A program made the position numbers and the translations under genes. The notes beneath the pieces were generated by a model. That model was given only the letters and a program-made list of their open reading frames with translations. It did no database searches and was not told where the DNA came from. Shown piece by piece: positions 1 through 64,000 of a DNA stretch of 64,000 nucleotides. Origin of the DNA: an uncultured Pseudomonadota bacterium (lineage in GTDB: Bacteria > Pseudomonadota > Gammaproteobacteria > Steroidobacterales > Steroidobacteraceae). The stretch spans positions 1-64,000 of the forward strand of contig CAILZL010000015.1 of NCBI GenBank assembly GCA_903838705.1. The letters are read 5' to 3'. Numbering within the stretch: position 1 is the first letter of the stretch; every line of letters starts with the position of its first letter.

Positions 1-126
1 CAGGACGCCGATGGAGACCTTCAGGGATGGCAAACAAATCTGGCAGGACAAGTTGATCAACTGAATTTGACCTGACAGTCACTACCACAAACTCAGTAAC
101 TGTCAGATCAAGTCGAAACTTCTACA
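1..126 (+). mobile_element. Right end of an IS481/IS3-type insertion sequence (partial)
   Basis: The first 64 bases read in frame 2 as the C-terminal tail of an rve-type transposase (TPMETFRDGKQIW, ending in TGA at 62-64); this tail is typical of IS481/IS3-family integrases. The following 62 bases are non-coding and hold an imperfect inverted repeat (67-79 with 99-111, 12 of 13 matching), which could be an internal hairpin. I place the element end near 126 (CTTCTACA), because an interrupted gene starts reading normally just beyond it. The left end and target duplication lie outside the window, so family and boundary are inferred. Confidence 0.6.
2..64 (+). CDS. Transposase C-terminal fragment (partial at window edge)
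   Basis: Only the last 20 codons are in the window. The residues TPMETFRDGKQIW resemble the conserved end of IS481/IS3-family DDE (rve) transposases, where a TPM-T-DGK-W pattern follows the catalytic core. The catalytic residues are outside the window, so activity cannot be judged. The stop at 62-64 is followed by the terminal non-coding part of the element. The short length makes the family call provisional. Confidence 0.55.
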   Translation, partial: RTPMETFRDGKQIWQDKLIN

Positions 127-442
127 GATAAGTCCAGCTCAACAGTGATACACCCACCCCTCCAAAAACCTTTAGATCCAGCCAGAACAGCAGCTTGGCG
201 ATTACAATTCGATGTTCGTTATGCTGGGCCCACAGCGAACTCCAATCACCTTCTGAAAACCTCAGGTAGAAGCCCAAAGCGCTATCCCAAACATCCCAAT
301 AGGGCATTTCAGAGTATTGTTTTACAGTGCCTACCAGTGCGGTACCCAGCATCCATAAAGCAAATGCACCAAACAAAGCCAATTCAATCCAGAATTTCCC
401 AGAACTGTTGTGGAACCACTTTCTTTTGCTTGTTGTATTCAT
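122..442 (-). pseudogene. Membrane protein N-terminus truncated by the IS end
   Basis: This reading frame runs from ATG at 442 and stops after about 106 residues at a TAG (122-124) that lies inside the IS terminal sequence. It has one membrane segment near residues 15-37, then the motif EMPYWDVWDSALGFYLR and later AQHNEHR. That combination resembles the start of large multi-pass membrane proteins annotated as hypothetical or glycosyltransferase-39-like, which are several hundred residues long. What is seen is an N-terminus ending abruptly at the IS junction; the inference is that insertion broke the gene and the rest lies to the left of the element. A TTG start at 457 is possible but less likely. 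Confidence 0.6.
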
Positions 443-840
443 TAAATCGCCAGTCAACTGAGCTCTTCACATCATAGCCGAGATAAGACCAGAAGCAGAC
501 TTGATAGAAAAGGCATCACTCGTTCAGCTCTGTCTTACCCGCACCTCTTCATGATTTCGGATGCTTAGCTCTCAGGTTTGTCTGACTGATCAGATCATCA
601 CCTGATCCCGCAGTGCTCAGGCTGGACCCTGCTGAAACTGTGAGCAAAGTAATCACCTGCCATCGGGAGGGTCCCGAAGCCCCCCCCCTTTGAGGCCACT
701 TACCATAACCCACCGCATAATCAATTGACCCTGCATTGACACCGCCCGCGGCACAGGCCTATTTTCCGTCATGCACTGAACTATCAAAACTGGTGCCAGA
801 ACCACTGCTCGCTCTTTGACCTCAGCAAGGGATATTCAGC
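443..840. other. Non-coding gap between truncated gene and matrixin gene
   Basis: No convincing gene is seen here. The stretch includes a run of nine C at 680-688, about 150 bases upstream of the matrixin gene. A possible ribosome binding site (AAGGG, about 829-833) precedes the ATG at 841. No clear sigma-70 promoter or terminator could be picked out. Confidence 0.5.
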
Positions 841-2376
841 ATGACCACACCTGGAACAAATACCGCTTACACGCAACGCTCAAAGTTGCGCCGGTTCATA
901 CTCGCTTTATCCCTTTTCAGCCTTGCCTGCCTCTCAAACAGCGCTTCTGCCTATACGTTGCTGTTTGGCAAATGGGATGACCCGACCCGTGGCACCGGTG
1001 CTACCGTGTCATGGAGTTTTATTGCTGATGGAGCGGGCGTAGACACCAGCAATTATCACGATGGCAATCTGACGGGGCTAAGTTCGATCGGCACTTTGCG
1101 CCTGTCTATTGATTCCACTTATGGTACTGGTGCATTCGATGCAGCAGTCCAACGTGCATTCAACACTTGGGCTTCGGTGGCGAACCTGCATTTCAATCAT
1201 GTCACGGACAATGGTTCACCTTTCGCGGGCACTACGGCAATTGACATCCGCATCGGCGCCTATGTCTTTGCGTCGGGCTTTGCGGGTGGTGCAGGCTATG
1301 GCCCGCCCGGCAATGATCTGTTCTTTCCTGATCCACTGGCCGGCGATCTTGCCCTTTCAGCTAACAACAATTTTCAGATCGCACCCGGTGCCGAAGGCGA
1401 CCTGCTGCCAACTCCGGGCGGCGCGTATTTCAATGACCTAGAAGGACTGGTATTGCATGAACTAGGACACACACTCGGTCTAGGCCATTCAACCAACCCT
1501 GACTCAGTGATGTGTGGCTATGTGGACAGCAACTTTGATGGCAGCGCCTGTCACTACGAACTCATCAACCGGCAACTGGATGCAGATGACATCGCCGGCA
1601 TGCAGTTTCTTTATGGCCCGGCCACTCCACCCTACACAGTCGGCGGCAACGTTTCTGGGCTGGCCAATAACAAGTCAGTCACGCTGCTGAATAATGGCAG
1701 CGATATCAAAGTAGTTAGCAGTAATGGCGGCTTCACCTTCGCCAACGCACTGGCTTCCGGTACCTACACCGTGACGGTTGCAGTTCAGCCTGCCGGTCAG
1801 ACCTGCACGATCAGCAATGGCAGCGGCACCATCAGCAATATCCACATCACCAATGTGAGTGTGAGCTGTACCAACACCTATACCGTTGGCGGCAACATTT
1901 CAGGGCTGGCTGCATCAGGTCTGGTACTGAAACTGAATAGCACCAATCTGATCATTGCCAATGGTGCAAACAACTTCAAATTTGCCACTGCGCTCACCAC
2001 GGGTACCGCCTATACGGTCAGTGTGGGTATCCAGCCTGTTGGTTATCTGTGCACTGTCATCAACGGCAGCGGCACCATCAGCACCACCAACATCAGCAAT
2101 ATCTCCATCAGCTGCGCCAGAAGTTACACCGTAGGTGGCGGCATCACCGGACTGACCAAAGCCGGACTGATACTCAAGCTGAACGGCGGTGCCAACAAAA
2201 TTATTCCCAGCGGCGCCACCTCGTACACATTCGCCACCAGCCTCATTTCAGGCACACCCTACACTGTCACGTTTTCCGCGTTGCCTGCCGGTCTGAATTG
2301 CACACTTGGCAATAATCCCGGTGTGATGGGCTCTGCCAATATCACCAATGTGAATGTATCCTGCACTCCGCAGTAG
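841..2376 (+). CDS. Secreted matrixin-type zinc metalloprotease with three C-terminal repeats
   Basis: The 511-residue product has a signal peptide (hydrophobic segment about 17-37, ending ASA). A metzincin-like catalytic domain follows, with the zinc motif HELGHTLGLGH at 206-216 and a Met-turn-like SVMCGY at 222-227. This is the HExxHxxGxxH signature of matrixin/peptidase M10 enzymes. After residue 260 come three repeats of about 80 residues (265-343, 347-425, 429-508). Each starts Y-T-V-G-G and ends in V/I-S-C, and each has a central Cys-containing turn, so a disulfide-stabilised surface beta domain is likely. The next gene carries the same three repeats in the same order. It is probably an extracellular or surface protease; the substrate is unknown. 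Confidence 0.85.
   Translation: MTTPGTNTAYTQRSKLRRFILALSLFSLACLSNSASAYTLLFGKWDDPTRGTGATVSWSFIADGAGVDTSNYHDGNLTGLSSIGTLRLSIDSTYGTGAFDAAVQRAFNTWASVANLHFNHVTDNGSPFAGTTAIDIRIGAYVFASGFAGGAGYGPPGNDLFFPDPLAGDLALSANNNFQIAPGAEGDLLPTPGGAYFNDLEGLVLHELGHTLGLGHSTNPDSVMCGYVDSNFDGSACHYELINRQLDADDIAGMQFLYGPATPPYTVGGNVSGLANNKSVTLLNNGSDIKVVSSNGGFTFANALASGTYTVTVAVQPAGQTCTISNGSGTISNIHITNVSVSCTNTYTVGGNISGLAASGLVLKLNSTNLIIANGANNFKFATALTTGTAYTVSVGIQPVGYLCTVINGSGTISTTNISNISISCARSYTVGGGITGLTKAGLILKLNGGANKIIPSGATSYTFATSLISGTPYTVTFSALPAGLNCTLGNNPGVMGSANITNVNVSCTPQ
1633..2373 (+). repeat. Three-repeat surface module, copy 1
   Basis: Three consecutive units of about 245 bases encode Y-T-V-G-G...S-C domains. Unit 1 has GLANNKSVTLLNNG, unit 2 GLAASGLVLKLNS and unit 3 GLTKAGLILKLNGG. 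Units 2 and 3 match the corresponding units of the following gene closely at the nucleotide level, for example the stretch encoding TKAGLILKLNGG. Confidence 0.85.
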
Positions 2377-2441
2377 CTTTTTTCTGGACGATAGAACAAA
2401 TTTTAAAACTGGATTTAGTTATGGACAGGTACGGAATCATC

Positions 2442-4616
2442 ATGAAGCAAGTTGCCCTGGGTTTGCTGACTTTCATCGCCAGCCTTGCATTGGCTGGATT
2501 TAATCCTGCTCAAGCACAAGCCACCAGCAACCCCAACATTCTGCTGGTGCTGGATACGTCAGGCAGCATGAATCTGACCGCGAGTAGCTCGTCACAAGTT
2601 GCGCCCTATAACCCCAGTACTTCTTACCCTGATAATGGTGCCAACTGCAGCAGCACCAGTGTGTATTACTGGCCAAAATCAAAAGGCGCTGCACCAACTT
2701 CCTGTTCAGCGACAGGCCTGCTGTCATTTAACCGCAGTTCATATCTGAACTGTAAATCAGTAGTCAGTGCGCTGGATGGCCTTGCAGGCTACTACGGCAC
2801 GAATGATTCTTTCATCCGCCTAAGTAGAACTGGCAGCAACTATATCTGGGTCAGTGACATCAGCACTGCAACTCTCAATGTTGAATGTAAAGCCGATAAT
2901 GGTGTGTATGGTCAGAGCATGACTACCGCCGATAGCAAATACCCCAAAGCCGGCAACAATGGTAGCGTCACCTCTGCCTGGACCACTTCCTCCGGCAGTC
3001 AATGGTGGAGCGATACCAATGTGGGCGGGCAGTATTATCTGTTCAGCCCTAACTATATCCGCTATCTGCATGCTCCACCCCTTGTCACCACCCGAGCATC
3101 ACGGCTGAATGAAGTCAAAGCTGCGGTATCCACGTTCTTGAGCTCCATTTCAAATTCCACTGTCAATGTTGGATTGATGCGATACGACAGCAACGCCCAC
3201 GGCGGGATGGTTATTCAGCCCATCAAACCACTGGATGATGCGTATGCCACCACCTTGACCAATTCAGTGAATGACTTCCAGCCGTATGGCGGCACACCGC
3301 TGTCCGAGACGCTTTATGAAGCCTATCAGTACCTGCGCGGCGGGCCGGTGACCTATGGCAACAGCTCACAGGTCTGCAGCTCCATCTCGAATGCCAGCTC
3401 CAATGCCAATGGCAGTTGCAGCGGCTCCCTCGTCAACCTGTTCAGTACTGCCAGCTCGCGGGTGGGCGGAATCGCAAGCAGCAACACCTATAACTCACCA
3501 CTCGTTAATGCATCAGCAGCCACTGCTAACAATCTTATTATCTTCCTCACAGACGGCGAGCCCACCAGTGACATCGAATCAAACTCAGCCATCAATACTT
3601 TGACAGGAGCAAGCTGCTCTACTGATGGTGCATGTCTAGATGACCTTGCCAATTACATGTTCAATCACAATCTTGTGAGCGGCAGTAACTCCACCGTAAA
3701 GACGCACTTCATTGGTTTTGGTAGTGACATCGGTGGCAACGCCACAGCACAGGCCTATCTGCAGGCCGCCGCCACCGCAGGTGGTGGATGGCTATATCTT
3801 GCCGACAGCAATTCTTCACTGCGTGATGCGCTTGATGCCATTCTGGCCGATGCATTGGGCAGCGGCATCAGCTCCTACACTCTCAGCGGCACTATATCCG
3901 GCCTCGCACCAGGCAAGGCAGTCACGCTGGTTAACAATGGCAATGATGTACTCACACAGGATGTGGATGGTGAATTTATGTTCTCAAACCAGCTCGCTGC
4001 GGGCGCCAGTTACTCTGTCACCGTCGCGATTCAGCCCAGTGGTCAGATCTGCACAGTGAATAACGGCGCCGGCATCATCAACGCCAACATTACAAACATC
4101 GGTGTTAACTGCGTAAGCACTTATACCGTGAGTGGTTCGCTCACCGGCCTGTCTGCATCGGGACTGGTGCTGAGACTGAATTCAGCCAACCTGATCGTCG
4201 CCAATGGCGCGACCACCTTCAAATTTGCATCCACCCTGACCAGTAACAGTACTTACACAGTGAGCGTCGGCATCCAGCCGGCCGGATATATCTGTTCCGT
4301 AGTGAACGGCTTCGGCACCATCACTAATGCAAACATCACCAATGTGTCTGTTGAGTGTGCCAAAACCTACACGGTGGGCGGCAGCATTACCGGCCTGACC
4401 AAAGCCGGACTGATACTCAAACTGAACGGTGGCGCCACCAAAATTGTGGCGAGCGGCGCAATGTCTTATACCTTCTCTACCAGCCTCACTGCAGGAACAG
4501 CTTATCTAGTCACACTGCAATCACCGGATGGATTGATCTGTACCGCAGCCAACAATTCCGGTGTGATGGGTACGGCCAACCTGACCAACGCCAATATCGC
4601 CTGCACAACGCAATAG
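2442..4616 (+). CDS. Secreted PilY1-like von Willebrand A protein with three C-terminal repeats
   Basis: The product has about 724 residues with a signal peptide (MKQVALGLLTF...AQA). A VWA domain follows with the MIDAS start DTSGSM at residues 38-43 and later elements NVGLMRYDS, GGTPLSETLYEAYQYL and LTDGEP. The long Ser/Asn-rich insertion after MIDAS and the GGTPLSETLYEA block resemble the N-terminal half of PilY1-type pilus adhesins. The PilY1 C-terminal beta-propeller is absent; three repeats shared with the matrixin upstream replace it (about residues 479-724). I chose ATG 2442 because GGA lies six bases upstream and the signal peptide begins there; ATG 2421 is in frame. The gene follows the protease by under 70 bases, probably as one operon. 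An adhesin role is inferred. Confidence 0.8.
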   Translation: MKQVALGLLTFIASLALAGFNPAQAQATSNPNILLVLDTSGSMNLTASSSSQVAPYNPSTSYPDNGANCSSTSVYYWPKSKGAAPTSCSATGLLSFNRSSYLNCKSVVSALDGLAGYYGTNDSFIRLSRTGSNYIWVSDISTATLNVECKADNGVYGQSMTTADSKYPKAGNNGSVTSAWTTSSGSQWWSDTNVGGQYYLFSPNYIRYLHAPPLVTTRASRLNEVKAAVSTFLSSISNSTVNVGLMRYDSNAHGGMVIQPIKPLDDAYATTLTNSVNDFQPYGGTPLSETLYEAYQYLRGGPVTYGNSSQVCSSISNASSNANGSCSGSLVNLFSTASSRVGGIASSNTYNSPLVNASAATANNLIIFLTDGEPTSDIESNSAINTLTGASCSTDGACLDDLANYMFNHNLVSGSNSTVKTHFIGFGSDIGGNATAQAYLQAAATAGGGWLYLADSNSSLRDALDAILADALGSGISSYTLSGTISGLAPGKAVTLVNNGNDVLTQDVDGEFMFSNQLAAGASYSVTVAIQPSGQICTVNNGAGIINANITNIGVNCVSTYTVSGSLTGLSASGLVLRLNSANLIVANGATTFKFASTLTSNSTYTVSVGIQPAGYICSVVNGFGTITNANITNVSVECAKTYTVGGSITGLTKAGLILKLNGGATKIVASGAMSYTFSTSLTAGTAYLVTLQSPDGLICTAANNSGVMGTANLTNANIACTTQ
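3876..4613 (+). repeat. Three-repeat surface module, copy 2
   Basis: The same three-unit module as in the preceding gene, in the same order (unit types A, B, C). The third units of the two genes are nearly identical over their first 40 or so bases. This indicates duplication of the whole module rather than independent recruitment of single repeats. Confidence 0.85.
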
Positions 4617-4721
4617 AAATTGCCCGGCACAGATCAGTTGCAAGCAACCTGTGGGCATTGTGATTCTTCCAGACTCCACCTTTAGTGTCTGAAAGAATTA
4701 CAGGTCAGACCCGGGCTTTGT

Positions 4722-5966
4722 TCAACCTGCGCGCCTGACGATGCTGGGGACTTCACCGGCCAGTCCCAGTGCCCGCAACATCAACGAGCGTTTAACGGGT
4801 GGCAATTTCTGCAAGGTCGCCAGTCCGGTACGACGCAGCAAGCCGGCACCTGGCTGCTGATTACTGAACAGGCGATTGAGTGCATCAACCAACCCCAGTG
4901 CAGCCGTGTTCTCCGTCTTGCGCCATCGTTCATAGCGCCGCAACACGGCACGTTCACCCAGCGCATCAATAGTTGCGCCCGCCTGTCGTGCTTCAGCCAG
5001 CACCTGCACCAGTGAAGCGGCATCCATCAAACCGAGATTCACACCCTGTCCGGCAAGCGGATGGATGCTGTGCGCAGCATCGCCCACCAGCACAAAGCGT
5101 GGCCGGCAGTATTCATCCACCTGCGCCAATTGCAACGGGAACGCAGCGCTTGCTGAGACGACATGAACTTCACCCAGTACGTGATCAGATGCCGTGGTGA
5201 TCGCCGCTCCCAATGCAGATTGTTCCATCGCAAGTAATTGCGCTGCATGCTCAGGCGTGGTGGTCCAGACAATTGAACTCTGTCCATCGTTCAACGGCAG
5301 AAAAGCAATCGGTCCATCCGGCATGAATCGTTGCCAAGCAGTAAATTGATGACTGCGCCCGGTTCGCACCTGCGTGACCAGTGCAGTCTGCTGATACGGA
5401 CGTATGCGCGCCTGAATGCCCGCACACCTACGACTGCGACTGCTGGCACCATCTGCACCAATGACCAGTCGTGCGGTAAAGCGCCGACCATCCTGCAAGC
5501 CGATCCGGGCATACTCATCCAGTAATTCAATGTCATTCAATTCAGCAGCAAAGCAGGTCACGCGTTCATGACGGGTGGCATCCAGTGCTGCCCATTGCAA
5601 CCAGTTGTTGGCAATGATGTAACCGAGATTGGGTTCACCCAGCGCGCTGGCGGCGAAGTGCAATGCAGACTCACTGTCAGGCTGATTGTGGGCATCCCAG
5701 ACGCGCATCTCCTGATAGGCACAGCGCATGGCAGCCGGGAGTGACTGCCACGCACCGGCGCGATCAAGAATGCGCTCGGATGCACGTGAGATAGCTGAGA
5801 CACGCAACTCCACACCCGCTGCCGGTGGCTGTGCCGGCATGTGCGCTTCAATTAGCGCTATACGCAGATCAGCAAGGTCAGGCTCGTTACGCAGCAAGCC
5901 AGCCAGTGTTGCTCCCACCATGCCGCCACCACAGATGGCGATATCAAAATCGGGAACCATTTTCAC
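4722..5966 (-). CDS. ubiI: UbiI/VisC-type FAD-dependent ubiquinone hydroxylase
   Basis: A 414-residue flavoprotein monooxygenase of the UbiH/UbiF/UbiI/Coq6 family. The FAD-binding glycine motif GGGMVG is at 13-18, the E/RVSAI motif (ELRVSAISRAS) near 53-63, and the second FAD motif VGDAAHSIHPLAGQG in the C-terminal half. RVSAI together with GDAAH favours the UbiI (VisC) branch over UbiH. In E. coli UbiI hydroxylates C5 of the ubiquinone ring. The start is GTG at 5966, with GGGGAG seven bases upstream, overlapping the ubiH stop by four bases. ATG at 5960 is the alternative. The pepP-ubiH-ubiI order is classic for gammaproteobacteria. Confidence 0.85.
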   Translation of the reverse strand: MKMVPDFDIAICGGGMVGATLAGLLRNEPDLADLRIALIEAHMPAQPPAAGVELRVSAISRASERILDRAGAWQSLPAAMRCAYQEMRVWDAHNQPDSESALHFAASALGEPNLGYIIANNWLQWAALDATRHERVTCFAAELNDIELLDEYARIGLQDGRRFTARLVIGADGASSRSRRCAGIQARIRPYQQTALVTQVRTGRSHQFTAWQRFMPDGPIAFLPLNDGQSSIVWTTTPEHAAQLLAMEQSALGAAITTASDHVLGEVHVVSASAAFPLQLAQVDEYCRPRFVLVGDAAHSIHPLAGQGVNLGLMDAASLVQVLAEARQAGATIDALGERAVLRRYERWRKTENTAALGLVDALNRLFSNQQPGAGLLRRTGLATLQKLPPVKRSLMLRALGLAGEVPSIVRRAG

Positions 5967-7201
5967 AAGGGCGCTCCCCGTGCCAGACGCGGTATGCGTG
6001 TAGACGCACCCATTGATAACTGCGCCATTGCGTCCTTGGCACCGGTCATGAGATCAAAGGCCAGCAGTCCTGCATCGCGTGCGAACTTGAGCAAACCAAG
6101 TCGCTGATTGAACAGCCGCACCAGCGTATCGGTAAAGGTCACAATGCGTTTGCTGTCTTCCTGGCGCCATGCTGCGTAGTGACTGAGCAATTCATCGCAG
6201 CCTGCATCAAAGTGTGTATCGGCACGCTGCGCATCCGCGAGCAGCTCTGCCAGGCTGGCTGCATCGCGCAATCCCAGGTTCAGGCCCTGACCCGCGATAG
6301 GATGCAGCATCTGTGCAGCATTACCCAGTACCGCCACACGCGGCGCGTAATGTTGCCGGGCGCGAATCAATGACAGGGGATAGGCATGACGCGCACCGAC
6401 TTTCAGCATGCGCCCCAGACGGAAACCGAATGCCTGCTGAAAGTTCGACAGAAACATTTCATCGCTCCAGCCCATCACCGTATCAGCCTGAGCGCTGGCC
6501 ACTGTCCAGATCAGACCGACACGTGCATCAGACAAAGGCAATACTGCCAGCGGCCCGTTTGGCGTGAAGCGCTCGTAGGCTACATGGTCATGAAAACGTT
6601 GCGTCAATGCATTACTGATGATGGCTGTCTGTCCGTAATCCACTTGTGTGCTGTCGATTCCCGCCGCTTCACGTAACAGCGACTGTGCACCATCTGCGGC
6701 CACAATCAGGCGAGCACTGAGTTCACGGGTCTGGCCATTCACCTCGATGGTCACACGCCGTGTGCTCTCAGCAGCCGATAACTTTATGACCCGTGCGGGC
6801 GCGATGACTTCAATGCCTTCTTCCTGCAGGCGCTGCCAGAGTGCAGCACCCATCTGCCAGTTGGGTACCACATGTCCGAGTGCAGCCAGTCCCTGTTCTT
6901 CAGCAGAGAGTCGGGCGAATCCGAACCGCCCCTGATCGGAAACATGAATGCGCCTGATAGGCGTCGCCGTTCGTTGCAGCAACGGCCAGACACCAATGGC
7001 TTCGAACACCCGTCGGCTGCCATTGGCCAGCGCCGTGGTACGTTCATCAAAGCTCGGATGCGCAGCACCTTCAAACTTCACCGCTTCAATCAGCGCCACG
7101 CGCAGTCCAAGCGGTTTGAGCATCAATGCCAGACTGGCACCCACCAGCCCGCCGCCGCAGATCAGCAGGTCATAAAGTGAATTTTCAGATGACGCGTTCA
7201 T
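5963..7201 (-). CDS. ubiH: 2-octaprenyl-6-methoxyphenol hydroxylase UbiH
   Basis: A 412-residue FAD monooxygenase. The dinucleotide motif GGGLVG is at 16-21, SFDERTTALANGSRR near 50-64 is the UbiH version of the substrate/flavin loop, and the C-terminal flavin motif reads LGNAAQMLHPIAGQG. The GNAAQ variant, in place of GDAAH, is characteristic of UbiH. The enzyme hydroxylates C1 of the ubiquinone precursor ring at the membrane-associated Ubi complex. It lies seven bases after pepP and overlaps ubiI, so the three genes form one transcription unit. Confidence 0.9.
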   Translation of the reverse strand: MNASSENSLYDLLICGGGLVGASLALMLKPLGLRVALIEAVKFEGAAHPSFDERTTALANGSRRVFEAIGVWPLLQRTATPIRRIHVSDQGRFGFARLSAEEQGLAALGHVVPNWQMGAALWQRLQEEGIEVIAPARVIKLSAAESTRRVTIEVNGQTRELSARLIVAADGAQSLLREAAGIDSTQVDYGQTAIISNALTQRFHDHVAYERFTPNGPLAVLPLSDARVGLIWTVASAQADTVMGWSDEMFLSNFQQAFGFRLGRMLKVGARHAYPLSLIRARQHYAPRVAVLGNAAQMLHPIAGQGLNLGLRDAASLAELLADAQRADTHFDAGCDELLSHYAAWRQEDSKRIVTFTDTLVRLFNQRLGLLKFARDAGLLAFDLMTGAKDAMAQLSMGASTRIPRLARGAPL

Positions 7202-7208
7202 TGACCAA

Positions 7209-8513
7209 TCAGGAAGCCATCAGGCGCTCAATGTCATCCGGCTCTTTGACCAGTGCGCCGGTGAGCACTTCACATCCTGTTCTGGTAATCAGCACATCGT
7301 CTTCAATACGAATACCGATATTCCACCAGCGTTTCGGAACGCCCTTGCTGCCAGCAGGAATGTAGATACCCGGCTCGACCGTCAGCGCCATGCCGGGTTC
7401 GAGCACACGCCATTCGTTGCCAACCTTGTAATCACCCACATCATGCACATCCATGCCCAGCCAGTGTCCGGTTCGATGCATGAAGAATTGCCGGTAGGCG
7501 CCGTCCTTGATCAGCGCAGACAGCTTGCCCTTGAGCAGACCCAGTTTGATCAGGCCCTGGGTTATTTCGCGTACTGCGGCATCATGAGGATCATTCCAGT
7601 GATTTCCCGGTCTGGCGGCAGCGATGGCTGCGTACTGCGCCTGCAATACCACTTCGTACACGGCGCGTTGCTCCGGACTGTAACGGCCATTGACCGGAAA
7701 CGTACGCGTGATATCCGAGGCATAAAATCCGGATTCGCAACCGGCATCAATCAGCAGCAGATCACCATCCATCAGCTCGGCATTGTTTTCGTGATAGTGC
7801 AGGATGCAACTGTTCGCACCGCCTCCGACAATGGGATGGTAGGAGATATCAGCGTTGTGGCTGTGAAATTCATGGAGCAGTTCGGCCATCACCTGGTATT
7901 CCATGCGACCCGGCTGAACGTAGCGCAAAGCACGTTCATGGGCGCGTACAGCAATCGCAGCAGACTGACGCATCAGCGTCGCCTCGCCTTTTGATTTGTA
8001 CAGGCGCATGTCATGCAGCAGGTGATCCAGCGCGACAAATTCCTGTGGCGGACGCACGCCGGCACGTGCCTGTGCCTTCAGACCATTCACCCAGCCGATG
8101 ACCCGCTGATCAAAATCGGCATTCAGACCCATCGTGTAGTACACGCGGGAGCAGTTCTCCATCAGGCCCGGCAGGATCTCGTCAATGTCATTGATGGGAA
8201 AAGCATCATCAGCAGAGAAATCCCGTACTGCACCCTCTGGCCCCGCGCGCCGGCCATCCCAGGTTTCACGCAAGGGATCACGCTCACGCACGAACATGAT
8301 GAATTCAGCCTGCGCACGTCCCGGAATCAGCACGGCAACAGACTCAGGTTCGTTAAAACCAGTCAGGTACTGAAAATCGCTGTCAGGGCGGAAGTGATAA
8401 TGCACATCATTATTGCGCTGCTTCTCCAGCGCAGTCGGCAGGATGGCAATGCCGCCCTTGCCAATCATTTTCAGCAGCTGCTTGCGACGACGCTGGTATT
8501 CATCAAGGCGCAT
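7209..8513 (-). CDS. pepP: Xaa-Pro aminopeptidase P
   Basis: A 434-residue M24B metallopeptidase. The N-terminal aminopeptidase-P domain (about 1-135) contains FRPDSDFQYLTGF. The pita-bread catalytic domain holds the metal ligands in DAGCESGFYASDITRTFP, the His motif HRTGHWLGMDVHDVG, the Glu in TVEPGIYIP and the final Glu in RIEDDVLIT. All five expected ligand positions appear present. It removes N-terminal residues preceding proline in the cytoplasm. Downstream genes ubiH and ubiI follow without a gap, and a YgfB-type gene lies 52 bases upstream, matching the E. coli ygfB-pepP-ubiH-ubiI cluster. Confidence 0.92.
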   Translation of the reverse strand: MRLDEYQRRRKQLLKMIGKGGIAILPTALEKQRNNDVHYHFRPDSDFQYLTGFNEPESVAVLIPGRAQAEFIMFVRERDPLRETWDGRRAGPEGAVRDFSADDAFPINDIDEILPGLMENCSRVYYTMGLNADFDQRVIGWVNGLKAQARAGVRPPQEFVALDHLLHDMRLYKSKGEATLMRQSAAIAVRAHERALRYVQPGRMEYQVMAELLHEFHSHNADISYHPIVGGGANSCILHYHENNAELMDGDLLLIDAGCESGFYASDITRTFPVNGRYSPEQRAVYEVVLQAQYAAIAAARPGNHWNDPHDAAVREITQGLIKLGLLKGKLSALIKDGAYRQFFMHRTGHWLGMDVHDVGDYKVGNEWRVLEPGMALTVEPGIYIPAGSKGVPKRWWNIGIRIEDDVLITRTGCEVLTGALVKEPDDIERLMAS

Positions 8514-8565
8514 GGTTGGCTCAGAGGTAGCTGGAATCGGGATAACTGAAAGAGCTGCTCACAGG

Positions 8566-9138
8566 TCAGTGCGGCAGGGCGCTGGCCTGCTCGCTACGCA
8601 GACCCGCCAGCTCATCATGGATCAATTGCACGGCAGCGCGCAGGTATTCAACCAGTTCGGTGTAAGCCTGTTCTTCTTCATCACTGCCGCTGGTTTCGGT
8701 TTCACTGGCGCGCGCTATCTCGGTCAGATCCTTGAGCACTTCGCTCACCTCATCAGGCAGCGAAGCCATCGTTACAGCCGGTGCGCCGATACCGAAACCA
8801 TACAGAAATCCCTGTGACCATTGCGCCAGCGCAGCAATGCGATTGTTAAGTGGCAACTCATCATCGGGCAGCAGTGGCGCGAAGGCCATGTCCGCTCCAC
8901 GCAGCGCATCGAATGTATCGCGGTAAACGCGGTTGAGTACCTCAGCGACGTCAGCGCCCTCGGTCAATACTTCACCTTCGGCAGGGTCGGGCAGCAGCTC
9001 GCGTAGCCAGTGCCGGGCGGAGAATTGCGGCATGGCACACAGGGCGCCACATAAACAGCCATGCGCCTCGGCTACCGACACCGCAGCATCGGCGCTGCTT
9101 AATGCCTGTTCTATTTCAGCAAAACCGTGTTGATTCAT
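8566..9138 (-). CDS. ygfB: UPF0149 family protein (YgfB-like)
   Basis: A 190-residue acidic cytoplasmic protein. It matches the UPF0149/YgfB family by the N-terminal SADAAVSVAEAHGCLCGALCA and the LAQWSQGFLYGFGI motif in the middle. Length and position upstream of pepP agree with the E. coli neighbour ygfB. The molecular role is not settled across the family. It probably leads the pepP-ubiH-ubiI operon and is divergent from the zapB-like/zapA genes. Confidence 0.88.
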   Translation of the reverse strand: MNQHGFAEIEQALSSADAAVSVAEAHGCLCGALCAMPQFSARHWLRELLPDPAEGEVLTEGADVAEVLNRVYRDTFDALRGADMAFAPLLPDDELPLNNRIAALAQWSQGFLYGFGIGAPAVTMASLPDEVSEVLKDLTEIARASETETSGSDEEEQAYTELVEYLRAAVQLIHDELAGLRSEQASALPH

Positions 9139-9257
9139 GCAGCTATGCTAGCGGTTGCGTGTGCGCTATTCCACCCGCATCATTAACTGCGGCAGCCCCG
9201 GCTCTCCCTTATTATTTAAGTTTGACCCTGCGGAACTCGCCAACGCATAATTTAGCC

Positions 9258-9491
9258 ATGAGCACCACCACCCCAAAATCTGCCATTGAGCAGGAATACC
9301 GTCGCCTGGAATTACGGGTGGCGGAACTGGTCACCACACTGGCGCAGATCAAGGAAGAAAATTATGCCTTGCGTCAGCGCAATGAACTGCTGGTTGCTGA
9401 ACGCGGTGGTCTGCTGCAGAAGAACGAACAGGTCCGCACCCGGGTTGAAGGCATGATCGGCAGACTGAAATCTCTGGAGCATGGCGCATGA
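9258..9491 (+). CDS. Small coiled-coil division-associated protein (TIGR02449 type)
   Basis: A 77-residue protein, nearly all predicted coiled coil (EYRRLELRVAELVTTLAQIKEENYALRQRNELL). It matches the short TIGR02449-type proteins that sit directly before zapA in many gammaproteobacteria and are often described as ZapB-like. I start at ATG 9258 because homologues begin with a short lead into the coiled coil. The stop overlaps the zapA start by four bases, so translation is probably coupled. A role with ZapA at the Z-ring is inferred from position. Confidence 0.8.
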   Translation: MSTTTPKSAIEQEYRRLELRVAELVTTLAQIKEENYALRQRNELLVAERGGLLQKNEQVRTRVEGMIGRLKSLEHGA

Positions 9492-9811
9492 ACGACCGCA
9501 CTTCCCGCGTGAGCATCCGCATCCTTGAAAAGGAATATCAGGTCGCCTGTCCGATAGAAGAGCGTACTGATCTGCTGGATGCAGCCGAGTACCTGAATGG
9601 CAAGATGCGCGAAATCCGCGAAGCCGGCGCTGTGATGGGTCTGGACCGTATCGCAGTCATGGCCGCACTTAACATGGCCAATGAATTGCTCAAAGCAAAA
9701 AAGACCGGCGGCGTGGGATCAGATGTTGAAACCGAACTGGTGGACCGCATGCGCCTGCTGCGCGAACGGGTGGAATCTGCCATTACGCGCGGCAAGCAGA
9801 TGGAAATCTGA
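9488..9811 (+). CDS. zapA: Cell division protein ZapA
   Basis: A 107-residue ZapA. The N-terminal globular part has VSIRILEKEYQVACPIEERTDLLDAAEYLNGKMREI, and a C-terminal helical tail follows, as in Z-ring bundling ZapA proteins (usual length about 105-110). It binds FtsZ and crosslinks protofilaments at midcell. It overlaps the small coiled-coil gene upstream and is followed by 6S RNA and ygfA, the conserved gammaproteobacterial arrangement. Confidence 0.92.
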   Translation: MNDRTSRVSIRILEKEYQVACPIEERTDLLDAAEYLNGKMREIREAGAVMGLDRIAVMAALNMANELLKAKKTGGVGSDVETELVDRMRLLRERVESAITRGKQMEI

Positions 9812-9892
9812 ACAGCTGGAGTCGATTCGGGAGATGAATATGTCGCCCCGTTCCGGATTCCCCTATTGTTTATTGCCTGACTTGTTTGCGAT

Positions 9893-10066
9893 GATCTGCT
9901 CTGGCGCTGCCTGCGGTGTTCGACGTATGGTCGGGTTACCTCTCGACCCTAATGTAAAAACCCTCGGGGCTATGGTTCGCGGCAACACTGTGCATGTCCG
10001 TGTCATGCGGAAAGCCTTATGTGTCGTAACTTGGTCCCACCTATTGCTCCGCGTCGAGAGCAATGG
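9893..10066 (+). ncRNA. ssrS: 6S RNA
   Basis: The segment lies exactly between zapA and ygfA, the conserved site of 6S RNA. Its ends can pair: TGCTCT at 9897-9902 with AGAGCA at 10057-10062, extended by GGCGC with GCGTC. The 5' part (CTGCGGTGTTCG) and the 3' part (GGAAAGCCTTATGTGTCG) resemble gammaproteobacterial 6S sequences. 6S RNA binds the sigma-70 polymerase and lowers housekeeping transcription in stationary phase. The exact ends are estimated to within about ten bases; a covariance search would fix them. Confidence 0.75.
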
Positions 10067-10069
10067 CCT

Positions 10070-10717
10070 ATGACGGCACAGGCGGGTAGCGCCTCCTCTC
10101 TTTCTGATACTTCGCTCAAAGCCGAGCGAAGCATCCTGCGCCAGCAACTTCGACAACAGCGCCGCTCCATCTCCAGACAGACTCAACAGGCGGCAGCACG
10201 CCAGCTGGCTATTCAGTTCGATCGCTGTTACCTGCTAAGACCGGGTCTGCACATCGCGGTGTATCTGGCCATGCCGCATGAGTTTGACCTGCATGCTTTC
10301 ATCGCACGGGCTCAAGCCCGGCACTGCCACATCTATATTCCGCATATCGATAACAAGACACGGCGGCAAATGCGATTTGTACCGCTGTCGCGCAATGTTC
10401 GACTCACGCGTCACAGCTGGGGCATGCAACAGGTACAACAACCACCGAGACAGGCTATCGGCCTTCGCCAGCTGGACATGGTGCTGGTACCCACCGTGGG
10501 CTTTGATGTTCATGGCAATCGCCTGGGCATGGGTGCCGGCTTTTATGATCGCCACCTTGCCTGCCTGCGCCATAGTCGCTGGCAAAGACCCCGACTGATC
10601 GGTGTGGCTTACGCTTCGCAGCAAGTTGAACGCATACCTGCACTACCCCATGACATCACCCTGCCCCGGGTCATGACGGAGCAAGGGCTGATCCACTGCC
10701 ATCAGCAGCGTACGTAA
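10070..10717 (+). CDS. ygfA: 5-formyltetrahydrofolate cyclo-ligase
   Basis: A 215-residue member of the 5-FTHF cyclo-ligase family, which converts 5-formyl-THF to 5,10-methenyl-THF using ATP. Recognisable parts are the N-terminal basic LRQQLRQQRRSIS, the mid PTVGFDVHGNRLGMGAGFYDRHL block that binds folate and nucleotide, and a conserved C-terminal IPALPHD. I chose ATG 10070 because it follows the 6S RNA directly and gives the usual length; the longer upstream frame would overlap the RNA. E. coli also co-transcribes ygfA with 6S RNA. Confidence 0.88.
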   Translation: MTAQAGSASSLSDTSLKAERSILRQQLRQQRRSISRQTQQAAARQLAIQFDRCYLLRPGLHIAVYLAMPHEFDLHAFIARAQARHCHIYIPHIDNKTRRQMRFVPLSRNVRLTRHSWGMQQVQQPPRQAIGLRQLDMVLVPTVGFDVHGNRLGMGAGFYDRHLACLRHSRWQRPRLIGVAYASQQVERIPALPHDITLPRVMTEQGLIHCHQQRT

Positions 10718-10764
10718 ACCTTCGCCTTCAAGTTTGTTATACCAACCCGTTTCCGGAGCAATAA

Positions 10765-11226
10765 ATGCAGCACTGGCTGTTCAAGTCTGAACCCGCGACG
10801 TTCAGCATAGATGATCTGGCTACCGCCACAGGCAAATCCACCTGCTGGGATGGCGTACGCAACTATCAGGTCAGGAATTTCATGCGTGATGTCATGCAAC
10901 CCGGCGATCTCGGCTTTTTTTATCATTCCAGCTGCGCTGTTCCCGGTATTACCGGCATCGTCAGCATCACGAGTAATGCCTATACCGACAACACGCAGTT
11001 TGATCCCGGGCATGTTCACTACGATGCCGACAGCAAACCAGAGTCACCACGATGGTTGATGGTGGATGTGAAGCTGAAACGAAAACTGAAACGCATCATC
11101 ACCCTTGATGAACTAAGAGAGCATCACCATCGACTGAAAGAGTTACTCATCCTCAAACGTGGTAACCGACTGTCAGTAACTCCCCTCAGCAGTGATGAAT
11201 GGAACTACATCCTTGGTCTTGAGTGA
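10765..11226 (+). CDS. EVE domain protein
   Basis: A 153-residue single-domain protein of the EVE (PUA-like) superfamily, close to thymocyte nuclear protein 1. The start MQHWLFKSEP, followed by TCWDGVRNYQVRNFMRDVMQPGDLGFFYHS, is the family signature, and VKLKRKLKRIITLDELR continues the fold. EVE domains bind modified bases in DNA or RNA; the target here is unknown. GGAG six bases before the ATG is a good ribosome binding site. It follows ygfA by 47 bases, a common pairing in gammaproteobacteria. Confidence 0.9.
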   Translation: MQHWLFKSEPATFSIDDLATATGKSTCWDGVRNYQVRNFMRDVMQPGDLGFFYHSSCAVPGITGIVSITSNAYTDNTQFDPGHVHYDADSKPESPRWLMVDVKLKRKLKRIITLDELREHHHRLKELLILKRGNRLSVTPLSSDEWNYILGLE

Positions 11227-11314
11227 TCATTGAATGAGTGAATCGAGCTCATCGAGTGAACCGTCATCGATGAACGAGCGTGAACTCGCTCACAGATAAA
11301 TTACACCCCCCCCC

Positions 11315-11345
11315 TTGCGAGACAAATTAGTTTTATGTATATACT
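11315..11345 (+). promoter_or_regulatory. Probable sigma-70 promoter of the lysine-rich micro-gene
   Basis: A -35-like TTGCGA (11315-11320) and a -10 TATACT (11340-11345) are separated by 19 bases, slightly longer than ideal. The -35 directly abuts a run of nine C (11306-11314). The ATG of the micro-protein is 47 bases downstream of the -10. Confidence 0.5.
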
Positions 11346-11391
11346 GCGCTCGGACTAACTTGATTTAACCCTTAATCGGAGAATCTTAATC

Positions 11392-11472
11392 ATGGCAACT
11401 AAAGCAAAGAAAGCATCCAAGAAGAAAGTAGCGAAGAAGAAGGCAGCCAAGAAGGCCGCCAAGAAGAAGTAG
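11392..11472 (+). CDS. 26-residue lysine/alanine-rich micro-protein, histone H1-like
   Basis: The reading frame encodes 26 residues, of which 14 are lysine and 8 alanine, with KKxAKK-type repeats like the tails of bacterial histone H1/AlgP-like proteins. GGAG lies about nine bases before the ATG. A promoter-like pair is at 11315-11345 and a strong terminator at 11498-11531, so this is a complete single-gene transcription unit. It is too short for most gene finders. What is seen is a well-formed small gene; binding to DNA or RNA is inferred from charge only. It could alternatively encode an abundant polycation with another role. Confidence 0.7.
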   Translation: MATKAKKASKKKVAKKKAAKKAAKKK

Positions 11473-11497
11473 TTTCTTCTGAGGATGTAACCTCATC

Positions 11498-11531
11498 AAC
11501 TGTGCCCGCGAAAGCGGGCACAGTTGTTTTT
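11498..11531 (+). terminator. Rho-independent terminator after micro-gene
   Basis: A perfect 12-base stem (AACTGTGCCCGC with GCGGGCACAGTT), a four-base loop GAAA, and a T-rich tail (GTTTTT). It separates the micro-gene from rpiA, which starts about 55 bases later. Confidence 0.92.
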
Positions 11532-11584
11532 AACGCTAGAAAAACAGATATTTCCTCACTTACCCTTAAACAGAGATTCATGCG

Positions 11585-12241
11585 ATGAGTAACGATGCCG
11601 GTAAGCAACGCGCAGCACTAGCCGCCCTCAAGTACATTGAGGAGGACACCATCATCGGTGTCGGCACCGGTTCGACCGTCAACTTCTTCATTGATGCACT
11701 GGCTGCGCAAAAGTTGCGCATAAGGGGCGCAGTTTCGAGTTCAAACGCCTCTACGGAGCGTCTTCGGGGTCATGGAATAGAAATATTTGAACTCAACGCA
11801 GTCGGCGATATTGATGTCTATGTAGACGGTGCTGATGAGTGCGACCCGCATCTGCGACTCATCAAAGGTGGTGGTGCGGCGCTCACTCGCGAGAAGATCG
11901 TCGCCGCTGCATCACAGCTATTCATCTGCATTGTGGATGAAAGCAAGCAGGTCAGCGTGCTGGGCCGGTTCCCTCTGCCAGTAGAAGTGATACCTATGGC
12001 ACGTTCCTACGTTGCCAGACAACTGATCAAACTGGGTGGTCAACCCGTATGGCGTGAAGGTGTAATCACTGATAACGGCAACTTGATCCTGGATGTACAT
12101 GGACTGAGCATCGTTGATCCATTGAGACTGGAATCACAGATCAACCAGATCGTCGGTGTAGTAACGGTGGGTCTGTTTGCACATCGTCCGGCTGATGTAC
12201 TGATCGTTGGCAGCGCTGCTGGCGTAAAAATCCTGCCGTAA
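11585..12241 (+). CDS. rpiA: Ribose-5-phosphate isomerase A
   Basis: A 218-residue RpiA with the expected motifs: [15 protein letters not shown] near the N-terminus, [34 protein letters not shown] with the catalytic acid, and the C-terminal [14 protein letters not shown]. It interconverts ribose-5-phosphate and ribulose-5-phosphate in the pentose phosphate pathway. Length matches E. coli RpiA (219). Convergent with pyrD. Confidence 0.95.
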
Positions 12242-12269
12242 TTTCTCTTCGCCGTGCTGTCCTGTTACA

Positions 12270-13280
12270 TCAGGTCAATGCGGCGGCTACTTCCCTGATC
12301 AACCCCGGCCCGCGATAAAGCAGGCCGGTGTAGATCTGAACCAGATCCGCTCCCGCCTGGCGCATCGCCAGCGCATCCGCTGCCGAACTGATACCACCCA
12401 CACCGATGATGGGGAATGATTGACCGAGCCGTTGCCGCAGCGTGCTGACCGTGGCCAGCGACAAGGCATGAACCGGGCGTCCACTTAACCCACCTGCCTG
12501 ATCTGCCAACGACCCGAGACCTGCCGGACGACTCAATGTGGTATTCGTGGCAATCACACCATCCATTCCAACCTCAGGCAGCAGATCGGCCATGCCATGC
12601 AGTTCATCTGTCGTCAGATCGGGTGCGATCTTCACCAGGATCGGCAATGATTTACCAAGTGCAGGCAGCAGACGCGCGCGCTCATCAAGCAATGCGACGA
12701 GCATCGGCCGCAACTGAGCTACTGCCTGCAAACTGCGCAAGCCAAGCGTATTGGGCGATGAAACATTAATGGTGATGTAATCCGCATACGGCGCCATACC
12801 GCGCAGACAACTCAGGTAATCCTGAGTCGCATTCTCAAGCGGAGTGCTGGCATTCTTGCCGATGTTTACACCACAGATAGCGCGATGCTTGCGTGCAGCC
12901 ACACGCGGCGCAATGGCTTCCATTCCCTCATTGGGAAAACCCATGCGATTGATCAATGCCTGTGACTGAGGAAGACGAAACACACGCGGGGCAGGATTGC
13001 CTGCCTGCGGGCGTGGAGTGACCGTACCGATCTCGACATGACCTGCACCAAGTGCACTCAGCGCATCAATGCAAACAGCGTTCTTGTCGAGACCCGCAGC
13101 AATCCCGACCCGGTTGGGAAACTGCAAACCCATCAACTTCACCGGAGCGACCTTCGCTCCAGAAGCAATCATTGAAAGCAATCCGCATTGCTCCATACGC
13201 TGCAAGCTGCTCAATGTCAGCGAATGGGCACGCTCAGGTTCTAGTCTGAACAACAGATTCTTGAGTAACGGGTACAACAT
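12270..13280 (-). CDS. pyrD: Dihydroorotate dehydrogenase (quinone), class 2
   Basis: A 336-residue membrane-associated class 2 enzyme. The N-terminal amphipathic segment (MLYPLLKNLLFRLEPERAHSL) is the part that contacts quinone. The FMN barrel follows, with GIAAGLDKNA, GAGHVEIGTVTPRPQAGNPAPRVFR, INVSSPNT holding the catalytic serine, and the phosphate-binding GVGGISSAADA. It oxidises dihydroorotate to orotate in pyrimidine synthesis. Length equals the E. coli enzyme. It stands alone, convergent with rpiA. Confidence 0.95.
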   Translation of the reverse strand: MLYPLLKNLLFRLEPERAHSLTLSSLQRMEQCGLLSMIASGAKVAPVKLMGLQFPNRVGIAAGLDKNAVCIDALSALGAGHVEIGTVTPRPQAGNPAPRVFRLPQSQALINRMGFPNEGMEAIAPRVAARKHRAICGVNIGKNASTPLENATQDYLSCLRGMAPYADYITINVSSPNTLGLRSLQAVAQLRPMLVALLDERARLLPALGKSLPILVKIAPDLTTDELHGMADLLPEVGMDGVIATNTTLSRPAGLGSLADQAGGLSGRPVHALSLATVSTLRQRLGQSFPIIGVGGISSAADALAMRQAGADLVQIYTGLLYRGPGLIREVAAALT

Positions 13281-13332
13281 CTTTATCTATCCGATTATCC
13301 AGTGAGAATTAGCCGATCACCAACACCCAGAT

Positions 13333-13356
13333 ACAACAAAGCCCGCATTCGCGGGC
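13333..13356 (-). terminator. Terminator of tRNA-Gln
   Basis: A six-base GC stem (GCCCGC with GCGGGC, 13341-13356) with a four-base loop is followed on the minus strand by TTTGTTGT. It lies nine bases after the tRNA 3' end. Confidence 0.85.
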
Positions 13357-13365
13357 CTGATGTTC

Positions 13366-13439
13366 TGGCTGGGGGACTAGGATTCGAACCTAGGTTGGCG
13401 GAGTCAGAATCCGCAGTCCTACCACTAGACGATCCCCCA
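13366..13439 (-). tRNA. tRNA-Gln (CUG)
   Basis: On the minus strand a 74-base cloverleaf starts TGGGGGA and ends TCCCCCA-G-CCA with the CCA encoded. The anticodon arm is GCGGA-TTCTGAC-TCCGC, giving anticodon CTG. The T arm reads CCTAG-GTTCGAAT-CTAG-like. The U1-A72 pair is typical of glutamine tRNAs. It reads CAG codons. Confidence 0.95.
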
Positions 13440-13529
13440 ATAAGCTTGAAGGCAACTGCTGTACAGCTTAAATCCCGGAGTGGTAGTGCGCGACACAAAT
13501 GACGCGCACTCAGAATCAATGCAAATGCA

Positions 13530-13922
13530 TTAACGCTTGGAGAACTGGGTACCGCGACGTGCCTTGCGGAAACCGACCTTCTTACGTTCGACTTCACGGG
13601 CATCGCGGGTCACAAATCCACCATCACGCAGCGGCTTGCGCAGAGTTTCATCGTATTCGATCAGCGCGCGGGTCAGACCGTGACGAATCGCGCCAGCCTG
13701 GCCGGTGATGCCACCGCCAGCAACAGTCACATTAATGTCGAAGGTTTCTTCCATGCTGACAGTCTGCAGCGGCTGACGCACGATCATGCTGCCGGTCTTG
13801 CGGCCGAAGAACACATCGAGGGGACGGCCATTCACGGTGATGGTACCGGTGCCCTTTTGCAGGAATACGCGGGCGGTAGCCGTCTTGCGACGTCCAGTGC
13901 CGTAGTTAGTCGAAGTCGCCAT
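13530..13922 (-). CDS. rpsI: 30S ribosomal protein S9
   Basis: A 130-residue S9, beginning [20 protein letters not shown] and ending in the invariant [17 protein letters not shown] tail that reaches the ribosomal P site. It lies 59 bases after rplM in the universal rplM-rpsI operon. Confidence 0.98.
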
Positions 13923-13981
13923 AGCTTACTCTGTCTGTCTTATCGAATGATGTGAGGGTAGATAACCGGAATATTCCTGAA

Positions 13982-14413
13982 TCAGGAAATGACCAGCTCT
14001 TTAGGTTGCTGAGCAGCGTGCGGATGTTCAGTACCTGCAAACACGTGCAGCTTCTTGAACATGGCGCGACCCAGAGGATTCTTGGGGAGCATGCCTTTTA
14101 CTGCAAACTCAATGACGCGTTCCGGGTGCTCTTTAAGCAGCTTTTCCAGATTGATGGTCTTGAGGCCACCCTGCCAGCCGGTGTGGTGGTGGTACAGCTT
14201 GTCGGACAGCTTGCGGCCGGTGACATGCACCTTGTCCGCATTGATAACAATAAGATTGTCGCCGGTATCCATATGCGGGGTGTAAGCAGCCTTGTGCTTG
14301 CCACGCAGGCGCATGGCCAGCTGGGTTGCAAGACGACCCAAGGTTTGTTCTGCGGCATCTACCACATACCAATCCCTGCGAATGGTGGACGGTTTAGCGA
14401 AAACGGTCTTCAT
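13982..14413 (-). CDS. rplM: 50S ribosomal protein L13
   Basis: L13 of 143 residues, starting [20 protein letters not shown] with the conserved [16 protein letters not shown] and [19 protein letters not shown] use ATG 14413; a TTG one codon upstream is in frame but not needed. It is the first gene of rplM-rpsI. A well-formed sigma-70 promoter lies 44 bases upstream. Confidence 0.97.
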
Positions 14414-14456
14414 CAAAGACTCCGAAAGACTTCAAGACTGCGGCGAAAGGCGCGCG

Positions 14457-14485
14457 ATTCTAATGGACGCCCCCCCGCTTTGCAA
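14457..14485 (-). promoter_or_regulatory. Sigma-70 promoter for rplM-rpsI
   Basis: On the minus strand TTGCAA (-35, 14480-14485) and TAGAAT (-10, 14457-14462) are separated by exactly 17 bases. The spacer contains a seven-G run. The rplM ATG is 43 bases downstream of the -10. Confidence 0.7.
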
Positions 14486-14626
14486 ACCTGTAAATGACCT
14501 GCCTGCGACTCTGCCGGCCTGTTCCGCACCATATATATGTGTCCAACCCGCTACCGGGGGCCGCGAGACGCCAAAAATTGCCCTCAACCGGGTGACCCCC
14601 GCCTGCCTTCGGACCATAATCCGCCC

Positions 14627-15289
14627 ATGAAGACTCTCACCCAGCCCGAGCGGCAACGCCAGTTCACCCCCGGCGACGGCATCATTTTCAAGCTGGACAA
14701 ACTGCTGAAATCCGCCCTTGGCCCCCATGTTGCGGGCCGCCCGTACCCTGCCGAACATCTTGCTGAAACCGTCAAGGATGCAGCCACCAGAAACAAGATT
14801 GCGGGTCTGATGCGCGTCAATCACGCCGGAGAAATCTGCGCTCAGGCGCTGTATCACGGCCAGGCCGCCACGGCCAGAAAGTCCGGGGTCAGTGAATCAA
14901 TGGCACAGGCAGCACAGGAAGAAGTCGATCATCTTGCCTGGTGCGCACGCCGCCTTGATGAACTGGGTTCACGACCCAGCCTGCTCGATCCGTTCTGGTA
15001 TGCCGGTTCATTTGTCATCGGCGGTATAGCCGGCATCAGCGGCGACAAACGCAGCCTCGGGTTTGTCGCCGAGACTGAGAAACAGGTAGTTAATCATCTG
15101 CAGCAGCATCTTGCACAACTGCCGGTGGAAGATGCGCGCAGCCGCGCAATACTGGAACAGATGGTGAATGACGAAGCCCGTCATGGCAATGAAGCACTGC
15201 ACCAGGGTGGTGAATTGCCGCCCGGTCCGATCCGGACATTGATGAAAATGACCGCAAAAATAATGACCTTCACCGCACAACGAATCTAG
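14627..15289 (+). CDS. coq7: Coq7-type demethoxyubiquinone hydroxylase
   Basis: A 220-residue di-iron ferritin-like protein of the Coq7 family. Metal-ligand motifs are NHAGEICAQALYHGQ, EEVDHLAWC and NDEARHGNEAL, i.e. the two ExxH pairs and additional glutamates. It hydroxylates the C6 position of the ubiquinone ring, replacing the flavoprotein UbiF in this lineage. Start ATG 14627 removes an improbable upstream extension. It is divergent from rplM. With ubiH and ubiI in this window, it supplies the third ring hydroxylase. Confidence 0.9.
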   Translation: MKTLTQPERQRQFTPGDGIIFKLDKLLKSALGPHVAGRPYPAEHLAETVKDAATRNKIAGLMRVNHAGEICAQALYHGQAATARKSGVSESMAQAAQEEVDHLAWCARRLDELGSRPSLLDPFWYAGSFVIGGIAGISGDKRSLGFVAETEKQVVNHLQQHLAQLPVEDARSRAILEQMVNDEARHGNEALHQGGELPPGPIRTLMKMTAKIMTFTAQRI

Positions 15290-15406
15290 TTCACCCACCT
15301 CATCAAAGTGTTACGGCACTTGCGATAGCGCGAATACTGTATTAAAACGCTGTCTGGTTTGCGTAATATGTCATGACGCACACAAAACAACGACAGGGGT
15401 CCTGAA

Positions 15407-16120
15407 ATGGATGAAGGCGCTCGGCCATTGAGTGAAGTACCGGCGATCAATCGCTTCCTAAGCTATTGCCGCATTCGAACCATACCGTCAAAGACGGTCA
15501 TTATTCATGCAGGCGACCTGCCTGACGTGCTGTATTACATCGTAAGCGGCTCTGTCGAAGTCATGATCGAAGATGAAGAAGGCAACGAGATGGTGCTTGC
15601 CTACCTCAACAAGGGTCAATTCTTCGGCGAAATGGGCCTGTTTTACGATCAACCCACCCGCAGTGCCTGGGTAAGAACCCGTCAACAATGCGAACTGGCA
15701 GAAATGACCTATCCGCGTTTCAGACAGCTCGCTTCCGAAAGTCCCGGCCTGGTATTTGAACTGGCCACTCAGCTGGCCACCCGCCTTGACCGCACCAACA
15801 AGAAACTGGGCGACCTGGCGTTTGTGGATGTGACCGGACGTGTAGCCCACTCCATCATGGATCTGTGCAGTGAACCCGATGCCATGACGCATCCGGAAGG
15901 CATGCAGATCAAAGTCAGCCGTCAGGAGCTGTCCCGCCTGGTGGGATGCTCGCGTGAAATGGCCGGCCGCGTGCTGAAAGTGCTGGAAGAACAAGGCCTG
16001 CTGCGTGCCACCGGCAAGACCATTGTAGTGTTCGGCGCAAGACCCAAAGTCAAAGCCCGCCCCGTGCTCGCCACCCGCACCACACAGAAAGCGCGTGTCA
16101 CCGAAGACGATGATGAATAG
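15407..16120 (+). CDS. crp: CRP/Clp/Vfr-family transcription regulator
   Basis: A 237-residue CRP-like regulator. The cyclic-nucleotide domain has FGEMGLF (GE at 74-75) and RSAWVR (RS at 85-86), which contact the ligand phosphate and ribose in E. coli CRP. The position equal to CRP Ser128 is Asn131. The dimer helix LGDLAFVDVTGRVA and the helix-turn-helix SRQELSRLVGCSREMAGRVL (171-190) match closely, so the DNA target is probably CRP-like. A charged tail of about 27 residues (211-237, ending EDDDE) extends beyond E. coli CRP. AGGGG seven bases upstream is the ribosome binding site. Ligand may be cAMP or another nucleotide. Confidence 0.9.
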   Translation: MDEGARPLSEVPAINRFLSYCRIRTIPSKTVIIHAGDLPDVLYYIVSGSVEVMIEDEEGNEMVLAYLNKGQFFGEMGLFYDQPTRSAWVRTRQQCELAEMTYPRFRQLASESPGLVFELATQLATRLDRTNKKLGDLAFVDVTGRVAHSIMDLCSEPDAMTHPEGMQIKVSRQELSRLVGCSREMAGRVLKVLEEQGLLRATGKTIVVFGARPKVKARPVLATRTTQKARVTEDDDE

Positions 16121-16146
16121 CCGATCAGTTTGCTACTGATGCTAAA

Positions 16147-16175
16147 GAAAAAGCCCGGTATTTCCGGGCTTTTTC
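16147..16175. terminator. Bidirectional terminator between crp and rpe
   Basis: A perfect 12-base stem, GAAAAAGCCCGG with CCGGGCTTTTTC, around a five-base loop. A/T runs on both sides let it terminate the convergent crp and rpe transcripts. Confidence 0.95.
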
Positions 16176-16199
16176 GTTTCAGATAGCAAACAAACTCGC

Positions 16200-16883
16200 T
16201 TACTTGCCCGACTGATATCCCTTGGCAATCTGCGCCCGCAGTGCATCAATGGTGGCGCGATAATCTTTAGTACCAAAAATCGCTGAACCTGCCACGAAGG
16301 TATCCACTCCGGCTGCTGCAATGGCGGCGACGTTATCAATCTTCACGCCACCATCAATCTCCAGACGAATGGCTTTGCCTGATTCATTGATGCGGCGCCG
16401 CGCTTCCACAATCTTGCTCAGCACGCCCGGAATGAACTGCTGCCCGCCGAACCCCGGGTTCACCGACATGAGCAGAATCATGTCGAGCTTATCCATCACA
16501 TGATCCAGCCAGTTCAGCGGTGTGGCGGGATTGAACACCAGACCTGCCTGACAACCGCTTTCCCGAATCAGACCCAGAGTGCGGTCAATATGCTCGCTGG
16601 CTTCAGGATGGAAAGTGATGATGCTGGCACCGGCTTTGGCGAAATCAGGAATGATGCGATCCACCGGCTTGACCATCAGATGCACATCAATCGGCGCCGT
16701 CACACCATGCTTGCGCAATGCCTCACACACCAGCGGGCCGATGGTGAGATTGGGCACGTAGTGATTGTCCATCACGTCGAAGTGCACAATGTCGGCACCC
16801 GAAGCCAGCACCTTAGTGACCTCTTCACCCAACCGGGCAAAGTCAGCAGACAGAATGGAAGGGGCAATCCAGGGGGTTAACAT
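16200..16883 (-). CDS. rpe: Ribulose-phosphate 3-epimerase
   Basis: A 227-residue TIM barrel. Motifs include [16 protein letters not shown] at the N-terminus, [12 protein letters not shown] with a metal-binding His-Asp pair, [14 protein letters not shown] and DGGVKIDN with the second catalytic Asp. It interconverts ribulose-5-phosphate and xylulose-5-phosphate. It is a single gene upstream of the accessory insertion. Confidence 0.95.
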
Positions 16884-16992
16884 CTCGGCTCCGGCAAGGC
16901 TTGGCAGGGTGCGTACTGTATCAGCCCACCCACCTGCTTCGCATCAATGCCTGTACAGTGGACACATTGCTGCTTGAATGCCCGTCAAAGGC

Positions 16993-17100
16993 ATTCTTGC
17001 CAATTGCTTTTATCGCGTGCTACAAAATCGCCACTAACTAAAATAAATGGAGACATTGGAATGGCTGGGAACGCATGCAGCACTAAGTCCCGTTCTTCAA
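16993..17100 (+). repeat. Leader repeat, copy 1 (similar to 33871-33975)
   Basis: The first 30 bases (16993-17022) match 33871-33900 at 26 of 30 positions. The similarity resumes at GGAGACATTGGAATGG, then GCAGCACTAAG. Both copies place this segment just upstream of an accessory gene. A GGAG sequence eight bases before an ATG opens a 25-codon frame (17061-17138) here. The peptides of the two copies do not match because of a one-base length difference, so the conservation is of DNA, not protein. Confidence 0.65.
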
Positions 17101-17137
17101 GGGACATATGGACCCATATTACCGAGCTCTATTTCTA

Positions 17138-18024
17138 GTTAGGCGTTTTTCATGCTCGACAACACACACCCTTGTTTTTCGCCACCCAAATCGAATTGCA
17201 CGCTTTGGCGCTACATGGACCTGACGAAGTTGCTCAGCCTGCTCGAAAACAGAAAGCTGTTCTTTCCAAGGGCTGATCAGTTTGAAGATCCCTACGAAGG
17301 AAGCTGGTCTAAAGCCGGTGTGGCGTTGATGCGTGATCCTGCAACAAACGGTGGCGCGCCTCCGGAGATGATTAATCAACTGCTTCAAGCGGCTGAAATG
17401 CAAAGGCGCCAGATATATATCAGCTGCTGGTTCATAAGTGAGCACGAGTCTGCCGCCATGTGGAAGCTGTACCTTCAAAGCCCGGAAGGAATTGCGATAC
17501 GTAGCGACCACGATGCACTCGTGAGCGCTCTGGAAGCATCGCCTCTAAGAGCGAGAACTTCATCTGTCACATATATCGACTACGACAGAACGCCAATTCC
17601 GTTCGGCAATTTGTTCTTCCCGTTTCTCCACAAGAGGCTCAGTTTTTCGCACGAGCACGAACTCAGGGCCGTTATCTGGTCGAAGGAAAATATAAATTTA
17701 TCTCAAGTATCTGACGACGCACTCTCGGTAACAGTGGATGTTGTGCCAGAAGACCTAATCAAAGCGGTTCACGTTTCACCTACGGCGCCGAGGTGGTTTG
17801 GTACGCTAGTTGAGCAACTGCTTACTCGCTATGGCTTGGCATGTCCTGTAGAAAGATCTGGGCTTTATGAGCGACCTTCATTCTAAAAATGGATTGCCAA
17901 TGCAAGTGCAACACCATAGGCCTAACCCCACGTTCAACCGGCCTTACTCCGGCGTAGCTGCGCTGGGTTTCATTTCATTCTCACCCAGCTCCGCCACTCT
18001 GTCGCAAGCCGGTTAACTATTACG
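17138..18024 (+). mobile_element. Single integron-type gene cassette carrying a DUF2971 gene
   Basis: The left boundary is the canonical core site GTTAGGC (17138-17144), 14 bases before the gene start. The right part is an attC-like site (17920-18030) beginning GCCTAAC, the exact reverse complement of that core. In the circularised form the two would make a perfect R''/R' pair. The right boundary reads GTTACCC, so the bases after G probably come from the target. This is the pattern expected for one cassette inserted at a secondary site. No integrase gene or further cassette is in the window. Confidence 0.7.
17152..17886 (+). CDS. DUF2971 family protein on an integron-type cassette
   Basis: A 244-residue soluble protein. 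It has LWRYMDLTKLLSLLENRKLFFPRADQFEDPYEG (residues 19-50) and CWFISEHESAAMWKLYL (92-108) followed by GIAIRSD. This arrangement is typical of DUF2971, a family of unknown function that is often found in accessory DNA. Codon use looks less biased than in the housekeeping neighbours. The gene begins 14 bases after a cassette core site and ends 33 bases before an attC-like site, so it is best explained as a cassette gene. It has no obvious Shine-Dalgarno sequence. A defence or toxin role is possible but not shown. Confidence 0.8.
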   Translation: MLDNTHPCFSPPKSNCTLWRYMDLTKLLSLLENRKLFFPRADQFEDPYEGSWSKAGVALMRDPATNGGAPPEMINQLLQAAEMQRRQIYISCWFISEHESAAMWKLYLQSPEGIAIRSDHDALVSALEASPLRARTSSVTYIDYDRTPIPFGNLFFPFLHKRLSFSHEHELRAVIWSKENINLSQVSDDALSVTVDVVPEDLIKAVHVSPTAPRWFGTLVEQLLTRYGLACPVERSGLYERPSF

Positions 18025-18030
18025 TTACCC
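17920..18030 (+). other. attC-like integron recombination site
   Basis: The site has R'' GCCTAAC (17920-17926), a five-base spacer and L'' GTTCAACCGGC. Its matching L' GCCGGTTAAC (18008-18017) lacks one base relative to L'', as expected for the extrahelical base of attC. The core GTTACCC (18024-18030) follows. The internal part also folds, e.g. GCTGGGT with ACCCAGC, and GGCG with CGCC. The length of 111 bases is within the attC range. Confidence 0.7.
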
Positions 18031-18065
18031 GCAATACACATCTTTGCTGCCACTCAACTGCGAAC

Positions 18066-18842
18066 TTACTTGATACCCCGCGCTTCGCAGATGACTTCAT
18101 AAGCAGCACGAATGTTGCGGGTCTTTTCCTGCGCTGCTTCCAGCATGGATTCGGGCAATCCTTTTGCAACCAGTTTATCGGGATGGTTCTGATTCATCAG
18201 GCGACGATAGGCCTTGGTGACTTCCGCATCGGTGGCGGAGCTGTTAACGCCGAGCACCTGATAGGCCTCGGACAGTGAGGATGCACTGCTGCGCTGCGGG
18301 CCGCTGCCGGTCTGGCCGTGCATGTGCAGCATGGATTCCAGTTGAGCAAACTGCTGGCTGGAAATACCCAGGGCATCACAGACACGAATGAGAATGGCGC
18401 GGCTGGCCGGATTAAGACCGGCACCGAACAATGAGGTTTGCAACTGTATCTGTACAAACATCAGGCGCAGATCGATTCGCCCTGCCAGTCCAGCCGACAA
18501 CTCGCGCAGGCACTGGTTCAGCGGGAAGTCGCTGGCCTTGCCCTGAGTAAACAATTCGATAGCTCGACGCACATCGGCTTCAGACAGACGGAATTGCGCC
18601 ATCACACGACGTGCCGCCATGATTTCCTGTTCAGAAACCCGCCCGTCGGCCTTGGCAATGTGCCCCATCAGCTGGAAGGTGGCGCGGAAAAACAGCGCCT
18701 GAATGGACTGCGCACTGCGACCGCCGCCCTGACTACGCTCCACATCAAACAGATGGCCGATGAAGGCACCGATCATTGCGCCGGCCAGTCCGCGCCCGAT
18801 CAGCAGACCCAGCACCGCGCCAATTACTTTTCCGTACCACAT
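18066..18842 (-). CDS. djlA: Co-chaperone DjlA
   Basis: A 258-residue DjlA. It has an N-terminal membrane segment rich in glycine ([24 protein letters not shown]), a central TerB-like helical domain (about 50-180) and a C-terminal J domain with HPD near 220-222. The family is anchored in the inner membrane and stimulates DnaK. Length and domain order are as in E. coli DjlA (271). Divergent from purC. Confidence 0.92.
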
Positions 18843-18934
18843 CGAACGTTAATACCTCATTACAGACTTGCCTTGTACAGCAGTGCTCGGCACTGCCAGA
18901 ATTGCGCCTTTCTCAAACTGATCGACCTATCTCC

Positions 18935-19840
18935 ATGCCAAACCTGCTGCCCGTCTCGCCACCCATGCGCGAATCAAACCTCAAGAGCCTGACGCGTCTG
19001 CATCAGGGCAAGGTGCGCGACCTGTACGCAGTGGATGAGAACGCCATGCTGATCGTCACCACCGACCGCCTGAGCGCATTCGATGTAATTCTGCCTGATC
19101 CGATTCCGGGCAAGGGCCGGGCACTGACCGAAATATCGAAGTTCTGGTTTGCGCAGACTGCACACATTGTGCCTAATCATCTGACGAATCGCGATCTGAG
19201 TGAGATTATCAGCGACCCGGCTGAGCGGGCATTGATTGCCGACCGCAGTCTGATCGTGCGCAGACTCAAGGCACTGCCGATTGAAGCCGTGGTGCGCGGC
19301 TATCTGATCGGTTCAGGCTGGAAGGATTACCAGCAGACCGGCAGCGTATGCGGCATTCAGCTGCCGGCTGGTTTGCGACAGGCGGATAAATTGCCCGCCC
19401 CCATTTTCACGCCAACCACCAAGGCACCGGTCGGCACACATGATGAGAACATCAACTTCGATCAGGTGGTACAGACCGTTGGTGCAGAACTGGCCGGGCA
19501 GATACGCAGCACCGCCATTGCGCTGTACGAATTTGCTGCTGCCTATGCACTTGAACGCGGCATCATCATTGCTGATACCAAGTTTGAATTCGGTGTTGAT
19601 GCAGCAGGCAGGCTGGTGCTGATTGATGAGGCGCTGACACCTGACTCTTCACGCTTCTGGCCGGTAGATACCTATCAACCGGGCAGCAGTCCACCGAGCT
19701 TTGACAAGCAATTCGTGCGTGATTATCTGGAAACGCTGGACTGGAACAAGCGTGCGCCCGGCCCGAAACTTCCTGCTGAAATACTGCAACGCACCAGCGA
19801 AAAATATCAGGAAGCGCTGCGACGGCTGATGCCCGCCTGA
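18935..19840 (+). CDS. purC: Phosphoribosylaminoimidazole-succinocarboxamide synthase
   Basis: SAICAR synthetase of the roughly 300-residue type found in many proteobacteria and yeast. Motifs are [11 protein letters not shown] at the N-terminus, [62 protein letters not shown] and [11 protein letters not shown]. It ligates aspartate to CAIR with ATP in purine synthesis. The start is uncertain: ATG 18935 gives [19 protein letters not shown] 18965 gives MRESNL, and neither has a clear ribosome binding site. A kinase gene follows by six bases. Confidence 0.93.
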
Positions 19841-19846
19841 GCGCAT

Positions 19847-20554
19847 ATGCAAACTGCCGCCAAGCCGCCTGTACAGATTCAGCACATGCCGGCTTCGCTT
19901 GCGCATGCAATCGGACATGACCTGCGTGCACCAGTGCGTGCGATTTGCAGCTTTGCTGATGCCTTGCAGCAACATGCAGCGGGCAAACTGGATGCAGATG
20001 CAGAACATTACCTGCAACGCATCAACTCATCTGCTCAACGTCTGAATACCATGCTGGAAGGACTGGCCAGACTGCTGCAACTGGCACAGACGCAGTTGCA
20101 GGTAATGCCTGTTGATATCACCGCCCTGTGCCGCTCTCTGCTCGAAGAACTGAAAGTACGGTATTCACACTGGCCTGCACAGATCAGCATTGCACCGGGT
20201 TTACATGCAGCAGCTGACCCCGCACTGTTGCGCATGGCACTGCATGAATTGCTCGACAACGCGTGGAAGTATTCAAGCGGCAATGGTGCTGCGCTGATCG
20301 AGGTCAGCGGGGTGCAGCACAATGATCAACTGCAACTGTGCATCAAGGACAACGGGCTGGGCTTCGATCTTCAATATGCAACGCATCTGTTTGCGCCCTT
20401 CCAGCATCAGCATGCGACCAGCGCACTGGATGGCCCCGGGCTGGGACTGGCGCGGGTACAGCAGATCATCCACCTGCATGGCGGACAGGTATGGGCAGAA
20501 GCCCGCCCGCAGCAAGGCGCGGCGTTTTACTGCACACTCCCACTGACGGCTTAA
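19847..20554 (+). CDS. Sensor-less histidine kinase
   Basis: A 235-residue protein with only the transmitter of a histidine kinase. The HisKA H-box IGHDLRAPVRA has the phospho-acceptor His at 24; the HATPase domain has HELLDNAW (N138), DNGLGF (168-173), FAPFQ and GPGLGL (196-201). No sensor, transmembrane or receiver domain is present. The phytochrome-like kinases often have this HDLRAPVRAI type of H-box. The gene begins six bases after purC, so it is probably co-transcribed. Partner regulator and input are unknown; the input may come through a protein partner. Confidence 0.85.
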   Translation: MQTAAKPPVQIQHMPASLAHAIGHDLRAPVRAICSFADALQQHAAGKLDADAEHYLQRINSSAQRLNTMLEGLARLLQLAQTQLQVMPVDITALCRSLLEELKVRYSHWPAQISIAPGLHAAADPALLRMALHELLDNAWKYSSGNGAALIEVSGVQHNDQLQLCIKDNGLGFDLQYATHLFAPFQHQHATSALDGPGLGLARVQQIIHLHGGQVWAEARPQQGAAFYCTLPLTA

Positions 20555-20578
20555 ACGAACCCATTACCTGACACAGAC

Positions 20579-21883
20579 ATGCTGTATCCCCTATCCAGTC
20601 GACTCCAGTCATGGTTGTTTGAGACACGCGCCAGCAGCGTGGGCAGAAGCATGCAGCCGTTGCTGAAATTCCTGCGCTACCCTTATGCGTTGTTGCGCGA
20701 CATCGCGCATGGCGAACTGACGCTGCGCGCCATGAGTCTGGTGTATTCCACTCTGCTGTCGCTTGCCCCGTTTCTTGCGCTGGCATTTTCGGTGCTGAAA
20801 GGTCTGGGCTATGACCAGGATCTGGAAGTGGTGCTGTATCAGTTCCTTGAACCGATCGGCAGCAAGGCCACCGAACTGACCGCGCGCATCATGGGCTTTG
20901 TTAACAGCGTGCGCGGCGGCGTACTGGGGCCCATCAGTCTGGCGTTCCTGATTTATACCGTCATTTCCACCATCCAGAAAGTTGAGGAGTGTTTCAATTT
21001 CATCTGGCAGGTGGAAAAGCCGCGCAGCTGGTCACGGCGCTTCAGTGAATATCTGAGTGTGATGGTGATCGGTCCGGTATTTATTGTTGCTCTGGTGGCG
21101 CTGCTGAATTCCGATCCGGTAACCAACCTCAGTCATCTGTCGCCAGTGGCGTGGCTGCTGGTGCACACACGACAACTCGGTACGCTGCTGATGGTCAGCA
21201 TGGTCATGACCTTTCTGTACCGTTTTATTCCGAACACACACGTGCGTTTCGGGGCGGCGCTGGTGGGCGGAGTCTGCGCAGGCACAGCATGGACAGCAGG
21301 TGGATTCTTTTTTACCCGGTTTGTTGCCAGCTCAACCCAGACTGCACTGATTTATGCGGGCTTTGCGATTGTCATTCTGGCGCTGATCTGGATCTATGTT
21401 TCGTGGATGATTCTGCTGCTGGGCGCACAGATCGCTTTCTACGTGCAGCATCCGCAATCATTACGCGCCGGACATCGTGACGTTCATCTGGGCGCGGCAC
21501 TGTGTGAACGTCTGGGCTTGACGGTGATGTATCTGGTTGCGCGTGACTATCAGCAGGGCACACCACACTGGACACTGAATGATCTGTCGGAACGGTTCAA
21601 TGTACCGGCCTCTGCGCTGAAGCCGGTGATTCAGTCGCTTGAATCAAACAAACTGCTGGTGACCACCGATGATGAACAGTACCTGCCCGGGCGCGATCCC
21701 GGCACCATATTATTGACCGAGATTTTCGATGCGCTGCGTCAGGAGGCTTATCTGCCCGATGCGCCTGATTCAAGCAACGAGACCGTTCCGGATGCCGTAA
21801 TCAGAACCGCAGCAGAAGCCTTTAATCGCAGCACTGGAAACCGCACTCTGGCAGAGATGCTGGTGAGTGAAGCGCAGCAGTGA
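20579..21883 (+). CDS. yihY: YihY/UPF0761 family inner-membrane protein with winged-helix tail
   Basis: A 434-residue protein. Residues about 20-300 hold the YihY/virulence BrkB domain with six membrane segments, including LRAMSLVYSTLLSLAPFLALAFS, the family-typical TIQKVEECFNFIWQV, and IYVSWMILLLGAQIAFYVQHP. The remaining 130 residues form a soluble region with LNDLSERFNVPASALKPVIQSLESNKLL, which reads like a winged helix. This long form is known in several gammaproteobacteria, while E. coli YihY is about 290 residues. Function is unknown; despite old RNase BN labels it is not a nuclease. Confidence 0.88.
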   Translation: MLYPLSSRLQSWLFETRASSVGRSMQPLLKFLRYPYALLRDIAHGELTLRAMSLVYSTLLSLAPFLALAFSVLKGLGYDQDLEVVLYQFLEPIGSKATELTARIMGFVNSVRGGVLGPISLAFLIYTVISTIQKVEECFNFIWQVEKPRSWSRRFSEYLSVMVIGPVFIVALVALLNSDPVTNLSHLSPVAWLLVHTRQLGTLLMVSMVMTFLYRFIPNTHVRFGAALVGGVCAGTAWTAGGFFFTRFVASSTQTALIYAGFAIVILALIWIYVSWMILLLGAQIAFYVQHPQSLRAGHRDVHLGAALCERLGLTVMYLVARDYQQGTPHWTLNDLSERFNVPASALKPVIQSLESNKLLVTTDDEQYLPGRDPGTILLTEIFDALRQEAYLPDAPDSSNETVPDAVIRTAAEAFNRSTGNRTLAEMLVSEAQQ

Positions 21884-21932
21884 ATCGCATGAGCAGCCAC
21901 TGAATAACCATCGCCGGCTTTTCCGATATAAC

Positions 21933-23282
21933 TTAGCCGCCAGCTACTGTCATCGACTCCAGCAGAATTGAGCCGGTGCGTATCCCGCCCCGAACATCCA
22001 CATCGCTGCCAACCGCAACCATGTTGTGGAACATATCCTTCAGATTACCGGCTATGGTGATCTCGTGTACGGGATAGGCCATCTGTCCATTCTCAACCCA
22101 CACACCAGCCGCGCCACGTGAGTAATCACCTGTCACTCCGTTTACGCCGCTGCCCATCAACTCAGTAACGATCAGACCGCGATTCATCATTTTCAGCAAG
22201 GCATTGAAATCGTGCTCGCCAGTAACTGAGCCGGGCTGCACCAGCAGATTGTGTACACCACCGGCATTGCCCGTAGTTTTCAGGCCCAGCTTGCGTGCCG
22301 AGTAAGTGCTGAGCACATAGCCCGTCACCACACCCTGATCCACCAGTTGCCGGTCACGGGTTGCCACTCCCTCTGAATCAAACGGCGCACTGCCCAGCGC
22401 CTTCATCAGATGGGGTCGTTCCATGCAGTTGAACCACGATGGAAATACTTGCTTGCCCGCGACATCCAGCAGAAAAGATGCACGCCGGTACTGACTGCCA
22501 CCCCGTATCGCACCCAGAAAACTGCCGATCAAGCCGCGCGCAAGTTCCGGCACAAACAGGACAGGCACCACACGCGTAGAAAGTTGCTGAGCACCAAGGC
22601 GCTCCAGGGTGCGCCGTGCCGCCGTGGCACCGATGCTGGCGGCACTCTCAAGATCACGGTAATCACGGACCGAGCTGTACCAGTAGTCGCGCTGCATTTC
22701 GCCGTTCTGCTGTCCGATCACGGCGCAACTGAGACTGTGCATGGTGCTGGCATATCCCGCCACAAAGCCAAGGCTGTTGCCGAATACGCGCAAGCCCTGA
22801 TGACTGGACAGAGTCGCACCTTCGGAGTTGCTGATACGTGGATCAAACTCCAGTGCCGCTGCTTCGCAGCTGATGGCGAGATCGCGTGCTGCATCCGGCT
22901 CGATTGCCCAGGGATGATTCAGATCCAGATCGGGAATGTCGCGGGCCAGCATGTCGGCATCAGGAAGACCGGCACAGGGATCTTCAGCAGTGAAGCCGGC
23001 GATGCTGAAAGCCTTTGCCACCGTCTCACGAATCGCCTGTGCGCTCAGATCGGCAGTGCTGGCCGAGCCCTTGCACTTGCCGCGATACAGCGTCACGCCC
23101 ATGCCGCGATCCCGGTGATATTCCAGTGTTTCCACATCCCGCATGCGGGCCGTTACCGACAGGCCGGTATCGGTGCTGACTCCGACTTCGGCTTCGCTGG
23201 CGCCGAGCCTGCCCGCTTCCGCCAGTGCCAGTTCGACACAGGATTGCAGATCAGCTTGAGTCATCGTGCGCGAAGTGGCCAT
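21933..23282 (-). CDS. pmbA: TldE/PmbA metalloprotease-like subunit
   Basis: A 449-residue PmbA (TldE). It contains the family pattern GASEAEVGVSTDTGLSVTAR near the start, YHRDRGMGVTLYRGKCKGSAS, and the C-terminal NAGGVHNLLVQPG and MGSGVNGVTGDYSRGAAGVWVENG. PmbA lacks the HExxxH motif and pairs with TldD, which is encoded at 27310. The pair degrades small peptides such as antitoxins and matures microcins. Divergent from darP, the usual neighbour. Confidence 0.93.
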   Translation of the reverse strand: MATSRTMTQADLQSCVELALAEAGRLGASEAEVGVSTDTGLSVTARMRDVETLEYHRDRGMGVTLYRGKCKGSASTADLSAQAIRETVAKAFSIAGFTAEDPCAGLPDADMLARDIPDLDLNHPWAIEPDAARDLAISCEAAALEFDPRISNSEGATLSSHQGLRVFGNSLGFVAGYASTMHSLSCAVIGQQNGEMQRDYWYSSVRDYRDLESAASIGATAARRTLERLGAQQLSTRVVPVLFVPELARGLIGSFLGAIRGGSQYRRASFLLDVAGKQVFPSWFNCMERPHLMKALGSAPFDSEGVATRDRQLVDQGVVTGYVLSTYSARKLGLKTTGNAGGVHNLLVQPGSVTGEHDFNALLKMMNRGLIVTELMGSGVNGVTGDYSRGAAGVWVENGQMAYPVHEITIAGNLKDMFHNMVAVGSDVDVRGGIRTGSILLESMTVAGG

Positions 23283-23351
23283 AGGATTCCGTCAATATTG
23301 CGGCAGAAAATTAGGCTGAGTTTACCAGCCGCATGACGCTCCGGTGTTAGC

Positions 23352-23888
23352 ATGTGCGCCATGAAGAAATCCTACGATACCTACAACCTGGACGATGATG
23401 ATCAGGATGACGGCCCCAGCAAGAGCCTGCTGAAACGGCAGAGCACTGAATTGCAGCAGCTGGGCGAATCACTGATTGAGCTGGCGCCACAGGAACTGGA
23501 TGAGTTACAGCTCCCGGAAAAGCTGCGCGATGCCATTGATGTGGCCAAACGCATTACCGCGCATGGCGGTCTGTATCGGCAAAAACAATTCATCGGCAAA
23601 CTCATGCGCAAGATTGACGTTGAGCCGATTCGTGCCGCTCTGGAAGCCAGACGGCAGCTGCACCGCACGGAAGTACTGCGGTTACGGCGCGTCGAACAAT
23701 GGCGCGACCGGCTGCTGGACGGAGATGCAGCCTCTCTGGTAGCGCTGCTGGAAGAATATCCCGCTGCCGACCGCAGCCAGCTGGAACGATTGATCGCCCG
23801 GGCACTTCATGAACGGCAGCGCAAACAGCCACCTGCCGCTGCTCGCGAGTTATTCAGTGTATTGCGGGCGGTAATGGAACCGGCCTAG
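23352..23888 (+). CDS. darP: Ribosome-associated protein DarP (YjgA)
   Basis: A 178-residue helical, charged protein of the YjgA/DUF615 family. It has PSKSLLKRQSTELQQLGESLIELAPQELDELQLPEKLRDAIDVAKRI and RQKQFIGKLMRKIDVEPIR, both family-typical. In E. coli it helps 50S subunit assembly. Start may be ATG 23352 or ATG 23361 (MKKSYDTY); the second resembles homologues better. Divergent from pmbA, as in E. coli. Confidence 0.92.
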   Translation: MCAMKKSYDTYNLDDDDQDDGPSKSLLKRQSTELQQLGESLIELAPQELDELQLPEKLRDAIDVAKRITAHGGLYRQKQFIGKLMRKIDVEPIRAALEARRQLHRTEVLRLRRVEQWRDRLLDGDAASLVALLEEYPAADRSQLERLIARALHERQRKQPPAAARELFSVLRAVMEPA

Positions 23889-23971
23889 CCTCATACCCGT
23901 TGGATAGCCCGAACGCGGACAGAATCCAACATTCTGGGCGATTCAGCCCATACTGCTGCTAAAATTCATCA

Positions 23972-24478
23972 ATGAATACACCACTTGTTGGCATCATCAT
24001 GGGTTCCAGTTCCGACTGGGAGACAATGCAACCCGCTGCAGACACCCTCACCCAGCTGGGTGTAGCGCATGAAGTAAAGGTCGTCTCGGCACATCGCACC
24101 CCTGATCTGCTGTTTGAATATGCAGCCACTGCGCGTGCGCGCGGAATTGAAATCATCATTGCCGGTGCCGGAGGTGCAGCACATCTGCCCGGCATGTGTG
24201 CTGCCAAAACCACATTGCCCGTACTGGGTGTACCTGTTCAGTCCAAGGCACTGAACGGCATGGATTCCCTGCTCTCGATTGCACAGATGCCCGCCGGAAT
24301 CCCGGTGGGCACGCTTGCGATTGGCAAGGCCGGCGCGACCAATGCCGCATTGCTGGCTGCGGCCATGCTGGGTAACAAATACCCTGAAGTACATGCTGCT
24401 GTTGCCGCTTTCCGGAGCGCACAAACTGACAAGGTACTGGCCCAACCCGATCCGCGTACCAGCGCGCAGAGGAAGTGA
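23972..24478 (+). CDS. purE: N5-carboxyaminoimidazole ribonucleotide mutase
   Basis: A 168-residue class I PurE with [28 protein letters not shown] holding the catalytic His, [26 protein letters not shown] and the C-terminal [11 protein letters not shown]. It converts N5-CAIR to CAIR in purine synthesis. The stop is eight bases before purK, so the pair is co-transcribed. Confidence 0.96.
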
Positions 24479-24485
24479 TCCGTAC

Positions 24486-25583
24486 ATGAGAATTGGCATC
24501 ATTGGCGCAGGCCAGCTGGGACGCATGCTGGCGCTGGCAGGCTATCCGCTGGGTTTACGCTTTACCTTCCTCGACCCTAATCCTGATGCGTGTGGTGCTC
24601 AGGTAGGTGAATGCATTGTCGGTGCCTATGACGACCCGGCTAAATTGCGTGAGCTGGCTGACAACGTAGATGTACTCAGCTTTGAATTTGAGAATGTGCC
24701 GGTCGAAACGTTGACTGCAATTACCAGACGCCGGCCCATGTATCCTCCGGTTACAGCACTCGCCGCCTCACAGGATCGGCTCACTGAAAAAACTCTGTTT
24801 CGCAAGCTGGGCATTCCAACACCCGACTTTCATGCAGTAGACAGTCTTGAAGATCTGCAAGCGGCGGTCGCTGAACTGGGCGCACCGGGCATCCTGAAAA
24901 CACGGCGACTGGGCTATGACGGTCGCGGCCAGTATCGAATCCGCACTGTGAGCGACGTGATCCCAGCCTGGCAACAACTGGGCGGCGTGCCACTGATTTA
25001 TGAAGCCTTTGTGCCTTTTACACGTGAAGTTTCGATCATTGGTGCCCGCAGCAGCAAGGGCGAGACTGCCATCTATCCACTTACTGAAAACACACACCAG
25101 AACGGTGTGCTGCATCTCTCCAAGGCACCTTACAAGAATGCAAAACTGCAAACCCAGGCTGAAAAATACCTGAAGAAACTATTCAGGCATTTTGACTATG
25201 CAGGTGTACTGACCATTGAATTTTTCGTTCTGCGCGGCCAGCTGATCGCCAATGAAATGGCTCCACGCGTTCACAACTCGGGACACTGGACTATTGAAGG
25301 CGCAGAAACCAGTCAGTTCGAGAATCATGTGCGTGCCATTTGTGGCCTGCCACTGGGCAGCACGGCTGTTCGCGGCCATGCAGCAATGCTGAACTTCGTG
25401 GGTCAGATTCCAGAACAGGCAGCGGCCCTCAAGCAAACGGGGTTACACCTCCACCATTACGGCAAGGAAGCACGTCCGGGCCGCAAGCTCGGACATGCCA
25501 CTATCGTTGCAGACACAATCCAGACCCGGGATCGGTCGGTGAAAAAAATGCTGACGCTGCTGACAAAGGCCAGGAGCAGATGA
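24486..25583 (+). CDS. purK: 5-(carboxyamino)imidazole ribonucleotide synthase
   Basis: A 365-residue ATP-grasp enzyme. It begins MRIGIIGAGQLGRMLALAGYPLG and has KTRRLGYDGRGQYRI, PFTREVSIIGARS, YPLTENTHQNGVLH and the metal site FFVLRGQLIANEMAPRVHNSGHWT. It makes N5-CAIR from AIR, ATP and bicarbonate, the substrate of PurE. I place the start at ATG 24486 where the Rossmann motif begins; a longer frame runs through purE and is rejected. Confidence 0.96.
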   Translation: MRIGIIGAGQLGRMLALAGYPLGLRFTFLDPNPDACGAQVGECIVGAYDDPAKLRELADNVDVLSFEFENVPVETLTAITRRRPMYPPVTALAASQDRLTEKTLFRKLGIPTPDFHAVDSLEDLQAAVAELGAPGILKTRRLGYDGRGQYRIRTVSDVIPAWQQLGGVPLIYEAFVPFTREVSIIGARSSKGETAIYPLTENTHQNGVLHLSKAPYKNAKLQTQAEKYLKKLFRHFDYAGVLTIEFFVLRGQLIANEMAPRVHNSGHWTIEGAETSQFENHVRAICGLPLGSTAVRGHAAMLNFVGQIPEQAAALKQTGLHLHHYGKEARPGRKLGHATIVADTIQTRDRSVKKMLTLLTKARSR

Positions 25584-25704
25584 ATCCTGTCTGACCAGTG
25601 AACCGCTTCACGTAGTAGAGTCAGGAAAGTTCGCTTGTTGGCGTTCAGAGATTAGACTACGGTTCTGCACTGGATTGCCGGAATAACGGGATTCGCCATT
25701 CACT

Positions 25705-27009
25705 ATGTATCTAGAACTCTTCAAGCTGACTGAACTTCCATTCCGTCTTTCACCGGATCCGGAGTTCCTGTACCTGTCGAAGAATCATGCACGCGCCAAG
25801 GCGTACATGGAATCCACCATCTGGTTTACCGATGGCTTTGTCATCATCACTGGAGAAATCGGCGCAGGCAAAACCACGCTGATTGAAACCTTCCTGAGCG
25901 AACTGGAAAAGGATGTGGTGGTAGCCCAGATCAATCAGACACAGCTCACCCCGGTAGAATTCCTGCAATCAATCCTGGTGCAATTCGGCTTCGAGCCATA
26001 TCAGATGAAAAAGGTGGAGCTGATGTCCACCTTGAACAACTTTCTCATTGAACAGTACACGAGTGGACGTCGTGTGCTGCTGATTATTGACGAAGCACAA
26101 AACCTTTCCCTGAAAGTACTTGAAGAAGTAAGGCTGTTATCCGGCCTGGAAACCACCAAGGACAAGGTGATGCGGATCATTCTGGCAGGGCAGCCTGAAT
26201 TGAATTTCAAACTCGACATGCCGGAGCTGGCGCAGCTTACCCAGCGTGTGCGCCTGCGGTTCCACCTTACATCGCTCTCAAGAGTTGATACCGAGCACTA
26301 TATACAGCATCGACTTGAAGTCGCCGGCTCAAACGGTCGTGAGATTTTTTCACCGGATACATACGACGTTATTTTCCGGTATACCGGTGGCGTGCCGCGA
26401 CTGATCAATACTCTCTGTGATACCGCCATGATGGCGGCATTCACAGAGGATCGGGAGATAGTCGGTCTGGATAGCCTGAAAAATGCCATCGCTGAGTTGC
26501 GCTGGGAAGAACATGCAGCCCGCTCTGCAAAACTGCCTGTATATCGCCCTGAAAACCTGGCTAAAAACAGGAATGACAACACTGACAATGACATCCTCGG
26601 TTATCTGCTGCTCTCTCGTAAAGGCGAATCACTGGGTGATTTCGAACTGAAGCAGGGTCGCTTCCTTATTGGCCGCACTCCTGAAAATGACTTGCAGATC
26701 GACAGCAACTACATCAGCCGTCATCACGCTCAGATCATCAGTACCCAGAACAGCTGCATCATTGAAGACCTGAACAGCACCAACGGCATTGCGCATAACG
26801 GCAAACGGATTCGTCGCCGGGTTCTGAATGATGGTGATGTTCTGCAAATGGGGGAACACGAACTTGCATACATGGATGAACGCAATTCCAGGTTACGGCC
26901 TAATACCTCGGCAGTAGATGATGCAGTGCCGATGCTGTCAGACACTGTAAATCTGACAAAGGTCGAGAACCCGGATACTAATTTCGAAGCCACACTGGTA
27001 AAAGAATAA
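25705..27009 (+). CDS. ExeA-like AAA ATPase with C-terminal FHA domain
   Basis: A 434-residue protein. It starts MYLELFKLTELPFRLSPDPEFLYLS, the pattern of ExeA/GspA/MshM-type ATPases. Walker A GEIGAGKT is at 50-57 and Walker B LLIIDEAQ at 125-132, followed by GQPEL and the sensor-like RLINTLCD. About residues 318-385 form an FHA phosphothreonine-binding domain: GR at 323-324, SRHHA at 338-342, LNSTNG at 356-361. ExeA relatives normally carry a peptidoglycan-binding domain here, so the FHA fusion is unusual. A role in envelope secretion or surface assembly under Ser/Thr kinase control is inferred. It stands alone, 121 bases after purK. Confidence 0.85.
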   Translation: MYLELFKLTELPFRLSPDPEFLYLSKNHARAKAYMESTIWFTDGFVIITGEIGAGKTTLIETFLSELEKDVVVAQINQTQLTPVEFLQSILVQFGFEPYQMKKVELMSTLNNFLIEQYTSGRRVLLIIDEAQNLSLKVLEEVRLLSGLETTKDKVMRIILAGQPELNFKLDMPELAQLTQRVRLRFHLTSLSRVDTEHYIQHRLEVAGSNGREIFSPDTYDVIFRYTGGVPRLINTLCDTAMMAAFTEDREIVGLDSLKNAIAELRWEEHAARSAKLPVYRPENLAKNRNDNTDNDILGYLLLSRKGESLGDFELKQGRFLIGRTPENDLQIDSNYISRHHAQIISTQNSCIIEDLNSTNGIAHNGKRIRRRVLNDGDVLQMGEHELAYMDERNSRLRPNTSAVDDAVPMLSDTVNLTKVENPDTNFEATLVKE

Positions 27010-27068
27010 TCGGGTGTGTAGACCGATCACCCCCCAGATACCCACTATAAATTCGAGTTACTCTGAGT

Positions 27069-27290
27069 TCAGTCATCCAGTGATCGACTGTTGTACTCAC
27101 TCTGACCACGCCGATAGTCGCGCCGTCTGAGCCAGAGCACAGCGCCCAGTATCAGCAAGATCACACCGAGGAGCAGCAGCAAGTTAGTCCATTGATGACT
27201 GACAAAGCTGGCACTGCCCAGAAACAACACACCCATCACTATGTAGAGATAGGGAAGCAGTTCATACACTGGTCGTGACAGCCACATCAT
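27069..27290 (-). CDS. Small two-helix membrane protein
   Basis: A 73-residue protein with two membrane segments (about 10-28 and 37-53, the second LLLLLGVILLILGAVLWL) followed by a basic tail RRRDYRRGQSEYNS. No known domain recognised. It lies 19 bases after tldD on the same strand and GAGGTG precedes its two adjacent ATG codons, so it is probably the last gene of the yhdP-nit-tldD unit. Confidence 0.7.
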   Translation of the reverse strand: MMWLSRPVYELLPYLYIVMGVLFLGSASFVSHQWTNLLLLLGVILLILGAVLWLRRRDYRRGQSEYNSRSLDD

Positions 27291-27309
27291 TCACCTCGAC
27301 CCAGTCAGT

Positions 27310-28842
27310 TTATTCAGTTGCCGTACCACCTACGGTCAGGCCATCAATTCTCAAGGTCGGCTGACCGACCCCGACTGGCACATCCTGCCCATCCTTGCCG
27401 CAAGTACCCACACCTTCGTCCAGTTTCAGATCGTTACCAACCATGGATACACGGGTCAATACATCCGGTCCATTTCCGATCAGGGTCGCACCGCGCACCG
27501 GTGCGGTAATTTTGCCATCTTCAATCAGATAGGCTTCGCTGGCAGAGAACACGAATTTGCCCGAGGTGATATCCACCTGACCGCCACCGAAATTGTGGCA
27601 ATACAGGCCCTTACTGACCGAGCGGATGATCTCTTCCGGTTCATGCGGGCCATTCAGCATATAGGTGTTGGTCATGCGCGGCAGTGTCATGTGCGCATAG
27701 GATTCACGACGGCCGTTACCGGTAGACTGCACACCCATCAATCGCGCATTGAGTTTGTCCTGCATGTAACCACGCAGGATGCCATTTTCGATCAGCGTTG
27801 TGCATTGCGTGCGTGTACCTTCATCATCAATGTTCAATGAACCACGACGATATGCCAGCGTGCCATCATCCACTACCGTGCAAAGTGGTGAGGCAACCTG
27901 TTGCCCTACTTTTCCCGTAAAAGCCGAAGTGCCCTTGCGATTGAAGTCCCCCTCAAGACCATGCCCGATGGCCTCATGTAACAGGATGCCGGGCCAGCCC
28001 GAACCCAGTACTACCGTCATCTGACCTGCAGGTGCCGGTATGGCTTCAAGATTCACCAGCGCTGAACGCACCGCCTCCTGCACCAGCCTGCGCCAGCGTT
28101 GGTTATCAATGAACTCCATGAGTTCATAACGACCACCGCCACCACAGTACCCTTGTTCACGACGTCCATTCTGCTCAACAATCACCGACACATTCATACG
28201 CACCAGTGGCCGGACATCCGCAGCCAGTGTGCCATCGCTGGCCATGATAAGAATGGTTTCATGTACGGCTGCAATGCTGGCCATCACCTGCGTTACGCGA
28301 GGATCCAGCTTGCGGGCTGCGGCATCCACTTCACCCAGCAAGGCCACTTTCTGCTGATCGCTTAATCCTGCTACCGGATCTTTCACCGCATAAAGCTGTG
28401 GGGCCTTCTCTGATTGACCGACTGCCACCTTGCCTGTACCTGTGCCACGCGCGATAGCGCGTGCTGCCTTCGATGCTTCAATCAAGGCTGGCAGTTCAAT
28501 TTCATCTGAATAGGCAAAACCGGTTTTTTCTCCTGCCAGCGCGCGCACACCCACACCTTGCTCGATGCTGTGCGCCCCTTCTTTCACAATGCCATCTTCA
28601 AGTGCCCAGGATTCCTCACGCGAAACCTGAAAGTACAGATCCGCATAGTCCACTGCTGCACCCATTACGGTACCCAGCGCCTTGCTCAGGTGCTGCTCAT
28701 CAAGCCCGGATGGCTCAAGAATGGTTTGCCGTGCCGAACTCAGAACTGATTCACCTGCCACGGCCTTGCTGGCAGGTTGCAGATTCAAGGCTGACAGTAC
28801 AAACGTATCTGAGTCAGGTTTTTGCAGGGATGGAATGGACAT
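27310..28842 (-). CDS. tldD: Metalloprotease TldD
   Basis: About 510 residues. The HExxxH zinc motif [20 protein letters not shown] is near residues 289-308, with further family motifs [62 protein letters not shown] and [19 protein letters not shown]. With PmbA (21933-23282) it forms the TldD/E peptidase. The N-terminus is about 25 residues longer than E. coli TldD (481). I chose ATG 28842; GTG 28851 is in frame. Downstream of nit, the standard gammaproteobacterial order. Confidence 0.94.
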
Positions 28843-28883
28843 CTTGCTCACAGAAAATTAGAAGACAGAGACAAGCCTAACCC

Positions 28884-29693
28884 TTACAGGCGGCGATGCG
28901 CCAGCACCGGAAATTTCCGGCGTTGCTCATACAGTTTTTCAAGGTCAATGTTTGCGGTTTGCAGCCCGGGTTCAACTTCCTGACAGGCCAGCACCGCACC
29001 CCACGGGTCAATGATCATCGAGTGCCCCCAGGTTTCCCGGCCATTGGGATGCAACCCTGTTTGCGCGGGCGCGAGCAGATAACACAGATTTTCAATGGCA
29101 CGGGCACGCAGCAATACATCCCAGTGCGCGTGTCCGGTAGGGATAGTAAATGCGGCAGGCAATACGAATAACTCCGCTCCCGTAGCACTCAACTGGCGAA
29201 ACAATTCAGGAAAACGCACGTCATAACAAATCGCCAGACCCATTCTGCCTACCGGTGTATCAACTACTACTGGCTGATGACCGGGCGACATGGTGGCGGA
29301 TTCCCGATAACTGCCCGTCGCATCATCTACATCCACATCGAACAGATGAATCTTGTCGTAACGTGCCACGCGTTCACCCTGGGCGTTCACTACCAGACAG
29401 GCAGCTGCAACTCTGGACTCACCCGGAATCCTGATCGGCAGTGTACCTGCCACAATCCACATGCCGAGCTCACGCGCAGTTCGGGCAAGCCAGTCCTGCA
29501 CGGGTCCTTCGCCATCAGTTTCAGCAATGGCAAACTTCTGCTGTTCGCTCATCCCCATCAGCACGAAATTTTCAGGTAATGCAGCAAGCTGTGCGCCCTG
29601 TTGCGCTGCCTGCTTCAGGAAATGATAAGCCGACTTCAGATTGTCATTGAGGTCAGCACTGGACGTCATCTGAATAACGGCCGCCACACTCAT
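28884..29693 (-). CDS. Carbon-nitrogen hydrolase (Nit/YbeM-like, probable deaminated-glutathione amidase)
   Basis: A 269-residue nitrilase-superfamily enzyme. The catalytic triad is visible: Glu in LPENFVLMG, Lys in YDKIHLFDVDV and Cys in ICYDVRFPELFR. The HLFDVDV and CYDVRFPELFR forms fit the Nit1/YbeM branch, which hydrolyses deaminated glutathione. Its start overlaps the yhdP stop by four bases, so translation is coupled. The yhdP-nit-tldD order is conserved in gammaproteobacteria. Confidence 0.9.
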   Translation of the reverse strand: MSVAAVIQMTSSADLNDNLKSAYHFLKQAAQQGAQLAALPENFVLMGMSEQQKFAIAETDGEGPVQDWLARTARELGMWIVAGTLPIRIPGESRVAAACLVVNAQGERVARYDKIHLFDVDVDDATGSYRESATMSPGHQPVVVDTPVGRMGLAICYDVRFPELFRQLSATGAELFVLPAAFTIPTGHAHWDVLLRARAIENLCYLLAPAQTGLHPNGRETWGHSMIIDPWGAVLACQEVEPGLQTANIDLEKLYEQRRKFPVLAHRRL

Positions 29694-32600
29694 GGTGCGA
29701 CACCCGACTCAGCACCTGAGATGGATGCCTTGCCCACATCTGCATCAATACGTTCGACCTTCGGTTCATCCCAGCTGCCACCGATGTGATAGTAAGCACG
29801 GGCCACACCCTTCAGCGGTTCCTTGAATACCTGCGAGAACAGCAGCAATGCCGCACCGGCTACCGGCACACCTGCCACAACCGCAGCCATTGGCAACGCA
29901 CCAGTCACATTACCTGTCACCACCGCGGTCTGATCATAGTCACGCGCCCCCAGCCCCATCCGTCCGACAATACCTATCTCGGCTGTAGGGCCACGCAAAA
30001 CAAGATTCTGGGTACGGGCATCACCACTGGTGACATTGAAGTTGGCATGCACGGAATCGAATGCCAGTCCCTTGTCGGTCAGATCACGGAAATCCAGTCC
30101 CAGCCTTCTAGGCAACGCAGCAATACTCAGCAAGCCCAGCACTCTTCCGGCACCGGGCTCCACACTCAGCAACTGTCCTTCATCCACCTGTACTTCGAGC
30201 GTGCCTGAAGCACGGCCCAGAATTTGATCATCAAGACCACCCGGCCAGTGCAGATCCGCTACCAGCTTGCCGCGCTTCCCGGAAATATAATCACCGTAAT
30301 TGAATTGACGCAGCGTAGTTCGCACATCCGAACTGTCCAGCGTCAGTGACAAGCTGCTGGATTGTCCATTTGCAGATTGCAGCCAGCTGCCCTTACCGGC
30401 TCCGGTGAAAGAACTTCCACCGATGTGCAGTGTGTCTACCTGCAAACCTTGCGCAATGCGAGTTGCTGTAACCTGCAAGGCACCGAAGTCATGCTCACCA
30501 AAACGGAAGTTTTTGATGTCAGCACGTATTGCGGGCAGGTCACGCGGATCTACTCCAGTCCTGCTATTCGAGCTGGTTGAATTACCTTCTGCTCCGGTGG
30601 TGAGTTGTAAATTATCCATATTCAGCGTTAACGGACTGCCGGTAACAAAGGTATAAGGCACCATCACCTGACCGGTTGCCTGATCACTGGCCACATCCAC
30701 TCGCCAGCCGCCATCAGTAGCTTGCAGCACAGCTCGCAATGAAGGCCATTCAAAGCCATACAGTCTGAAGCGATCAATGGTGACATTGGCAGCACGCAGA
30801 ATATCCTGCACACGTGTGCCTGCTGTTACTCCCGTCTTCGATACATTCTTTACATCAGAACTGTTATCAAGGCGTAACCAGTCATCCAGCGTAAAACTGG
30901 CAATACGTCCTTCAATTCTCAATCCTGAGTGAGCCGGCAAGGCGGCGACCACACCATCTGCACGCAAGCCGGCCCGATCAAACTGCCACTTGTTTCCGGC
31001 CAGCTGCAAACGTACCAGTGTACGCAGATCACCCAGTGAACCACGCAGCTGCATGGCATTGTCAGCAGGCATGTCTGCATCCAGACGCACAACGCGTGCA
31101 GTGCCGGCACGTTTATTCACGGGCTCAGGCAGATCAATTTGCAGACCTTGCAGATCACTTGTAACGCTGTACAGATGTCGCGTGCCGGCAGAGTCGCGCT
31201 GCGCGTACCCCGGCATGGTGTAACGATATGCTGTCGCGCCACTGAGCCTGATCCATGCCGGCAGGTTGAGGAACTCCGTCAAGGGTTGCGCCTGCAACTG
31301 TCCATTGGCAACAAGGTTGTAGTGCCCGCCGGCAAGTGACTCAGCATTCATCCTGAATGCACCCTGCAGAAACTGACCCTTCAGATCCGCGCCTGTAACT
31401 TCATTGTTGAGAATATGCAGCGAACCTTGAATCTGGGTTGCCTGCTGCTGAATCTCAGCAAGACTGACCGTTGAATTTGCGAGGTTCACATCGATATCCA
31501 CCTTGCGCTTGTCAAACTGCTTCAGTGGCAGATCCATCGTGACCTTCGCCTGCAATGCGCCCTTGCCTGAGAGTCTCTGGAATAACTCACCGATGGCCGG
31601 ACCCACTGGGCTTTTCTGAACAAAGCTTAATCCCTGACCGAGATCACCATGCGTCAGTGCCTTGATGAAAAATTCGGAATCACGGTAGTCCCTGATACTC
31701 CCATCGGCATGATCCAGATACAGCCCGTTGACCCGCCCGGATGTCGCCACTGCTTTCAGACCGGCGTTATGAAACTCTGCAGCAACTGCCAGACCGGTGG
31801 CAGGCATCCAGCCTTGCTGATAGTTCATCTGCAAGCCTTCAATTTGCGCCTTGATCAGAAACTCCCCTTCCTTCTTGCGGAAAGGAAACTTGCTGAGCGG
31901 ACCCTGCAACACCGCCTCCGCCAGTTTGACCTTACCGGCAGGAAATGCTGAATCAAGCCAGGTCAACACATGTTCCGGCATGATGCCTACCGGCAGATAG
32001 CGCGGTGTCGCTGCAACTTCAAGCTCTGTACCGGTAGCATGCATGTCGATGACTGCGGAGCCTTCTGGCGGAATCGTCAGCGTCAGATTGGCCTGTGCCT
32101 TGCCATCGGTATTCTCGATCACCAGATCATCACTGCGCAGTGCAATGCCATCAGCACTACGAGTCCAGTCAAACTTTCCGGTCAAGCGATCCGCAGGCAA
32201 AGGTGTACGGAAGATGCGCGGCATGGATAACGCCACGTTAGTGCTATCAAACTGCACAGAACCGTTTGCTTCAGTAGCAGTGACCTTGCCCGTCAGGCCC
32301 GTGACCCCGGGCACTTTACCAACAGGCGCCAGCCCAACCTGCTCGAACTCAAGCTGCAAGCCAAGGTGTGCGTCATCCGTGCCTGTGTCTGACTGCGAAC
32401 CATGCTCATAAGTAACTTCAAGATTGTGCAATCGACCAGTGGCCTGTATGGCACGCCAATGCGCATTGCTTTCACTCTCAGGCAGATAAGCCAGCAACGG
32501 CCATAGATTATCCAGCACCAGTGTCTGCGCTTTCGCCTTGAGTGCTGCAACAGAACTGGAACCATCATCCTGTTTTCCGAACTTCAGCAGCACGCTGGCA

Positions 32601-33730
32601 TTGCCTGCGGGCCAGGGCGATTCATCACGTGCGAGTTGCACATTATCGAAGCGGGTCAACCAGCCCTCAGGTGTGTTCTCACTCGTAAAGCCCACGGCAA
32701 CTTTCGAGTATTGCCAATCTTCAGGTTCAGCGGTGACTGGCGCAGAAGTGATGCTGGTGTCAGGACGTTTGGCATCACCATTCTCATCAGGATGCTGCAA
32801 TGGATCAGCCTGTGGCAACGGGATGTTCCATACCGGTAACTTGAGAGCAACCTCCGCAAAGTCCACCTTGCCATTAAACCGTCTGGGTTGATCACCCGTG
32901 AATGAAGCATTCATCTGGAATGATCCATGACCGCTTACCGGTGCGGGCCAGTCATCCGGCATGACCTGTTTCCAGCCAGTCAGATCAATATTTGTACCGC
33001 TGACAGTTGCCTGCCATTCCAGTTGTGCAATTGAATTCAGATTGCCATTACCTAATGCAGTGAAACTCAAATCCTGCCCCAGTCCGGCTGGAAGGTTGGC
33101 ACGACCCGTCACGCTGAACTGCTGCGCATCGCGGTTAATATCAAGTGAGATATCAGAGAGGGTCCATGGCCCCCGCCCTGTTTTCAGGTCGCGGAAACTG
33201 AACCTCACTTTACGAATGGCCAGCGTGCCTACCGGAAGTGAGTCCAGCTTGAACGAACTGTCAGTTTCATACTCAGGCCAGTCAGCCTGACCGATAAACT
33301 CGAAGCTGCCATCCTGATTGCGTTGCAGCTTCAGCTCGGTTCCTTCCAGCGTGAAGCGCGCGGCGATCAGGCGTCCAGTGCGTAATGCCTGCCACAGATC
33401 GAATCCCACACTGCCCCGCTCCGCAATCGCCACCACCCGCTTGCGGTCAATACTGCGCAAGGTCGCCTGAGTGAACACCAGTTCCGGACCATAACCGCGC
33501 CAGCCCGCCCGCAGGCTGTCGAACTGGATATCGAGTCTGGCCCGCTCACTGATCCAGCCCTGCATCTGCGCCCGATACGCAGGCAAACGTGCCATAACCA
33601 GCGTAAAAGCACCCAGACTCAGGCCGATCAGCACCACCACGGCCAGCAAGCTGACCACAGTCGTCCGCACCCAGCGTTGCAAGGTCGTACGTGCAGTAAT
33701 TGGCTCTGATGATGGCGACGTGGAATTCAT
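29690..33730 (-). CDS. yhdP: YhdP-type AsmA-like phospholipid transport protein
   Basis: A 1346-residue protein with one N-terminal membrane segment (about 25-50, VVSLLAVVVLIGLSLGAFTLV) and a very long periplasmic part rich in beta repeats. It is typical of the DUF3971/AsmA-2 YhdP family: RMPAYRAQMQGWISERARLDIQFDSL-like start, and the C-terminal ASGTLEVQVDEGQLLSVEPGAGRVLGLLSIAALPRRLGLDFRD. Length is near E. coli YhdP (1266). The family bridges the inner and outer membranes and moves phospholipids. It heads the yhdP-nit-tldD unit; rng and maf, its usual upstream neighbours, follow beyond an inserted accessory gene. Confidence 0.92.
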   Translation of the reverse strand: MNSTSPSSEPITARTTLQRWVRTTVVSLLAVVVLIGLSLGAFTLVMARLPAYRAQMQGWISERARLDIQFDSLRAGWRGYGPELVFTQATLRSIDRKRVVAIAERGSVGFDLWQALRTGRLIAARFTLEGTELKLQRNQDGSFEFIGQADWPEYETDSSFKLDSLPVGTLAIRKVRFSFRDLKTGRGPWTLSDISLDINRDAQQFSVTGRANLPAGLGQDLSFTALGNGNLNSIAQLEWQATVSGTNIDLTGWKQVMPDDWPAPVSGHGSFQMNASFTGDQPRRFNGKVDFAEVALKLPVWNIPLPQADPLQHPDENGDAKRPDTSITSAPVTAEPEDWQYSKVAVGFTSENTPEGWLTRFDNVQLARDESPWPAGNASVLLKFGKQDDGSSSVAALKAKAQTLVLDNLWPLLAYLPESESNAHWRAIQATGRLHNLEVTYEHGSQSDTGTDDAHLGLQLEFEQVGLAPVGKVPGVTGLTGKVTATEANGSVQFDSTNVALSMPRIFRTPLPADRLTGKFDWTRSADGIALRSDDLVIENTDGKAQANLTLTIPPEGSAVIDMHATGTELEVAATPRYLPVGIMPEHVLTWLDSAFPAGKVKLAEAVLQGPLSKFPFRKKEGEFLIKAQIEGLQMNYQQGWMPATGLAVAAEFHNAGLKAVATSGRVNGLYLDHADGSIRDYRDSEFFIKALTHGDLGQGLSFVQKSPVGPAIGELFQRLSGKGALQAKVTMDLPLKQFDKRKVDIDVNLANSTVSLAEIQQQATQIQGSLHILNNEVTGADLKGQFLQGAFRMNAESLAGGHYNLVANGQLQAQPLTEFLNLPAWIRLSGATAYRYTMPGYAQRDSAGTRHLYSVTSDLQGLQIDLPEPVNKRAGTARVVRLDADMPADNAMQLRGSLGDLRTLVRLQLAGNKWQFDRAGLRADGVVAALPAHSGLRIEGRIASFTLDDWLRLDNSSDVKNVSKTGVTAGTRVQDILRAANVTIDRFRLYGFEWPSLRAVLQATDGGWRVDVASDQATGQVMVPYTFVTGSPLTLNMDNLQLTTGAEGNSTSSNSRTGVDPRDLPAIRADIKNFRFGEHDFGALQVTATRIAQGLQVDTLHIGGSSFTGAGKGSWLQSANGQSSSLSLTLDSSDVRTTLRQFNYGDYISGKRGKLVADLHWPGGLDDQILGRASGTLEVQVDEGQLLSVEPGAGRVLGLLSIAALPRRLGLDFRDLTDKGLAFDSVHANFNVTSGDARTQNLVLRGPTAEIGIVGRMGLGARDYDQTAVVTGNVTGALPMAAVVAGVPVAGAALLLFSQVFKEPLKGVARAYYHIGGSWDEPKVERIDADVGKASISGAESGVAP

Positions 33731-33870
33731 TTCACTTCCAGTTTGCCTGATATGTTCCCCGAATGATCAACGAAATCCGCGCCAGAATTTCCGACGTGGC
33801 GCAGGCGCATCGGCTGATTTGCACCCCCACCACCTGAACCACTGTCGTCGCTGATATTACCGCTGCCATG

Positions 33871-33975
33871 ATACTTGCCCCTTGCTTTTATGGCGTGCTA
33901 ATAGTGACCTTCTAATAAAAAATTAAAGGAGGCATTGGAATGGATGCAACATACGCAGCACCAAGCGTGGATACA
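33871..33975 (+). repeat. Leader repeat, copy 2 (similar to 16993-17100)
   Basis: Shares CTTGCC..TTGCTTTTAT.GCGTGCTA, then GGAG.CATTGGAATGG and GCAGCAC.AAG with copy 1. GGAGG (33928-33932) precedes an ATG (33940) by seven bases and opens a 21-codon frame ending TAG at 34003-34005, four bases before the ATG of the next gene. It may act as a leader, but the peptide is not conserved between copies. Confidence 0.65.
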
Positions 33976-34009
33976 GCATGGTTTCAAACTATATGCCAAT
34001 ATTAGGATC

Positions 34010-34546
34010 ATGATTCAAGAGTCACAACACTGGAAGGCTCCACTCAAGAGAGCAGCCCGTTGGATAGATCTCCTCGTAATTCCCAGCGCCAATCCGGATA
34101 AGACTCTCGTGCGACTAGAACGCGAGCTGTTAGTTGGGTTTTACTCTATCCGCAAACTACTAGAAGCACAAAAATGCTCCACGCAAGTTCGAGACGCTAA
34201 ATTAAAATTGCAATGGCATCCTATAAACGATGGGATGGTTCCGGATCACATCAATCGGGATCGCGTCCCGAATCTTTATGACTTGAATGCTACTGAAAGT
34301 GAGACACGAGATCTCAAATTTATTTGTGACCAGTGGATTCACAGCTATGTATTAGTGCCGGTTTTTGATACCGACGGTAAGCTGATGGGAACCTATCTAG
34401 CATCTGATATAACAAGTCGCAATAAAGTCTACTTCATTACTCGTGCGACTATCGTTAATGTATTCAGGACCGTAGCAAACGACGACCAACGTGAAGCTCA
34501 TTTTGTTCGTGATCCAAATACCCGCCGGTATGTTCGAACGGTATAA
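34010..34546 (+). CDS. Accessory protein of unknown function
   Basis: A 178-residue soluble protein, beginning MIQESQHWKAPLKRAARWIDLL and containing RLERELLVGFYSIRKLLEAQK and FICDQWIHSYVLVPVFDTDGKLMGTYLASDITSRNKVYFI. I do not recognise a family. It breaks the yhdP-rng neighbourhood, which is contiguous in many relatives, and its base composition is more AT-rich than the flanks. This suggests acquisition by transfer. It has no Shine-Dalgarno sequence of its own; a short leader frame ends four bases before its ATG, so translation may be coupled. A frame extending upstream to 33935 would need a TTG start and overlap the leader, so I reject it. Confidence 0.6.
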   Translation: MIQESQHWKAPLKRAARWIDLLVIPSANPDKTLVRLERELLVGFYSIRKLLEAQKCSTQVRDAKLKLQWHPINDGMVPDHINRDRVPNLYDLNATESETRDLKFICDQWIHSYVLVPVFDTDGKLMGTYLASDITSRNKVYFITRATIVNVFRTVANDDQREAHFVRDPNTRRYVRTV

Positions 34547-34608
34547 GGACTTAAGTTCATTAGGCTGCAATGCTGTCAAAGGCAATCCCAGCGTTAAGAA
34601 ACCAGCAT

Positions 34609-34627
34609 GCTGGGATGAAATCCCAGC
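34609..34627. repeat. Palindromic hairpin after accessory gene
   Basis: GCTGGGAT and ATCCCAGC form a perfect eight-base stem around GAA, 62 bases after the accessory gene. No T run follows, so it is not a standard terminator. It could mark the edge of the insertion. The remainder of 34547-34772 shows no gene. Confidence 0.5.
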
Positions 34628-34772
34628 CTACCAGGTCAATAAGAGCAGCAGTCTTTCCATCTGAACCCGCTTTCTTTCGCATCAAGTGATTATTAAATCA
34701 CTACAACAATGCTGCCTGCGCTGCGGGCTTTCTGTCAGCCCGCGCATGGCAAAGTGTTTAAGCATTAACAAA

Positions 34773-36254
34773 TCACATCAACACTACGTCATACTGATCC
34801 TGCTGGTACAGCGCTTCGGTTTGCAGACGGATGGGCTTGCCGGTATGCACTTCCAGCTCTGCCAGTGCTGCTGATTCTTCATCCAGCAGTCTCTCGATTA
34901 CATCCTGATGAGCCAGCACCATCAGCTCCTGAAAACTGAACTGCCGCGCCTGCCTCAATATTTCCCGGAAAATCTCATAACAGACCGTCTCGGTGGTTTT
35001 GACAAAGCCGCGCCCTTCGCAGGTGGGGCAGGATGTACACAGCATATGCTCCAGGCTTTCGCGGGTACGCTTGCGCGTCATCTCCACCAGACCCAGTGGT
35101 GATACAGATGAAATGCTGGTCTTGGCATGATCGCCCACCAGTGCTTTCTCCAGTGCATGCAGCACCTGGCGACGGTGTTCTTCTTCTTCCATATCGATAA
35201 AGTCGATGATGATGATGCCGCCCAGATTGCGCAGGCGCAGCTGTCTGGCAATGGCCACCGCTGCTTCAAGATTGGTGCGGAAGATGGTTTCTTCCAGCGT
35301 GCGGTGTCCGACATAGGCACCTGTGTTGACATCAATGGTGGTCATCGCTTCGGTCTGATCCAGCATCAAATAGCCACCGGACTTGAGCGGTACTTTGCGA
35401 TCCAGCGAGCTTTCTATCTCTTCTTCAACACCATAGAGATCAAAGATCGGCCGGTCGCCCTGAAATAATTCTATGCGCTCCGCCATCTCCGGCATGAAGG
35501 TGCCGGCAAACTCCAGCATGGCGTGATAAGTCTCTTCATGATCAACCCTGACTTTGGTCACGCCACTCAACACCACATCACGCAAAACCCGCACCTGCAA
35601 AGGCAGGTCCGCATGTACCAGTTGCCCCGGCTTGGCATATAGCGTCTTTTCGCTGAGCACACTCCATAGCTTTTGCAGGTACATCATGTCGGTACGCAGT
35701 GCCTCGATTTCGGCACCTTCAGCAGCAGTGCGCACAATGTAGCCACCGGCATCCTGCGGCTTGATGAAACTCATCATTCCATCGCGCAGACGATGCCGCT
35801 CCGCTTCATCTTCAATGCGTGATGAGACTCCGACACCGCGCCCTTTGGGCATGAAAACAAGATAGCGGGAAGGCACGGTAATAAAAGTGGTCAAGCGCGC
35901 ACCCTTGGTGCCGAGCGGATCTTTCAGCACCTGCACCAGGATGTCATTGCCTTCGGATACCAGCGCCTGAATATCGCCACTGCTTTCGTGTTTCTGGCCA
36001 CTGCCTTCTACATGCTCAGCGTCAGATGGCGTGACAATATCGGATGCATGCAGAAAGGCGGTGCGTTCCAGACCGATGTCAATAAACGCCGCCTGCATGC
36101 CCGGCAGAACGCGCGACACGCGCCCCTTGTAGATGTTGCTGATCAGGCCGCGCTTGTTGGCACGCTCGATATACAGCTCCTGCAATACACCCTCTTCCAC
36201 CTGCGCAGCGCGCACTTCGCGCGGACTGACATTGATCAGTACTTCAGCAGTCAT
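34773..36254 (-). CDS. rng: Ribonuclease G
   Basis: A 493-residue RNase E/G family endonuclease. The N-terminal S1 domain (about 35-125) has GLISNIYKGRVSRVLPGMQAAFIDIG. The catalytic part has TTIDVNTGAYVG and GGIIIIDFIDMEEEEHR, carrying the two metal-binding aspartates, and the zinc-link CTSCPTCEGRG is near residue 405. There is no long RNase E scaffold tail, and length equals E. coli RNase G (489). It matures 16S rRNA 5' ends. The start overlaps the maf stop by four bases. Confidence 0.95.
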   Translation of the reverse strand: MTAEVLINVSPREVRAAQVEEGVLQELYIERANKRGLISNIYKGRVSRVLPGMQAAFIDIGLERTAFLHASDIVTPSDAEHVEGSGQKHESSGDIQALVSEGNDILVQVLKDPLGTKGARLTTFITVPSRYLVFMPKGRGVGVSSRIEDEAERHRLRDGMMSFIKPQDAGGYIVRTAAEGAEIEALRTDMMYLQKLWSVLSEKTLYAKPGQLVHADLPLQVRVLRDVVLSGVTKVRVDHEETYHAMLEFAGTFMPEMAERIELFQGDRPIFDLYGVEEEIESSLDRKVPLKSGGYLMLDQTEAMTTIDVNTGAYVGHRTLEETIFRTNLEAAVAIARQLRLRNLGGIIIIDFIDMEEEEHRRQVLHALEKALVGDHAKTSISSVSPLGLVEMTRKRTRESLEHMLCTSCPTCEGRGFVKTTETVCYEIFREILRQARQFSFQELMVLAHQDVIERLLDEESAALAELEVHTGKPIRLQTEALYQQDQYDVVLM

Positions 36255-36886
36255 GCTGACTCTCCCTTATATGCTTCTTCGTCGATGGGTTCATCGGAAG
36301 CCTGCCGTAACGACCAGCCAAGTAATGACAGCAGCTGCGAGGTTTCGGCCAGCGGCAAACCCATCACACCCGAATAGCTGCCCCTGAGTTGAGTAATAAA
36401 TGTCGCAGCCAGTCCCTGTACTGCGTAGCCCCCGGCTTTATCCTGTGGTTCACCACTGTTCCAGTAGGCAAGGCATTCGGCAACTGACAGGGTGCGCATC
36501 GTGACTTCACTGACGCTCAGAGCATGCTGCAAGCCACCCGCGTGAAAAACAGCTACAGCGGTATAAACCTGATGGGTACGTCCAGACAGCTGCTGCAACA
36601 TGGCCACTCCATCAGCGCGATCATGCGGCTTGCCGAATATTTCATCCTCCAGCGCCACTGTGGTATCGGCAGCCAGCACCGGCCTGCGTTCCTCCGGATT
36701 GAGACGATCCCAGACACGCTGTGCCTTGGCACATGCCAGACGCACCACATATTCTGCCGGTGTCTCACCGGGCAAGCGGCTTTCATCAATATCGGGAATC
36801 AGAATCTGGTGTGGAACAAAAATCTGTCTCAGTAATGCGCTGCGGCGGGGCGAAGCTGAAGCAAGATAAATAGGTTGCATAGTCAT
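36251..36886 (-). CDS. maf: Maf-family nucleoside triphosphate pyrophosphatase (YhdE-like)
   Basis: A 211-residue Maf protein with SASPRRSALLRQI at the N-terminus, DIDESRLPGETPAEYVVRLA, LAADTTVALED and GYAVQGLAATFITQLRGSYSGVMGLPL. These match the YhdE type, which hydrolyses dTTP and UTP to monophosphates and limits incorporation of modified nucleotides. Coupled to rng by a four-base overlap, as in most gammaproteobacteria. The start is ATG 36886 or ATG 36880. Confidence 0.93.
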   Translation of the reverse strand: MTMQPIYLASASPRRSALLRQIFVPHQILIPDIDESRLPGETPAEYVVRLACAKAQRVWDRLNPEERRPVLAADTTVALEDEIFGKPHDRADGVAMLQQLSGRTHQVYTAVAVFHAGGLQHALSVSEVTMRTLSVAECLAYWNSGEPQDKAGGYAVQGLAATFITQLRGSYSGVMGLPLAETSQLLSLLGWSLRQASDEPIDEEAYKGESA

Positions 36887-36953
36887 GCCGCAAGCATACC
36901 GGAGGATCAGGCAATCTGGCGCCGGAATCCTCTCCCGGAATTGATCAGGCCGT

Positions 36954-37340
36954 TCATTCGATCAGGACATCTCTTATTACATCCGGCCGGCCCGGATCAT
37001 GGGCCTCAGTATTGAAGGCTGCGAGAAACATCGGCTGAGTGCCCTCATTACGGAACGCGTGCGACACGCCCGGTGGAAAGGTAAATCGCCATACTTCGGC
37101 TTCCGGTACAAGCTGCGTCATTACTTGTCCCGCCTCGCGATATCTCACCAGAGCCGGCCCGGAAATACTGCACACCTCTGTCCCTGCCACATGATAGTGA
37201 TTCCCTCGCACCGCCCCGGGAATTGAATACACCACATGGACGTTTCCATAGCCACCCAGTGCTGCCCCGTCCAGCGGCTCGAACACGTAGCCTCGCGCAT
37301 CACGTGCGCTACGCAGGATTTCAATAACGACGGCTGACAT
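36954..37340 (-). CDS. Cupin protein resembling sugar-epimerase/CapF cupins
   Basis: About 128 residues. A jelly-roll with the first cupin motif GAVRGNHYHVAGTEV (metal ligands His-x-His and Glu) and the second FPPGVSHAFRNEG. The pattern, including ARGYVFEPLD at the start, resembles the cupin domains of WxcM/CapF-type nucleotide-sugar enzymes, but no sugar-synthesis neighbours are present. I begin at ATG 37340, preceded by GAGAGA; the upstream extension is not homologue-like. Function unknown. Confidence 0.7.
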   Translation of the reverse strand: MSAVVIEILRSARDARGYVFEPLDGAALGGYGNVHVVYSIPGAVRGNHYHVAGTEVCSISGPALVRYREAGQVMTQLVPEAEVWRFTFPPGVSHAFRNEGTQPMFLAAFNTEAHDPGRPDVIRDVLIE

Positions 37341-37571
37341 GGCAATCTCTCTCAAGTAAAAAATAAAAGATATCACGCCCGGGTAGCAAACAGGCAGCAG
37401 TGACATCATGACTCAGCTGGCCGATCCTGGTTTATGCCCTGCATCGAACATGCAGGCAATCTTCGGGCAATAAACATAAAATCAGAGTCCTTCAGGTCAT
37501 GCTGGAAGGCTGATCGGTTATTCTCCTGTCTTTAGTAATTACACTCTTCATTCACACTGAGGTATCAATCA

Positions 37572-37904
37572 ATGCATGTAAAAAAACGGGAAGATGTACA
37601 GCCCTATGTCGCACCCAAGCACCACGGCATGACTGCATTCAGATTGCAGGGACAGGAAGCCACACCCACGCAAGGCATGTGGGTAGGTTATTCCATCTTC
37701 CTGCCCGGTGGCGGCGCAGAAACCAGTGCCAGCCCGATCGAAAAAGTCTATGTCGTACTGGAAGGCGAAATCACTGTTGTTACCAGGGACCGTACCGTCA
37801 CGTTAACTGCGATGGATTCCTGTCTGATCGAAGCCAATGAAGAGCGCAGTGTCGAAAACCGCGGCAAGGACGTTGCGAAAATGCTGGTGATTTCACCCAA
37901 GTGA
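37572..37904 (+). CDS. Small single-domain cupin lacking the metal histidines
   Basis: A 110-residue cupin. The first motif region reads FLPGGGAETSASPIEKVYVVLEGE; the usual His-x-His is replaced by non-ligand residues while the Glu and the Gly remain. It therefore probably does not bind a metal in the standard way. It stands alone between two minus-strand genes. Substrate unknown. Confidence 0.75.
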   Translation: MHVKKREDVQPYVAPKHHGMTAFRLQGQEATPTQGMWVGYSIFLPGGGAETSASPIEKVYVVLEGEITVVTRDRTVTLTAMDSCLIEANEERSVENRGKDVAKMLVISPK

Positions 37905-37935
37905 GCAACTGATACGCCGCTTGCAGCGTTAATTA

Positions 37936-39570
37936 CTACTCGGATTCATAGCTCGTCTCCAGCACACGATCGCGCGGATAGCGAACCGAGTAGTAATGAC
38001 GCAGTGTAGTGATCTGCTGTGGCTGGGCATCGAACTTCCACAGCATGACGCCAGCCTTGCCATTCAGATCACGGGTGGTTGGCTCAGTCGCCCCTTTCAG
38101 TATCTCCACCTTCACATCTGCATTCCGGCTCACCGGGATACGATCAATGACCTCTACCGGAATGACGGCAGGGTGATAACTGGTGATCTCGAATCTCTGC
38201 CTGGTTTCTCTGGTGACCAGCTTGCTCAGAACGCCGGTCTCGCTGGATTTTGCTGTTTCATCACGTACCGCAACCTTGATGCGTTCATCCACACCGAATG
38301 GCATACGCACTTCCGCACCCGGCAGGAATGCCTGTGTAGGTGCCTCACCAACAAAGGCCCCATCACGATATAACTGCAACTGACCTGCTTCAATTGGCGT
38401 ATCACGTTCGTATTTGAAGGTGGCTTCCAGATGCGCACGCCGGCTTTCGCCGGGCATGACGCGCGCAATGATATTGGTATCGAATGATTCATCTGAAATC
38501 GGGTACATGCGCATCTGACGATCAGCATTCAGACTTACACGCGCAGGCACCTGATATTCAACCAGATACTGCGTTGCGCTCACGCTGGCGACTTGCTTGT
38601 TCTCCACCACCGCAAGCTCTTCCATAATTGGTGCATTTGCCATCGCCACGCCTACCTGAGGCATCTCCATGCTCCTTCGCACCATGGGCTGAGGTGACTG
38701 TGGCAGCTGCAAATCGAGAAACTCAGCTGCAACAATCGGTGTGCTCACATCATCTTCCGGCTGTGCCGTAGTCAGCGTCAGCTTCACATTGTTCCAGTCT
38801 TCGCCACTGCCCTGCTGCACCTGTCCCTGTCGTTCCAGAGTGAGTTTTTTCCTGCTGGTATCCAGTCTTGCCTGATATACCCAGCCCCAGGCTGCATCGT
38901 TGATGCGATACGTCAGGGTGACCGGCACTGTCACTGCAGCGCTGACATCCATGGCTGCCGTGACTTCCGTGGTCTGTCTGCGCTGCGTAGCGACCTTGGC
39001 AAGCTCGGCCTTGAGCGTTTCAATTTCAGTATCCAGCTTGCGCTGGCGCAACCTGGCATCGCGGACCTTGTTGCGGGCTGTCGTAGCACTTGACCCTATC
39101 GTGCCCAGCACTGTCACCAGATTGGCACTACTCACAGCACTGTTGCTGTTTCCGGTTCCCGCAGGATTGGCAGCCAGCGAGTCAAGCAACTTCAATTGTG
39201 TCTGTGCCGTATCAATTTCATCCTGTATGACAGCACGCTGATCTGTTTTTGATTCCAGCTGGCCACGCAGTTCCCGCTCCTTGCTGGTCACGAACTGCCC
39301 TTCATTTACAGTCGTCACTTCAATGCTGCCCAGCCGCACTGCGTTCGAGCCGACCTCAACCCGCAACAGGCGACTATCCAGTCCCGCAGGCAGTTCACGC
39401 ACGATGAGTCGATGTGATCCGGCCGGCATGGTGACCGATCCAGTACGCGTCACCATCGCACCCTGTACATACACAGTGACCTGATCAATCCGCAGCTCAG
39501 CGGGAATGTCTGCTGCCCAGACTGAACCAGAGACTATGGCGAGCAACAGCAATGTATGACTAAAACGCAT
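37936..39570 (-). CDS. Secreted DUF4139/MuiA-type protein
   Basis: About 544 residues with a cleavable signal peptide (MRFSHTLLLLAIVSGSVWA-A). The N-terminal DUF4140 domain (IDQVTVYVQGAMVTRTG) leads into a coiled-coil section with RDARLRQRKLDTEIETLKAELAKVATQRRQ. The C-terminal DUF4139 domain contains TYRINDAAWGWVYQARLD and ends LRHYYSVRYPRDR. This is the layout of mucoidy inhibitor A family proteins, whose role is unclear. ATG 39570 follows GGA by eight bases; the ORF open from 39597 lacks a signal for the first nine residues. Monocistronic. Confidence 0.85.
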   Translation of the reverse strand: MRFSHTLLLLAIVSGSVWAADIPAELRIDQVTVYVQGAMVTRTGSVTMPAGSHRLIVRELPAGLDSRLLRVEVGSNAVRLGSIEVTTVNEGQFVTSKERELRGQLESKTDQRAVIQDEIDTAQTQLKLLDSLAANPAGTGNSNSAVSSANLVTVLGTIGSSATTARNKVRDARLRQRKLDTEIETLKAELAKVATQRRQTTEVTAAMDVSAAVTVPVTLTYRINDAAWGWVYQARLDTSRKKLTLERQGQVQQGSGEDWNNVKLTLTTAQPEDDVSTPIVAAEFLDLQLPQSPQPMVRRSMEMPQVGVAMANAPIMEELAVVENKQVASVSATQYLVEYQVPARVSLNADRQMRMYPISDESFDTNIIARVMPGESRRAHLEATFKYERDTPIEAGQLQLYRDGAFVGEAPTQAFLPGAEVRMPFGVDERIKVAVRDETAKSSETGVLSKLVTRETRQRFEITSYHPAVIPVEVIDRIPVSRNADVKVEILKGATEPTTRDLNGKAGVMLWKFDAQPQQITTLRHYYSVRYPRDRVLETSYESE

Positions 39571-39642
39571 GGAAGTTTCCGTGAAATGACTGGTCACCCG
39601 GCAATTAACCTAGCAGAGCACACATGACAATGCACCCTGCAA

Positions 39643-40110
39643 TCAGGCTCGATGGTAGGGATGCCCCTTGATCACCATCACTGCGCGATACAGCGCCTCG
39701 GCAACAATCACTCTGACCAGTGCATGCGGCAGAGTCAGTGGTGAAAGCGACCAGCGCAGATCTGCCCGCGCATCGACGGCACCTGCCAGACCTTCCGGTC
39801 CGCCGATACAAAAGGCCACATTCCGTCCATCACGTGCACGTGCCTCAAGAAACTGCGCAAGCTGTCCGGTACTGAGTGCCTTGCCGCCCACCTGCAATGC
39901 GACGACGTATGGATTGTGGGTCATTGCCGCCAGCATGCGTTCACCTTCCTTTTCAGTGGCACGTACTGTGTCGCCACCACTACGCTGGCCTAACGGGATT
40001 TCTACCAGCTCCAGTCTGTAATCCGGTCCCAGTCGTTTTGCATAGTCATCATAACCCGCGTCCACCCAGGCAGGCATACGTGTACCGGCGGCGATCAGGC
40101 GAAGATTCAT
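39643..40110 (-). CDS. rlmH: 23S rRNA pseudouridine-1915 N3-methyltransferase
   Basis: A 155-residue SPOUT methyltransferase, ending with the trefoil-knot motifs FCIGGPEGLAGAVDARADLRWSLSPLTLPHALVRVIVAEALYRA. Length equals E. coli RlmH (155). It methylates m3-pseudouridine 1915 in helix 69 of the large subunit. Third in nadD-rsfS-rlmH. Confidence 0.96.
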   Translation of the reverse strand: MNLRLIAAGTRMPAWVDAGYDDYAKRLGPDYRLELVEIPLGQRSGGDTVRATEKEGERMLAAMTHNPYVVALQVGGKALSTGQLAQFLEARARDGRNVAFCIGGPEGLAGAVDARADLRWSLSPLTLPHALVRVIVAEALYRAVMVIKGHPYHRA

Positions 40111-40161
40111 GAATCAGCCAGTTCCCGTCTCTCATGCATTTACTGCACAGAGACACTGTTA

Positions 40162-40695
40162 CTACGCTTTGGTGCCGTCGGGGCGTGTGGCACTGACATC
40201 CCACAAACTTTCCAGCCGGTAGAACTCGCGCACACGGGGCAGCATGACATGCACAATGACATCGGTCAGATCGACCAGAGCCCACTCACCATCACGCTCG
40301 CCTTCCGTACCCATGGCACGAAAGCCGGCCTTCTTCGCGTCCTGCACAACGCGCTCGGCAATTGACTTCACATGCCGGTCCGAATTTCCGCTGGCAATGA
40401 TCATGGTGTCTGCTACATCAGTCAGACCACGCACATCCAGCACGGTAACATTAACTGCCTTCATGTCGGCCAGTGCGGCCTCTACTACTTTCACCAATGG
40501 CGTTTTGGCACTGGCGGGGCGCTGTACGGCTGCACGGCGGGTAGCGACCTTTTTGGCTGCGGATTTTTTGGCAGGCACCTTGCGAACTGCTTTTTTGACC
40601 GCCTTTTTCCCCGCTGTCTTTGCTGCTGACTTTTTAGCAGCACGCGGTCTGGTTACCTGTTTTGTCTTGGTGGATTTCTTCTTGGCAGTCGCCAT
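40162..40695 (-). CDS. rsfS: Ribosome silencing factor RsfS with histone-H1-like N-terminal tail
   Basis: A 177-residue protein. Residues about 65-177 are the RsfS/DUF143 domain (VVEAALADMKAVNVTVLDVRGLTDVADTMIIASGNSDRHVKSIAERV, then GEWALVDLTDVIVHVMLPRVREFYRLESLW). This binds ribosomal protein L14 and blocks subunit joining in starvation. Residues 1-64 are an added Lys/Ala/Arg-rich tail with AAKK and KKxAxK repeats, absent from E. coli RsfS (105 residues). The tail looks like those of histone-H1-like proteins and may bind rRNA or DNA. Sits between nadD and rlmH as usual. Confidence 0.92.
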   Translation of the reverse strand: MATAKKKSTKTKQVTRPRAAKKSAAKTAGKKAVKKAVRKVPAKKSAAKKVATRRAAVQRPASAKTPLVKVVEAALADMKAVNVTVLDVRGLTDVADTMIIASGNSDRHVKSIAERVVQDAKKAGFRAMGTEGERDGEWALVDLTDVIVHVMLPRVREFYRLESLWDVSATRPDGTKA

Positions 40696-40728
40696 GCTGT
40701 CCTCGGTGTAATACCAGTTGTGTGCGAA

Positions 40729-41370
40729 TTATTTAGTGCGTGTATAGCACGCGGATTGCTGAATCAGATCGCGCACTGCATCGGGCATCAGGTAACGCGG
40801 ATCACGGCCTGAGGCAATCAGATTACGTACTTCAGTGGAAGAAATTTCCAGCTGCGTCACCGCATGAATAAAGATGCGACCGGCCTTGGCTTCATGCAGA
40901 TCATCGACACGACCGGTACCGCCATCCACCAGCAACTCGCCCAATGGTCCCATGGTCGGCGCGCGCCAGCCCGGACGATGCGCCACCACCAGATGCGCCA
41001 GCTTGAGTATGTCCTGCCAGCGATGCCACTTGGGCAAACCGAGGAAGGCGTCCATTCCCAGGATCAGACATAGCGAACGATCGGGCATCTCTGCACGCAA
41101 TTCGGCCAGCGTATCCACGGAATAGGAAGGGCCGGCACGCCGCAGTTCACGATCATCTACATTGAAGCCGGGCTGCTGACCGATGGCTGCCCTGACCATT
41201 TTCAGACGCTGTTCCGGGCTGGCGATAGTGACGTCACGATGCGGCGGATCACCGGCCGGCATGAATCGCACTTCGCTCAGGCGCAGGGCTTGCAACAATT
41301 CAAATGCGCTGCGCAGGTGACCATAGTGAATCGGGTCAAAAGTGCCGCCAAATATTCCAATCGGGTGCAT
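40729..41370 (-). CDS. nadD: Nicotinate-nucleotide adenylyltransferase
   Basis: A 213-residue NadD. IGIFGGTFDPIHYGHLRSA is the nucleotidyltransferase HxGH motif, followed by FMPAGDPPHR, LCLILGMDAFLGLPKWHRWQDIL and the C-terminal ISSTEVRNLIASGRDPRYLMPDAV. It adenylates nicotinate mononucleotide in NAD synthesis. Leads nadD-rsfS-rlmH, 104 bases after holA. Confidence 0.95.
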   Translation of the reverse strand: MHPIGIFGGTFDPIHYGHLRSAFELLQALRLSEVRFMPAGDPPHRDVTIASPEQRLKMVRAAIGQQPGFNVDDRELRRAGPSYSVDTLAELRAEMPDRSLCLILGMDAFLGLPKWHRWQDILKLAHLVVAHRPGWRAPTMGPLGELLVDGGTGRVDDLHEAKAGRIFIHAVTQLEISSTEVRNLIASGRDPRYLMPDAVRDLIQQSACYTRTK

Positions 41371-41474
41371 TGAGTCCTGTTATCAAAAAGACGAAAGCGC
41401 CTAGTGTAAGAAAACTAGCGAGCCCGTGTCGCTAACATTTGTGATCCGGCCCCTGAAAACTCAAGCCAGTGCAC

Positions 41475-42503
41475 TCAGGCCAGCCGGGGCCGCGCCAGCC
41501 GCACCCCTGACAAACGCGCCACCAGTCCGCGCAGCTCAAGCCACGGATCGCGTCGAATTGCGCCTTTGATCGCCGCATCCGCCTGCGCTGCATCCACCAG
41601 CATGGCACGCAGCGGCGTCAGTTTCAGACGTGACAGCGCCTGCTTCATGGCTGCGTGACGGGGCCGCCAAGCGCCCGAGGCCTGTATCGCGGCATCCACG
41701 GTCTGACCACGACTGATGCCGAATGCAGCGCGCGACAATGCCTGCAGGTCTTTATGCAGCCCCCACAGTATCAGGGTGCTGGCTATGCCTTCTTCCTTAA
41801 GACCTTCAAGAATGTGCAGGGCGCGCGATGCCTGACCCTGCATGGCTGCGATGCCCAGCTGCAACACGTCATAGCGTGCGCTGTCGGCCACTGCATCCAT
41901 GATGTTCTCGACCGTGAGAGTCGTTGCCGTATACAGCAACGCCAGCTTGTCGATTTCCTGTTGAGCGGCAAGCAGATTGCCTTCCACCCGTTCGGCAATC
42001 AGCGCAGCCACGCCTGACTCGGCCGGCAAACCCGCACGCTGCAGACGACGCTCAATCCAGGCAGGCAACTGCACCATGTCAACCGGCCAGACCTGCACCA
42101 CCCAGCCATGCTTCTCAATTGACGACACCCACTTGGTGGACAGGGAACGGGGATCGAGCTTGTCTGCAATCACCATGAGCAGAATGTCAGGCACCCCCTG
42201 TGCGGCAAGGTCGGTCAGCACTTCGCTGCCCTCATTACCGGGTCCGGTGCCGCCCAGTCGCACTTCAATCAGCCGTTGCTCGGCGAACAGGGACATTGCC
42301 TGTGTCGAGGCGCGCAACTCCTGCCAGTCAAAACCACGCTCGACATGGAAGACCTGCCGTTCGCTGAAGCCACGTTCTCGCGCAGCAGCACGTACAGCGT
42401 CGCATGCCTCGCCGAGCAGCAGCGGCTCGTCACCCGTCATCAGACAGATGGTAGGCAAACCCCGCTTGATTTGTGCAGAGAGATTGTCGGAATTGAATTT
42501 CAT
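41475..42503 (-). CDS. holA: DNA polymerase III delta subunit
   Basis: A 342-residue clamp-loader delta subunit, with the N-terminal LPTICLMTGDEPLLLGEACDAVRAAARE typical of HolA, the AAA-like middle (LIEVRLGGTGPGNEGSEVL) and the helical C-terminal domain. It opens the beta clamp. In E. coli holA follows lptE directly; here about 3.6 kb separate them. Confidence 0.93.
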   Translation of the reverse strand: MKFNSDNLSAQIKRGLPTICLMTGDEPLLLGEACDAVRAAARERGFSERQVFHVERGFDWQELRASTQAMSLFAEQRLIEVRLGGTGPGNEGSEVLTDLAAQGVPDILLMVIADKLDPRSLSTKWVSSIEKHGWVVQVWPVDMVQLPAWIERRLQRAGLPAESGVAALIAERVEGNLLAAQQEIDKLALLYTATTLTVENIMDAVADSARYDVLQLGIAAMQGQASRALHILEGLKEEGIASTLILWGLHKDLQALSRAAFGISRGQTVDAAIQASGAWRPRHAAMKQALSRLKLTPLRAMLVDAAQADAAIKGAIRRDPWLELRGLVARLSGVRLARPRLA

Positions 42504-42623
42504 CGCACGACCGGAATGATCAGACGCTCATCATACCGGTCGTGACCGGCGCATACCACGCCTCACCCGCCTGCTTTCATCGCTACACTAGGCAGCACCC
42601 TTAGCGATTGACAACAAATCACC

Positions 42624-43577
42624 ATGCCCAGCCCTTTACGTACGCTTTACCCCGCGATTGAACCTTACGAATCCGGCTATCTGCGCGTTTCCCCAGTTCA
42701 CGAAATCTACTGGGAGCAAAGCGGTAATCCCAACGGCAAGCCCGCCCTGTTCGTCCATGGTGGACCAGGTGCCGGAGCGGGCACGCAATCACGTCGCTTC
42801 TTTGATCCACAGGCGTATCGCATCATTGTGTTTGATCAGCGTGGCTGCGGCCGTAGTCGCCCTGTGGCGAGTCTTGAGGACAACACTACCTGGCATCTGG
42901 TCAGTGACATGGAGGCATTGCGTACTCATTTGCAGATCGATAAGTGGCTGGTGTTCGGCGGTTCATGGGGCTCCACACTGGCACTGGCATATGCACAGAC
43001 GCATCCTGAGCGAGTCTCAGAAATGGTATTGCGCGGTATATTCCTGCTACGCCATTGGGAGCTGCAATGGTTCTATCAACAAGGAGCGAGCGCACTCTAC
43101 CCGGACCGATACGCGCAATATGTTGCGGCCATCCCAGAAGAAGAGCGGCACGACCTGATCGGTGCCTTTTATACACGCCTGACCAGCAGTAATTACAACG
43201 AACAACTGGCCGCAGCTAAAGCCTGGGCCATCTGGGAAGCTGCAACCAGCTTCCTGATAGCCAACGAAGCCAATATCAACAACTGGGGAGAACCTGACTT
43301 CGCCATCGCCGTATCGCGCATCGAGTGCCACTATTTCATCAACAAGGGATTCTTTGACAGCGAAGACCATCTGTTGAAAAACATGAATCGTATCCGTCAT
43401 ATCCCCGGCGTGATCGTACAGGGTCGTTACGATGTAGTCTGTCCCATGCAAAGTGCCTGGGAATTACATCAGCGATGGCCGGAAGCACAGTTTCATGTCA
43501 CGCCAGATGCAGGTCATTCAGCCTATGAACCGGGCAATACCGATGCGTTGATTGGTGCGACGGATGGATTCAGATAG
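42624..43577 (+). CDS. pip: Prolyl iminopeptidase
   Basis: A 317-residue alpha/beta hydrolase (S33). It begins TLYPAIEPYESGYLRVSPVHEIYWEQSGNP, typical of proline iminopeptidases. The oxyanion motif HGGPGAG, the nucleophile GGSWGSTLALAYAQTHP, the Asp in GRYDVVCPM and the His in DAGHSAYEPG complete the triad. It cleaves N-terminal proline from peptides in the cytoplasm. Divergent from holA; the block it starts separates holA from lptE. Confidence 0.93.
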   Translation: MPSPLRTLYPAIEPYESGYLRVSPVHEIYWEQSGNPNGKPALFVHGGPGAGAGTQSRRFFDPQAYRIIVFDQRGCGRSRPVASLEDNTTWHLVSDMEALRTHLQIDKWLVFGGSWGSTLALAYAQTHPERVSEMVLRGIFLLRHWELQWFYQQGASALYPDRYAQYVAAIPEEERHDLIGAFYTRLTSSNYNEQLAAAKAWAIWEAATSFLIANEANINNWGEPDFAIAVSRIECHYFINKGFFDSEDHLLKNMNRIRHIPGVIVQGRYDVVCPMQSAWELHQRWPEAQFHVTPDAGHSAYEPGNTDALIGATDGFR

Positions 43578-43658
43578 TAACGAGATGAATATAGGCAATA
43601 GCAATTAATCGCACCGAAGCAGCATCGTGCCACTCCAGTGCAATCATGCAGGCCTTGC

Positions 43659-43991
43659 TCAACTATTGGGGATGGCGCCACCAGGCGTCATCTTGTCCAC
43701 CGCCTGAGGCAATATCTGCGCAAGCTTCTGTGCAAGATCCTGTGGATTGAGCCCGAATTTGGCTGCCAATTGAGTAACGGTAGTGCTACCCAGCACCTGG
43801 TGAATCTGATCCGCATTCACCGGCAGATTGGCACCTGTGCCCACCCATGATTGAACAACATGCCCAAGTCCTTGCTGCTCGAATTGCGCAACCAGTCCGG
43901 ACACACCGCCATGACGCTCAATCACCCCGCTCACCAGCGAGGTGAGCTCAGCACCTACAACACCACCTAAAATACCATCGAGAAATCCCAT
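43659..43991 (-). CDS. YidB-like DUF937 protein
   Basis: A 110-residue protein beginning MGFLDGILGGVVG, with GGVSGLVAQFEQQGLGHVVQSWVGTGANLPVNADQIHQVLG and LAAKFGLNPQDLAQKLAQILPQAVDKMTPGG. This is the DUF937/YidB pattern. Function is unknown, although the family is widespread. AGGAGG just upstream fixes the start at 43991; a longer upstream frame is excluded. Confidence 0.88.
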   Translation of the reverse strand: MGFLDGILGGVVGAELTSLVSGVIERHGGVSGLVAQFEQQGLGHVVQSWVGTGANLPVNADQIHQVLGSTTVTQLAAKFGLNPQDLAQKLAQILPQAVDKMTPGGAIPNS

Positions 43992-44183
43992 AGCTCCTCC
44001 TGTATGGTAAAAACAAACTTGAAGTGCAAGCATAAGCCCGCCACATCAGAGATACCAGAATCTTCAACACTCAAACGAATCATCACTAGACATTAAAAAT
44101 CTCGCTCTCTACTTACGATCACGTAATCAATAGGTAATAGACCGAATGTACCTGCATAGGCGACCAGACAACACTTGTCGCCC

Positions 44184-45107
44184 ATGAACATCCGCATCCT
44201 TTTACTTGGTGTTGTAGCCGCTTCATGCCTCGGCTGCGTCAACCAGCAGCTGAGCCAGCGCAGCAATGCGCTCGAATATCTCTACTCAGCAGGCACCGAA
44301 GCGCGTGCCGCAACGGCAGTCAAAATACAGACACCGGTTCGTGTAGGCCTTGCCTTTGCACCCACCGGCTCTACGACCAGAGAAACCTTCACGGAAAACC
44401 AGAAACAGGAACTGCTGCAACGACTGGCAACGAAATTCGCCACACGTAAAGGCATCGAATCGATCGAAATCATTCCCGGAAATTACATCAATCCGAAAGG
44501 CGGCTTTGATGAACTCGACAGGTTACGCGCCAGCTTTCGCATTAATCAGATTGTACTGCTGTCCTACGACCAGGTGCAGTTCTCCGAGTCCGGCGGCCTG
44601 TCACTGACCTATTGGGTGACGTACGGTGCCGGTGCGTATATAGTCAAAGGCGAGAAAAACGAAACCCGTACGATGATGGATGCTGTCATATACGACATTC
44701 CATCACGAACCATGCTGTTTCACGCTGTGGGACAAAGCAGCATCAAAGGTAGTTCGACTTTGATGGGACTTACTCAAGCCATGCGTGAGCGCAGTACTGC
44801 GGGCTTCAGTCAGGCAACGGATGATCTGATAACGAACCTTGATACAAGATTCACCAGCTTTGTAGCATCCATCAAGGAAGATACCGTAACCGTTGAAGCG
44901 ACTCCTGCCATCCCGGCTTGGAATCCGACAGGAAACAGCGCCTCGTCGTTACCCACCGCAACCGTGCCTCCGTTAACATCGACAGCACCACCCAAGGTCA
45001 TGGGCGGTAGTGGTGCGACGAATCCAGTGGAACTGGTGTTGCTGCTTGGCGCGGCGGCTGGTCTTGGTTCGAGGAAACACTGGGCACGTTGCAGCAAACG
45101 TCAATAG
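44184..45107 (+). CDS. Rhombotarget-type lipoprotein with GlyGly-CTERM-like tail
   Basis: About 307 residues. The N-terminus is a lipoprotein signal (MNIRILLLGVVAASC, lipid-anchored Cys about 15; Cys18 is an alternative). The middle has AVKIQTPVRVGLAFAP and RINQIVLLSYDQVQFSESGGLSLTYWVTYGAGAYIVKGEKNETRTMMDAVIYDI, which matches the family known as rhombotarget lipoprotein. The last 34 residues are GGSG, a hydrophobic stretch VELVLLLGAAAGL, and a basic end, the three-part sorting signal recognised by rhombosortase. Surface processing is inferred. ATG 44184 is used; a TTG at 44175 is in frame. Flanked by a hairpin-forming 44159-44182 with no ribosome binding site. Confidence 0.75.
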   Translation: MNIRILLLGVVAASCLGCVNQQLSQRSNALEYLYSAGTEARAATAVKIQTPVRVGLAFAPTGSTTRETFTENQKQELLQRLATKFATRKGIESIEIIPGNYINPKGGFDELDRLRASFRINQIVLLSYDQVQFSESGGLSLTYWVTYGAGAYIVKGEKNETRTMMDAVIYDIPSRTMLFHAVGQSSIKGSSTLMGLTQAMRERSTAGFSQATDDLITNLDTRFTSFVASIKEDTVTVEATPAIPAWNPTGNSASSLPTATVPPLTSTAPPKVMGGSGATNPVELVLLLGAAAGLGSRKHWARCSKRQ

Positions 45108-45127
45108 CGAAAATTGATATCTTTCAG

Positions 45128-45149
45128 CCAGAGCTGTTTGTGGCTCTGG
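45128..45149 (+). other. Hairpin downstream of the lipoprotein gene
   Basis: CCAGAGC and GCTCTGG form a perfect seven-base stem around eight bases. No T run follows, so termination would not be intrinsic in the usual sense. It lies 21 bases after the lipoprotein stop. Confidence 0.4.
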
Positions 45150-45224
45150 AATCAAGCGGCACAGCCGTGAAGGAAATTTGCAAACAGAAATAAAAATGGA
45201 CTTACAGAAAGTAATATCCCGAGG

Positions 45225-45758
45225 CTATTCCCGGCATACCCAGGTCAATTGACTCTCTGAACTCAATACGCCTTCACGCTGTAACCACTGCTTTGCTTCA
45301 TCTGCCTCCTGTTCAAACCAGGCGCGCGACGAACCGAGTCGGAAGGTATAGCCCCAAGCATCCATATCAGTCAGCATACGATCGCGTCCGAAATCACTTA
45401 TTCTGTCAGACAGAATAATTTGCAGATAGCACACTGCATTCTCTTCATCGAAGTCACCGCCTGCATCCCTGTTCAGGACTGAACGTCTTTCTGTATCCAT
45501 GCAGATGAAGTGACAGGCCTCGTGCAGTAGTGACTGCAACGGTGTATCAGGACGGCAATAAATATGATTGCCGATCAATCCTGCTTCGCTTTCACCCCAG
45601 TATGAACCGGGAATGGTGTGTGCTGGATCGACCATTTTCATCAGCAGCCCGAAACGCAACAGCAATGCGCTGATCTGTTGCGCGTCGGCATCCTCCACCT
45701 GCATGACTGCTTTGGTCTGCACATCGGCAGCAGACAGGGAGGAAATCACATCAGACAT
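45225..45758 (-). CDS. Hypothetical protein with HExxH motif
   Basis: A 177-residue soluble protein. HEACH at 79-83 has the HExxH zinc-protease form and is followed about 22 residues later by DEENAVCYLQI (Glu105/106), which could supply a third ligand. This and the segment GLIGNHIYCRPDTPLQSLLHEACH are found in conserved hypothetical proteins of gammaproteobacteria as I recall. Protease activity is not demonstrated for the family. Its start overlaps the Hpt gene stop by one base. Confidence 0.6.
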   Translation of the reverse strand: MSDVISSLSAADVQTKAVMQVEDADAQQISALLLRFGLLMKMVDPAHTIPGSYWGESEAGLIGNHIYCRPDTPLQSLLHEACHFICMDTERRSVLNRDAGGDFDEENAVCYLQIILSDRISDFGRDRMLTDMDAWGYTFRLGSSRAWFEQEADEAKQWLQREGVLSSESQLTWVCRE

Positions 45759-46078
45759 CAGTTCTGATTACTTTTTGCATCCTGCAATGCAGATTCAAAT
45801 TGCTGCATCAGAATATCTATCACAGACCAGCCTTCTGCATCTGGCGCAGGCCCGATCTCCTTGAATGTGGTTTCCAGCCTGCCGGCCACCTTGCTCAGAT
45901 CAAGAAAGCCAAGCATGGCGCACCCGCCACAGACGCGATGCGCAATTACGCCGGCGTCAGTCAATGCAGTAGCATCGCCGTTTCTGGCTCTGCCGATAAC
46001 CTGGTGCATCAAAGCGATCTCTTCCTGAGTTCGCTCAAGGCATTTTTTACCGAGTTCCTTGAATTTGTCATTAAACAT
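45758..46078 (-). CDS. Histidine phosphotransfer (Hpt) protein
   Basis: A 106-residue single-domain Hpt protein of four helices. The phospho-acceptor site is AHRVCGGCAMLGF (His about 47), the usual H-x-[LV]-x-G-x3-x-L-G pattern. It relays phosphate between hybrid kinases and receivers in the cytoplasm. Its stop overlaps the start of the HExxH gene, so the two are translationally coupled. No kinase or receiver is in the block. Confidence 0.8.
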   Translation of the reverse strand: MFNDKFKELGKKCLERTQEEIALMHQVIGRARNGDATALTDAGVIAHRVCGGCAMLGFLDLSKVAGRLETTFKEIGPAPDAEGWSVIDILMQQFESALQDAKSNQN

Positions 46079-46136
46079 GGACTGATCCGGTCACCTGCAA
46101 AAGGAAATTTATACGCTGATCCACTTCACTATCCTT

Positions 46137-46673
46137 TCACTGTCCTGAGCTTACCGCCACTGAAACGCTATTCAAGTGACGCAGTACCTGTTGCGTCAAT
46201 TCCTTCGCCAGCAATTCCTCCACGGCTCTTTGCTCACGTTCCTTCGCCAGTACCAGTGTGCTGTCATAACTCATAGTTCGACTGACATTAAGCAGTTGCG
46301 TCGGTATCAGGGTGACAGGTGCAGCACCGGCCGATTCCTGTGCGATTTTGTCATGACGATCGAAGCGATATTCAGCGCGATAATAAATCTGGTATTGCTG
46401 GGGCTGATTCAGGGCAGACACCGAGGTCACCTCCCGGCCGCTCTGATCATGACTGACCTGCAGGATTGAGCCGGCACTGGCCCGATCCAGCGTGGTCTGA
46501 ATTTTTCCGGTGCGCAGCGATTCGCGCAGACTGCGTGCAAACAGGGATTGCGTGTCGCTCAGATCAAGATAAACCGGCAACAGCACCGCCGGCATCGGCC
46601 GTACCGTCTGCAATTGCCAGCCACAGCCACCCAGTAGCATGGCCAGCGCCACAAATCCGATCCACTTGCGCAT
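46137..46673 (-). CDS. lptE: LPS-assembly lipoprotein LptE
   Basis: About 178 residues with a lipobox LLGGC (Cys about 17) after MRKWIGFVALAM. The mature part begins GWQLQ and continues PVYLDLSDTQSLFARSLRESLRT, typical of LptE (RlpB). It forms the outer-membrane plug complex with LptD. A GTG at 46688 is in frame but ATG 46673 fits the lipoprotein signal better. It lies 17 bases after leuS. Confidence 0.9.
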   Translation of the reverse strand: MRKWIGFVALAMLLGGCGWQLQTVRPMPAVLLPVYLDLSDTQSLFARSLRESLRTGKIQTTLDRASAGSILQVSHDQSGREVTSVSALNQPQQYQIYYRAEYRFDRHDKIAQESAGAAPVTLIPTQLLNVSRTMSYDSTLVLAKEREQRAVEELLAKELTQQVLRHLNSVSVAVSSGQ

Positions 46674-46690
46674 GCCTTGCCTGCTCACAG

Positions 46691-49414
<2,724 letters not shown>

Positions 49415-49456
49415 CTAAATCTGCTTCACCCCTTGTCTGCGCAGTGGCTGATTTGC

Positions 49457-50428
49457 TCAGCCGCCAAGGGCCGCACGCAAAGCCGCCATTTCTTCGCGGC
49501 AATCAGCCAGAACCTGGTTAAATTTCTGGTTATTGAATCCGAGCCGGCCGCAGGCGCGCACACCCTGCATGTTCAGTTCAAAATCGATTTCCTGCCCCTC
49601 TCCCTGCTTGCTGTTGCCGTGCTGATCAACATAGCTGGACAGTAATACCGCAAGGCTCAGCACATCTGTCAGGTCGGGATAACCCTTCACCTGATCAAAA
49701 TCCATCTGGCCGCCGACAGCCTCAGCAATATTCGAGGCAAACTCCCAATTCTCCACCACAGCCTTGCCTACATTGGTCTGCCAGTCGCTGATGACAGAAT
49801 TGATCGCCACAGCATCAGTAAACAGATCCGGATATTTATGGGCGCGAGCCAGGATGTAAATCTTGCCGACGTTGTGCAGCAACCCTGCCAGCAGGGCTTC
49901 ATCGGCATTAATGCCGGTACTTTGTTTGGCAACCAGATGTGACAGCATGGCCACCAGGGTCGCATCGCCCCAGAGTATTTCAAGCTGTTGCTTGATCGGA
50001 CGCAATTCTTCGGAATACCGCAGTTTGGCCAGGGCAAATGCCATGGCAGCCGTGCGCACATTGTTGTGCCCGATGCGGCTTACCGCGCTCTTGAGTTCCG
50101 ACACAGTCTTGCCAGCGGGATTCAGTGCTGCGGAATTGGCCAGCATCATCACACGTGCCGCCAGATCTGCATCAGACCCGACCACACGCGCAATCTGTTC
50201 AGGCGACACATTTTCATTCGACAGCACCTTGCGCACCTGATTGGCCACATCAGGAAATGAAGGCAATTCAACGCGGCCTTCGGAAACTTCCGCAGCCAGA
50301 TCAGCAACGAACTGGAAAGCCACAGCAGAGGAAGGGCTCGGCGCACTGGCTGCTCCGGCTTTGCCTGTTTCTTCTTTCTCTACAATGAAGCTACGTTCAC
50401 TGGCGATGGAATTGGCTGCTGCAGTCAT
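49457..50428 (-). CDS. HDOD-domain signalling protein
   Basis: About 323 residues. The HDOD domain (about 55-260) has ELPSFPDVANQVRKVLSNENVSPEQIARVVGSDADLAARVMMLANSA, KTVSELKSAVSRIGHNNVRTAAMA and GLLHNVGKIYIL. HDOD proteins are regulatory relatives of HD phosphohydrolases without clear catalysis. The HD residues here are replaced (HNVGK keeps the His). GAGG lies upstream of ATG 50428. It is divergent from the fliK-like gene. Confidence 0.85.
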   Translation of the reverse strand: MTAAANSIASERSFIVEKEETGKAGAASAPSPSSAVAFQFVADLAAEVSEGRVELPSFPDVANQVRKVLSNENVSPEQIARVVGSDADLAARVMMLANSAALNPAGKTVSELKSAVSRIGHNNVRTAAMAFALAKLRYSEELRPIKQQLEILWGDATLVAMLSHLVAKQSTGINADEALLAGLLHNVGKIYILARAHKYPDLFTDAVAINSVISDWQTNVGKAVVENWEFASNIAEAVGGQMDFDQVKGYPDLTDVLSLAVLLSSYVDQHGNSKQGEGQEIDFELNMQGVRACGRLGFNNQKFNQVLADCREEMAALRAALGG

Positions 50429-50562
50429 TGTTCTATACCTCAAGCCACGCGCAAATCAGTCCATGCATGCGCTGGATCACACAAATTGAATAAGGGCAGT
50501 CAGGCCAGATGCCTGCTTCCCTGCTTCTATCGGCATCAGATTTGCCGACTTGAGCCTGAGCG

Positions 50563-51813
50563 ATGACAAATTCAAGTAAGGCACTGCATATGCCGATAAG
50601 AAATATGTCAACTCAACCTAGAGAGCTTTTCCCGGCAGGGACAGTAACTGTTATGCGACTCGACATATTGTCGATGAATGATTCCCGCCCGGCCGTACAG
50701 ACCCAGTCACGGCCTTTATGGCAGGTGGGCGCCATTCTGGAAGCCACTGCAGTACGCGACGTGGCCAGCGGTCAATTGTGGCTGCAGATCGGGCAACAAC
50801 GTCTGCCCGCCCGGCTTGCTTCAAATCATAACCCGGGACCGCTGGAGGGTGAAAAACTCAAGCTGAAAATAACGGGCACCACTCCGTTGCTTGCGATGGA
50901 AACCGTGGATGCCGCTGAATCCTCTGATTCAAACCTTGAGGCATTACGCCGGTTTCTGCCGCGACAAGTGTCACCTGCGCCTTTACTGGCCAATCTTGGC
51001 TGGCTGATGCGGTCACCTGAGCAGTTGCAGTCACTGCCAAAGCCCATACAGCAAGGTATTCTGCAGCTATGGCAGACGCTGCCCGACTTTCATGTGTTGC
51101 AGGATGCAGAGCAGATACAGCTTGCATTACAGCACTCGGGTACTTTCTTGGAATCGCTTCTGGCGGGTCAAAATCCGAATGAACTGAGACAGGACTACAA
51201 GGCCAATCTGTTACAACTCAAACAGCTTTTGAATGGAATGCAACTTGAAGCAGTGCATGCCTATCTGCCGCCCGGTCCCCTGCCGTCATTAACGGCAACA
51301 CTGACTGCAATGAATACCGGCCCTGCCAGCATGGCGATGCTGGATGTGACTGCAGAAAAGCTCTCGGAACTTCAGCAGCAAGTCGAAGGCAATCTGGCAC
51401 GCATTAATTCAAACCAGTTACTGAATGATCAGATTACCCAACAGGGCTTGCTGAGCTGGCTGATCGAACTGCCATTCCTGCGTAACAGTCACCCGGAACT
51501 GTTGCGTCTTAAAATCAGCCGCGATTCAGGTAATGCAAACAATGTCAGCGCCATGTGGCGACTGGAAATGGCGCTCGACCTGGGTTCAGCAGGCCAGTTG
51601 CATGCGCTGATTCTGCTACAGGGAAAAAACCTGAATATCCAGCTGCGTTCCGAATCAGCCACACTGGTCAACCAGTTGAACCAGAGCCTTAAAAAGCTGA
51701 CATCTGCACTGAAGCGAGTGGGCCTGGTCATCAGCCGTATCGTCTGCCTGCATGGTGCACCAGTCGATCCTGAAGGATCACCGCTGAATCATCTACTGGA
51801 CCTGCAAGCATGA
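50563..51813 (+). CDS. fliK: Flagellar hook-length control protein FliK-like
   Basis: A 416-residue, glutamine- and leucine-rich protein. The last 110 residues (MWRLEMALDLGSAGQLHALILLQGKNLNIQLRSESATLVNQLNQSLKKLTSALKRVGL) match the FliK C-terminal domain that switches export substrate through FlhB. The N-terminal part contains a low-complexity ruler-like section. A small FlhB-like gene overlaps it by four bases, which supports the flagellar role. Start codon uncertain: ATG 50563, 50590 or later. Confidence 0.75.
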   Translation: MTNSSKALHMPIRNMSTQPRELFPAGTVTVMRLDILSMNDSRPAVQTQSRPLWQVGAILEATAVRDVASGQLWLQIGQQRLPARLASNHNPGPLEGEKLKLKITGTTPLLAMETVDAAESSDSNLEALRRFLPRQVSPAPLLANLGWLMRSPEQLQSLPKPIQQGILQLWQTLPDFHVLQDAEQIQLALQHSGTFLESLLAGQNPNELRQDYKANLLQLKQLLNGMQLEAVHAYLPPGPLPSLTATLTAMNTGPASMAMLDVTAEKLSELQQQVEGNLARINSNQLLNDQITQQGLLSWLIELPFLRNSHPELLRLKISRDSGNANNVSAMWRLEMALDLGSAGQLHALILLQGKNLNIQLRSESATLVNQLNQSLKKLTSALKRVGLVISRIVCLHGAPVDPEGSPLNHLLDLQA

Positions 51814-52079
51814 ATTCACCTGATCACCCAATCGATGGCCAGATGATCGCGCTGCACTACACCAGAAAGGAAAGTGCAACAGCAGAGTCATTTGATGACA
51901 CACCGCTGACACAGCGCATCATGGCATTCGCCCGGCAACAGGGCATGGAACATGCGATTGACACCGAACTGACTACCCGACTGGCAAGAGGGTCACTGAG
52001 CCCGGAAATCCCTGTGGAACTTTATCAGGCAGCCGCTCAGGTACTGGCGTTTGTCTGGAGCACCAGCCAGTCATCATGA
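51810..52079 (+). CDS. FhlB-like protein (soluble FlhB C-terminal domain)
   Basis: An 89-residue protein resembling the cytoplasmic tail of FlhB: MIALHYTRKESATAES corresponds to the FlhB strand after the NPTH site, and PVELYQAAAQVLAFVW corresponds to IPASLYTAVAQVLTYIF of the FlhB encoded at 59685. No membrane part exists. Such FhlB proteins commonly follow fliK and may act in export switching. It overlaps fliK by four bases and converges with the DUF2802 gene. Confidence 0.88.
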   Translation: MNSPDHPIDGQMIALHYTRKESATAESFDDTPLTQRIMAFARQQGMEHAIDTELTTRLARGSLSPEIPVELYQAAAQVLAFVWSTSQSS

Positions 52080-52110
52080 AGGGATTGATAAGCGAGTGTA
52101 TTTGTCTGAA

Positions 52111-52581
52111 TTAACCGGCCACTGACAATCGTGGTCGCGACTGGTCACGGCCTGTCAATTTAGCTGCCGGCTTGCCTGCCGATGGCTGAGCATTCAGACG
52201 CAACAGCAGGGTCGCTTCATGACGTGACAAGCCACATGCATGCATCAGCTCTTCACAACTGGCCCCACCACGCGCAAGACGGGCAGCCATTTCATAGGCA
52301 CGTGGTGCTGAAGCATTGATCTGTGGCGTACGACCCGGCTCAGACAGCGGTGTTGCAACCTGAACATGGCTTGCACCGGCACTGGGTGCTGCACTGGTGA
52401 ACTCCTCTGACAACATGATCAGATCGGTTCGCACCAGATCCAGCTGTTCAAACAAACGCTGCACATCCTGCTGCTGACTGCGCCACTGGCGCGCGTGCAT
52501 CCGCATCAATGCCACACCGATGCCGATCGCAATCAGCAAGGTAATGATAATTGAGCCGAATTCCAGTATCGACAGGCTCAT
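52111..52581 (-). CDS. DUF2802 membrane-anchored protein
   Basis: A 156-residue protein with one N-terminal membrane segment (about 8-25, SIIITLLIAIGIGVALM), a coiled-coil stretch (QQDVQRLFEQLDLVRTDL) and a C-terminal YEMAARLARGGASCEELMHACGLSRHEATLLLRLN helical region. This is DUF2802, found beside motD in pseudomonad-type clusters. GGAGAG precedes the start. It lies 160 bases after motD; function unproven. Confidence 0.85.
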   Translation of the reverse strand: MSLSILEFGSIIITLLIAIGIGVALMRMHARQWRSQQQDVQRLFEQLDLVRTDLIMLSEEFTSAAPSAGASHVQVATPLSEPGRTPQINASAPRAYEMAARLARGGASCEELMHACGLSRHEATLLLRLNAQPSAGKPAAKLTGRDQSRPRLSVAG

Positions 52582-52742
52582 GAACTCTCTCCAGAAAATG
52601 GTTATGCATATTCGCCATGCGCTGTCAGTTTATTGACTGCATGATTGATCTACAGATTCAGGAGCAGCTTCCATGCCATAAATATGGCCGAACTGAGTGG
52701 CGAGTAAGAAGTCGTGAACGAACTCACACTTCAGGTGACAGA

Positions 52743-53615
52743 TTAAATGCCTGGTTGATTTGCAGGATCAGCAAGAGCCTCTCCGTTGATGGCTGGCGAG
52801 CCGTCAGGAGCTGTCCCCTTTTCGGCTTCATTTGCATTTTCAGCCTGAAGCCCATTATTGAGAATCACAATCATGACACGCCGGTTCCGGTTGCGACCTT
52901 GCGCGGTACGATTTTCTGCTATCGGCCTGAACTCACCCAGTCCCACCACGGATAAATGTGTTGCATCAACGCCACGCTCCATGAACAGATGCACCACGCT
53001 GGCCGCCCGTGCTGATGACAATTCCCAGTTGGAAGGAAAGGCCGCTGTATTGATCGGCACATTGTCAGTATGCCCTTCCACCCGGATGGGATATGGCAGT
53101 GGTTTTAATGTCGTTGCCAGACGCTGCAATATACCAATGGCGTTACCTGACAGCAGCGACGAACCGCTTGGAAACAGCACATCCGAACTCAGCTCGATTT
53201 CCACTCCATAATCTTTTCTGCGGACTTTCAACGACTGATCAGTGATTACATCAGCCATGGTATTTTCCACATTGCCGATCACTTCATCCATCACGCTCAG
53301 CCTGGCCGGATCCTGCGCAATTTCAGCCTGTAACTGGCTCTTATGCTCTCCTATCAGCAATCCATTTTTCTCAATGGCTTCATTGCTGCCGCTGCGGGGC
53401 GCTTCAGCGCCGGCCTGTACCGGAGCAATACTGCGTGGTGCTCCATTGAATGCCGAATCCAGCGAATCAGCCAGCACACGATACTTGCCGACATTGACGT
53501 TGGAGATGGAATACATCACAACAAAGAATGCCAGCAACAGGGTAATCAGATCCCCATAGGGAATGGCCCATGCTTCATGGTTTAAATGTTCTTCCTTACG
53601 TTTGCGGCGCGACAT
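52743..53615 (-). CDS. motD: Flagellar stator protein MotD (MotB-like)
   Basis: About 290 residues. The N-terminus MSRRKRKEEHLNHEAWAIPYGDLITLLLAFFVVMYSISNVN holds a single membrane helix with Asp22, the proton-conducting acid of MotB. The C-terminal OmpA-like peptidoglycan-binding domain has RVEGHTDNVPI and NWELSSARAASVVHLFMERGVDATHLSVVGLGEFRP. I start at ATG 53615, where MotB homologues begin; the longer frame is inside motC. It forms the second stator with MotC. Confidence 0.93.
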   Translation of the reverse strand: MSRRKRKEEHLNHEAWAIPYGDLITLLLAFFVVMYSISNVNVGKYRVLADSLDSAFNGAPRSIAPVQAGAEAPRSGSNEAIEKNGLLIGEHKSQLQAEIAQDPARLSVMDEVIGNVENTMADVITDQSLKVRRKDYGVEIELSSDVLFPSGSSLLSGNAIGILQRLATTLKPLPYPIRVEGHTDNVPINTAAFPSNWELSSARAASVVHLFMERGVDATHLSVVGLGEFRPIAENRTAQGRNRNRRVMIVILNNGLQAENANEAEKGTAPDGSPAINGEALADPANQPGI

Positions 53616-53619
53616 GGCC

Positions 53620-54381
53620 TTATTCCAGATAACCGCGCAGCCGGGTTTCCAGTGTGCGGGGGTTTTCGCCCTGCGCAATCGCAATCAGTCCTTCGATAAT
53701 CATCGCCCGTTGCTTGCTTTCTGACTGAATGACCTGCTTCAGCTTGTTAGCCATGGGCAGGAAAAAAAGATTGGCCAGACCAATGCCGTAGATTGTGGCT
53801 GTAAAAGCGGCTGCGATGCCCTTGCCCAGCTTGCTGGGATCGGCCAGATTCTGCATCACTGCGATCAGGCCCAGTACAGCACCGATAATTCCCAGCGTTG
53901 GCGCGTAGACACCCATGCCTTCATAGACGCGCGCTGCACGCAGATCGGCATGTTCACGAAAATCCATTTCGACTTCCATGATGTTGCGGATATCTTCCGG
54001 CTCGCCGCCGTCCACGACCAGCTGCAATCCTTTTCGCAGGAATGGATCATTGACACTGCGCAGCATGGCTTCCAGTCCCAGCAATCCCTGCTTGCGGGCA
54101 ATGGCACTCCATTCAATGAATCGTCGAAGATGTTCCTGCTGCCGGTTCTGCGGAGGCTGGATGATCCAGCGCGCCATCTGCAGGGCATGCATCATCACCA
54201 GCCAGGGAGTCTGTACACAGATTGCAGCAATGGTGCCCAGCACTACTATTGTGAATGCCGCGCCGGACAGCAACGCAGTTATACCTGCGCCCTTGAGTAC
54301 TGCACCCACCAGCAGGGAAGCCACGGCCAGCATCAGGCCGGCGATGCTCAGAACATCGAATTTACTGCTTGGTTTTGCCAT
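53620..54381 (-). CDS. motC: Flagellar stator protein MotC (MotA-like)
   Basis: A 253-residue MotA-family protein with four membrane segments: DVLSIAGLMLAVASLLVG, ITALLSGAAFTIVVLGTIAAI, the GVYAPTLGIIGAVLGLIAVMQNL helix and the last near AAAFTATIYGIGLANLFFLPMANK. The cytoplasmic loop has RKQGLLGLEAMLRSVNDPFLRKGLQLVVDGGEPEDIRNIMEVEMD. It lies four bases before motD. A sigma-28-like promoter lies directly upstream, leaving almost no leader. Confidence 0.95.
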   Translation of the reverse strand: MAKPSSKFDVLSIAGLMLAVASLLVGAVLKGAGITALLSGAAFTIVVLGTIAAICVQTPWLVMMHALQMARWIIQPPQNRQQEHLRRFIEWSAIARKQGLLGLEAMLRSVNDPFLRKGLQLVVDGGEPEDIRNIMEVEMDFREHADLRAARVYEGMGVYAPTLGIIGAVLGLIAVMQNLADPSKLGKGIAAAFTATIYGIGLANLFFLPMANKLKQVIQSESKQRAMIIEGLIAIAQGENPRTLETRLRGYLE

Positions 54382-54391
54382 CGTGGACTAT

Positions 54392-54418
54392 TTATCGTCC
54401 AGCGCAGGCAAAACTTGC
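54392..54418 (-). promoter_or_regulatory. Sigma-28 (FliA)-type promoter for motC-motD
   Basis: On the minus strand GCAAGTTT (54411-54418) and GACGATAA (54392-54399) are separated by 11 bases. The enterobacterial consensus is TAAAGTTT-N11-GCCGATAA, so 13 of 16 positions match. The -10 ends ten bases before the motC ATG, so the mRNA would be nearly leaderless. Confidence 0.6.
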
Positions 54419-54583
54419 GCGCATTCTGCTCAGACAATCCAGCCTGGAAATGCCGCATTTTTGTGGGTTGGTTCACATACAGAACCAGTCCCAGTGAATT
54501 AGTCAGTCCGCGCAGCAGCCCGATCAGCTCAATGTTTCAACCAGACAAGGCACCATCAAGCTAATAGCTACGATGCAACTCGC

Positions 54584-55390
54584 TTACGCCCGGGCCAGAA
54601 CCTGACGGCCAGCTCGCTTCGTCTTGTCCTGCTTCTGCTCTTCCCGTTCACTGAATTCACGACGATCCCGCCAGTCCGCAAGACGGGCCTTCAGACGCAC
54701 CAATGCCTGACCATGTAACTGACATACACGCGATTCAGTCACTTTCAGTACGGCACCAATTTCCTTGAGGTTCAGTTCTTCATCGTAATAAAGAGACATG
54801 ACCAGTTTTTCCCGCTCTGGCAGATCTTCAATCGCCAGAGCCAGTGCCTTGCGGAAATCCGCATCGACAATCTCACGGAATGGATCAGCCTTTTCATCAG
54901 TCATGCGAGTCAGCGGTGATTCTTCATCACCCGCAGTTTCATTCAAACTGACCAGATGGCAGCTGGTTGCGTCCTGCACAACCTTGAAGTATTCATCCAG
55001 AGATACGCCCATGCGGGCCGCGATCTCGGTGTCCTGAGCTTCACGCCCCGTCTCACCTTCCAGCTCGCGTACTGCATTGGCAGCTGCACGCGCTTTGCGA
55101 TGTACTGAACGTGGCGCCCAGTCCAGTTTCCGCAAGGCATCCAGCATCGCGCCTCGAATGCGGATACCCGCATAAGTTTCAAAACTGGCACCACGGTCAG
55201 GACTGTAGTTGCCTGCTGCTTCCAGCAAGCCCAGCATACCGGACTGAATCAGATCGGCTACTTCCACTGAAGCCGGCAACCTGCCTGCAAGATGGTAGGC
55301 AATACGCTTGACCAGTTCGGCGTGTCGACGAACCAGTGCATCTGTACTCTGCGCAGGCAGGCAGGCCGCATATGCAGTTACTCCGTTCAT
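54584..55390 (-). CDS. fliA: Flagellar sigma factor FliA (sigma-28)
   Basis: A 268-residue sigma-28. Region 2 has LVKRIAYHLAGRLPASVEVADLIQSGMLGLLEAAGNYSPDRGASFETYAGIRIRGAMLDALRKLDW, region 3 RKARAAANAVRELEGETGREAQDTEIAARMGVSLDEYFKVV, and region 4 LPEREKLVMSLYYDEELNLKEIGAVLKVTESRVCQLHGQALVRLKARL. A short basic C-terminal tail extends it. It transcribes late flagellar genes. Its start overlaps the fleN stop, in the order flhA-flhF-fleN-fliA. Confidence 0.96.
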   Translation of the reverse strand: MNGVTAYAACLPAQSTDALVRRHAELVKRIAYHLAGRLPASVEVADLIQSGMLGLLEAAGNYSPDRGASFETYAGIRIRGAMLDALRKLDWAPRSVHRKARAAANAVRELEGETGREAQDTEIAARMGVSLDEYFKVVQDATSCHLVSLNETAGDEESPLTRMTDEKADPFREIVDADFRKALALAIEDLPEREKLVMSLYYDEELNLKEIGAVLKVTESRVCQLHGQALVRLKARLADWRDRREFSEREEQKQDKTKRAGRQVLARA

Positions 55391-56268
55391 CGCACCACCT
55401 CAAGATGTACAGCAGGCCGCCTGACCAGACGTTCAACAAAAAACTCCAGATTGCCACGCGGCCCCTCCGGAATGGGCCATTTATCTGCTTGAAGCGCCAG
55501 CTTCTTGAATGCCTGCGCCGCAGGACTCACCGGATACGCATCAATCACCGGGCGTTGCTCACGGATCGCACGTTTCAGCTGACGGTCTTCCGGAACTTCA
55601 CCGGCATATTCGAGAACCACATCCAGAAAGCGATTGGTAACCCGCTCCAGTTTCTTGAACAGACTCAGGCCATCGCCCGGTTTACTGCACTGATTACTCA
55701 ACACCTGGAAGGTACGCACACCATGCTGGCGGCTGAGCACTTTGATCAGCGCGTAAGCATCAGTAATTGAAGCCGGTTCATCGCATACAACAACCAGTAC
55801 AGACTGTGCCGCCTGGGAAAACTGAATCACGCTGTGCGCGATGCCCGCTGAGGTATCGACGATCATCACATCCAGTCTTCTGGCCAGATTGCTGAATGCC
55901 TGCACGATATGCAGATGTTCCTGTGCAGACATATTGGCCAGTCGGGCAATACCTGATGCACCCGGTACCACATGAAAACCTGACTCCGCTTCGACAACCG
56001 CCTCTTCAAGTGAACAAGTTCCGTCGATAACCTGTGCAAGGGTATTCTTCGGCGTCAGGCCAAGCAGCACATCGACATTTGCCAGCCCCAGATCACCATC
56101 GAGCAACAATACCCGCTTGCCGGATGCGCTCATGGCGCTGGCAAGATTGATAGCGACGGTTGTCTTGCCGACACCACCCTTGCCACCCGTGACAGCAATT
56201 ACCTGAACCGGCCCGGGCAGCAATGAACGCTGTTCTGTCTTATTGTTGATGCGTCTAGGCAAGGGCAT
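55387..56268 (-). CDS. fleN: Flagellar number regulator FleN (FlhG)
   Basis: About 293 residues, a MinD/ParA-like ATPase. VIAVTGGKGGVGKTTVAINLA carries the deviant Walker A, followed by VLLLDGDLGLANVDVLLGL and VMIVDTSAGIAHSVIQF. The protein limits the number of polar flagella by antagonising FleQ. GAGGAG before ATG 56268 decides the start and lies inside the end of flhF. Confidence 0.95.
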   Translation of the reverse strand: MPLPRRINNKTEQRSLLPGPVQVIAVTGGKGGVGKTTVAINLASAMSASGKRVLLLDGDLGLANVDVLLGLTPKNTLAQVIDGTCSLEEAVVEAESGFHVVPGASGIARLANMSAQEHLHIVQAFSNLARRLDVMIVDTSAGIAHSVIQFSQAAQSVLVVVCDEPASITDAYALIKVLSRQHGVRTFQVLSNQCSKPGDGLSLFKKLERVTNRFLDVVLEYAGEVPEDRQLKRAIREQRPVIDAYPVSPAAQAFKKLALQADKWPIPEGPRGNLEFFVERLVRRPAVHLEVVR

Positions 56269-57445
56269 GCGCCACTCCTCCAAATCTCATTGTTAATAGT
56301 TCAGCGTCCGTGTTGGCACCACTGCGTCGTGCCAGCTCGACAGCCCGTGCGATCAGACGATGTGCACGGGCCGGCAACAGATCTTCAGGGATGGATTGAC
56401 CTTCACTGGTATAAGCCAGTGGCAACCCATGCTTCACCAGTACTGATATCGAACCACCCAGACTGGTGGCCTCATCCAGCTTGGTAAGTACACATGACTT
56501 TGGATTCAGCACGGCAAAACCGTGGAAAGTTTCTTCCAGCGATCCGGCCTGAGTACTCGCTGAAATCACCAGCGAAACTTCCAGCTGTGAGTGCGCTGCG
56601 GACAGTGACTTGAATTCAGTCACCAGACGCTCGTCCCGCTGACTGAGACCAGCGGTATCAATCAGTATCAATCTGCGTTGCGAAGCATGATCACCGGCAC
56701 TCAGGTTGTTCAGTACAGCAGGCAGATCCGCAATACGGTCCAGACAGTAGGTCGGCACACCCAGCAGGCGTCCCAGATTCTGTATCTGGTCATGCGCACC
56801 GATACGCACCGTGTCGGTTGAAATCATCACCATATTCGCCGCACCGTTCTGCAATACCCAGCGCGCTGCCAGCTTGGCAATCAGGCTGCTCTTACCGACA
56901 CCGGTTGGCCCTACAAACGCCACCATGCCGCCGTTATCCAGCCAGCGCTGCTCATCAACACGGATCTGCTTTGCAATCATGGCCAGGGCCATGCGCTGTG
57001 CCGCCTGCCATTCCAGACGCGCAGGAATTTGTGACACCACATCCAGCACCAGCGAATGTGAAAAACCCAGCTGGGTCAGCTCTTTCAGCATCGCAGTCTG
57101 CAAAGGTGCACGTCGATTCAGATCATTCCATGCCAGCGTGGCCAGCTGCGTTTCAAGCATTCGGCGCAACGTAACCAGCTCGGAACTCAACTCGGCGTTA
57201 TTACCAGCATCAGAGTGTGCAGCGAAATGGGTGTCTTCGCGCTGTGTCAGCCAGCCATGAGTATCAGAACTGGCAGCAGTTGCGGTCTGCACAGGTGATT
57301 CCGAATCAAAATCCACCGCAGCCACCACCTCAACACCATTATCGGTACGACGTGATGACATGATGATGGCATCAGGTCCCTGTGCCTCACGCACCTGCTT
57401 TAAAGCCTGACGCATGTCTTTCGCATAGTAGTGACGGATTTTCAT
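56255..57445 (-). CDS. flhF: Flagellar placement GTPase FlhF
   Basis: About 396 residues. The N-terminal region MKIRHYYAKDMRQALKQVREAQGPDAIIMSSRR is diagnostic. The SRP-type GTPase domain has GPTGVGKSSLIAKLAARW, RLILIDTAGLSQRDERL and SCVLTKLDEATSLG. It directs flagella to the pole. ATG 57445 is used because the two extra codons upstream need TTG. It follows flhA by 91 bases. Confidence 0.95.
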   Translation of the reverse strand: MKIRHYYAKDMRQALKQVREAQGPDAIIMSSRRTDNGVEVVAAVDFDSESPVQTATAASSDTHGWLTQREDTHFAAHSDAGNNAELSSELVTLRRMLETQLATLAWNDLNRRAPLQTAMLKELTQLGFSHSLVLDVVSQIPARLEWQAAQRMALAMIAKQIRVDEQRWLDNGGMVAFVGPTGVGKSSLIAKLAARWVLQNGAANMVMISTDTVRIGAHDQIQNLGRLLGVPTYCLDRIADLPAVLNNLSAGDHASQRRLILIDTAGLSQRDERLVTEFKSLSAAHSQLEVSLVISASTQAGSLEETFHGFAVLNPKSCVLTKLDEATSLGGSISVLVKHGLPLAYTSEGQSIPEDLLPARAHRLIARAVELARRSGANTDAELLTMRFGGVAHALA

Positions 57446-57536
57446 GGGCAACCACCCATGAATCCGCTGCGTGGACGCATGCCGGAACAGATCTGATCAC
57501 ATACTGCAATCGTTGTCATAAAGGACTTGCTCAATT

Positions 57537-59648
57537 TCAATTCCGTCCTACCGTGCCGATCAGCCGCACCTTGCGACTGTCAGGAATTTCATTCCAGGCC
57601 AGAACATGCAGACTGGGTACTGCCGAGCGAACAAATCGCGACATCGCCACTCGCAGCTGCGGTGGCACCAGCAGAACCGCAGGCTTGCCGGCGGTTTCTT
57701 GACGCTGCGCACTCTCCGTCAAACGACGCTGCAATCGTTCAGCCAGACCGGGTTCAAGCCCGGGATTGGCCAATGCGGTGGTGCTGTCGGCGCCATTCAT
57801 GGCGCTGCTCAACAGCTGTTCGAGGTCTGAGTCCAGCGTAAATACCGGCAATTCCTCATTCATGCCGGCAATGTCCTGCACGATCTGGCGACCCAGCGCC
57901 ACGCGCACCACCGACTGTAATATCTGTGGGTCCTGTGTCCGGCTGGCGTGTTCCGCCAATGTTTCGACGATTGTGCGCATATTTTTGATTGGAACTCGTT
58001 CTTGAAGCAGTAGTTGCAATACCCGTACCAGAACGCTCAGGGACAGCTGTTTTGGAATGAGATCTTCGACAAGTTTTGGCGCAATTTTGGCCAGCGTGTT
58101 GAGCAGACTCTGTACTTCCTCATGACCGAGCAATTCATGGGCGTGCTGTTGCACGATGTGACTCACATGCGTAGCAATCACGGTACTGGCATCCACTACG
58201 GTATAGCCGAGCGAATGGGCCTGATCCCGCATCGCAGGTTCGATCCACACCGCTTCCATGCCGAAGGCAGGATCACGGGTCTCTATTCCGGCAAGCTTGC
58301 CGAACACCCGTCCCGGATTGATGGCCATTTCCCGATCTGGATAAATTGTGGATTCACCCACCGGCACACCGGCCAGATTGATGCGATAGGCATTCGGTGC
58401 CAGTTCCAGGTTGTCACGGATGTGCACGGTGTGCACCAGGAACCCCAGATCCTGAGACAGCTTGCGACGAATGCCGCGAATCCGCGCCAGCAGATCGCCG
58501 CCCTGTGTCTTGTCAACCAGCGGCACCAGTCGATATCCGACTTCCAGTCCGATCATGTCTACAGGCTGGACATCATCCCAGCTCAGTTCACGATTCTCTG
58601 GTGAAACAACAGGCGCAGGTGCGGGTTTGGCTTCCTTATCATCCAGCAATTGTGCTGCAGGACGATGCTTGATCCGCCATGCCACACCGCCACAGATGGC
58701 GGCACCCAGCAGGAAGGCAAAATTAGGCATGCCCGGCACCAGACCCATGACGCCCAGCAAGGCAGCAGCCACCATCAGAGCACGTGGATTTCCGAACAGC
58801 TGTTTACCCAGTTCGCCACCCATGTCCTGAGCCTTGGACATGCGGGTTACGATGATAGCAACGGCAGTTGACAGCAACAGTGCCGGAATCTGTGCTACAA
58901 GGCCATCACCAATACTCAGCAGTACATAGGTCTTGGCTGCTGACGACAGATCCATACCGTGTCCCAGCATGCCGATAGCAATACCGCCAATCATGTTGAT
59001 GAACAGAATCATGATGCCGGCAGTAGCATCACCTCTCACAAACTTGCTGGCACCATCCATGGAACCGAAGAAGTCAGCTTCTTCGCGCACTTCCTGACGA
59101 CGTTTGCGCGCTTCATCCTGAGTAATCAGGCCGGCATTCAAGTCAGCATCAATGGCCATCTGCTTGCCGGGCATCGCGTCCAATGTGAACCGCGCACTGA
59201 CTTCTGAAATTCGGCCGGAACCCTTGGTGACTACGATGAAGTTGATGATGGTCAGGATCATGAACACCACCAGACCTACGGTGTAATTGCCGCCGATTAC
59301 AAATGCACCAAAGGATTCGATCACCTTGCCGGCTGCACCGCCGCCTGTATGCCCATTAAGCAGCACCACGCGGGTTGAGGCGACATTCAGCGCCAGTCGC
59401 AGCAGGGTTGCCAGCAGCAGAACACTGGGAAACACACCAAACTCAAGAGGACGGGCCACATAGAACACCGCCATCACTACCACCAGTGACAGCGCAATGT
59501 TGAATGTAAACAGTACATCCAGCAGAAACGGCGGCATGGGAACGATGACCATCGCCAGTACGGTCAGCACACCCAGCGGCACACCCAGTCCACTGCGTAA
59601 CAGATCCTGAATGGAGAATGCCTTGGCGGAGGTGGCGATAGCGTTCAT
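57537..59648 (-). CDS. flhA: Flagellar export gate protein FlhA
   Basis: A 703-residue FlhA with about eight membrane helices in the first half, including the FHIPEP-type loop GRISEVSARFTLDAMPGKQMAIDADLNAGLITQDEA. The cytoplasmic C-terminal half includes DVQPVDMIGLEVGYRLVPLVD. It provides the docking platform for export chaperone complexes. It is followed by flhF, with 36 bases to flhB upstream. Confidence 0.97.
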   Translation of the reverse strand: MNAIATSAKAFSIQDLLRSGLGVPLGVLTVLAMVIVPMPPFLLDVLFTFNIALSLVVVMAVFYVARPLEFGVFPSVLLLATLLRLALNVASTRVVLLNGHTGGGAAGKVIESFGAFVIGGNYTVGLVVFMILTIINFIVVTKGSGRISEVSARFTLDAMPGKQMAIDADLNAGLITQDEARKRRQEVREEADFFGSMDGASKFVRGDATAGIMILFINMIGGIAIGMLGHGMDLSSAAKTYVLLSIGDGLVAQIPALLLSTAVAIIVTRMSKAQDMGGELGKQLFGNPRALMVAAALLGVMGLVPGMPNFAFLLGAAICGGVAWRIKHRPAAQLLDDKEAKPAPAPVVSPENRELSWDDVQPVDMIGLEVGYRLVPLVDKTQGGDLLARIRGIRRKLSQDLGFLVHTVHIRDNLELAPNAYRINLAGVPVGESTIYPDREMAINPGRVFGKLAGIETRDPAFGMEAVWIEPAMRDQAHSLGYTVVDASTVIATHVSHIVQQHAHELLGHEEVQSLLNTLAKIAPKLVEDLIPKQLSLSVLVRVLQLLLQERVPIKNMRTIVETLAEHASRTQDPQILQSVVRVALGRQIVQDIAGMNEELPVFTLDSDLEQLLSSAMNGADSTTALANPGLEPGLAERLQRRLTESAQRQETAGKPAVLLVPPQLRVAMSRFVRSAVPSLHVLAWNEIPDSRKVRLIGTVGRN

Positions 59649-59684
59649 GATGTGCCTTATCTGCTGAATGACGACATGATCTGG

Positions 59685-60800
59685 TTATTCCTGTACTTCA
59701 ATGACAGGACGTTCCGGACGGATTGACTGGCCTTTATTGAAGGCACGCAGCTGGAAGATATAGGTCAGCACCTGTGCCACTGCGGTATACAGCGAAGCAG
59801 GAATTTCCTGACCGATATCCACACTGCGATACAGCACACGCGCCAGTGGCGGCGCTTCAAAAATAGGTACTTTGTTTTCAGTGGCGATCTCACGGATACG
59901 GGCAGCGACCAGATCGGTACCCTTGGCAATGACAATCGGTGCACGATTGCGCTGGTCGTCATAACGCAATGCCACGGCGAAGTGCGTCGGGTTGGTGATG
60001 ATCACATCCGCCTTGGGCACATCAGCCATCATGCGCTTGCGGGCCAGATCCTGTTGCATGCGACGGATCTTGCCTTTGACTTCAGGAGAACCGTCGCTCT
60101 CCTTCATTTCTTTCTTGATTTCCTCACGTGACATACGCAACTGTTTTGCGTGCTGCCACAGCTGAATGGGCACATCAATCGCGGCAATCAGCAACATGCC
60201 ACAAGCCAGCATCAATAGTGCATTGACACATAGATGGCCCGCCGTCTGGATAGAACTGGACAAGGTGTTGTTACCCATCGAAAGCAGATCAGCTGCATCC
60301 TTGCGTAATACTTTGATCGCGATGGCGGCAACTAATACAAACTTGAGAATGGACTTGCACAACTCAATCAGTCCATTGGCAGATACCATGCGCTGCAATC
60401 CCGCCAGGGGATTCAGCCGCGAGAATTTCGGTGCCAAAGCTTCTGTACTGAAGTTCCAGCCACTCAAAGTCATGGGAGCAAGCACCGCCGCAAGGAATCC
60501 TGCTGCAAGCACCGGCATTACCACCATAAAACCGGCAAAAGCTGCGTCCCCCAGAGCCGGCAGCATGGTCTCGATATCCATGCCGGGTGCAAACTTGAGT
60601 GACAGACTGGAACGCATCAGGTTTGCAAATCCGGAAACCATTCTTTCGCCACACATGGACAGGGCAACACAGCTGAACAATGTGACTGCTGCGGCATTCA
60701 GGTCCCTCGAACGTGGTACTTCACCCTTGCGCCTCGCTTCCTCGAGGCGCTTGGGCGTGGCACGTTCGGTACGTTCTTCCTGGTCTGGTTGATCAGCCAT
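59685..60800 (-). CDS. flhB: Flagellar export switch protein FlhB
   Basis: A 371-residue FlhB. It begins ERTERATPKRLEEARRKGEVPRSRDL, has four membrane helices and the autocleavage site NPTH at 270-273, followed by FAVALRYD. The C-terminal domain ends PASLYTAVAQVLTYIFQL. It controls the hook-to-filament export switch with FliK. It lies between fliR and flhA. Confidence 0.97.
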   Translation of the reverse strand: MADQPDQEERTERATPKRLEEARRKGEVPRSRDLNAAAVTLFSCVALSMCGERMVSGFANLMRSSLSLKFAPGMDIETMLPALGDAAFAGFMVVMPVLAAGFLAAVLAPMTLSGWNFSTEALAPKFSRLNPLAGLQRMVSANGLIELCKSILKFVLVAAIAIKVLRKDAADLLSMGNNTLSSSIQTAGHLCVNALLMLACGMLLIAAIDVPIQLWQHAKQLRMSREEIKKEMKESDGSPEVKGKIRRMQQDLARKRMMADVPKADVIITNPTHFAVALRYDDQRNRAPIVIAKGTDLVAARIREIATENKVPIFEAPPLARVLYRSVDIGQEIPASLYTAVAQVLTYIFQLRAFNKGQSIRPERPVIEVQE

Positions 60801-60818
60801 GTGATGCGCCTTGTTCCT

Positions 60819-61601
60819 TTATCCCTGATTACTGACCAGCGAGGTGATCATCATCATTGCTGCATCGACCAGATGCATGAAACCATTCTGTACCGATGAC
60901 AGCCCCAGCAATATAACGATCAGTCCGAGCGCAAGAGCAGCCGGGAAGCCCACAGCAAACAGATTCATGGTAGGTGCAGCGCGACTCATGACGCCGAAAC
61001 CGAAGTTGACAATCAACATGGCCGCCAGCCCGGGCAAGGCCAGCATCAAGGCCCCTGAAAACAGGGTGCCGCCGAAATTAACCAGCATCCACAAACCATC
61101 ATGTCCCAGGCCCGTCATGCCGATGGGCAGTAAGCTGAAACTCTGGGTAATCGACTCAATCAACAGCAGGTGACCATTCAGTGCCAGAGAGGTGAGCGTC
61201 ACCATGATTGTGTAGAACTGACCCAGCACGGGTGTACTGGTACCGTGCAAGGGATCAACGCTCATGGCAAAAGACAGACCCATGCTGTTAGCCAGCAACT
61301 GACCCGCCATCTCCACTGCATCAAAAATGATCTGCAGGGTAAAGCCCATCGCTGCACCAATCAGCATCTCCTGCAAGGTGACAACCAGACTGCCACAAGA
61401 AAACAGCTCGACCTTTGCAGGTACGGCAATCAGCGGAGCAAGCAGCACAGTAAGGGCCCCGGCAACAACCAGACGCACCCGATGCGGAATCAGTTTTGAA
61501 CCGAATACCGGCGCGAGCATCAGGCACGCTGCAATGCGGACGAATGGCCAGAAGTACGTACTGATCCAGAGTGAAAACTGTGCGGCTGAAACATTGACCA
61601 T
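60819..61601 (-). CDS. fliR: Flagellar export protein FliR
   Basis: A 260-residue polytopic membrane protein with WISTYFWPFVRIAACLMLAPVFGSKLIPHRVRL at the start and QLLANSMGLSFAMSVDPLHGTSTPVLGQFYTIM, characteristic of FliR. It is a component of the export gate with FliP and FliQ. Five bases after fliQ. Confidence 0.96.
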   Translation of the reverse strand: MVNVSAAQFSLWISTYFWPFVRIAACLMLAPVFGSKLIPHRVRLVVAGALTVLLAPLIAVPAKVELFSCGSLVVTLQEMLIGAAMGFTLQIIFDAVEMAGQLLANSMGLSFAMSVDPLHGTSTPVLGQFYTIMVTLTSLALNGHLLLIESITQSFSLLPIGMTGLGHDGLWMLVNFGGTLFSGALMLALPGLAAMLIVNFGFGVMSRAAPTMNLFAVGFPAALALGLIVILLGLSSVQNGFMHLVDAAMMMITSLVSNQG

Positions 61602-61606
61602 GACAA

Positions 61607-61876
61607 TCAGCCCAGCATGCCGGGAATGCTCATGAATAATTCACGTGTGTAGCCGGTAATCAGCTGCAACATCCATGGACCGGCAATCAACAGCGCCAGA
61701 GCCACACCCACCAGTTTTGGAATAAAAGACAGCGTGGATTCATTGATCTGGGTGGCCGCCTGGAAAATGCCTATCACCAGACCAATGATCAGTGCCGATA
61801 ACAGCAATGGCATGGCCAGCAGCAAGGTCACCTGCAAAGCGTGGCGCGCCAGTGACATGATTGTTTCTGGTGTCAT
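61607..61876 (-). CDS. fliQ: Flagellar export protein FliQ
   Basis: An 89-residue protein with two membrane helices. It starts MTPETIMSLARHALQVTLLLAMPLLLSALIIGLVIGIFQAATQINE, which is typical. ATG 61876 is used because FliQ homologues begin there and are near 89 residues; the longer upstream frame lies in fliP's tail. Confidence 0.95.
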   Translation of the reverse strand: MTPETIMSLARHALQVTLLLAMPLLLSALIIGLVIGIFQAATQINESTLSFIPKLVGVALALLIAGPWMLQLITGYTRELFMSIPGMLG

Positions 61877-61887
61877 GGGCTCAATTC

Positions 61888-62652
61888 CTATCGGTAAAAG
61901 CTTGATGCAAGGGTACTGACTACCAGCGTCCATCCATCCACCAGCACAAACAACATGATCTTGAATGGCAGGGAGATCATCATCGGTGACAGCATCATCA
62001 TGCCCATCGACATCAGTACACTGGCCACCACCAGGTCGATGATCACGAACGGGATAAAGATCATGAAACCGATTTGGAATGCAGTCTTGAGTTCACTGGT
62101 CACAAAGGCCGGTACCAGAATGCGCAAGGGGACTTCTTCGGGTGTGTTATAGGCCTGCTGTCCCGCAATGCGTACAAAGGTCGCGATATCAGATTCGCGG
62201 GTCTGTTCCAGCATGAAGGATTTGAGTGGCGCCACCCCTTTTTCGAGTGCAACTGTTCCTTCCAGAGTACCTGCCATATAAGGCTGTACTGCATCAGTAT
62301 TGATACGATCAATCACCGGCCCCATCACGAACAGAGTAAGGAACAGGGCCAGACCGATCAGCACCTGATTAGGTGGCGAAGTACCCGCACCAATCGCCTG
62401 TCGGAGCAGGGTCAGCACGATCACGATACGAGTGAACGAAGTCATCATCAGTACGATGGCCGGCAGGAAAGTGATTGCCGTCATCAGGATAAGAACCTGG
62501 AGAGTCAGCGAATAGGACTGGCCCTGTCCGGTTCCCTGCACAGTGATTGCAGGCATCCCGCTGGCCGCCCATACATCACTGACATTCAATACCAGCAGCA
62601 ACAGCACACAAGCCAATTGCAGCAGCGATCTGCAAGTCATCCGGCGCATCAT
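61888..62652 (-). CDS. fliP: Flagellar export protein FliP
   Basis: A 254-residue protein with a cleavable N-terminal signal, then [55 protein letters not shown] and [49 protein letters not shown]. These are FliP hallmarks. It is the main pore-forming gate subunit. Overlaps fliO by four bases. Confidence 0.97.
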
Positions 62653-63122
62653 GACATCCCCATGCTGCGCTTGAGCAGTGCCTTGAATGAAGGTGTTTCC
62701 TGTACATCACTTGCAGCAACACCCTCGTTACTGGCTTCAGCCTGATCATCAGCCTGATCATCAGCCAGCTCAGTCAGCAGACTGACCTGCCCGGGTGCAA
62801 CGCCGAGCAGCAGACGACGACCTTGTACCCGAATCAGCACAGCCCGCTCTTTCGCACCAAGACTCACTCCCTGGACTACTTCAATGCTGGCCTGACCGCG
62901 CTGATGAAAGAATCTGAATTTACGCATCGCCCAGGCTGCCGCAAAAACCAGCATCAGCACGACCAGCATGGCAATGCCGACATGAGTGATACCCGCAGCA
63001 CCTGAACTCGCCACAGCAGCCGATTTATCCGGGTCAGCAAATTTTCCAGCACCGGAAACCGTCTGTGAAAACCCGGGATTGATGGCGAGCAATCCGGCAA
63101 TAATCGTTACGACTCGCATCAT
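62649..63122 (-). CDS. fliO: Flagellar assembly protein FliO
   Basis: A 157-residue protein with an N-terminal signal-like segment and one membrane helix ([23 protein letters not shown]). The soluble part has [37 protein letters not shown], the FliO signature. It helps FliP complex assembly. Directly abuts the fliN stop. Confidence 0.93.
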
Positions 63123-63485
63123 TTACTTCAACTTGAGAATGCGTTCTTGTGGACTGATGACATCGGTAAGACGGATACCGAACTTCTCGTTCACAACCAC
63201 AACTTCACCATGCGCAATGAGCGTGCCATTGATGTAGACATCCAGCGGCTCACCTGCAGCCCGTTCCAGCTCTACAACTGAGCCCTGATTGAGTTGCAGC
63301 AGATTCCGAATCGGAATGCGGGTACGCCCGATCTCCATGGACAAAGTGACCGGCACATCCAGAATGACATCCAGATTGACATCATGTCCGGTGCTATCAG
63401 CAGCGTTATCGCGCCGTCCCTCAAGCAGGGAGTCAGCACGCATATTTTCCATCTGTGCTACCAGAGCCTCTTCATTACTACTCAT
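63123..63485 (-). CDS. fliN: Flagellar motor switch protein FliN
   Basis: A 120-residue SpoA-domain protein: DVNLDVILDVPVTLSMEIGRTRIPIRNLLQLNQGSVVELERAAGEPLDVYINGTLIAHGEVVVVNEKFGIRLTDVISPQER. Length fits FliN and not FliM (about 330). It forms the C-ring base. ATG 63485 is used, with AGGTG upstream; the track's two extra codons need TTG. Only about 100 bases separate it from fliL, leaving no room for fliM. Confidence 0.95.
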   Translation of the reverse strand: MSSNEEALVAQMENMRADSLLEGRRDNAADSTGHDVNLDVILDVPVTLSMEIGRTRIPIRNLLQLNQGSVVELERAAGEPLDVYINGTLIAHGEVVVVNEKFGIRLTDVISPQERILKLK

Positions 63486-63585
63486 GATCAATACACCTTC
63501 AAATGCTCAGCGATATGTGTGTCGGCAGAATCTGTCTGCGGCAATTCAGAGAAAAATCAGAACTGACTTCCAGATCCGTCATTCC

Positions 63586-64000
63586 TTACTGCATTACGAA
63601 GGAGGTGAAATAAACTGCCTCAATTTTTTCAGGCTCTTTTCCTTCTGATTTCATCACAGCACGCACTGCTTCCAGTGCCTTGACACGCAGCTGTTCCTTG
63701 CCTTCGGCAGTAGATAGCGACTCGGCTGTTTGTTGACCGAACAAGGTCAGCAAGGCATCGCGGATTGCAGGGCTGTTACTCTGCATGGCCTTTTCAACGA
63801 ATTCGTCACGGGTCATGGCTTGCACGGTGACCTGCAGGAACTTGGCCGGACCACCGGCAGGAAAGTTCACAACGAATGGGGGTTCAAAGCTGACATAGAC
63901 TGCAGCAGCTTTGGCTTTTTCTTCACCTTCCTTCTTCGCGTCTCCATGTTCCGCCGATCCCGCTGCATCCTTGCTGGCCGCCTGCTTGCTCAACATGACA
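63586..64000 (-). CDS. fliL: Flagellar basal body protein FliL (5' end outside window)
   Basis: The visible 138 residues are the periplasmic domain of FliL: AAAVYVSFEPPFVVNF, then LQVTVQAMTRDEFVEKAM and the conserved end MKSEGKEPEKIEAVYFTSFVMQ. The N-terminal membrane helix is not present, and the frame is open at the window edge, so the true start lies further on. The Lys/Glu/Ala-rich linker EHGDAKKEGEEKAKAAA precedes the domain. It stabilises the stator-basal body contact. Confidence 0.92.
   Translation of the reverse strand, partial: VMLSKQAASKDAAGSAEHGDAKKEGEEKAKAAAVYVSFEPPFVVNFPAGGPAKFLQVTVQAMTRDEFVEKAMQSNSPAIRDALLTLFGQQTAESLSTAEGKEQLRVKALEAVRAVMKSEGKEPEKIEAVYFTSFVMQ

Follow-up and report, generated by a model that had tools for sequence, protein, structure and literature searches.

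The question raised by this locus is why two neighbouring genes for secreted proteins with unrelated heads should share one and the same tail, and what that tail does for them. Both lie near the start of the window (the whole stretch of 64,000 nucleotides that was analysed). The Pfam profile search assigned the product of the first open reading frame (841-2376, 511 aa) to the matrixins (PF00413) and that of the second (2421-4616, 731 aa) to the VWA family (PF00092, E 1.1e-6); the true start of the VWA gene is likely the ATG at 2442 (table 1). The two genes lie on the same strand with 44 bases between them and are probably co-transcribed, promoter- and terminator-like sites at the pair showing no excess over chance. 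Their neighbours are two UbiH-like genes, which we take to be a ubiquinone-type hydroxylase cluster. The same two-gene cluster is found in genomes G001, G002 and G003 without the protease/VWA pair alongside, and searches of these three genomes for the two heads gave only PilY1 itself, in G001 and G003.

Table 1. Features of the matrixin/VWA gene pair (positions in the window).
Feature	Position	Strand	Basis or remark
Signal peptide of the matrixin protease	841..951	+	sequence; ends ASA; cleavage site placed by eye
Matrixin (M10) head	952..1632	+	PF00413; zinc motif HELGHTLGLGH at 1456-1488
Protease tail unit A (MA)	1633..1878	+	unit comparison
Protease tail unit B (MB)	1879..2124	+	unit comparison
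Protease tail unit C (MC)	2125..2373	+	reaches stop codon; without hydrophobic C-terminus
Signal peptide of the VWA protein, type preceding A-B-C in other genes	2442..2519	+	signal-peptide profile
VWA head, paralogous to the PilY1 N-terminal part of the same genome	2520..3875	+	amino acid and DNA identity; MIDAS-type motifs at 2553, 3288, 3549
VWA protein tail unit A (VA)	3876..4121	+	sits where PilY1 runs on towards its beta-propeller
VWA protein tail unit B (VB)	4122..4367	+	unit comparison
VWA protein tail unit C (VC)	4368..4613	+	reaches stop codon

Each tail (1633-2373 and 3876-4613) consists of three units of 82-83 residues, arranged as A-B-C in both proteins. When protease and VWA protein are compared, the corresponding units A, B and C are 54.3, 63.4 and 70.7% identical at the amino acid level and 60.9, 66.7 and 72.0% identical at the DNA level, and blastn aligns the tails in a single block of 611 columns (68.4% identity, E 1.3e-61). 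The six pairs of non-corresponding units between the two proteins share 32.9-50.6% of their residues and the six unit pairs inside one protein 34.6-50.6%. Because corresponding units exceed both sets of values, neither low identity between counterparts nor a greater similarity within each protein was found; the earlier note's picture of adjacent secreted proteins with different heads and a common A-B-C tail, matching unit by unit also in DNA, is thus borne out by reading frames, domain matches and pairwise alignment.

The search for the same tail elsewhere in the genome, which the note had proposed, revealed that the module is genome-wide. The window's genome (2.74 Mb in 43 contigs) gave 76 tail matches; 21 repeat proteins were examined and contain 124 units, and the ordered triplet is found in 14 proteins, a lower bound, with several ABC genes at contig ends and two triplet frames running off them, one at each protein end. 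Subtilase, purple-acid-phosphatase-like, YHYH, matrixin and VWA domains are among the heads found with the triplet; lactonase-type proteins, which belong to the wider repeat family, do not have it. When triplets are compared pairwise, the A-A/B-B/C-C pairing scores best in 89 of 91 cases, with corresponding units averaging 60.4% identity, as against 46.7% for other units of different proteins and 47.9% for units of the same protein. This conserved register supports the part of the earlier proposal by which a whole three-unit module was placed, as one block, onto unrelated heads. The other part, a private duplication between the two neighbours, finds no support, for the triplet of C33g2 is nearer to each window tail (66.8% and 64.6%) than the tails are to each other (62.8%), though the window pair are sisters (100/95) when C units alone are considered, and the branching of M10, VWA and C33g2 in the module tree is unresolved.

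The triplet directly follows the signal peptide in 11 of the 14 proteins and starts at residue 401 in C28g1, and only the window pair carries it at the C-terminus. A general role as C-terminal sorting domain was rejected on account of this predominant position behind the signal peptide. Pfam and NCBIfam, as searched, hold no named family for the module, and no type IX secretion CTD family is among the Pfam and NCBIfam matches of the window proteins.

A search of 59 genomes gave tail matches at 1e-5 in 15, and tens of matches occur only in three, namely, the window's genome and two of its three congeners, the third (84% complete) giving zero matches. The wider repeat family is present in many bacteria (138 stretches confirmed, 80 loci kept), but the distinct B unit was recognized in only one of 320 units of the named loci, at an 8-bit margin and with unit profiles trained on the window's genome. 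Two weak triplets were found in these loci, one of them in L069, which is of the same genus and identical in sequence to G003; neither head was detected in the 80 loci within flanks of at most 6 kb on each side. Since the B unit is nearly absent elsewhere, the heterotypic A-B-C triplet looks like a feature of the genus. Fifteen plasmid records carry distant repeats. An origin from phages or plasmids was also considered and dropped, as zero phage records matched the repeat and the plasmid repeats are distant.

The spread of such arrays, both among bacteria and within the proteins of the window's genome, would be consistent with A-B-C being a neutral stalk, that is, with repeats propagated by recombination that lengthen proteins and whose position is meaningless. 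This explanation is improbable in our opinion: the triplet maintains its order and three distinct sequences in nearly all module pairs, the B unit is hardly ever met elsewhere, and most other copies are found at the N-terminus of the mature protein, a position in which an unanchored stalk would be of little use.

Structure prediction, also called for by the note, was carried out on the protease tail and yielded an all-beta model (pLDDT 96.4, pTM 0.78), on the basis of which the A-B-C units are predicted to be CnaB-like. The high ranks of the Foldseek and VIA-align searches were occupied by the pilus-tip protein PitA, CNA B repeats, SdrD and other CnaB-type stalks, with VIA Z values mostly from 6 to 10 (7.8 to FctB, 7.2 to a CnaB2 domain, 10.2 to three-domain PitA stretches), where single-unit values of 6 to 8 may mean a mere common arrangement. 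No Pfam CnaB or SdrD_B match was obtained for the window proteins, and SdrD_B was just below the cut-off in one relative. The likeness to the CnaB/SdrD B-repeat stalks of Gram-positive adhesins and pilins lies in the predicted fold and in the placement of repeats behind a binding head; the differences are a Cys pair in each unit, the lack of an isopeptide set and the lack of an LPXTG or membrane anchor. In one alignment (A1) both Cys residues of all three units are invariant; in a second (A2) five of the six are, with the sixth at 90% or more. A Lys/acid/Asn isopeptide set is not found among the invariant columns of either alignment, the Cys pair being there instead, as read from sequence columns.

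With respect to anchoring signals, both window proteins end with unit C, with neither an LPXTG motif nor a C-terminal membrane helix, and none of the 14 triplet proteins has a hydrophobic C-terminus. A lipobox, called by a fixed pattern, is present in 0 of the 14 triplet proteins versus five of the seven repeat proteins without triplet (Fisher p 0.001, rows not independent); the contrast does not represent 14 independent events because the signal peptides of the ABC proteins share a common ancestry.

The homologues of each head indicate what may have stood in the place of the module. In the protease, PF00413 covers residues 97-259 with 57.2 bits (cut-off 24; E 2.4e-15), and the HExxHxxGxxH zinc motif is found at residue 206. 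This head is rare, being found in three of 148 relatives and six of 369 genomes of the class (the window's genome counted in both). Seven homologues are available from other genomes (the G035 and G350 copies are 55% identical), and the tails of six were compared (G035, G350, G305, G490, G266 and G280; the weakest match, G037, was left out). All six exhibit, soon after the catalytic domain, a C-terminal VPLP-like motif followed by a hydrophobic stretch and arginines, presumably an exosortase-type sorting tail (PEP-CTERM/VPLPA type). The G350 tail reached 18.0 bits in the PEP-CTERM search, below the cut-off, and the naming of the G035 and G266 tails is weakened because no exosortase match was obtained in these two genomes. 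The window protease has the catalytic domain and zinc motif of PEP-CTERM-type matrixins, but A-B-C instead of a sorting tail: a PEP-CTERM/VPLPA-type tail is absent, the chain ends VSCTPQ with a hydropathy maximum of 0.88 in the last 60 residues, and unit A is at the place where the homologues carry theirs. From these homologues, at 37-55% identity, we infer that the ancestral tail of the window matrixin was a sorting tail. Loss of the exosortase as the cause of its disappearance is ruled out, as one exosortase-like gene (fused, in our reading, to a CAAX-protease-like part) and 10 PEP-CTERM matches are still present in the window's genome; thus, A-B-C did not replace a lost system.

The VWA protein gives a parallel and more detailed picture. 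The earlier note had called it PilY1-like, and its head is indeed a paralogue of that of the genome's own PilY1, with 75% amino acid identity over 445 residues to G000:C23:95741-97084, part of a frame of 1215 codons on contig C23 that matches PF05567 (E 5.4e-9) and lies inside a prepilin-like gene cluster. The match, which in DNA spans 2524-3798 at 73.8%, leaves out the signal peptide and runs from there to about the end of the VWA domain, shortly ahead of unit A. The PF05567 beta-propeller was not detected in the window protein even at E 1. Against a profile built from the ABC-family signal peptides (10 SP-ABC peptides; leave-one-out scores 14.0-37.7), the signal peptide of the VWA protein reaches 28.3, as compared with −4.8 for the peptide of the own PilY1 and −3.7 for that of the matrixin. 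In a set of 102 distinct signal-like N-termini, which includes the training peptides, no gene without the triplet scores above 4.0, and C28g1, which has a triplet but was not used for training, reaches 12.1; the VWA signal peptide belongs to the ABC type, unlike those of PilY1 and the matrixin. The new finding is that a second copy of this genome's PilY1 N-terminal part, lacking the propeller, makes up the head of the VWA gene and is set between an ABC-family signal peptide and the triplet.

Identity of the VWA head to PilY1 heads is 74.7% for the own one, 60.4% for G003 and 40.3% for G001, and, the own PilY1 being the nearest among the heads of the genus, the duplication is probably younger than the separation from G003, unless gene conversion has kept the two copies alike. 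The missing propeller and minor-pilin context could also be taken to indicate a PilY1 pseudogene in decay that was accidentally joined to the remnant of an ABC gene, but this is very improbable given an open frame of 731 codons, intact MIDAS-type motifs, a functional-looking signal peptide of another family and a dN/dS of 0.11 with respect to the own PilY1 (dS 1.56, near saturation), from which the head is judged to be kept by selection. No second VWA-ABC fusion was seen in the part of the matches in relatives that was examined, where contig ends conceal some cases: three of four short PilY1-like frames run off the contig end, and in the fourth (G052) the contig ends 82 bases past the match. 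A weak match of the whole VWA protein to CglB, a VWA lipoprotein of gliding motility (NF033757; E 8e-8, 31.7 bits), is far below the curated cut-off of 200 bits and confined to the VWA region, and the window protein lacks a lipobox.

In PilY1, the conserved C-terminal domain docks on minor pilins and the N-terminal domain is at the extreme tip (PMC7541494, PMC13190605), and the diversity of PilY1 has been described as a variation of the N-terminal heads, with the C-terminal part that docks on the pilus staying the same (PMC13190605). The window protein resembles PilY1/PilC of type IVa pili in its head, and differs by the missing propeller, the other signal peptide and its location outside a minor-pilin cluster, next to the protease and the UbiH-like genes. 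Because the docking domain is missing, the head should not enter the pilus by the known route. In the open literature on PilY1 architecture, head exchange and chimeras, no report was found of a PilY1 head on another chassis.

Both window proteins appear to have given up the rear portion they once had in favour of one common three-domain tail, which suggests an interchangeable localisation module. With a sorting tail and a beta-propeller both replaced, one module would stand in for two attachment devices, and, with a PilY1 head deprived of its docking part and a protease tail likewise exchanged, a location supplied by A-B-C is the economical reading. A-B-C would be a genus-specific trio of CnaB-like domains, each with its Cys pair, that fixes where a secreted protein stays by attaching it to the cell surface or matrix in the absence of a lipid, membrane or sortase anchor. 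Mostly placed right behind the signal peptide, it would in the window have come to stand behind two heads, in lieu of the VPLP-type sorting tail of the matrixin and of the pilus-docking propeller of PilY1, the simplest history of the VWA gene being that the copy of the PilY1 head landed in an ABC gene, behind its signal peptide and in front of unit A. We tentatively favour, at somewhat less than even confidence, a self-sufficient attachment or localisation module for which both window tails were exchanged. The surface anchoring proposed in the earlier note is thereby better supported than before, by the two replaced attachment parts and the lack of lipoboxes, yet unproven. A point against attachment is the resemblance of the predicted CnaB-like domains to stalks, since a stalk can do without any binding partner.

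Alternatively, A-B-C could be an export pass for type II secretion substrates, or a folding aid or shield from proteolysis, with the proteins released in soluble form. GspD is found above the curated cut-off in the window's genome (G000), G001 and G003, so that A-B-C could equally mark export, and the ordinary signal peptides of the ABC proteins, devoid of lipobox and C-terminal membrane helix, and their many enzyme heads agree with this possibility. We consider it doubtful: nine of 11 genomes searched have GspD above the cut-off although such repeats are scarce or lacking in most of them, which means that the occurrence of GspD does not follow that of the module, and the replacement of two attachment devices would be a coincidence.

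Returning to attachment, the pair would bring a protease and a MIDAS-type binding domain to one place. A broader formulation, which we regard as rather unlikely, sees in A-B-C a self-sufficient surface-attachment or sorting module of a Gram-negative genus, one that is usable at either protein end and can be swapped for a lipid anchor, an exosortase tail or pilus docking, and by which a pilus-tip head would have been moved beside a protease elsewhere on the cell. The arrangement is the reverse of the PilY1 diversity described in PMC13190605, in that here the head left the pilus protein for another chassis. Together with the protease, which shows the same exchange, the VWA gene represents a natural experiment on A-B-C, and, should location depend on A-B-C alone, this would amount to a portable attachment module in a Gram-negative bacterium, one without a named family in Pfam or NCBIfam as searched.

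A C-terminal piece of approximately 45 residues, SDPFWxIYSxPT...NPFxxC, is common to four of the proteins built of the repeat units.

Repeat proteins that end in the common C-terminal piece
Locus	Coordinates within locus
L031	8001-13028
L031	13217-19426
L034	568-2604
L035	4435-6204

Among the repeat proteins that lack the A-B-C triplet, a lipoprotein-type start is frequent (loci L037, 3848-7570, L039, L040 and L042), being followed in some of them by a Ser-rich linker. Repeat genes were also found at, or close to, the ends of contigs C3, C30, C32, C33 and C38 of the window's genome, so that its assembly is probably broken on such genes, and their counts are therefore lower bounds.

In another genome of the genus (G003), PilY1 (contig C1, locus L184, 4895-8983) carries a long insertion within the VWA region, which is absent from the other copies. 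Contig C34 of the window's genome encodes an exosortase-like protein (locus L197, 1330-3024), the C-terminal half of which reads, from its sequence, like a CAAX-type protease.

Follow-up and report, generated by a model that had tools for sequence, protein, structure and literature searches.

A fli cluster without fliM and a chemotaxis-linked fliG-fliM-fliN module: probable xenologous replacement of flagellar switch genes in a Steroidobacteraceae genome

The fliL–fliN junction and its flagellar cluster

The window, by which we mean the whole 64,000-base stretch of DNA analysed here, comprises bases 1–64000 of contig C15 (98 kb) in a draft genome of 2.74 Mb and 43 contigs (G000). Near its end lies part of a flagellar gene cluster encoded on the minus strand. 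The open reading frame (ORF) of fliL (63586–64000) runs past the window (the whole gene, at L004 3587–4114, encodes 175 aa), and the sequence and ORFs place its TAA stop codon at 63588–63586. The next gene, fliN, starts with an ATG at 63485 that has GAAGGTG just ahead of it; this ATG is favoured over a TTG at 63491 because the FliN N-terminus is conserved (MSSNEEA in G000 and G001, MPINEEA in G002, the latter two being genomes of the same genus). The spacer between the two genes, in which relatives carry fliM, extends from 63585 to 63486 on the minus strand and is exactly 100 bases long, in agreement with an earlier note that had placed the fliN start about 100 bases past the fliL stop. It contains the fliN ribosome-binding site and no remnant of fliM.

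The fliN gene at this site (63123–63485, minus strand) encodes the native FliN, FliN1 (120 aa; Pfam FliMN_C, 2.5e-26). It is followed on the same strand by fliO (62649–63122), fliP (61888–62652), fliQ (61607–61876), fliR (60819–61601), and flhB (59685–60800), and then by flhA, flhF, flhG, fliA, and a motor-stator pair. The names of the genes 3′ of fliN were assigned from order and similarity: from ORFs and order for fliO, fliP, fliR, and flhB, and from order and tblastn against relatives for fliQ. On the other side, C15 continues beyond the window with fliK, fliJ, fliI, fliH, fliG (encoding FliG1), fliF, and fliE; two sigma-54 activator genes and then flagellar filament genes lie past fliE. 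The cluster fliE-F-G-H-I-J-K-L-N-O-P-Q-R is therefore complete except for fliM, the sole missing gene, and the claim that fliM is missing from the fliL-fliM-fliN series holds throughout the fli cluster, with fliE to fliL all in place upstream.

The spacer also holds a 27-codon frame beginning MTDL (MTDLEVSSDFSLNCRRQILPTHISLSI; 63582–63499, minus strand), which the earlier note placed just where fliM would begin while remarking that it lacks the FliM motif LSQDEIDAL. The frame exists, but it begins 3 bases past the fliL stop rather than two, and it can be regarded neither as a remnant of fliM nor as marking the start of that gene. Against three FliM proteins, the encoded peptide does not outscore shuffles of itself, the DNA of the frame has no notable similarity to three fliM genes (values within those of shuffles), and in the sister genome G001, in which the fliL–fliN gap is 84 bases, the frame is not open. 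By these comparisons, it is a chance frame and not a gene.

An intact fliM within a chemotaxis locus

The earlier note had implied that a switch protein might be missing and had proposed searching the rest of the genome for it. A whole-genome search of G000 with PF02154 found one FliM (match at C4:163657–164232, E 3.4e-71), encoded by an intact gene for 337 aa at C4:163336–164349, which removes that worry. The protein has both expected domains (PF02154 at residues 40–231, E 1e-70; PF01052 at residues 252–321, E 5e-17), and its N-terminus, MNDGAVILGQDEIDALLHG, contains the EIDAL motif (given as LGQDEIDALLHG). This motif at the FliM N-terminus binds CheY-P, and FlhG in polar flagellates.

On C4, fliM belongs to a chemotaxis locus with the order fliG2-fliM-fliN2-STAS-cheA-cheW, continued by two receptor genes, cheW, cheR, cheB, and cheD; cheY-cheZ lie upstream of fliG2 in the opposite orientation. 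The gene fliM shares four bases with fliN2, the kind of overlap seen in co-translated genes. G000 encodes two FliG, one FliM, and two FliN proteins, all of them standard members of their families according to Pfam: FliG1 and FliG2 each have the three domains FliG_N, FliG_M, and FliG_C, and both FliN proteins have the SPOA domain PF01052 (FliN1, 2.5e-26; FliN2, 8.7e-22). The genome has a complete switch in an unusual layout.

Switch proteins are needed before the late flagellar genes are expressed, so a late, sigma-28-type promoter ahead of the module would be a problem. Such a promoter was rejected, as no match was found in a 20-kb stretch of C4 with up to three mismatches. A sigma-54-like site, a motif defined by GG and GC elements at -24/-12 spacing, does lie upstream of fliG2, both in G000 (CGGCACGGCATTTGC, L003 5732–5718) and in G001 (CGGCACGCCATTTGC, L038 7126–7140). 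Five modules of another genus of the family, g21, have CGGCACGGTAATTGC, CGGCACGGAATTTGC, or GGGCACGGAAATTGC 92–106 bases ahead of the fliG match; in a sixth (L133), fliG directly follows cheB and no sigma-54-like site was found. The pattern was seen seven times in 4.8 kb, once at each of 7 loci, against about 0.15 expected by a rough count that assumes equal base frequencies; the loci are not all independent. In scans of whole loci with two mismatches, such sites are no commoner than in shuffles, or only slightly so, and the argument for sigma-54 hence rests on position and recurrence. Judged by this motif, the module would be under its own predicted sigma-54-type (early flagellar) promoter.

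Between the sigma-54-like site and fliG2 there is a 78-codon ORF (L003:5434–5669; C4:165434–165669) whose ribosome-binding site looks plausible; it stops some 10 bases short of fliG2 and is absent from G001. A Pfam search of this ORF returned no match, and its reading as a FliF tail, suggested by eye from P..VA....W at its end, was rejected, a profile of 18 FliF tails giving 0.4 bits, below many shuffles.

Gene order and phylogeny among relatives

Comparison with relatives, a further check proposed in the earlier note, found the same junction without fliM in G001 and the canonical one in G002; the genomes of this genus (g1) considered here are all drafts or MAGs. In G001, the fli cluster reads fliE-fliF-fliH...fliL-fliN, without fliG and without fliM, and another contig carries fliG-fliM-fliN2-STAS-cheA with divergent cheYZ, the che-linked FliG being the only FliG found. 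G002 has the canonical fliF-fliG-fliH and fliL-fliM-fliN, with no switch genes near STAS-cheA, and a third congener, G003, gave no flagellar switch matches. The canonical order prevails among the other family members examined. In a survey of 217 genomes of the family, 142 have FliM/FliN domains, mostly with two matches each, and the FliMN_C matches mostly correspond to one FliM and one FliN per genome. A different arrangement occurs in G012, in which fliG and fliN are in the fli cluster and fliM lies on a separate contig, accompanied only by a FliN2-like gene.

A split layout is also found in genus g21, of which seven genomes have matches (three or five each). The fliL–fliN junction lacks fliM in 7/7 flagellated genomes, the fliF–fliH junction lacks fliG wherever it was captured, and fliG-fliM-fliN lie beside cheY-cheZ on another contig in 6/7, followed by STAS-cheA where the contig continues. 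A single origin of the che-linked modules of the two genera is rejected by AU tests that force the che-linked copies together (FliM, p 1.3e-4; FliG, p 3.5e-6); on these trees, the g21 layout arose independently of that of g1.

Some family members possess a second complete flagellar cluster, which is very divergent and belongs to a different type (L042 in G023:C31; L046 in G032:C4). G032 additionally has a long-branched FliM on its own (L045:8712–9689, G032:C5), no FliN lying next to it, and an isolated FliG on a different contig. In two relatives, fliN and fliO, which are usually adjacent, are 3–5 kb apart (L058:7479–10840; L059:3269–8628).

The switch genes fliM and fliG2 conflict with the tree of the export genes, the kind of disagreement by which xenologous replacement is recognized. 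In the concatenated tree of FliP, FliQ, FliR, FlhB, FliI, and FliF, G000 and G001 group together (100/100), separately from G012, DAHUYP, JABCZO, and JASHTF (100/100). In the FliM tree, G000 and G001 group with G012 (98/91), inside a clade with DAHUYP, JABCZO, JASHSK, and JASHTF (100/99) and away from G002; a FliM clade of G000, G001, and G002 is rejected (AU p 4.9e-5). In the FliG tree, FliG2 of G000 and G001 falls in this same clade (93/99), FliG1 of G000 groups with G002 (98/95), and uniting all FliG copies of the genus in one clade is rejected (AU p 0.0047). FliN2 of G000, G001, and G012 cluster together (99/99), and FliN1 of G000 and G001 pair separately (95/92), although FliN is short and its branches long, so the placement of FliN2 is soft. 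By these trees, the history of the genus is shared by the export genes, FliN1, and FliG1, whereas FliM and FliG2 side with another lineage within the family; the direction of fliM-fliN2 transfer between the G012-like and g1 lineages is not fixed by them. Compositional attraction is unlikely to lie behind the conflict, given the difference in G+C content between the donor clade (65–69%) and genus g1 (47–54%). The C4 module, at 51%, is like its host and keeps no compositional trace of transfer; a transfer would therefore be old.

Had fliG, fliM, and fliN already been duplicated in the ancestor of the family, different genera then keeping different copies and no transfer taking place, the coexistence of two FliG and two FliN proteins in G000 and the che-linked copies in two genera would be accommodated. 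We nevertheless regard such an ancient duplication as unlikely: both FliM types occur together in one main system in no sampled genome, the che-linked FliM and FliG of the two genera do not form one clade in the tests given above, and many parallel losses would be required in a family whose genomes mostly have one FliM and one FliN. For FliG1 and FliG2, a duplication within the lineage is rejected (AU p 0.0036). Still less credible is a simple relocation of the native fliM into the che operon. The earlier note had envisaged a deleted or a relocated gene, and the loss of native fliM from its site and the presence of an intact copy elsewhere, on C4, both stand; it is the movement of the native gene that fails, since the C4 FliM is placed away from its native counterpart in G002 and the module adds a further fliG and fliN to the native fliG1 and fliN1, which remain in the fli cluster, the phylogeny pointing to a xenolog that arrived with fliG2 and fliN2. 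A misassembly or collapsed repeat at 63486–63585, or a contaminant contig carrying fliM, might be feared in a draft of this kind but can be dismissed, as both the junction and the che-linked module recur in the independently assembled G001, the stated contamination is 0.2%, and the two loci agree in G+C.

A proposed C-ring assembled from two loci and its known parallels

With good confidence, we interpret this organization as an old xenologous replacement by a transferred fliG-fliM-fliN module, in which native fliM was lost and the C-ring came to be assembled from two loci. An ancestor within the genus would have acquired fliG-fliM-fliN from a different lineage within its own gammaproteobacterial family, inserting them between cheYZ and STAS-cheA, under the predicted sigma-54-type promoter. 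The incoming FliM would then have taken over, native fliM being cleanly deleted from fliL-fliM-fliN. Native fliG1 would have been kept but accelerated in G000 and deleted in the sister species G001, and native FliN1 kept in the fli operon of both. The FliG1 of G000 is indeed accelerated (63 versus 16 private changes against G002 in a Tajima test), as expected if the replacement took over its role.

The resulting C-ring would combine FliM and FliG2 from the che-linked module with the FliN1 encoded in the fli operon and, probably, with FliN2. C-ring assembly requires FliM, and the C4 FliM, as the only copy, must be in the motor if the motor works; FliG2 must serve in G001, being the only FliG found there. 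FliM presumably works with FliG2, and both FliN proteins may be in the ring.

The two FliN proteins differ in the FliH-binding patch, formed by FliN residues 68, 93, 111, 113, and 118 in Escherichia coli numbering (PMC7505661, PMC6248999). In our alignment, FliN1 of G000 and G001 keeps V111, V113, and an aromatic residue at 118; FliN2 has A111 in both genomes and, in G000, M113 and C118. The che-linked FliN of g21 has M113, its fli-linked FliN having V or L there, and the conserved ERIRKLK-type tail is lost in the che-linked FliN of both groups. Position 93 is less telling, as the fli-linked FliN of G012 also departs from A. These residues suggest a C-ring with two kinds of FliN, in which FliN1 was retained to dock the FliH/FliI export ATPase. 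More tentatively, and we would not yet wager on it, labour in this mixed ring may be divided, with FliN1 docking the export ATPase and che-linked FliG-FliM-FliN2 forming a self-contained, exchangeable switching unit that entered the chemotaxis locus on at least two occasions in the family. If so, switch behaviour could evolve with the sensory system and not with the export apparatus.

FliG, FliM, and FliN contact one another as well as the other motor parts and are thus expected to co-evolve and to resist piecemeal transfer. Under the replacement proposed here, FliM was nonetheless swapped for a transferred copy, the export genes and one of the FliN proteins remaining native; in a second genus, the switch genes independently left the fli cluster for a place beside the chemotaxis genes. 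Such natural chimeric C-rings would offer a testbed for which contacts must match and for whether the binding of FliM and that of FliH are shared out between two FliN proteins. In the open-access literature, we found neither a fliG-fliM-fliN chemotaxis operon nor a displaced fliM described, and no account of a chemotaxis-locus fliG-fliM-fliN module replacing fliM in gammaproteobacteria, which is not proof of novelty.

Compared with the canonical gammaproteobacterial fliEFGHIJK-LMNOPQR cluster of most relatives, the system is alike in the order, content, and sequence of all other genes but has no fliM between fliL and fliN, FliM coming from a fliG-fliM-fliN module in the chemotaxis locus. The Campylobacter jejuni C-ring also has one FliM and two FliN-type SPOA-domain proteins, FliY, encoded beside fliM, and FliN, encoded elsewhere (PMC6946799). 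That pair is thought to derive from duplication, whereas here both proteins are short FliNs, the fliM-linked one appears foreign, fliG is doubled too, and the division of labour is predicted from residues. Like Borrelia, in which one FliG serves flagellar synthesis and the other torque (reviewed in PMC7225975), G000 combines a single flagellar system with two FliG proteins; here, one would have been acquired by transfer, and the other, native and fast-evolving, has already disappeared from the sister species. Finally, transferred motility genes displace native ones in enterobacteria as well, through wholesale replacement of flagellar and chemotaxis genes (reviewed in PMC12826062), whereas in the lineage described here only switch proteins would have been replaced, the export apparatus and FliN1 remaining native.
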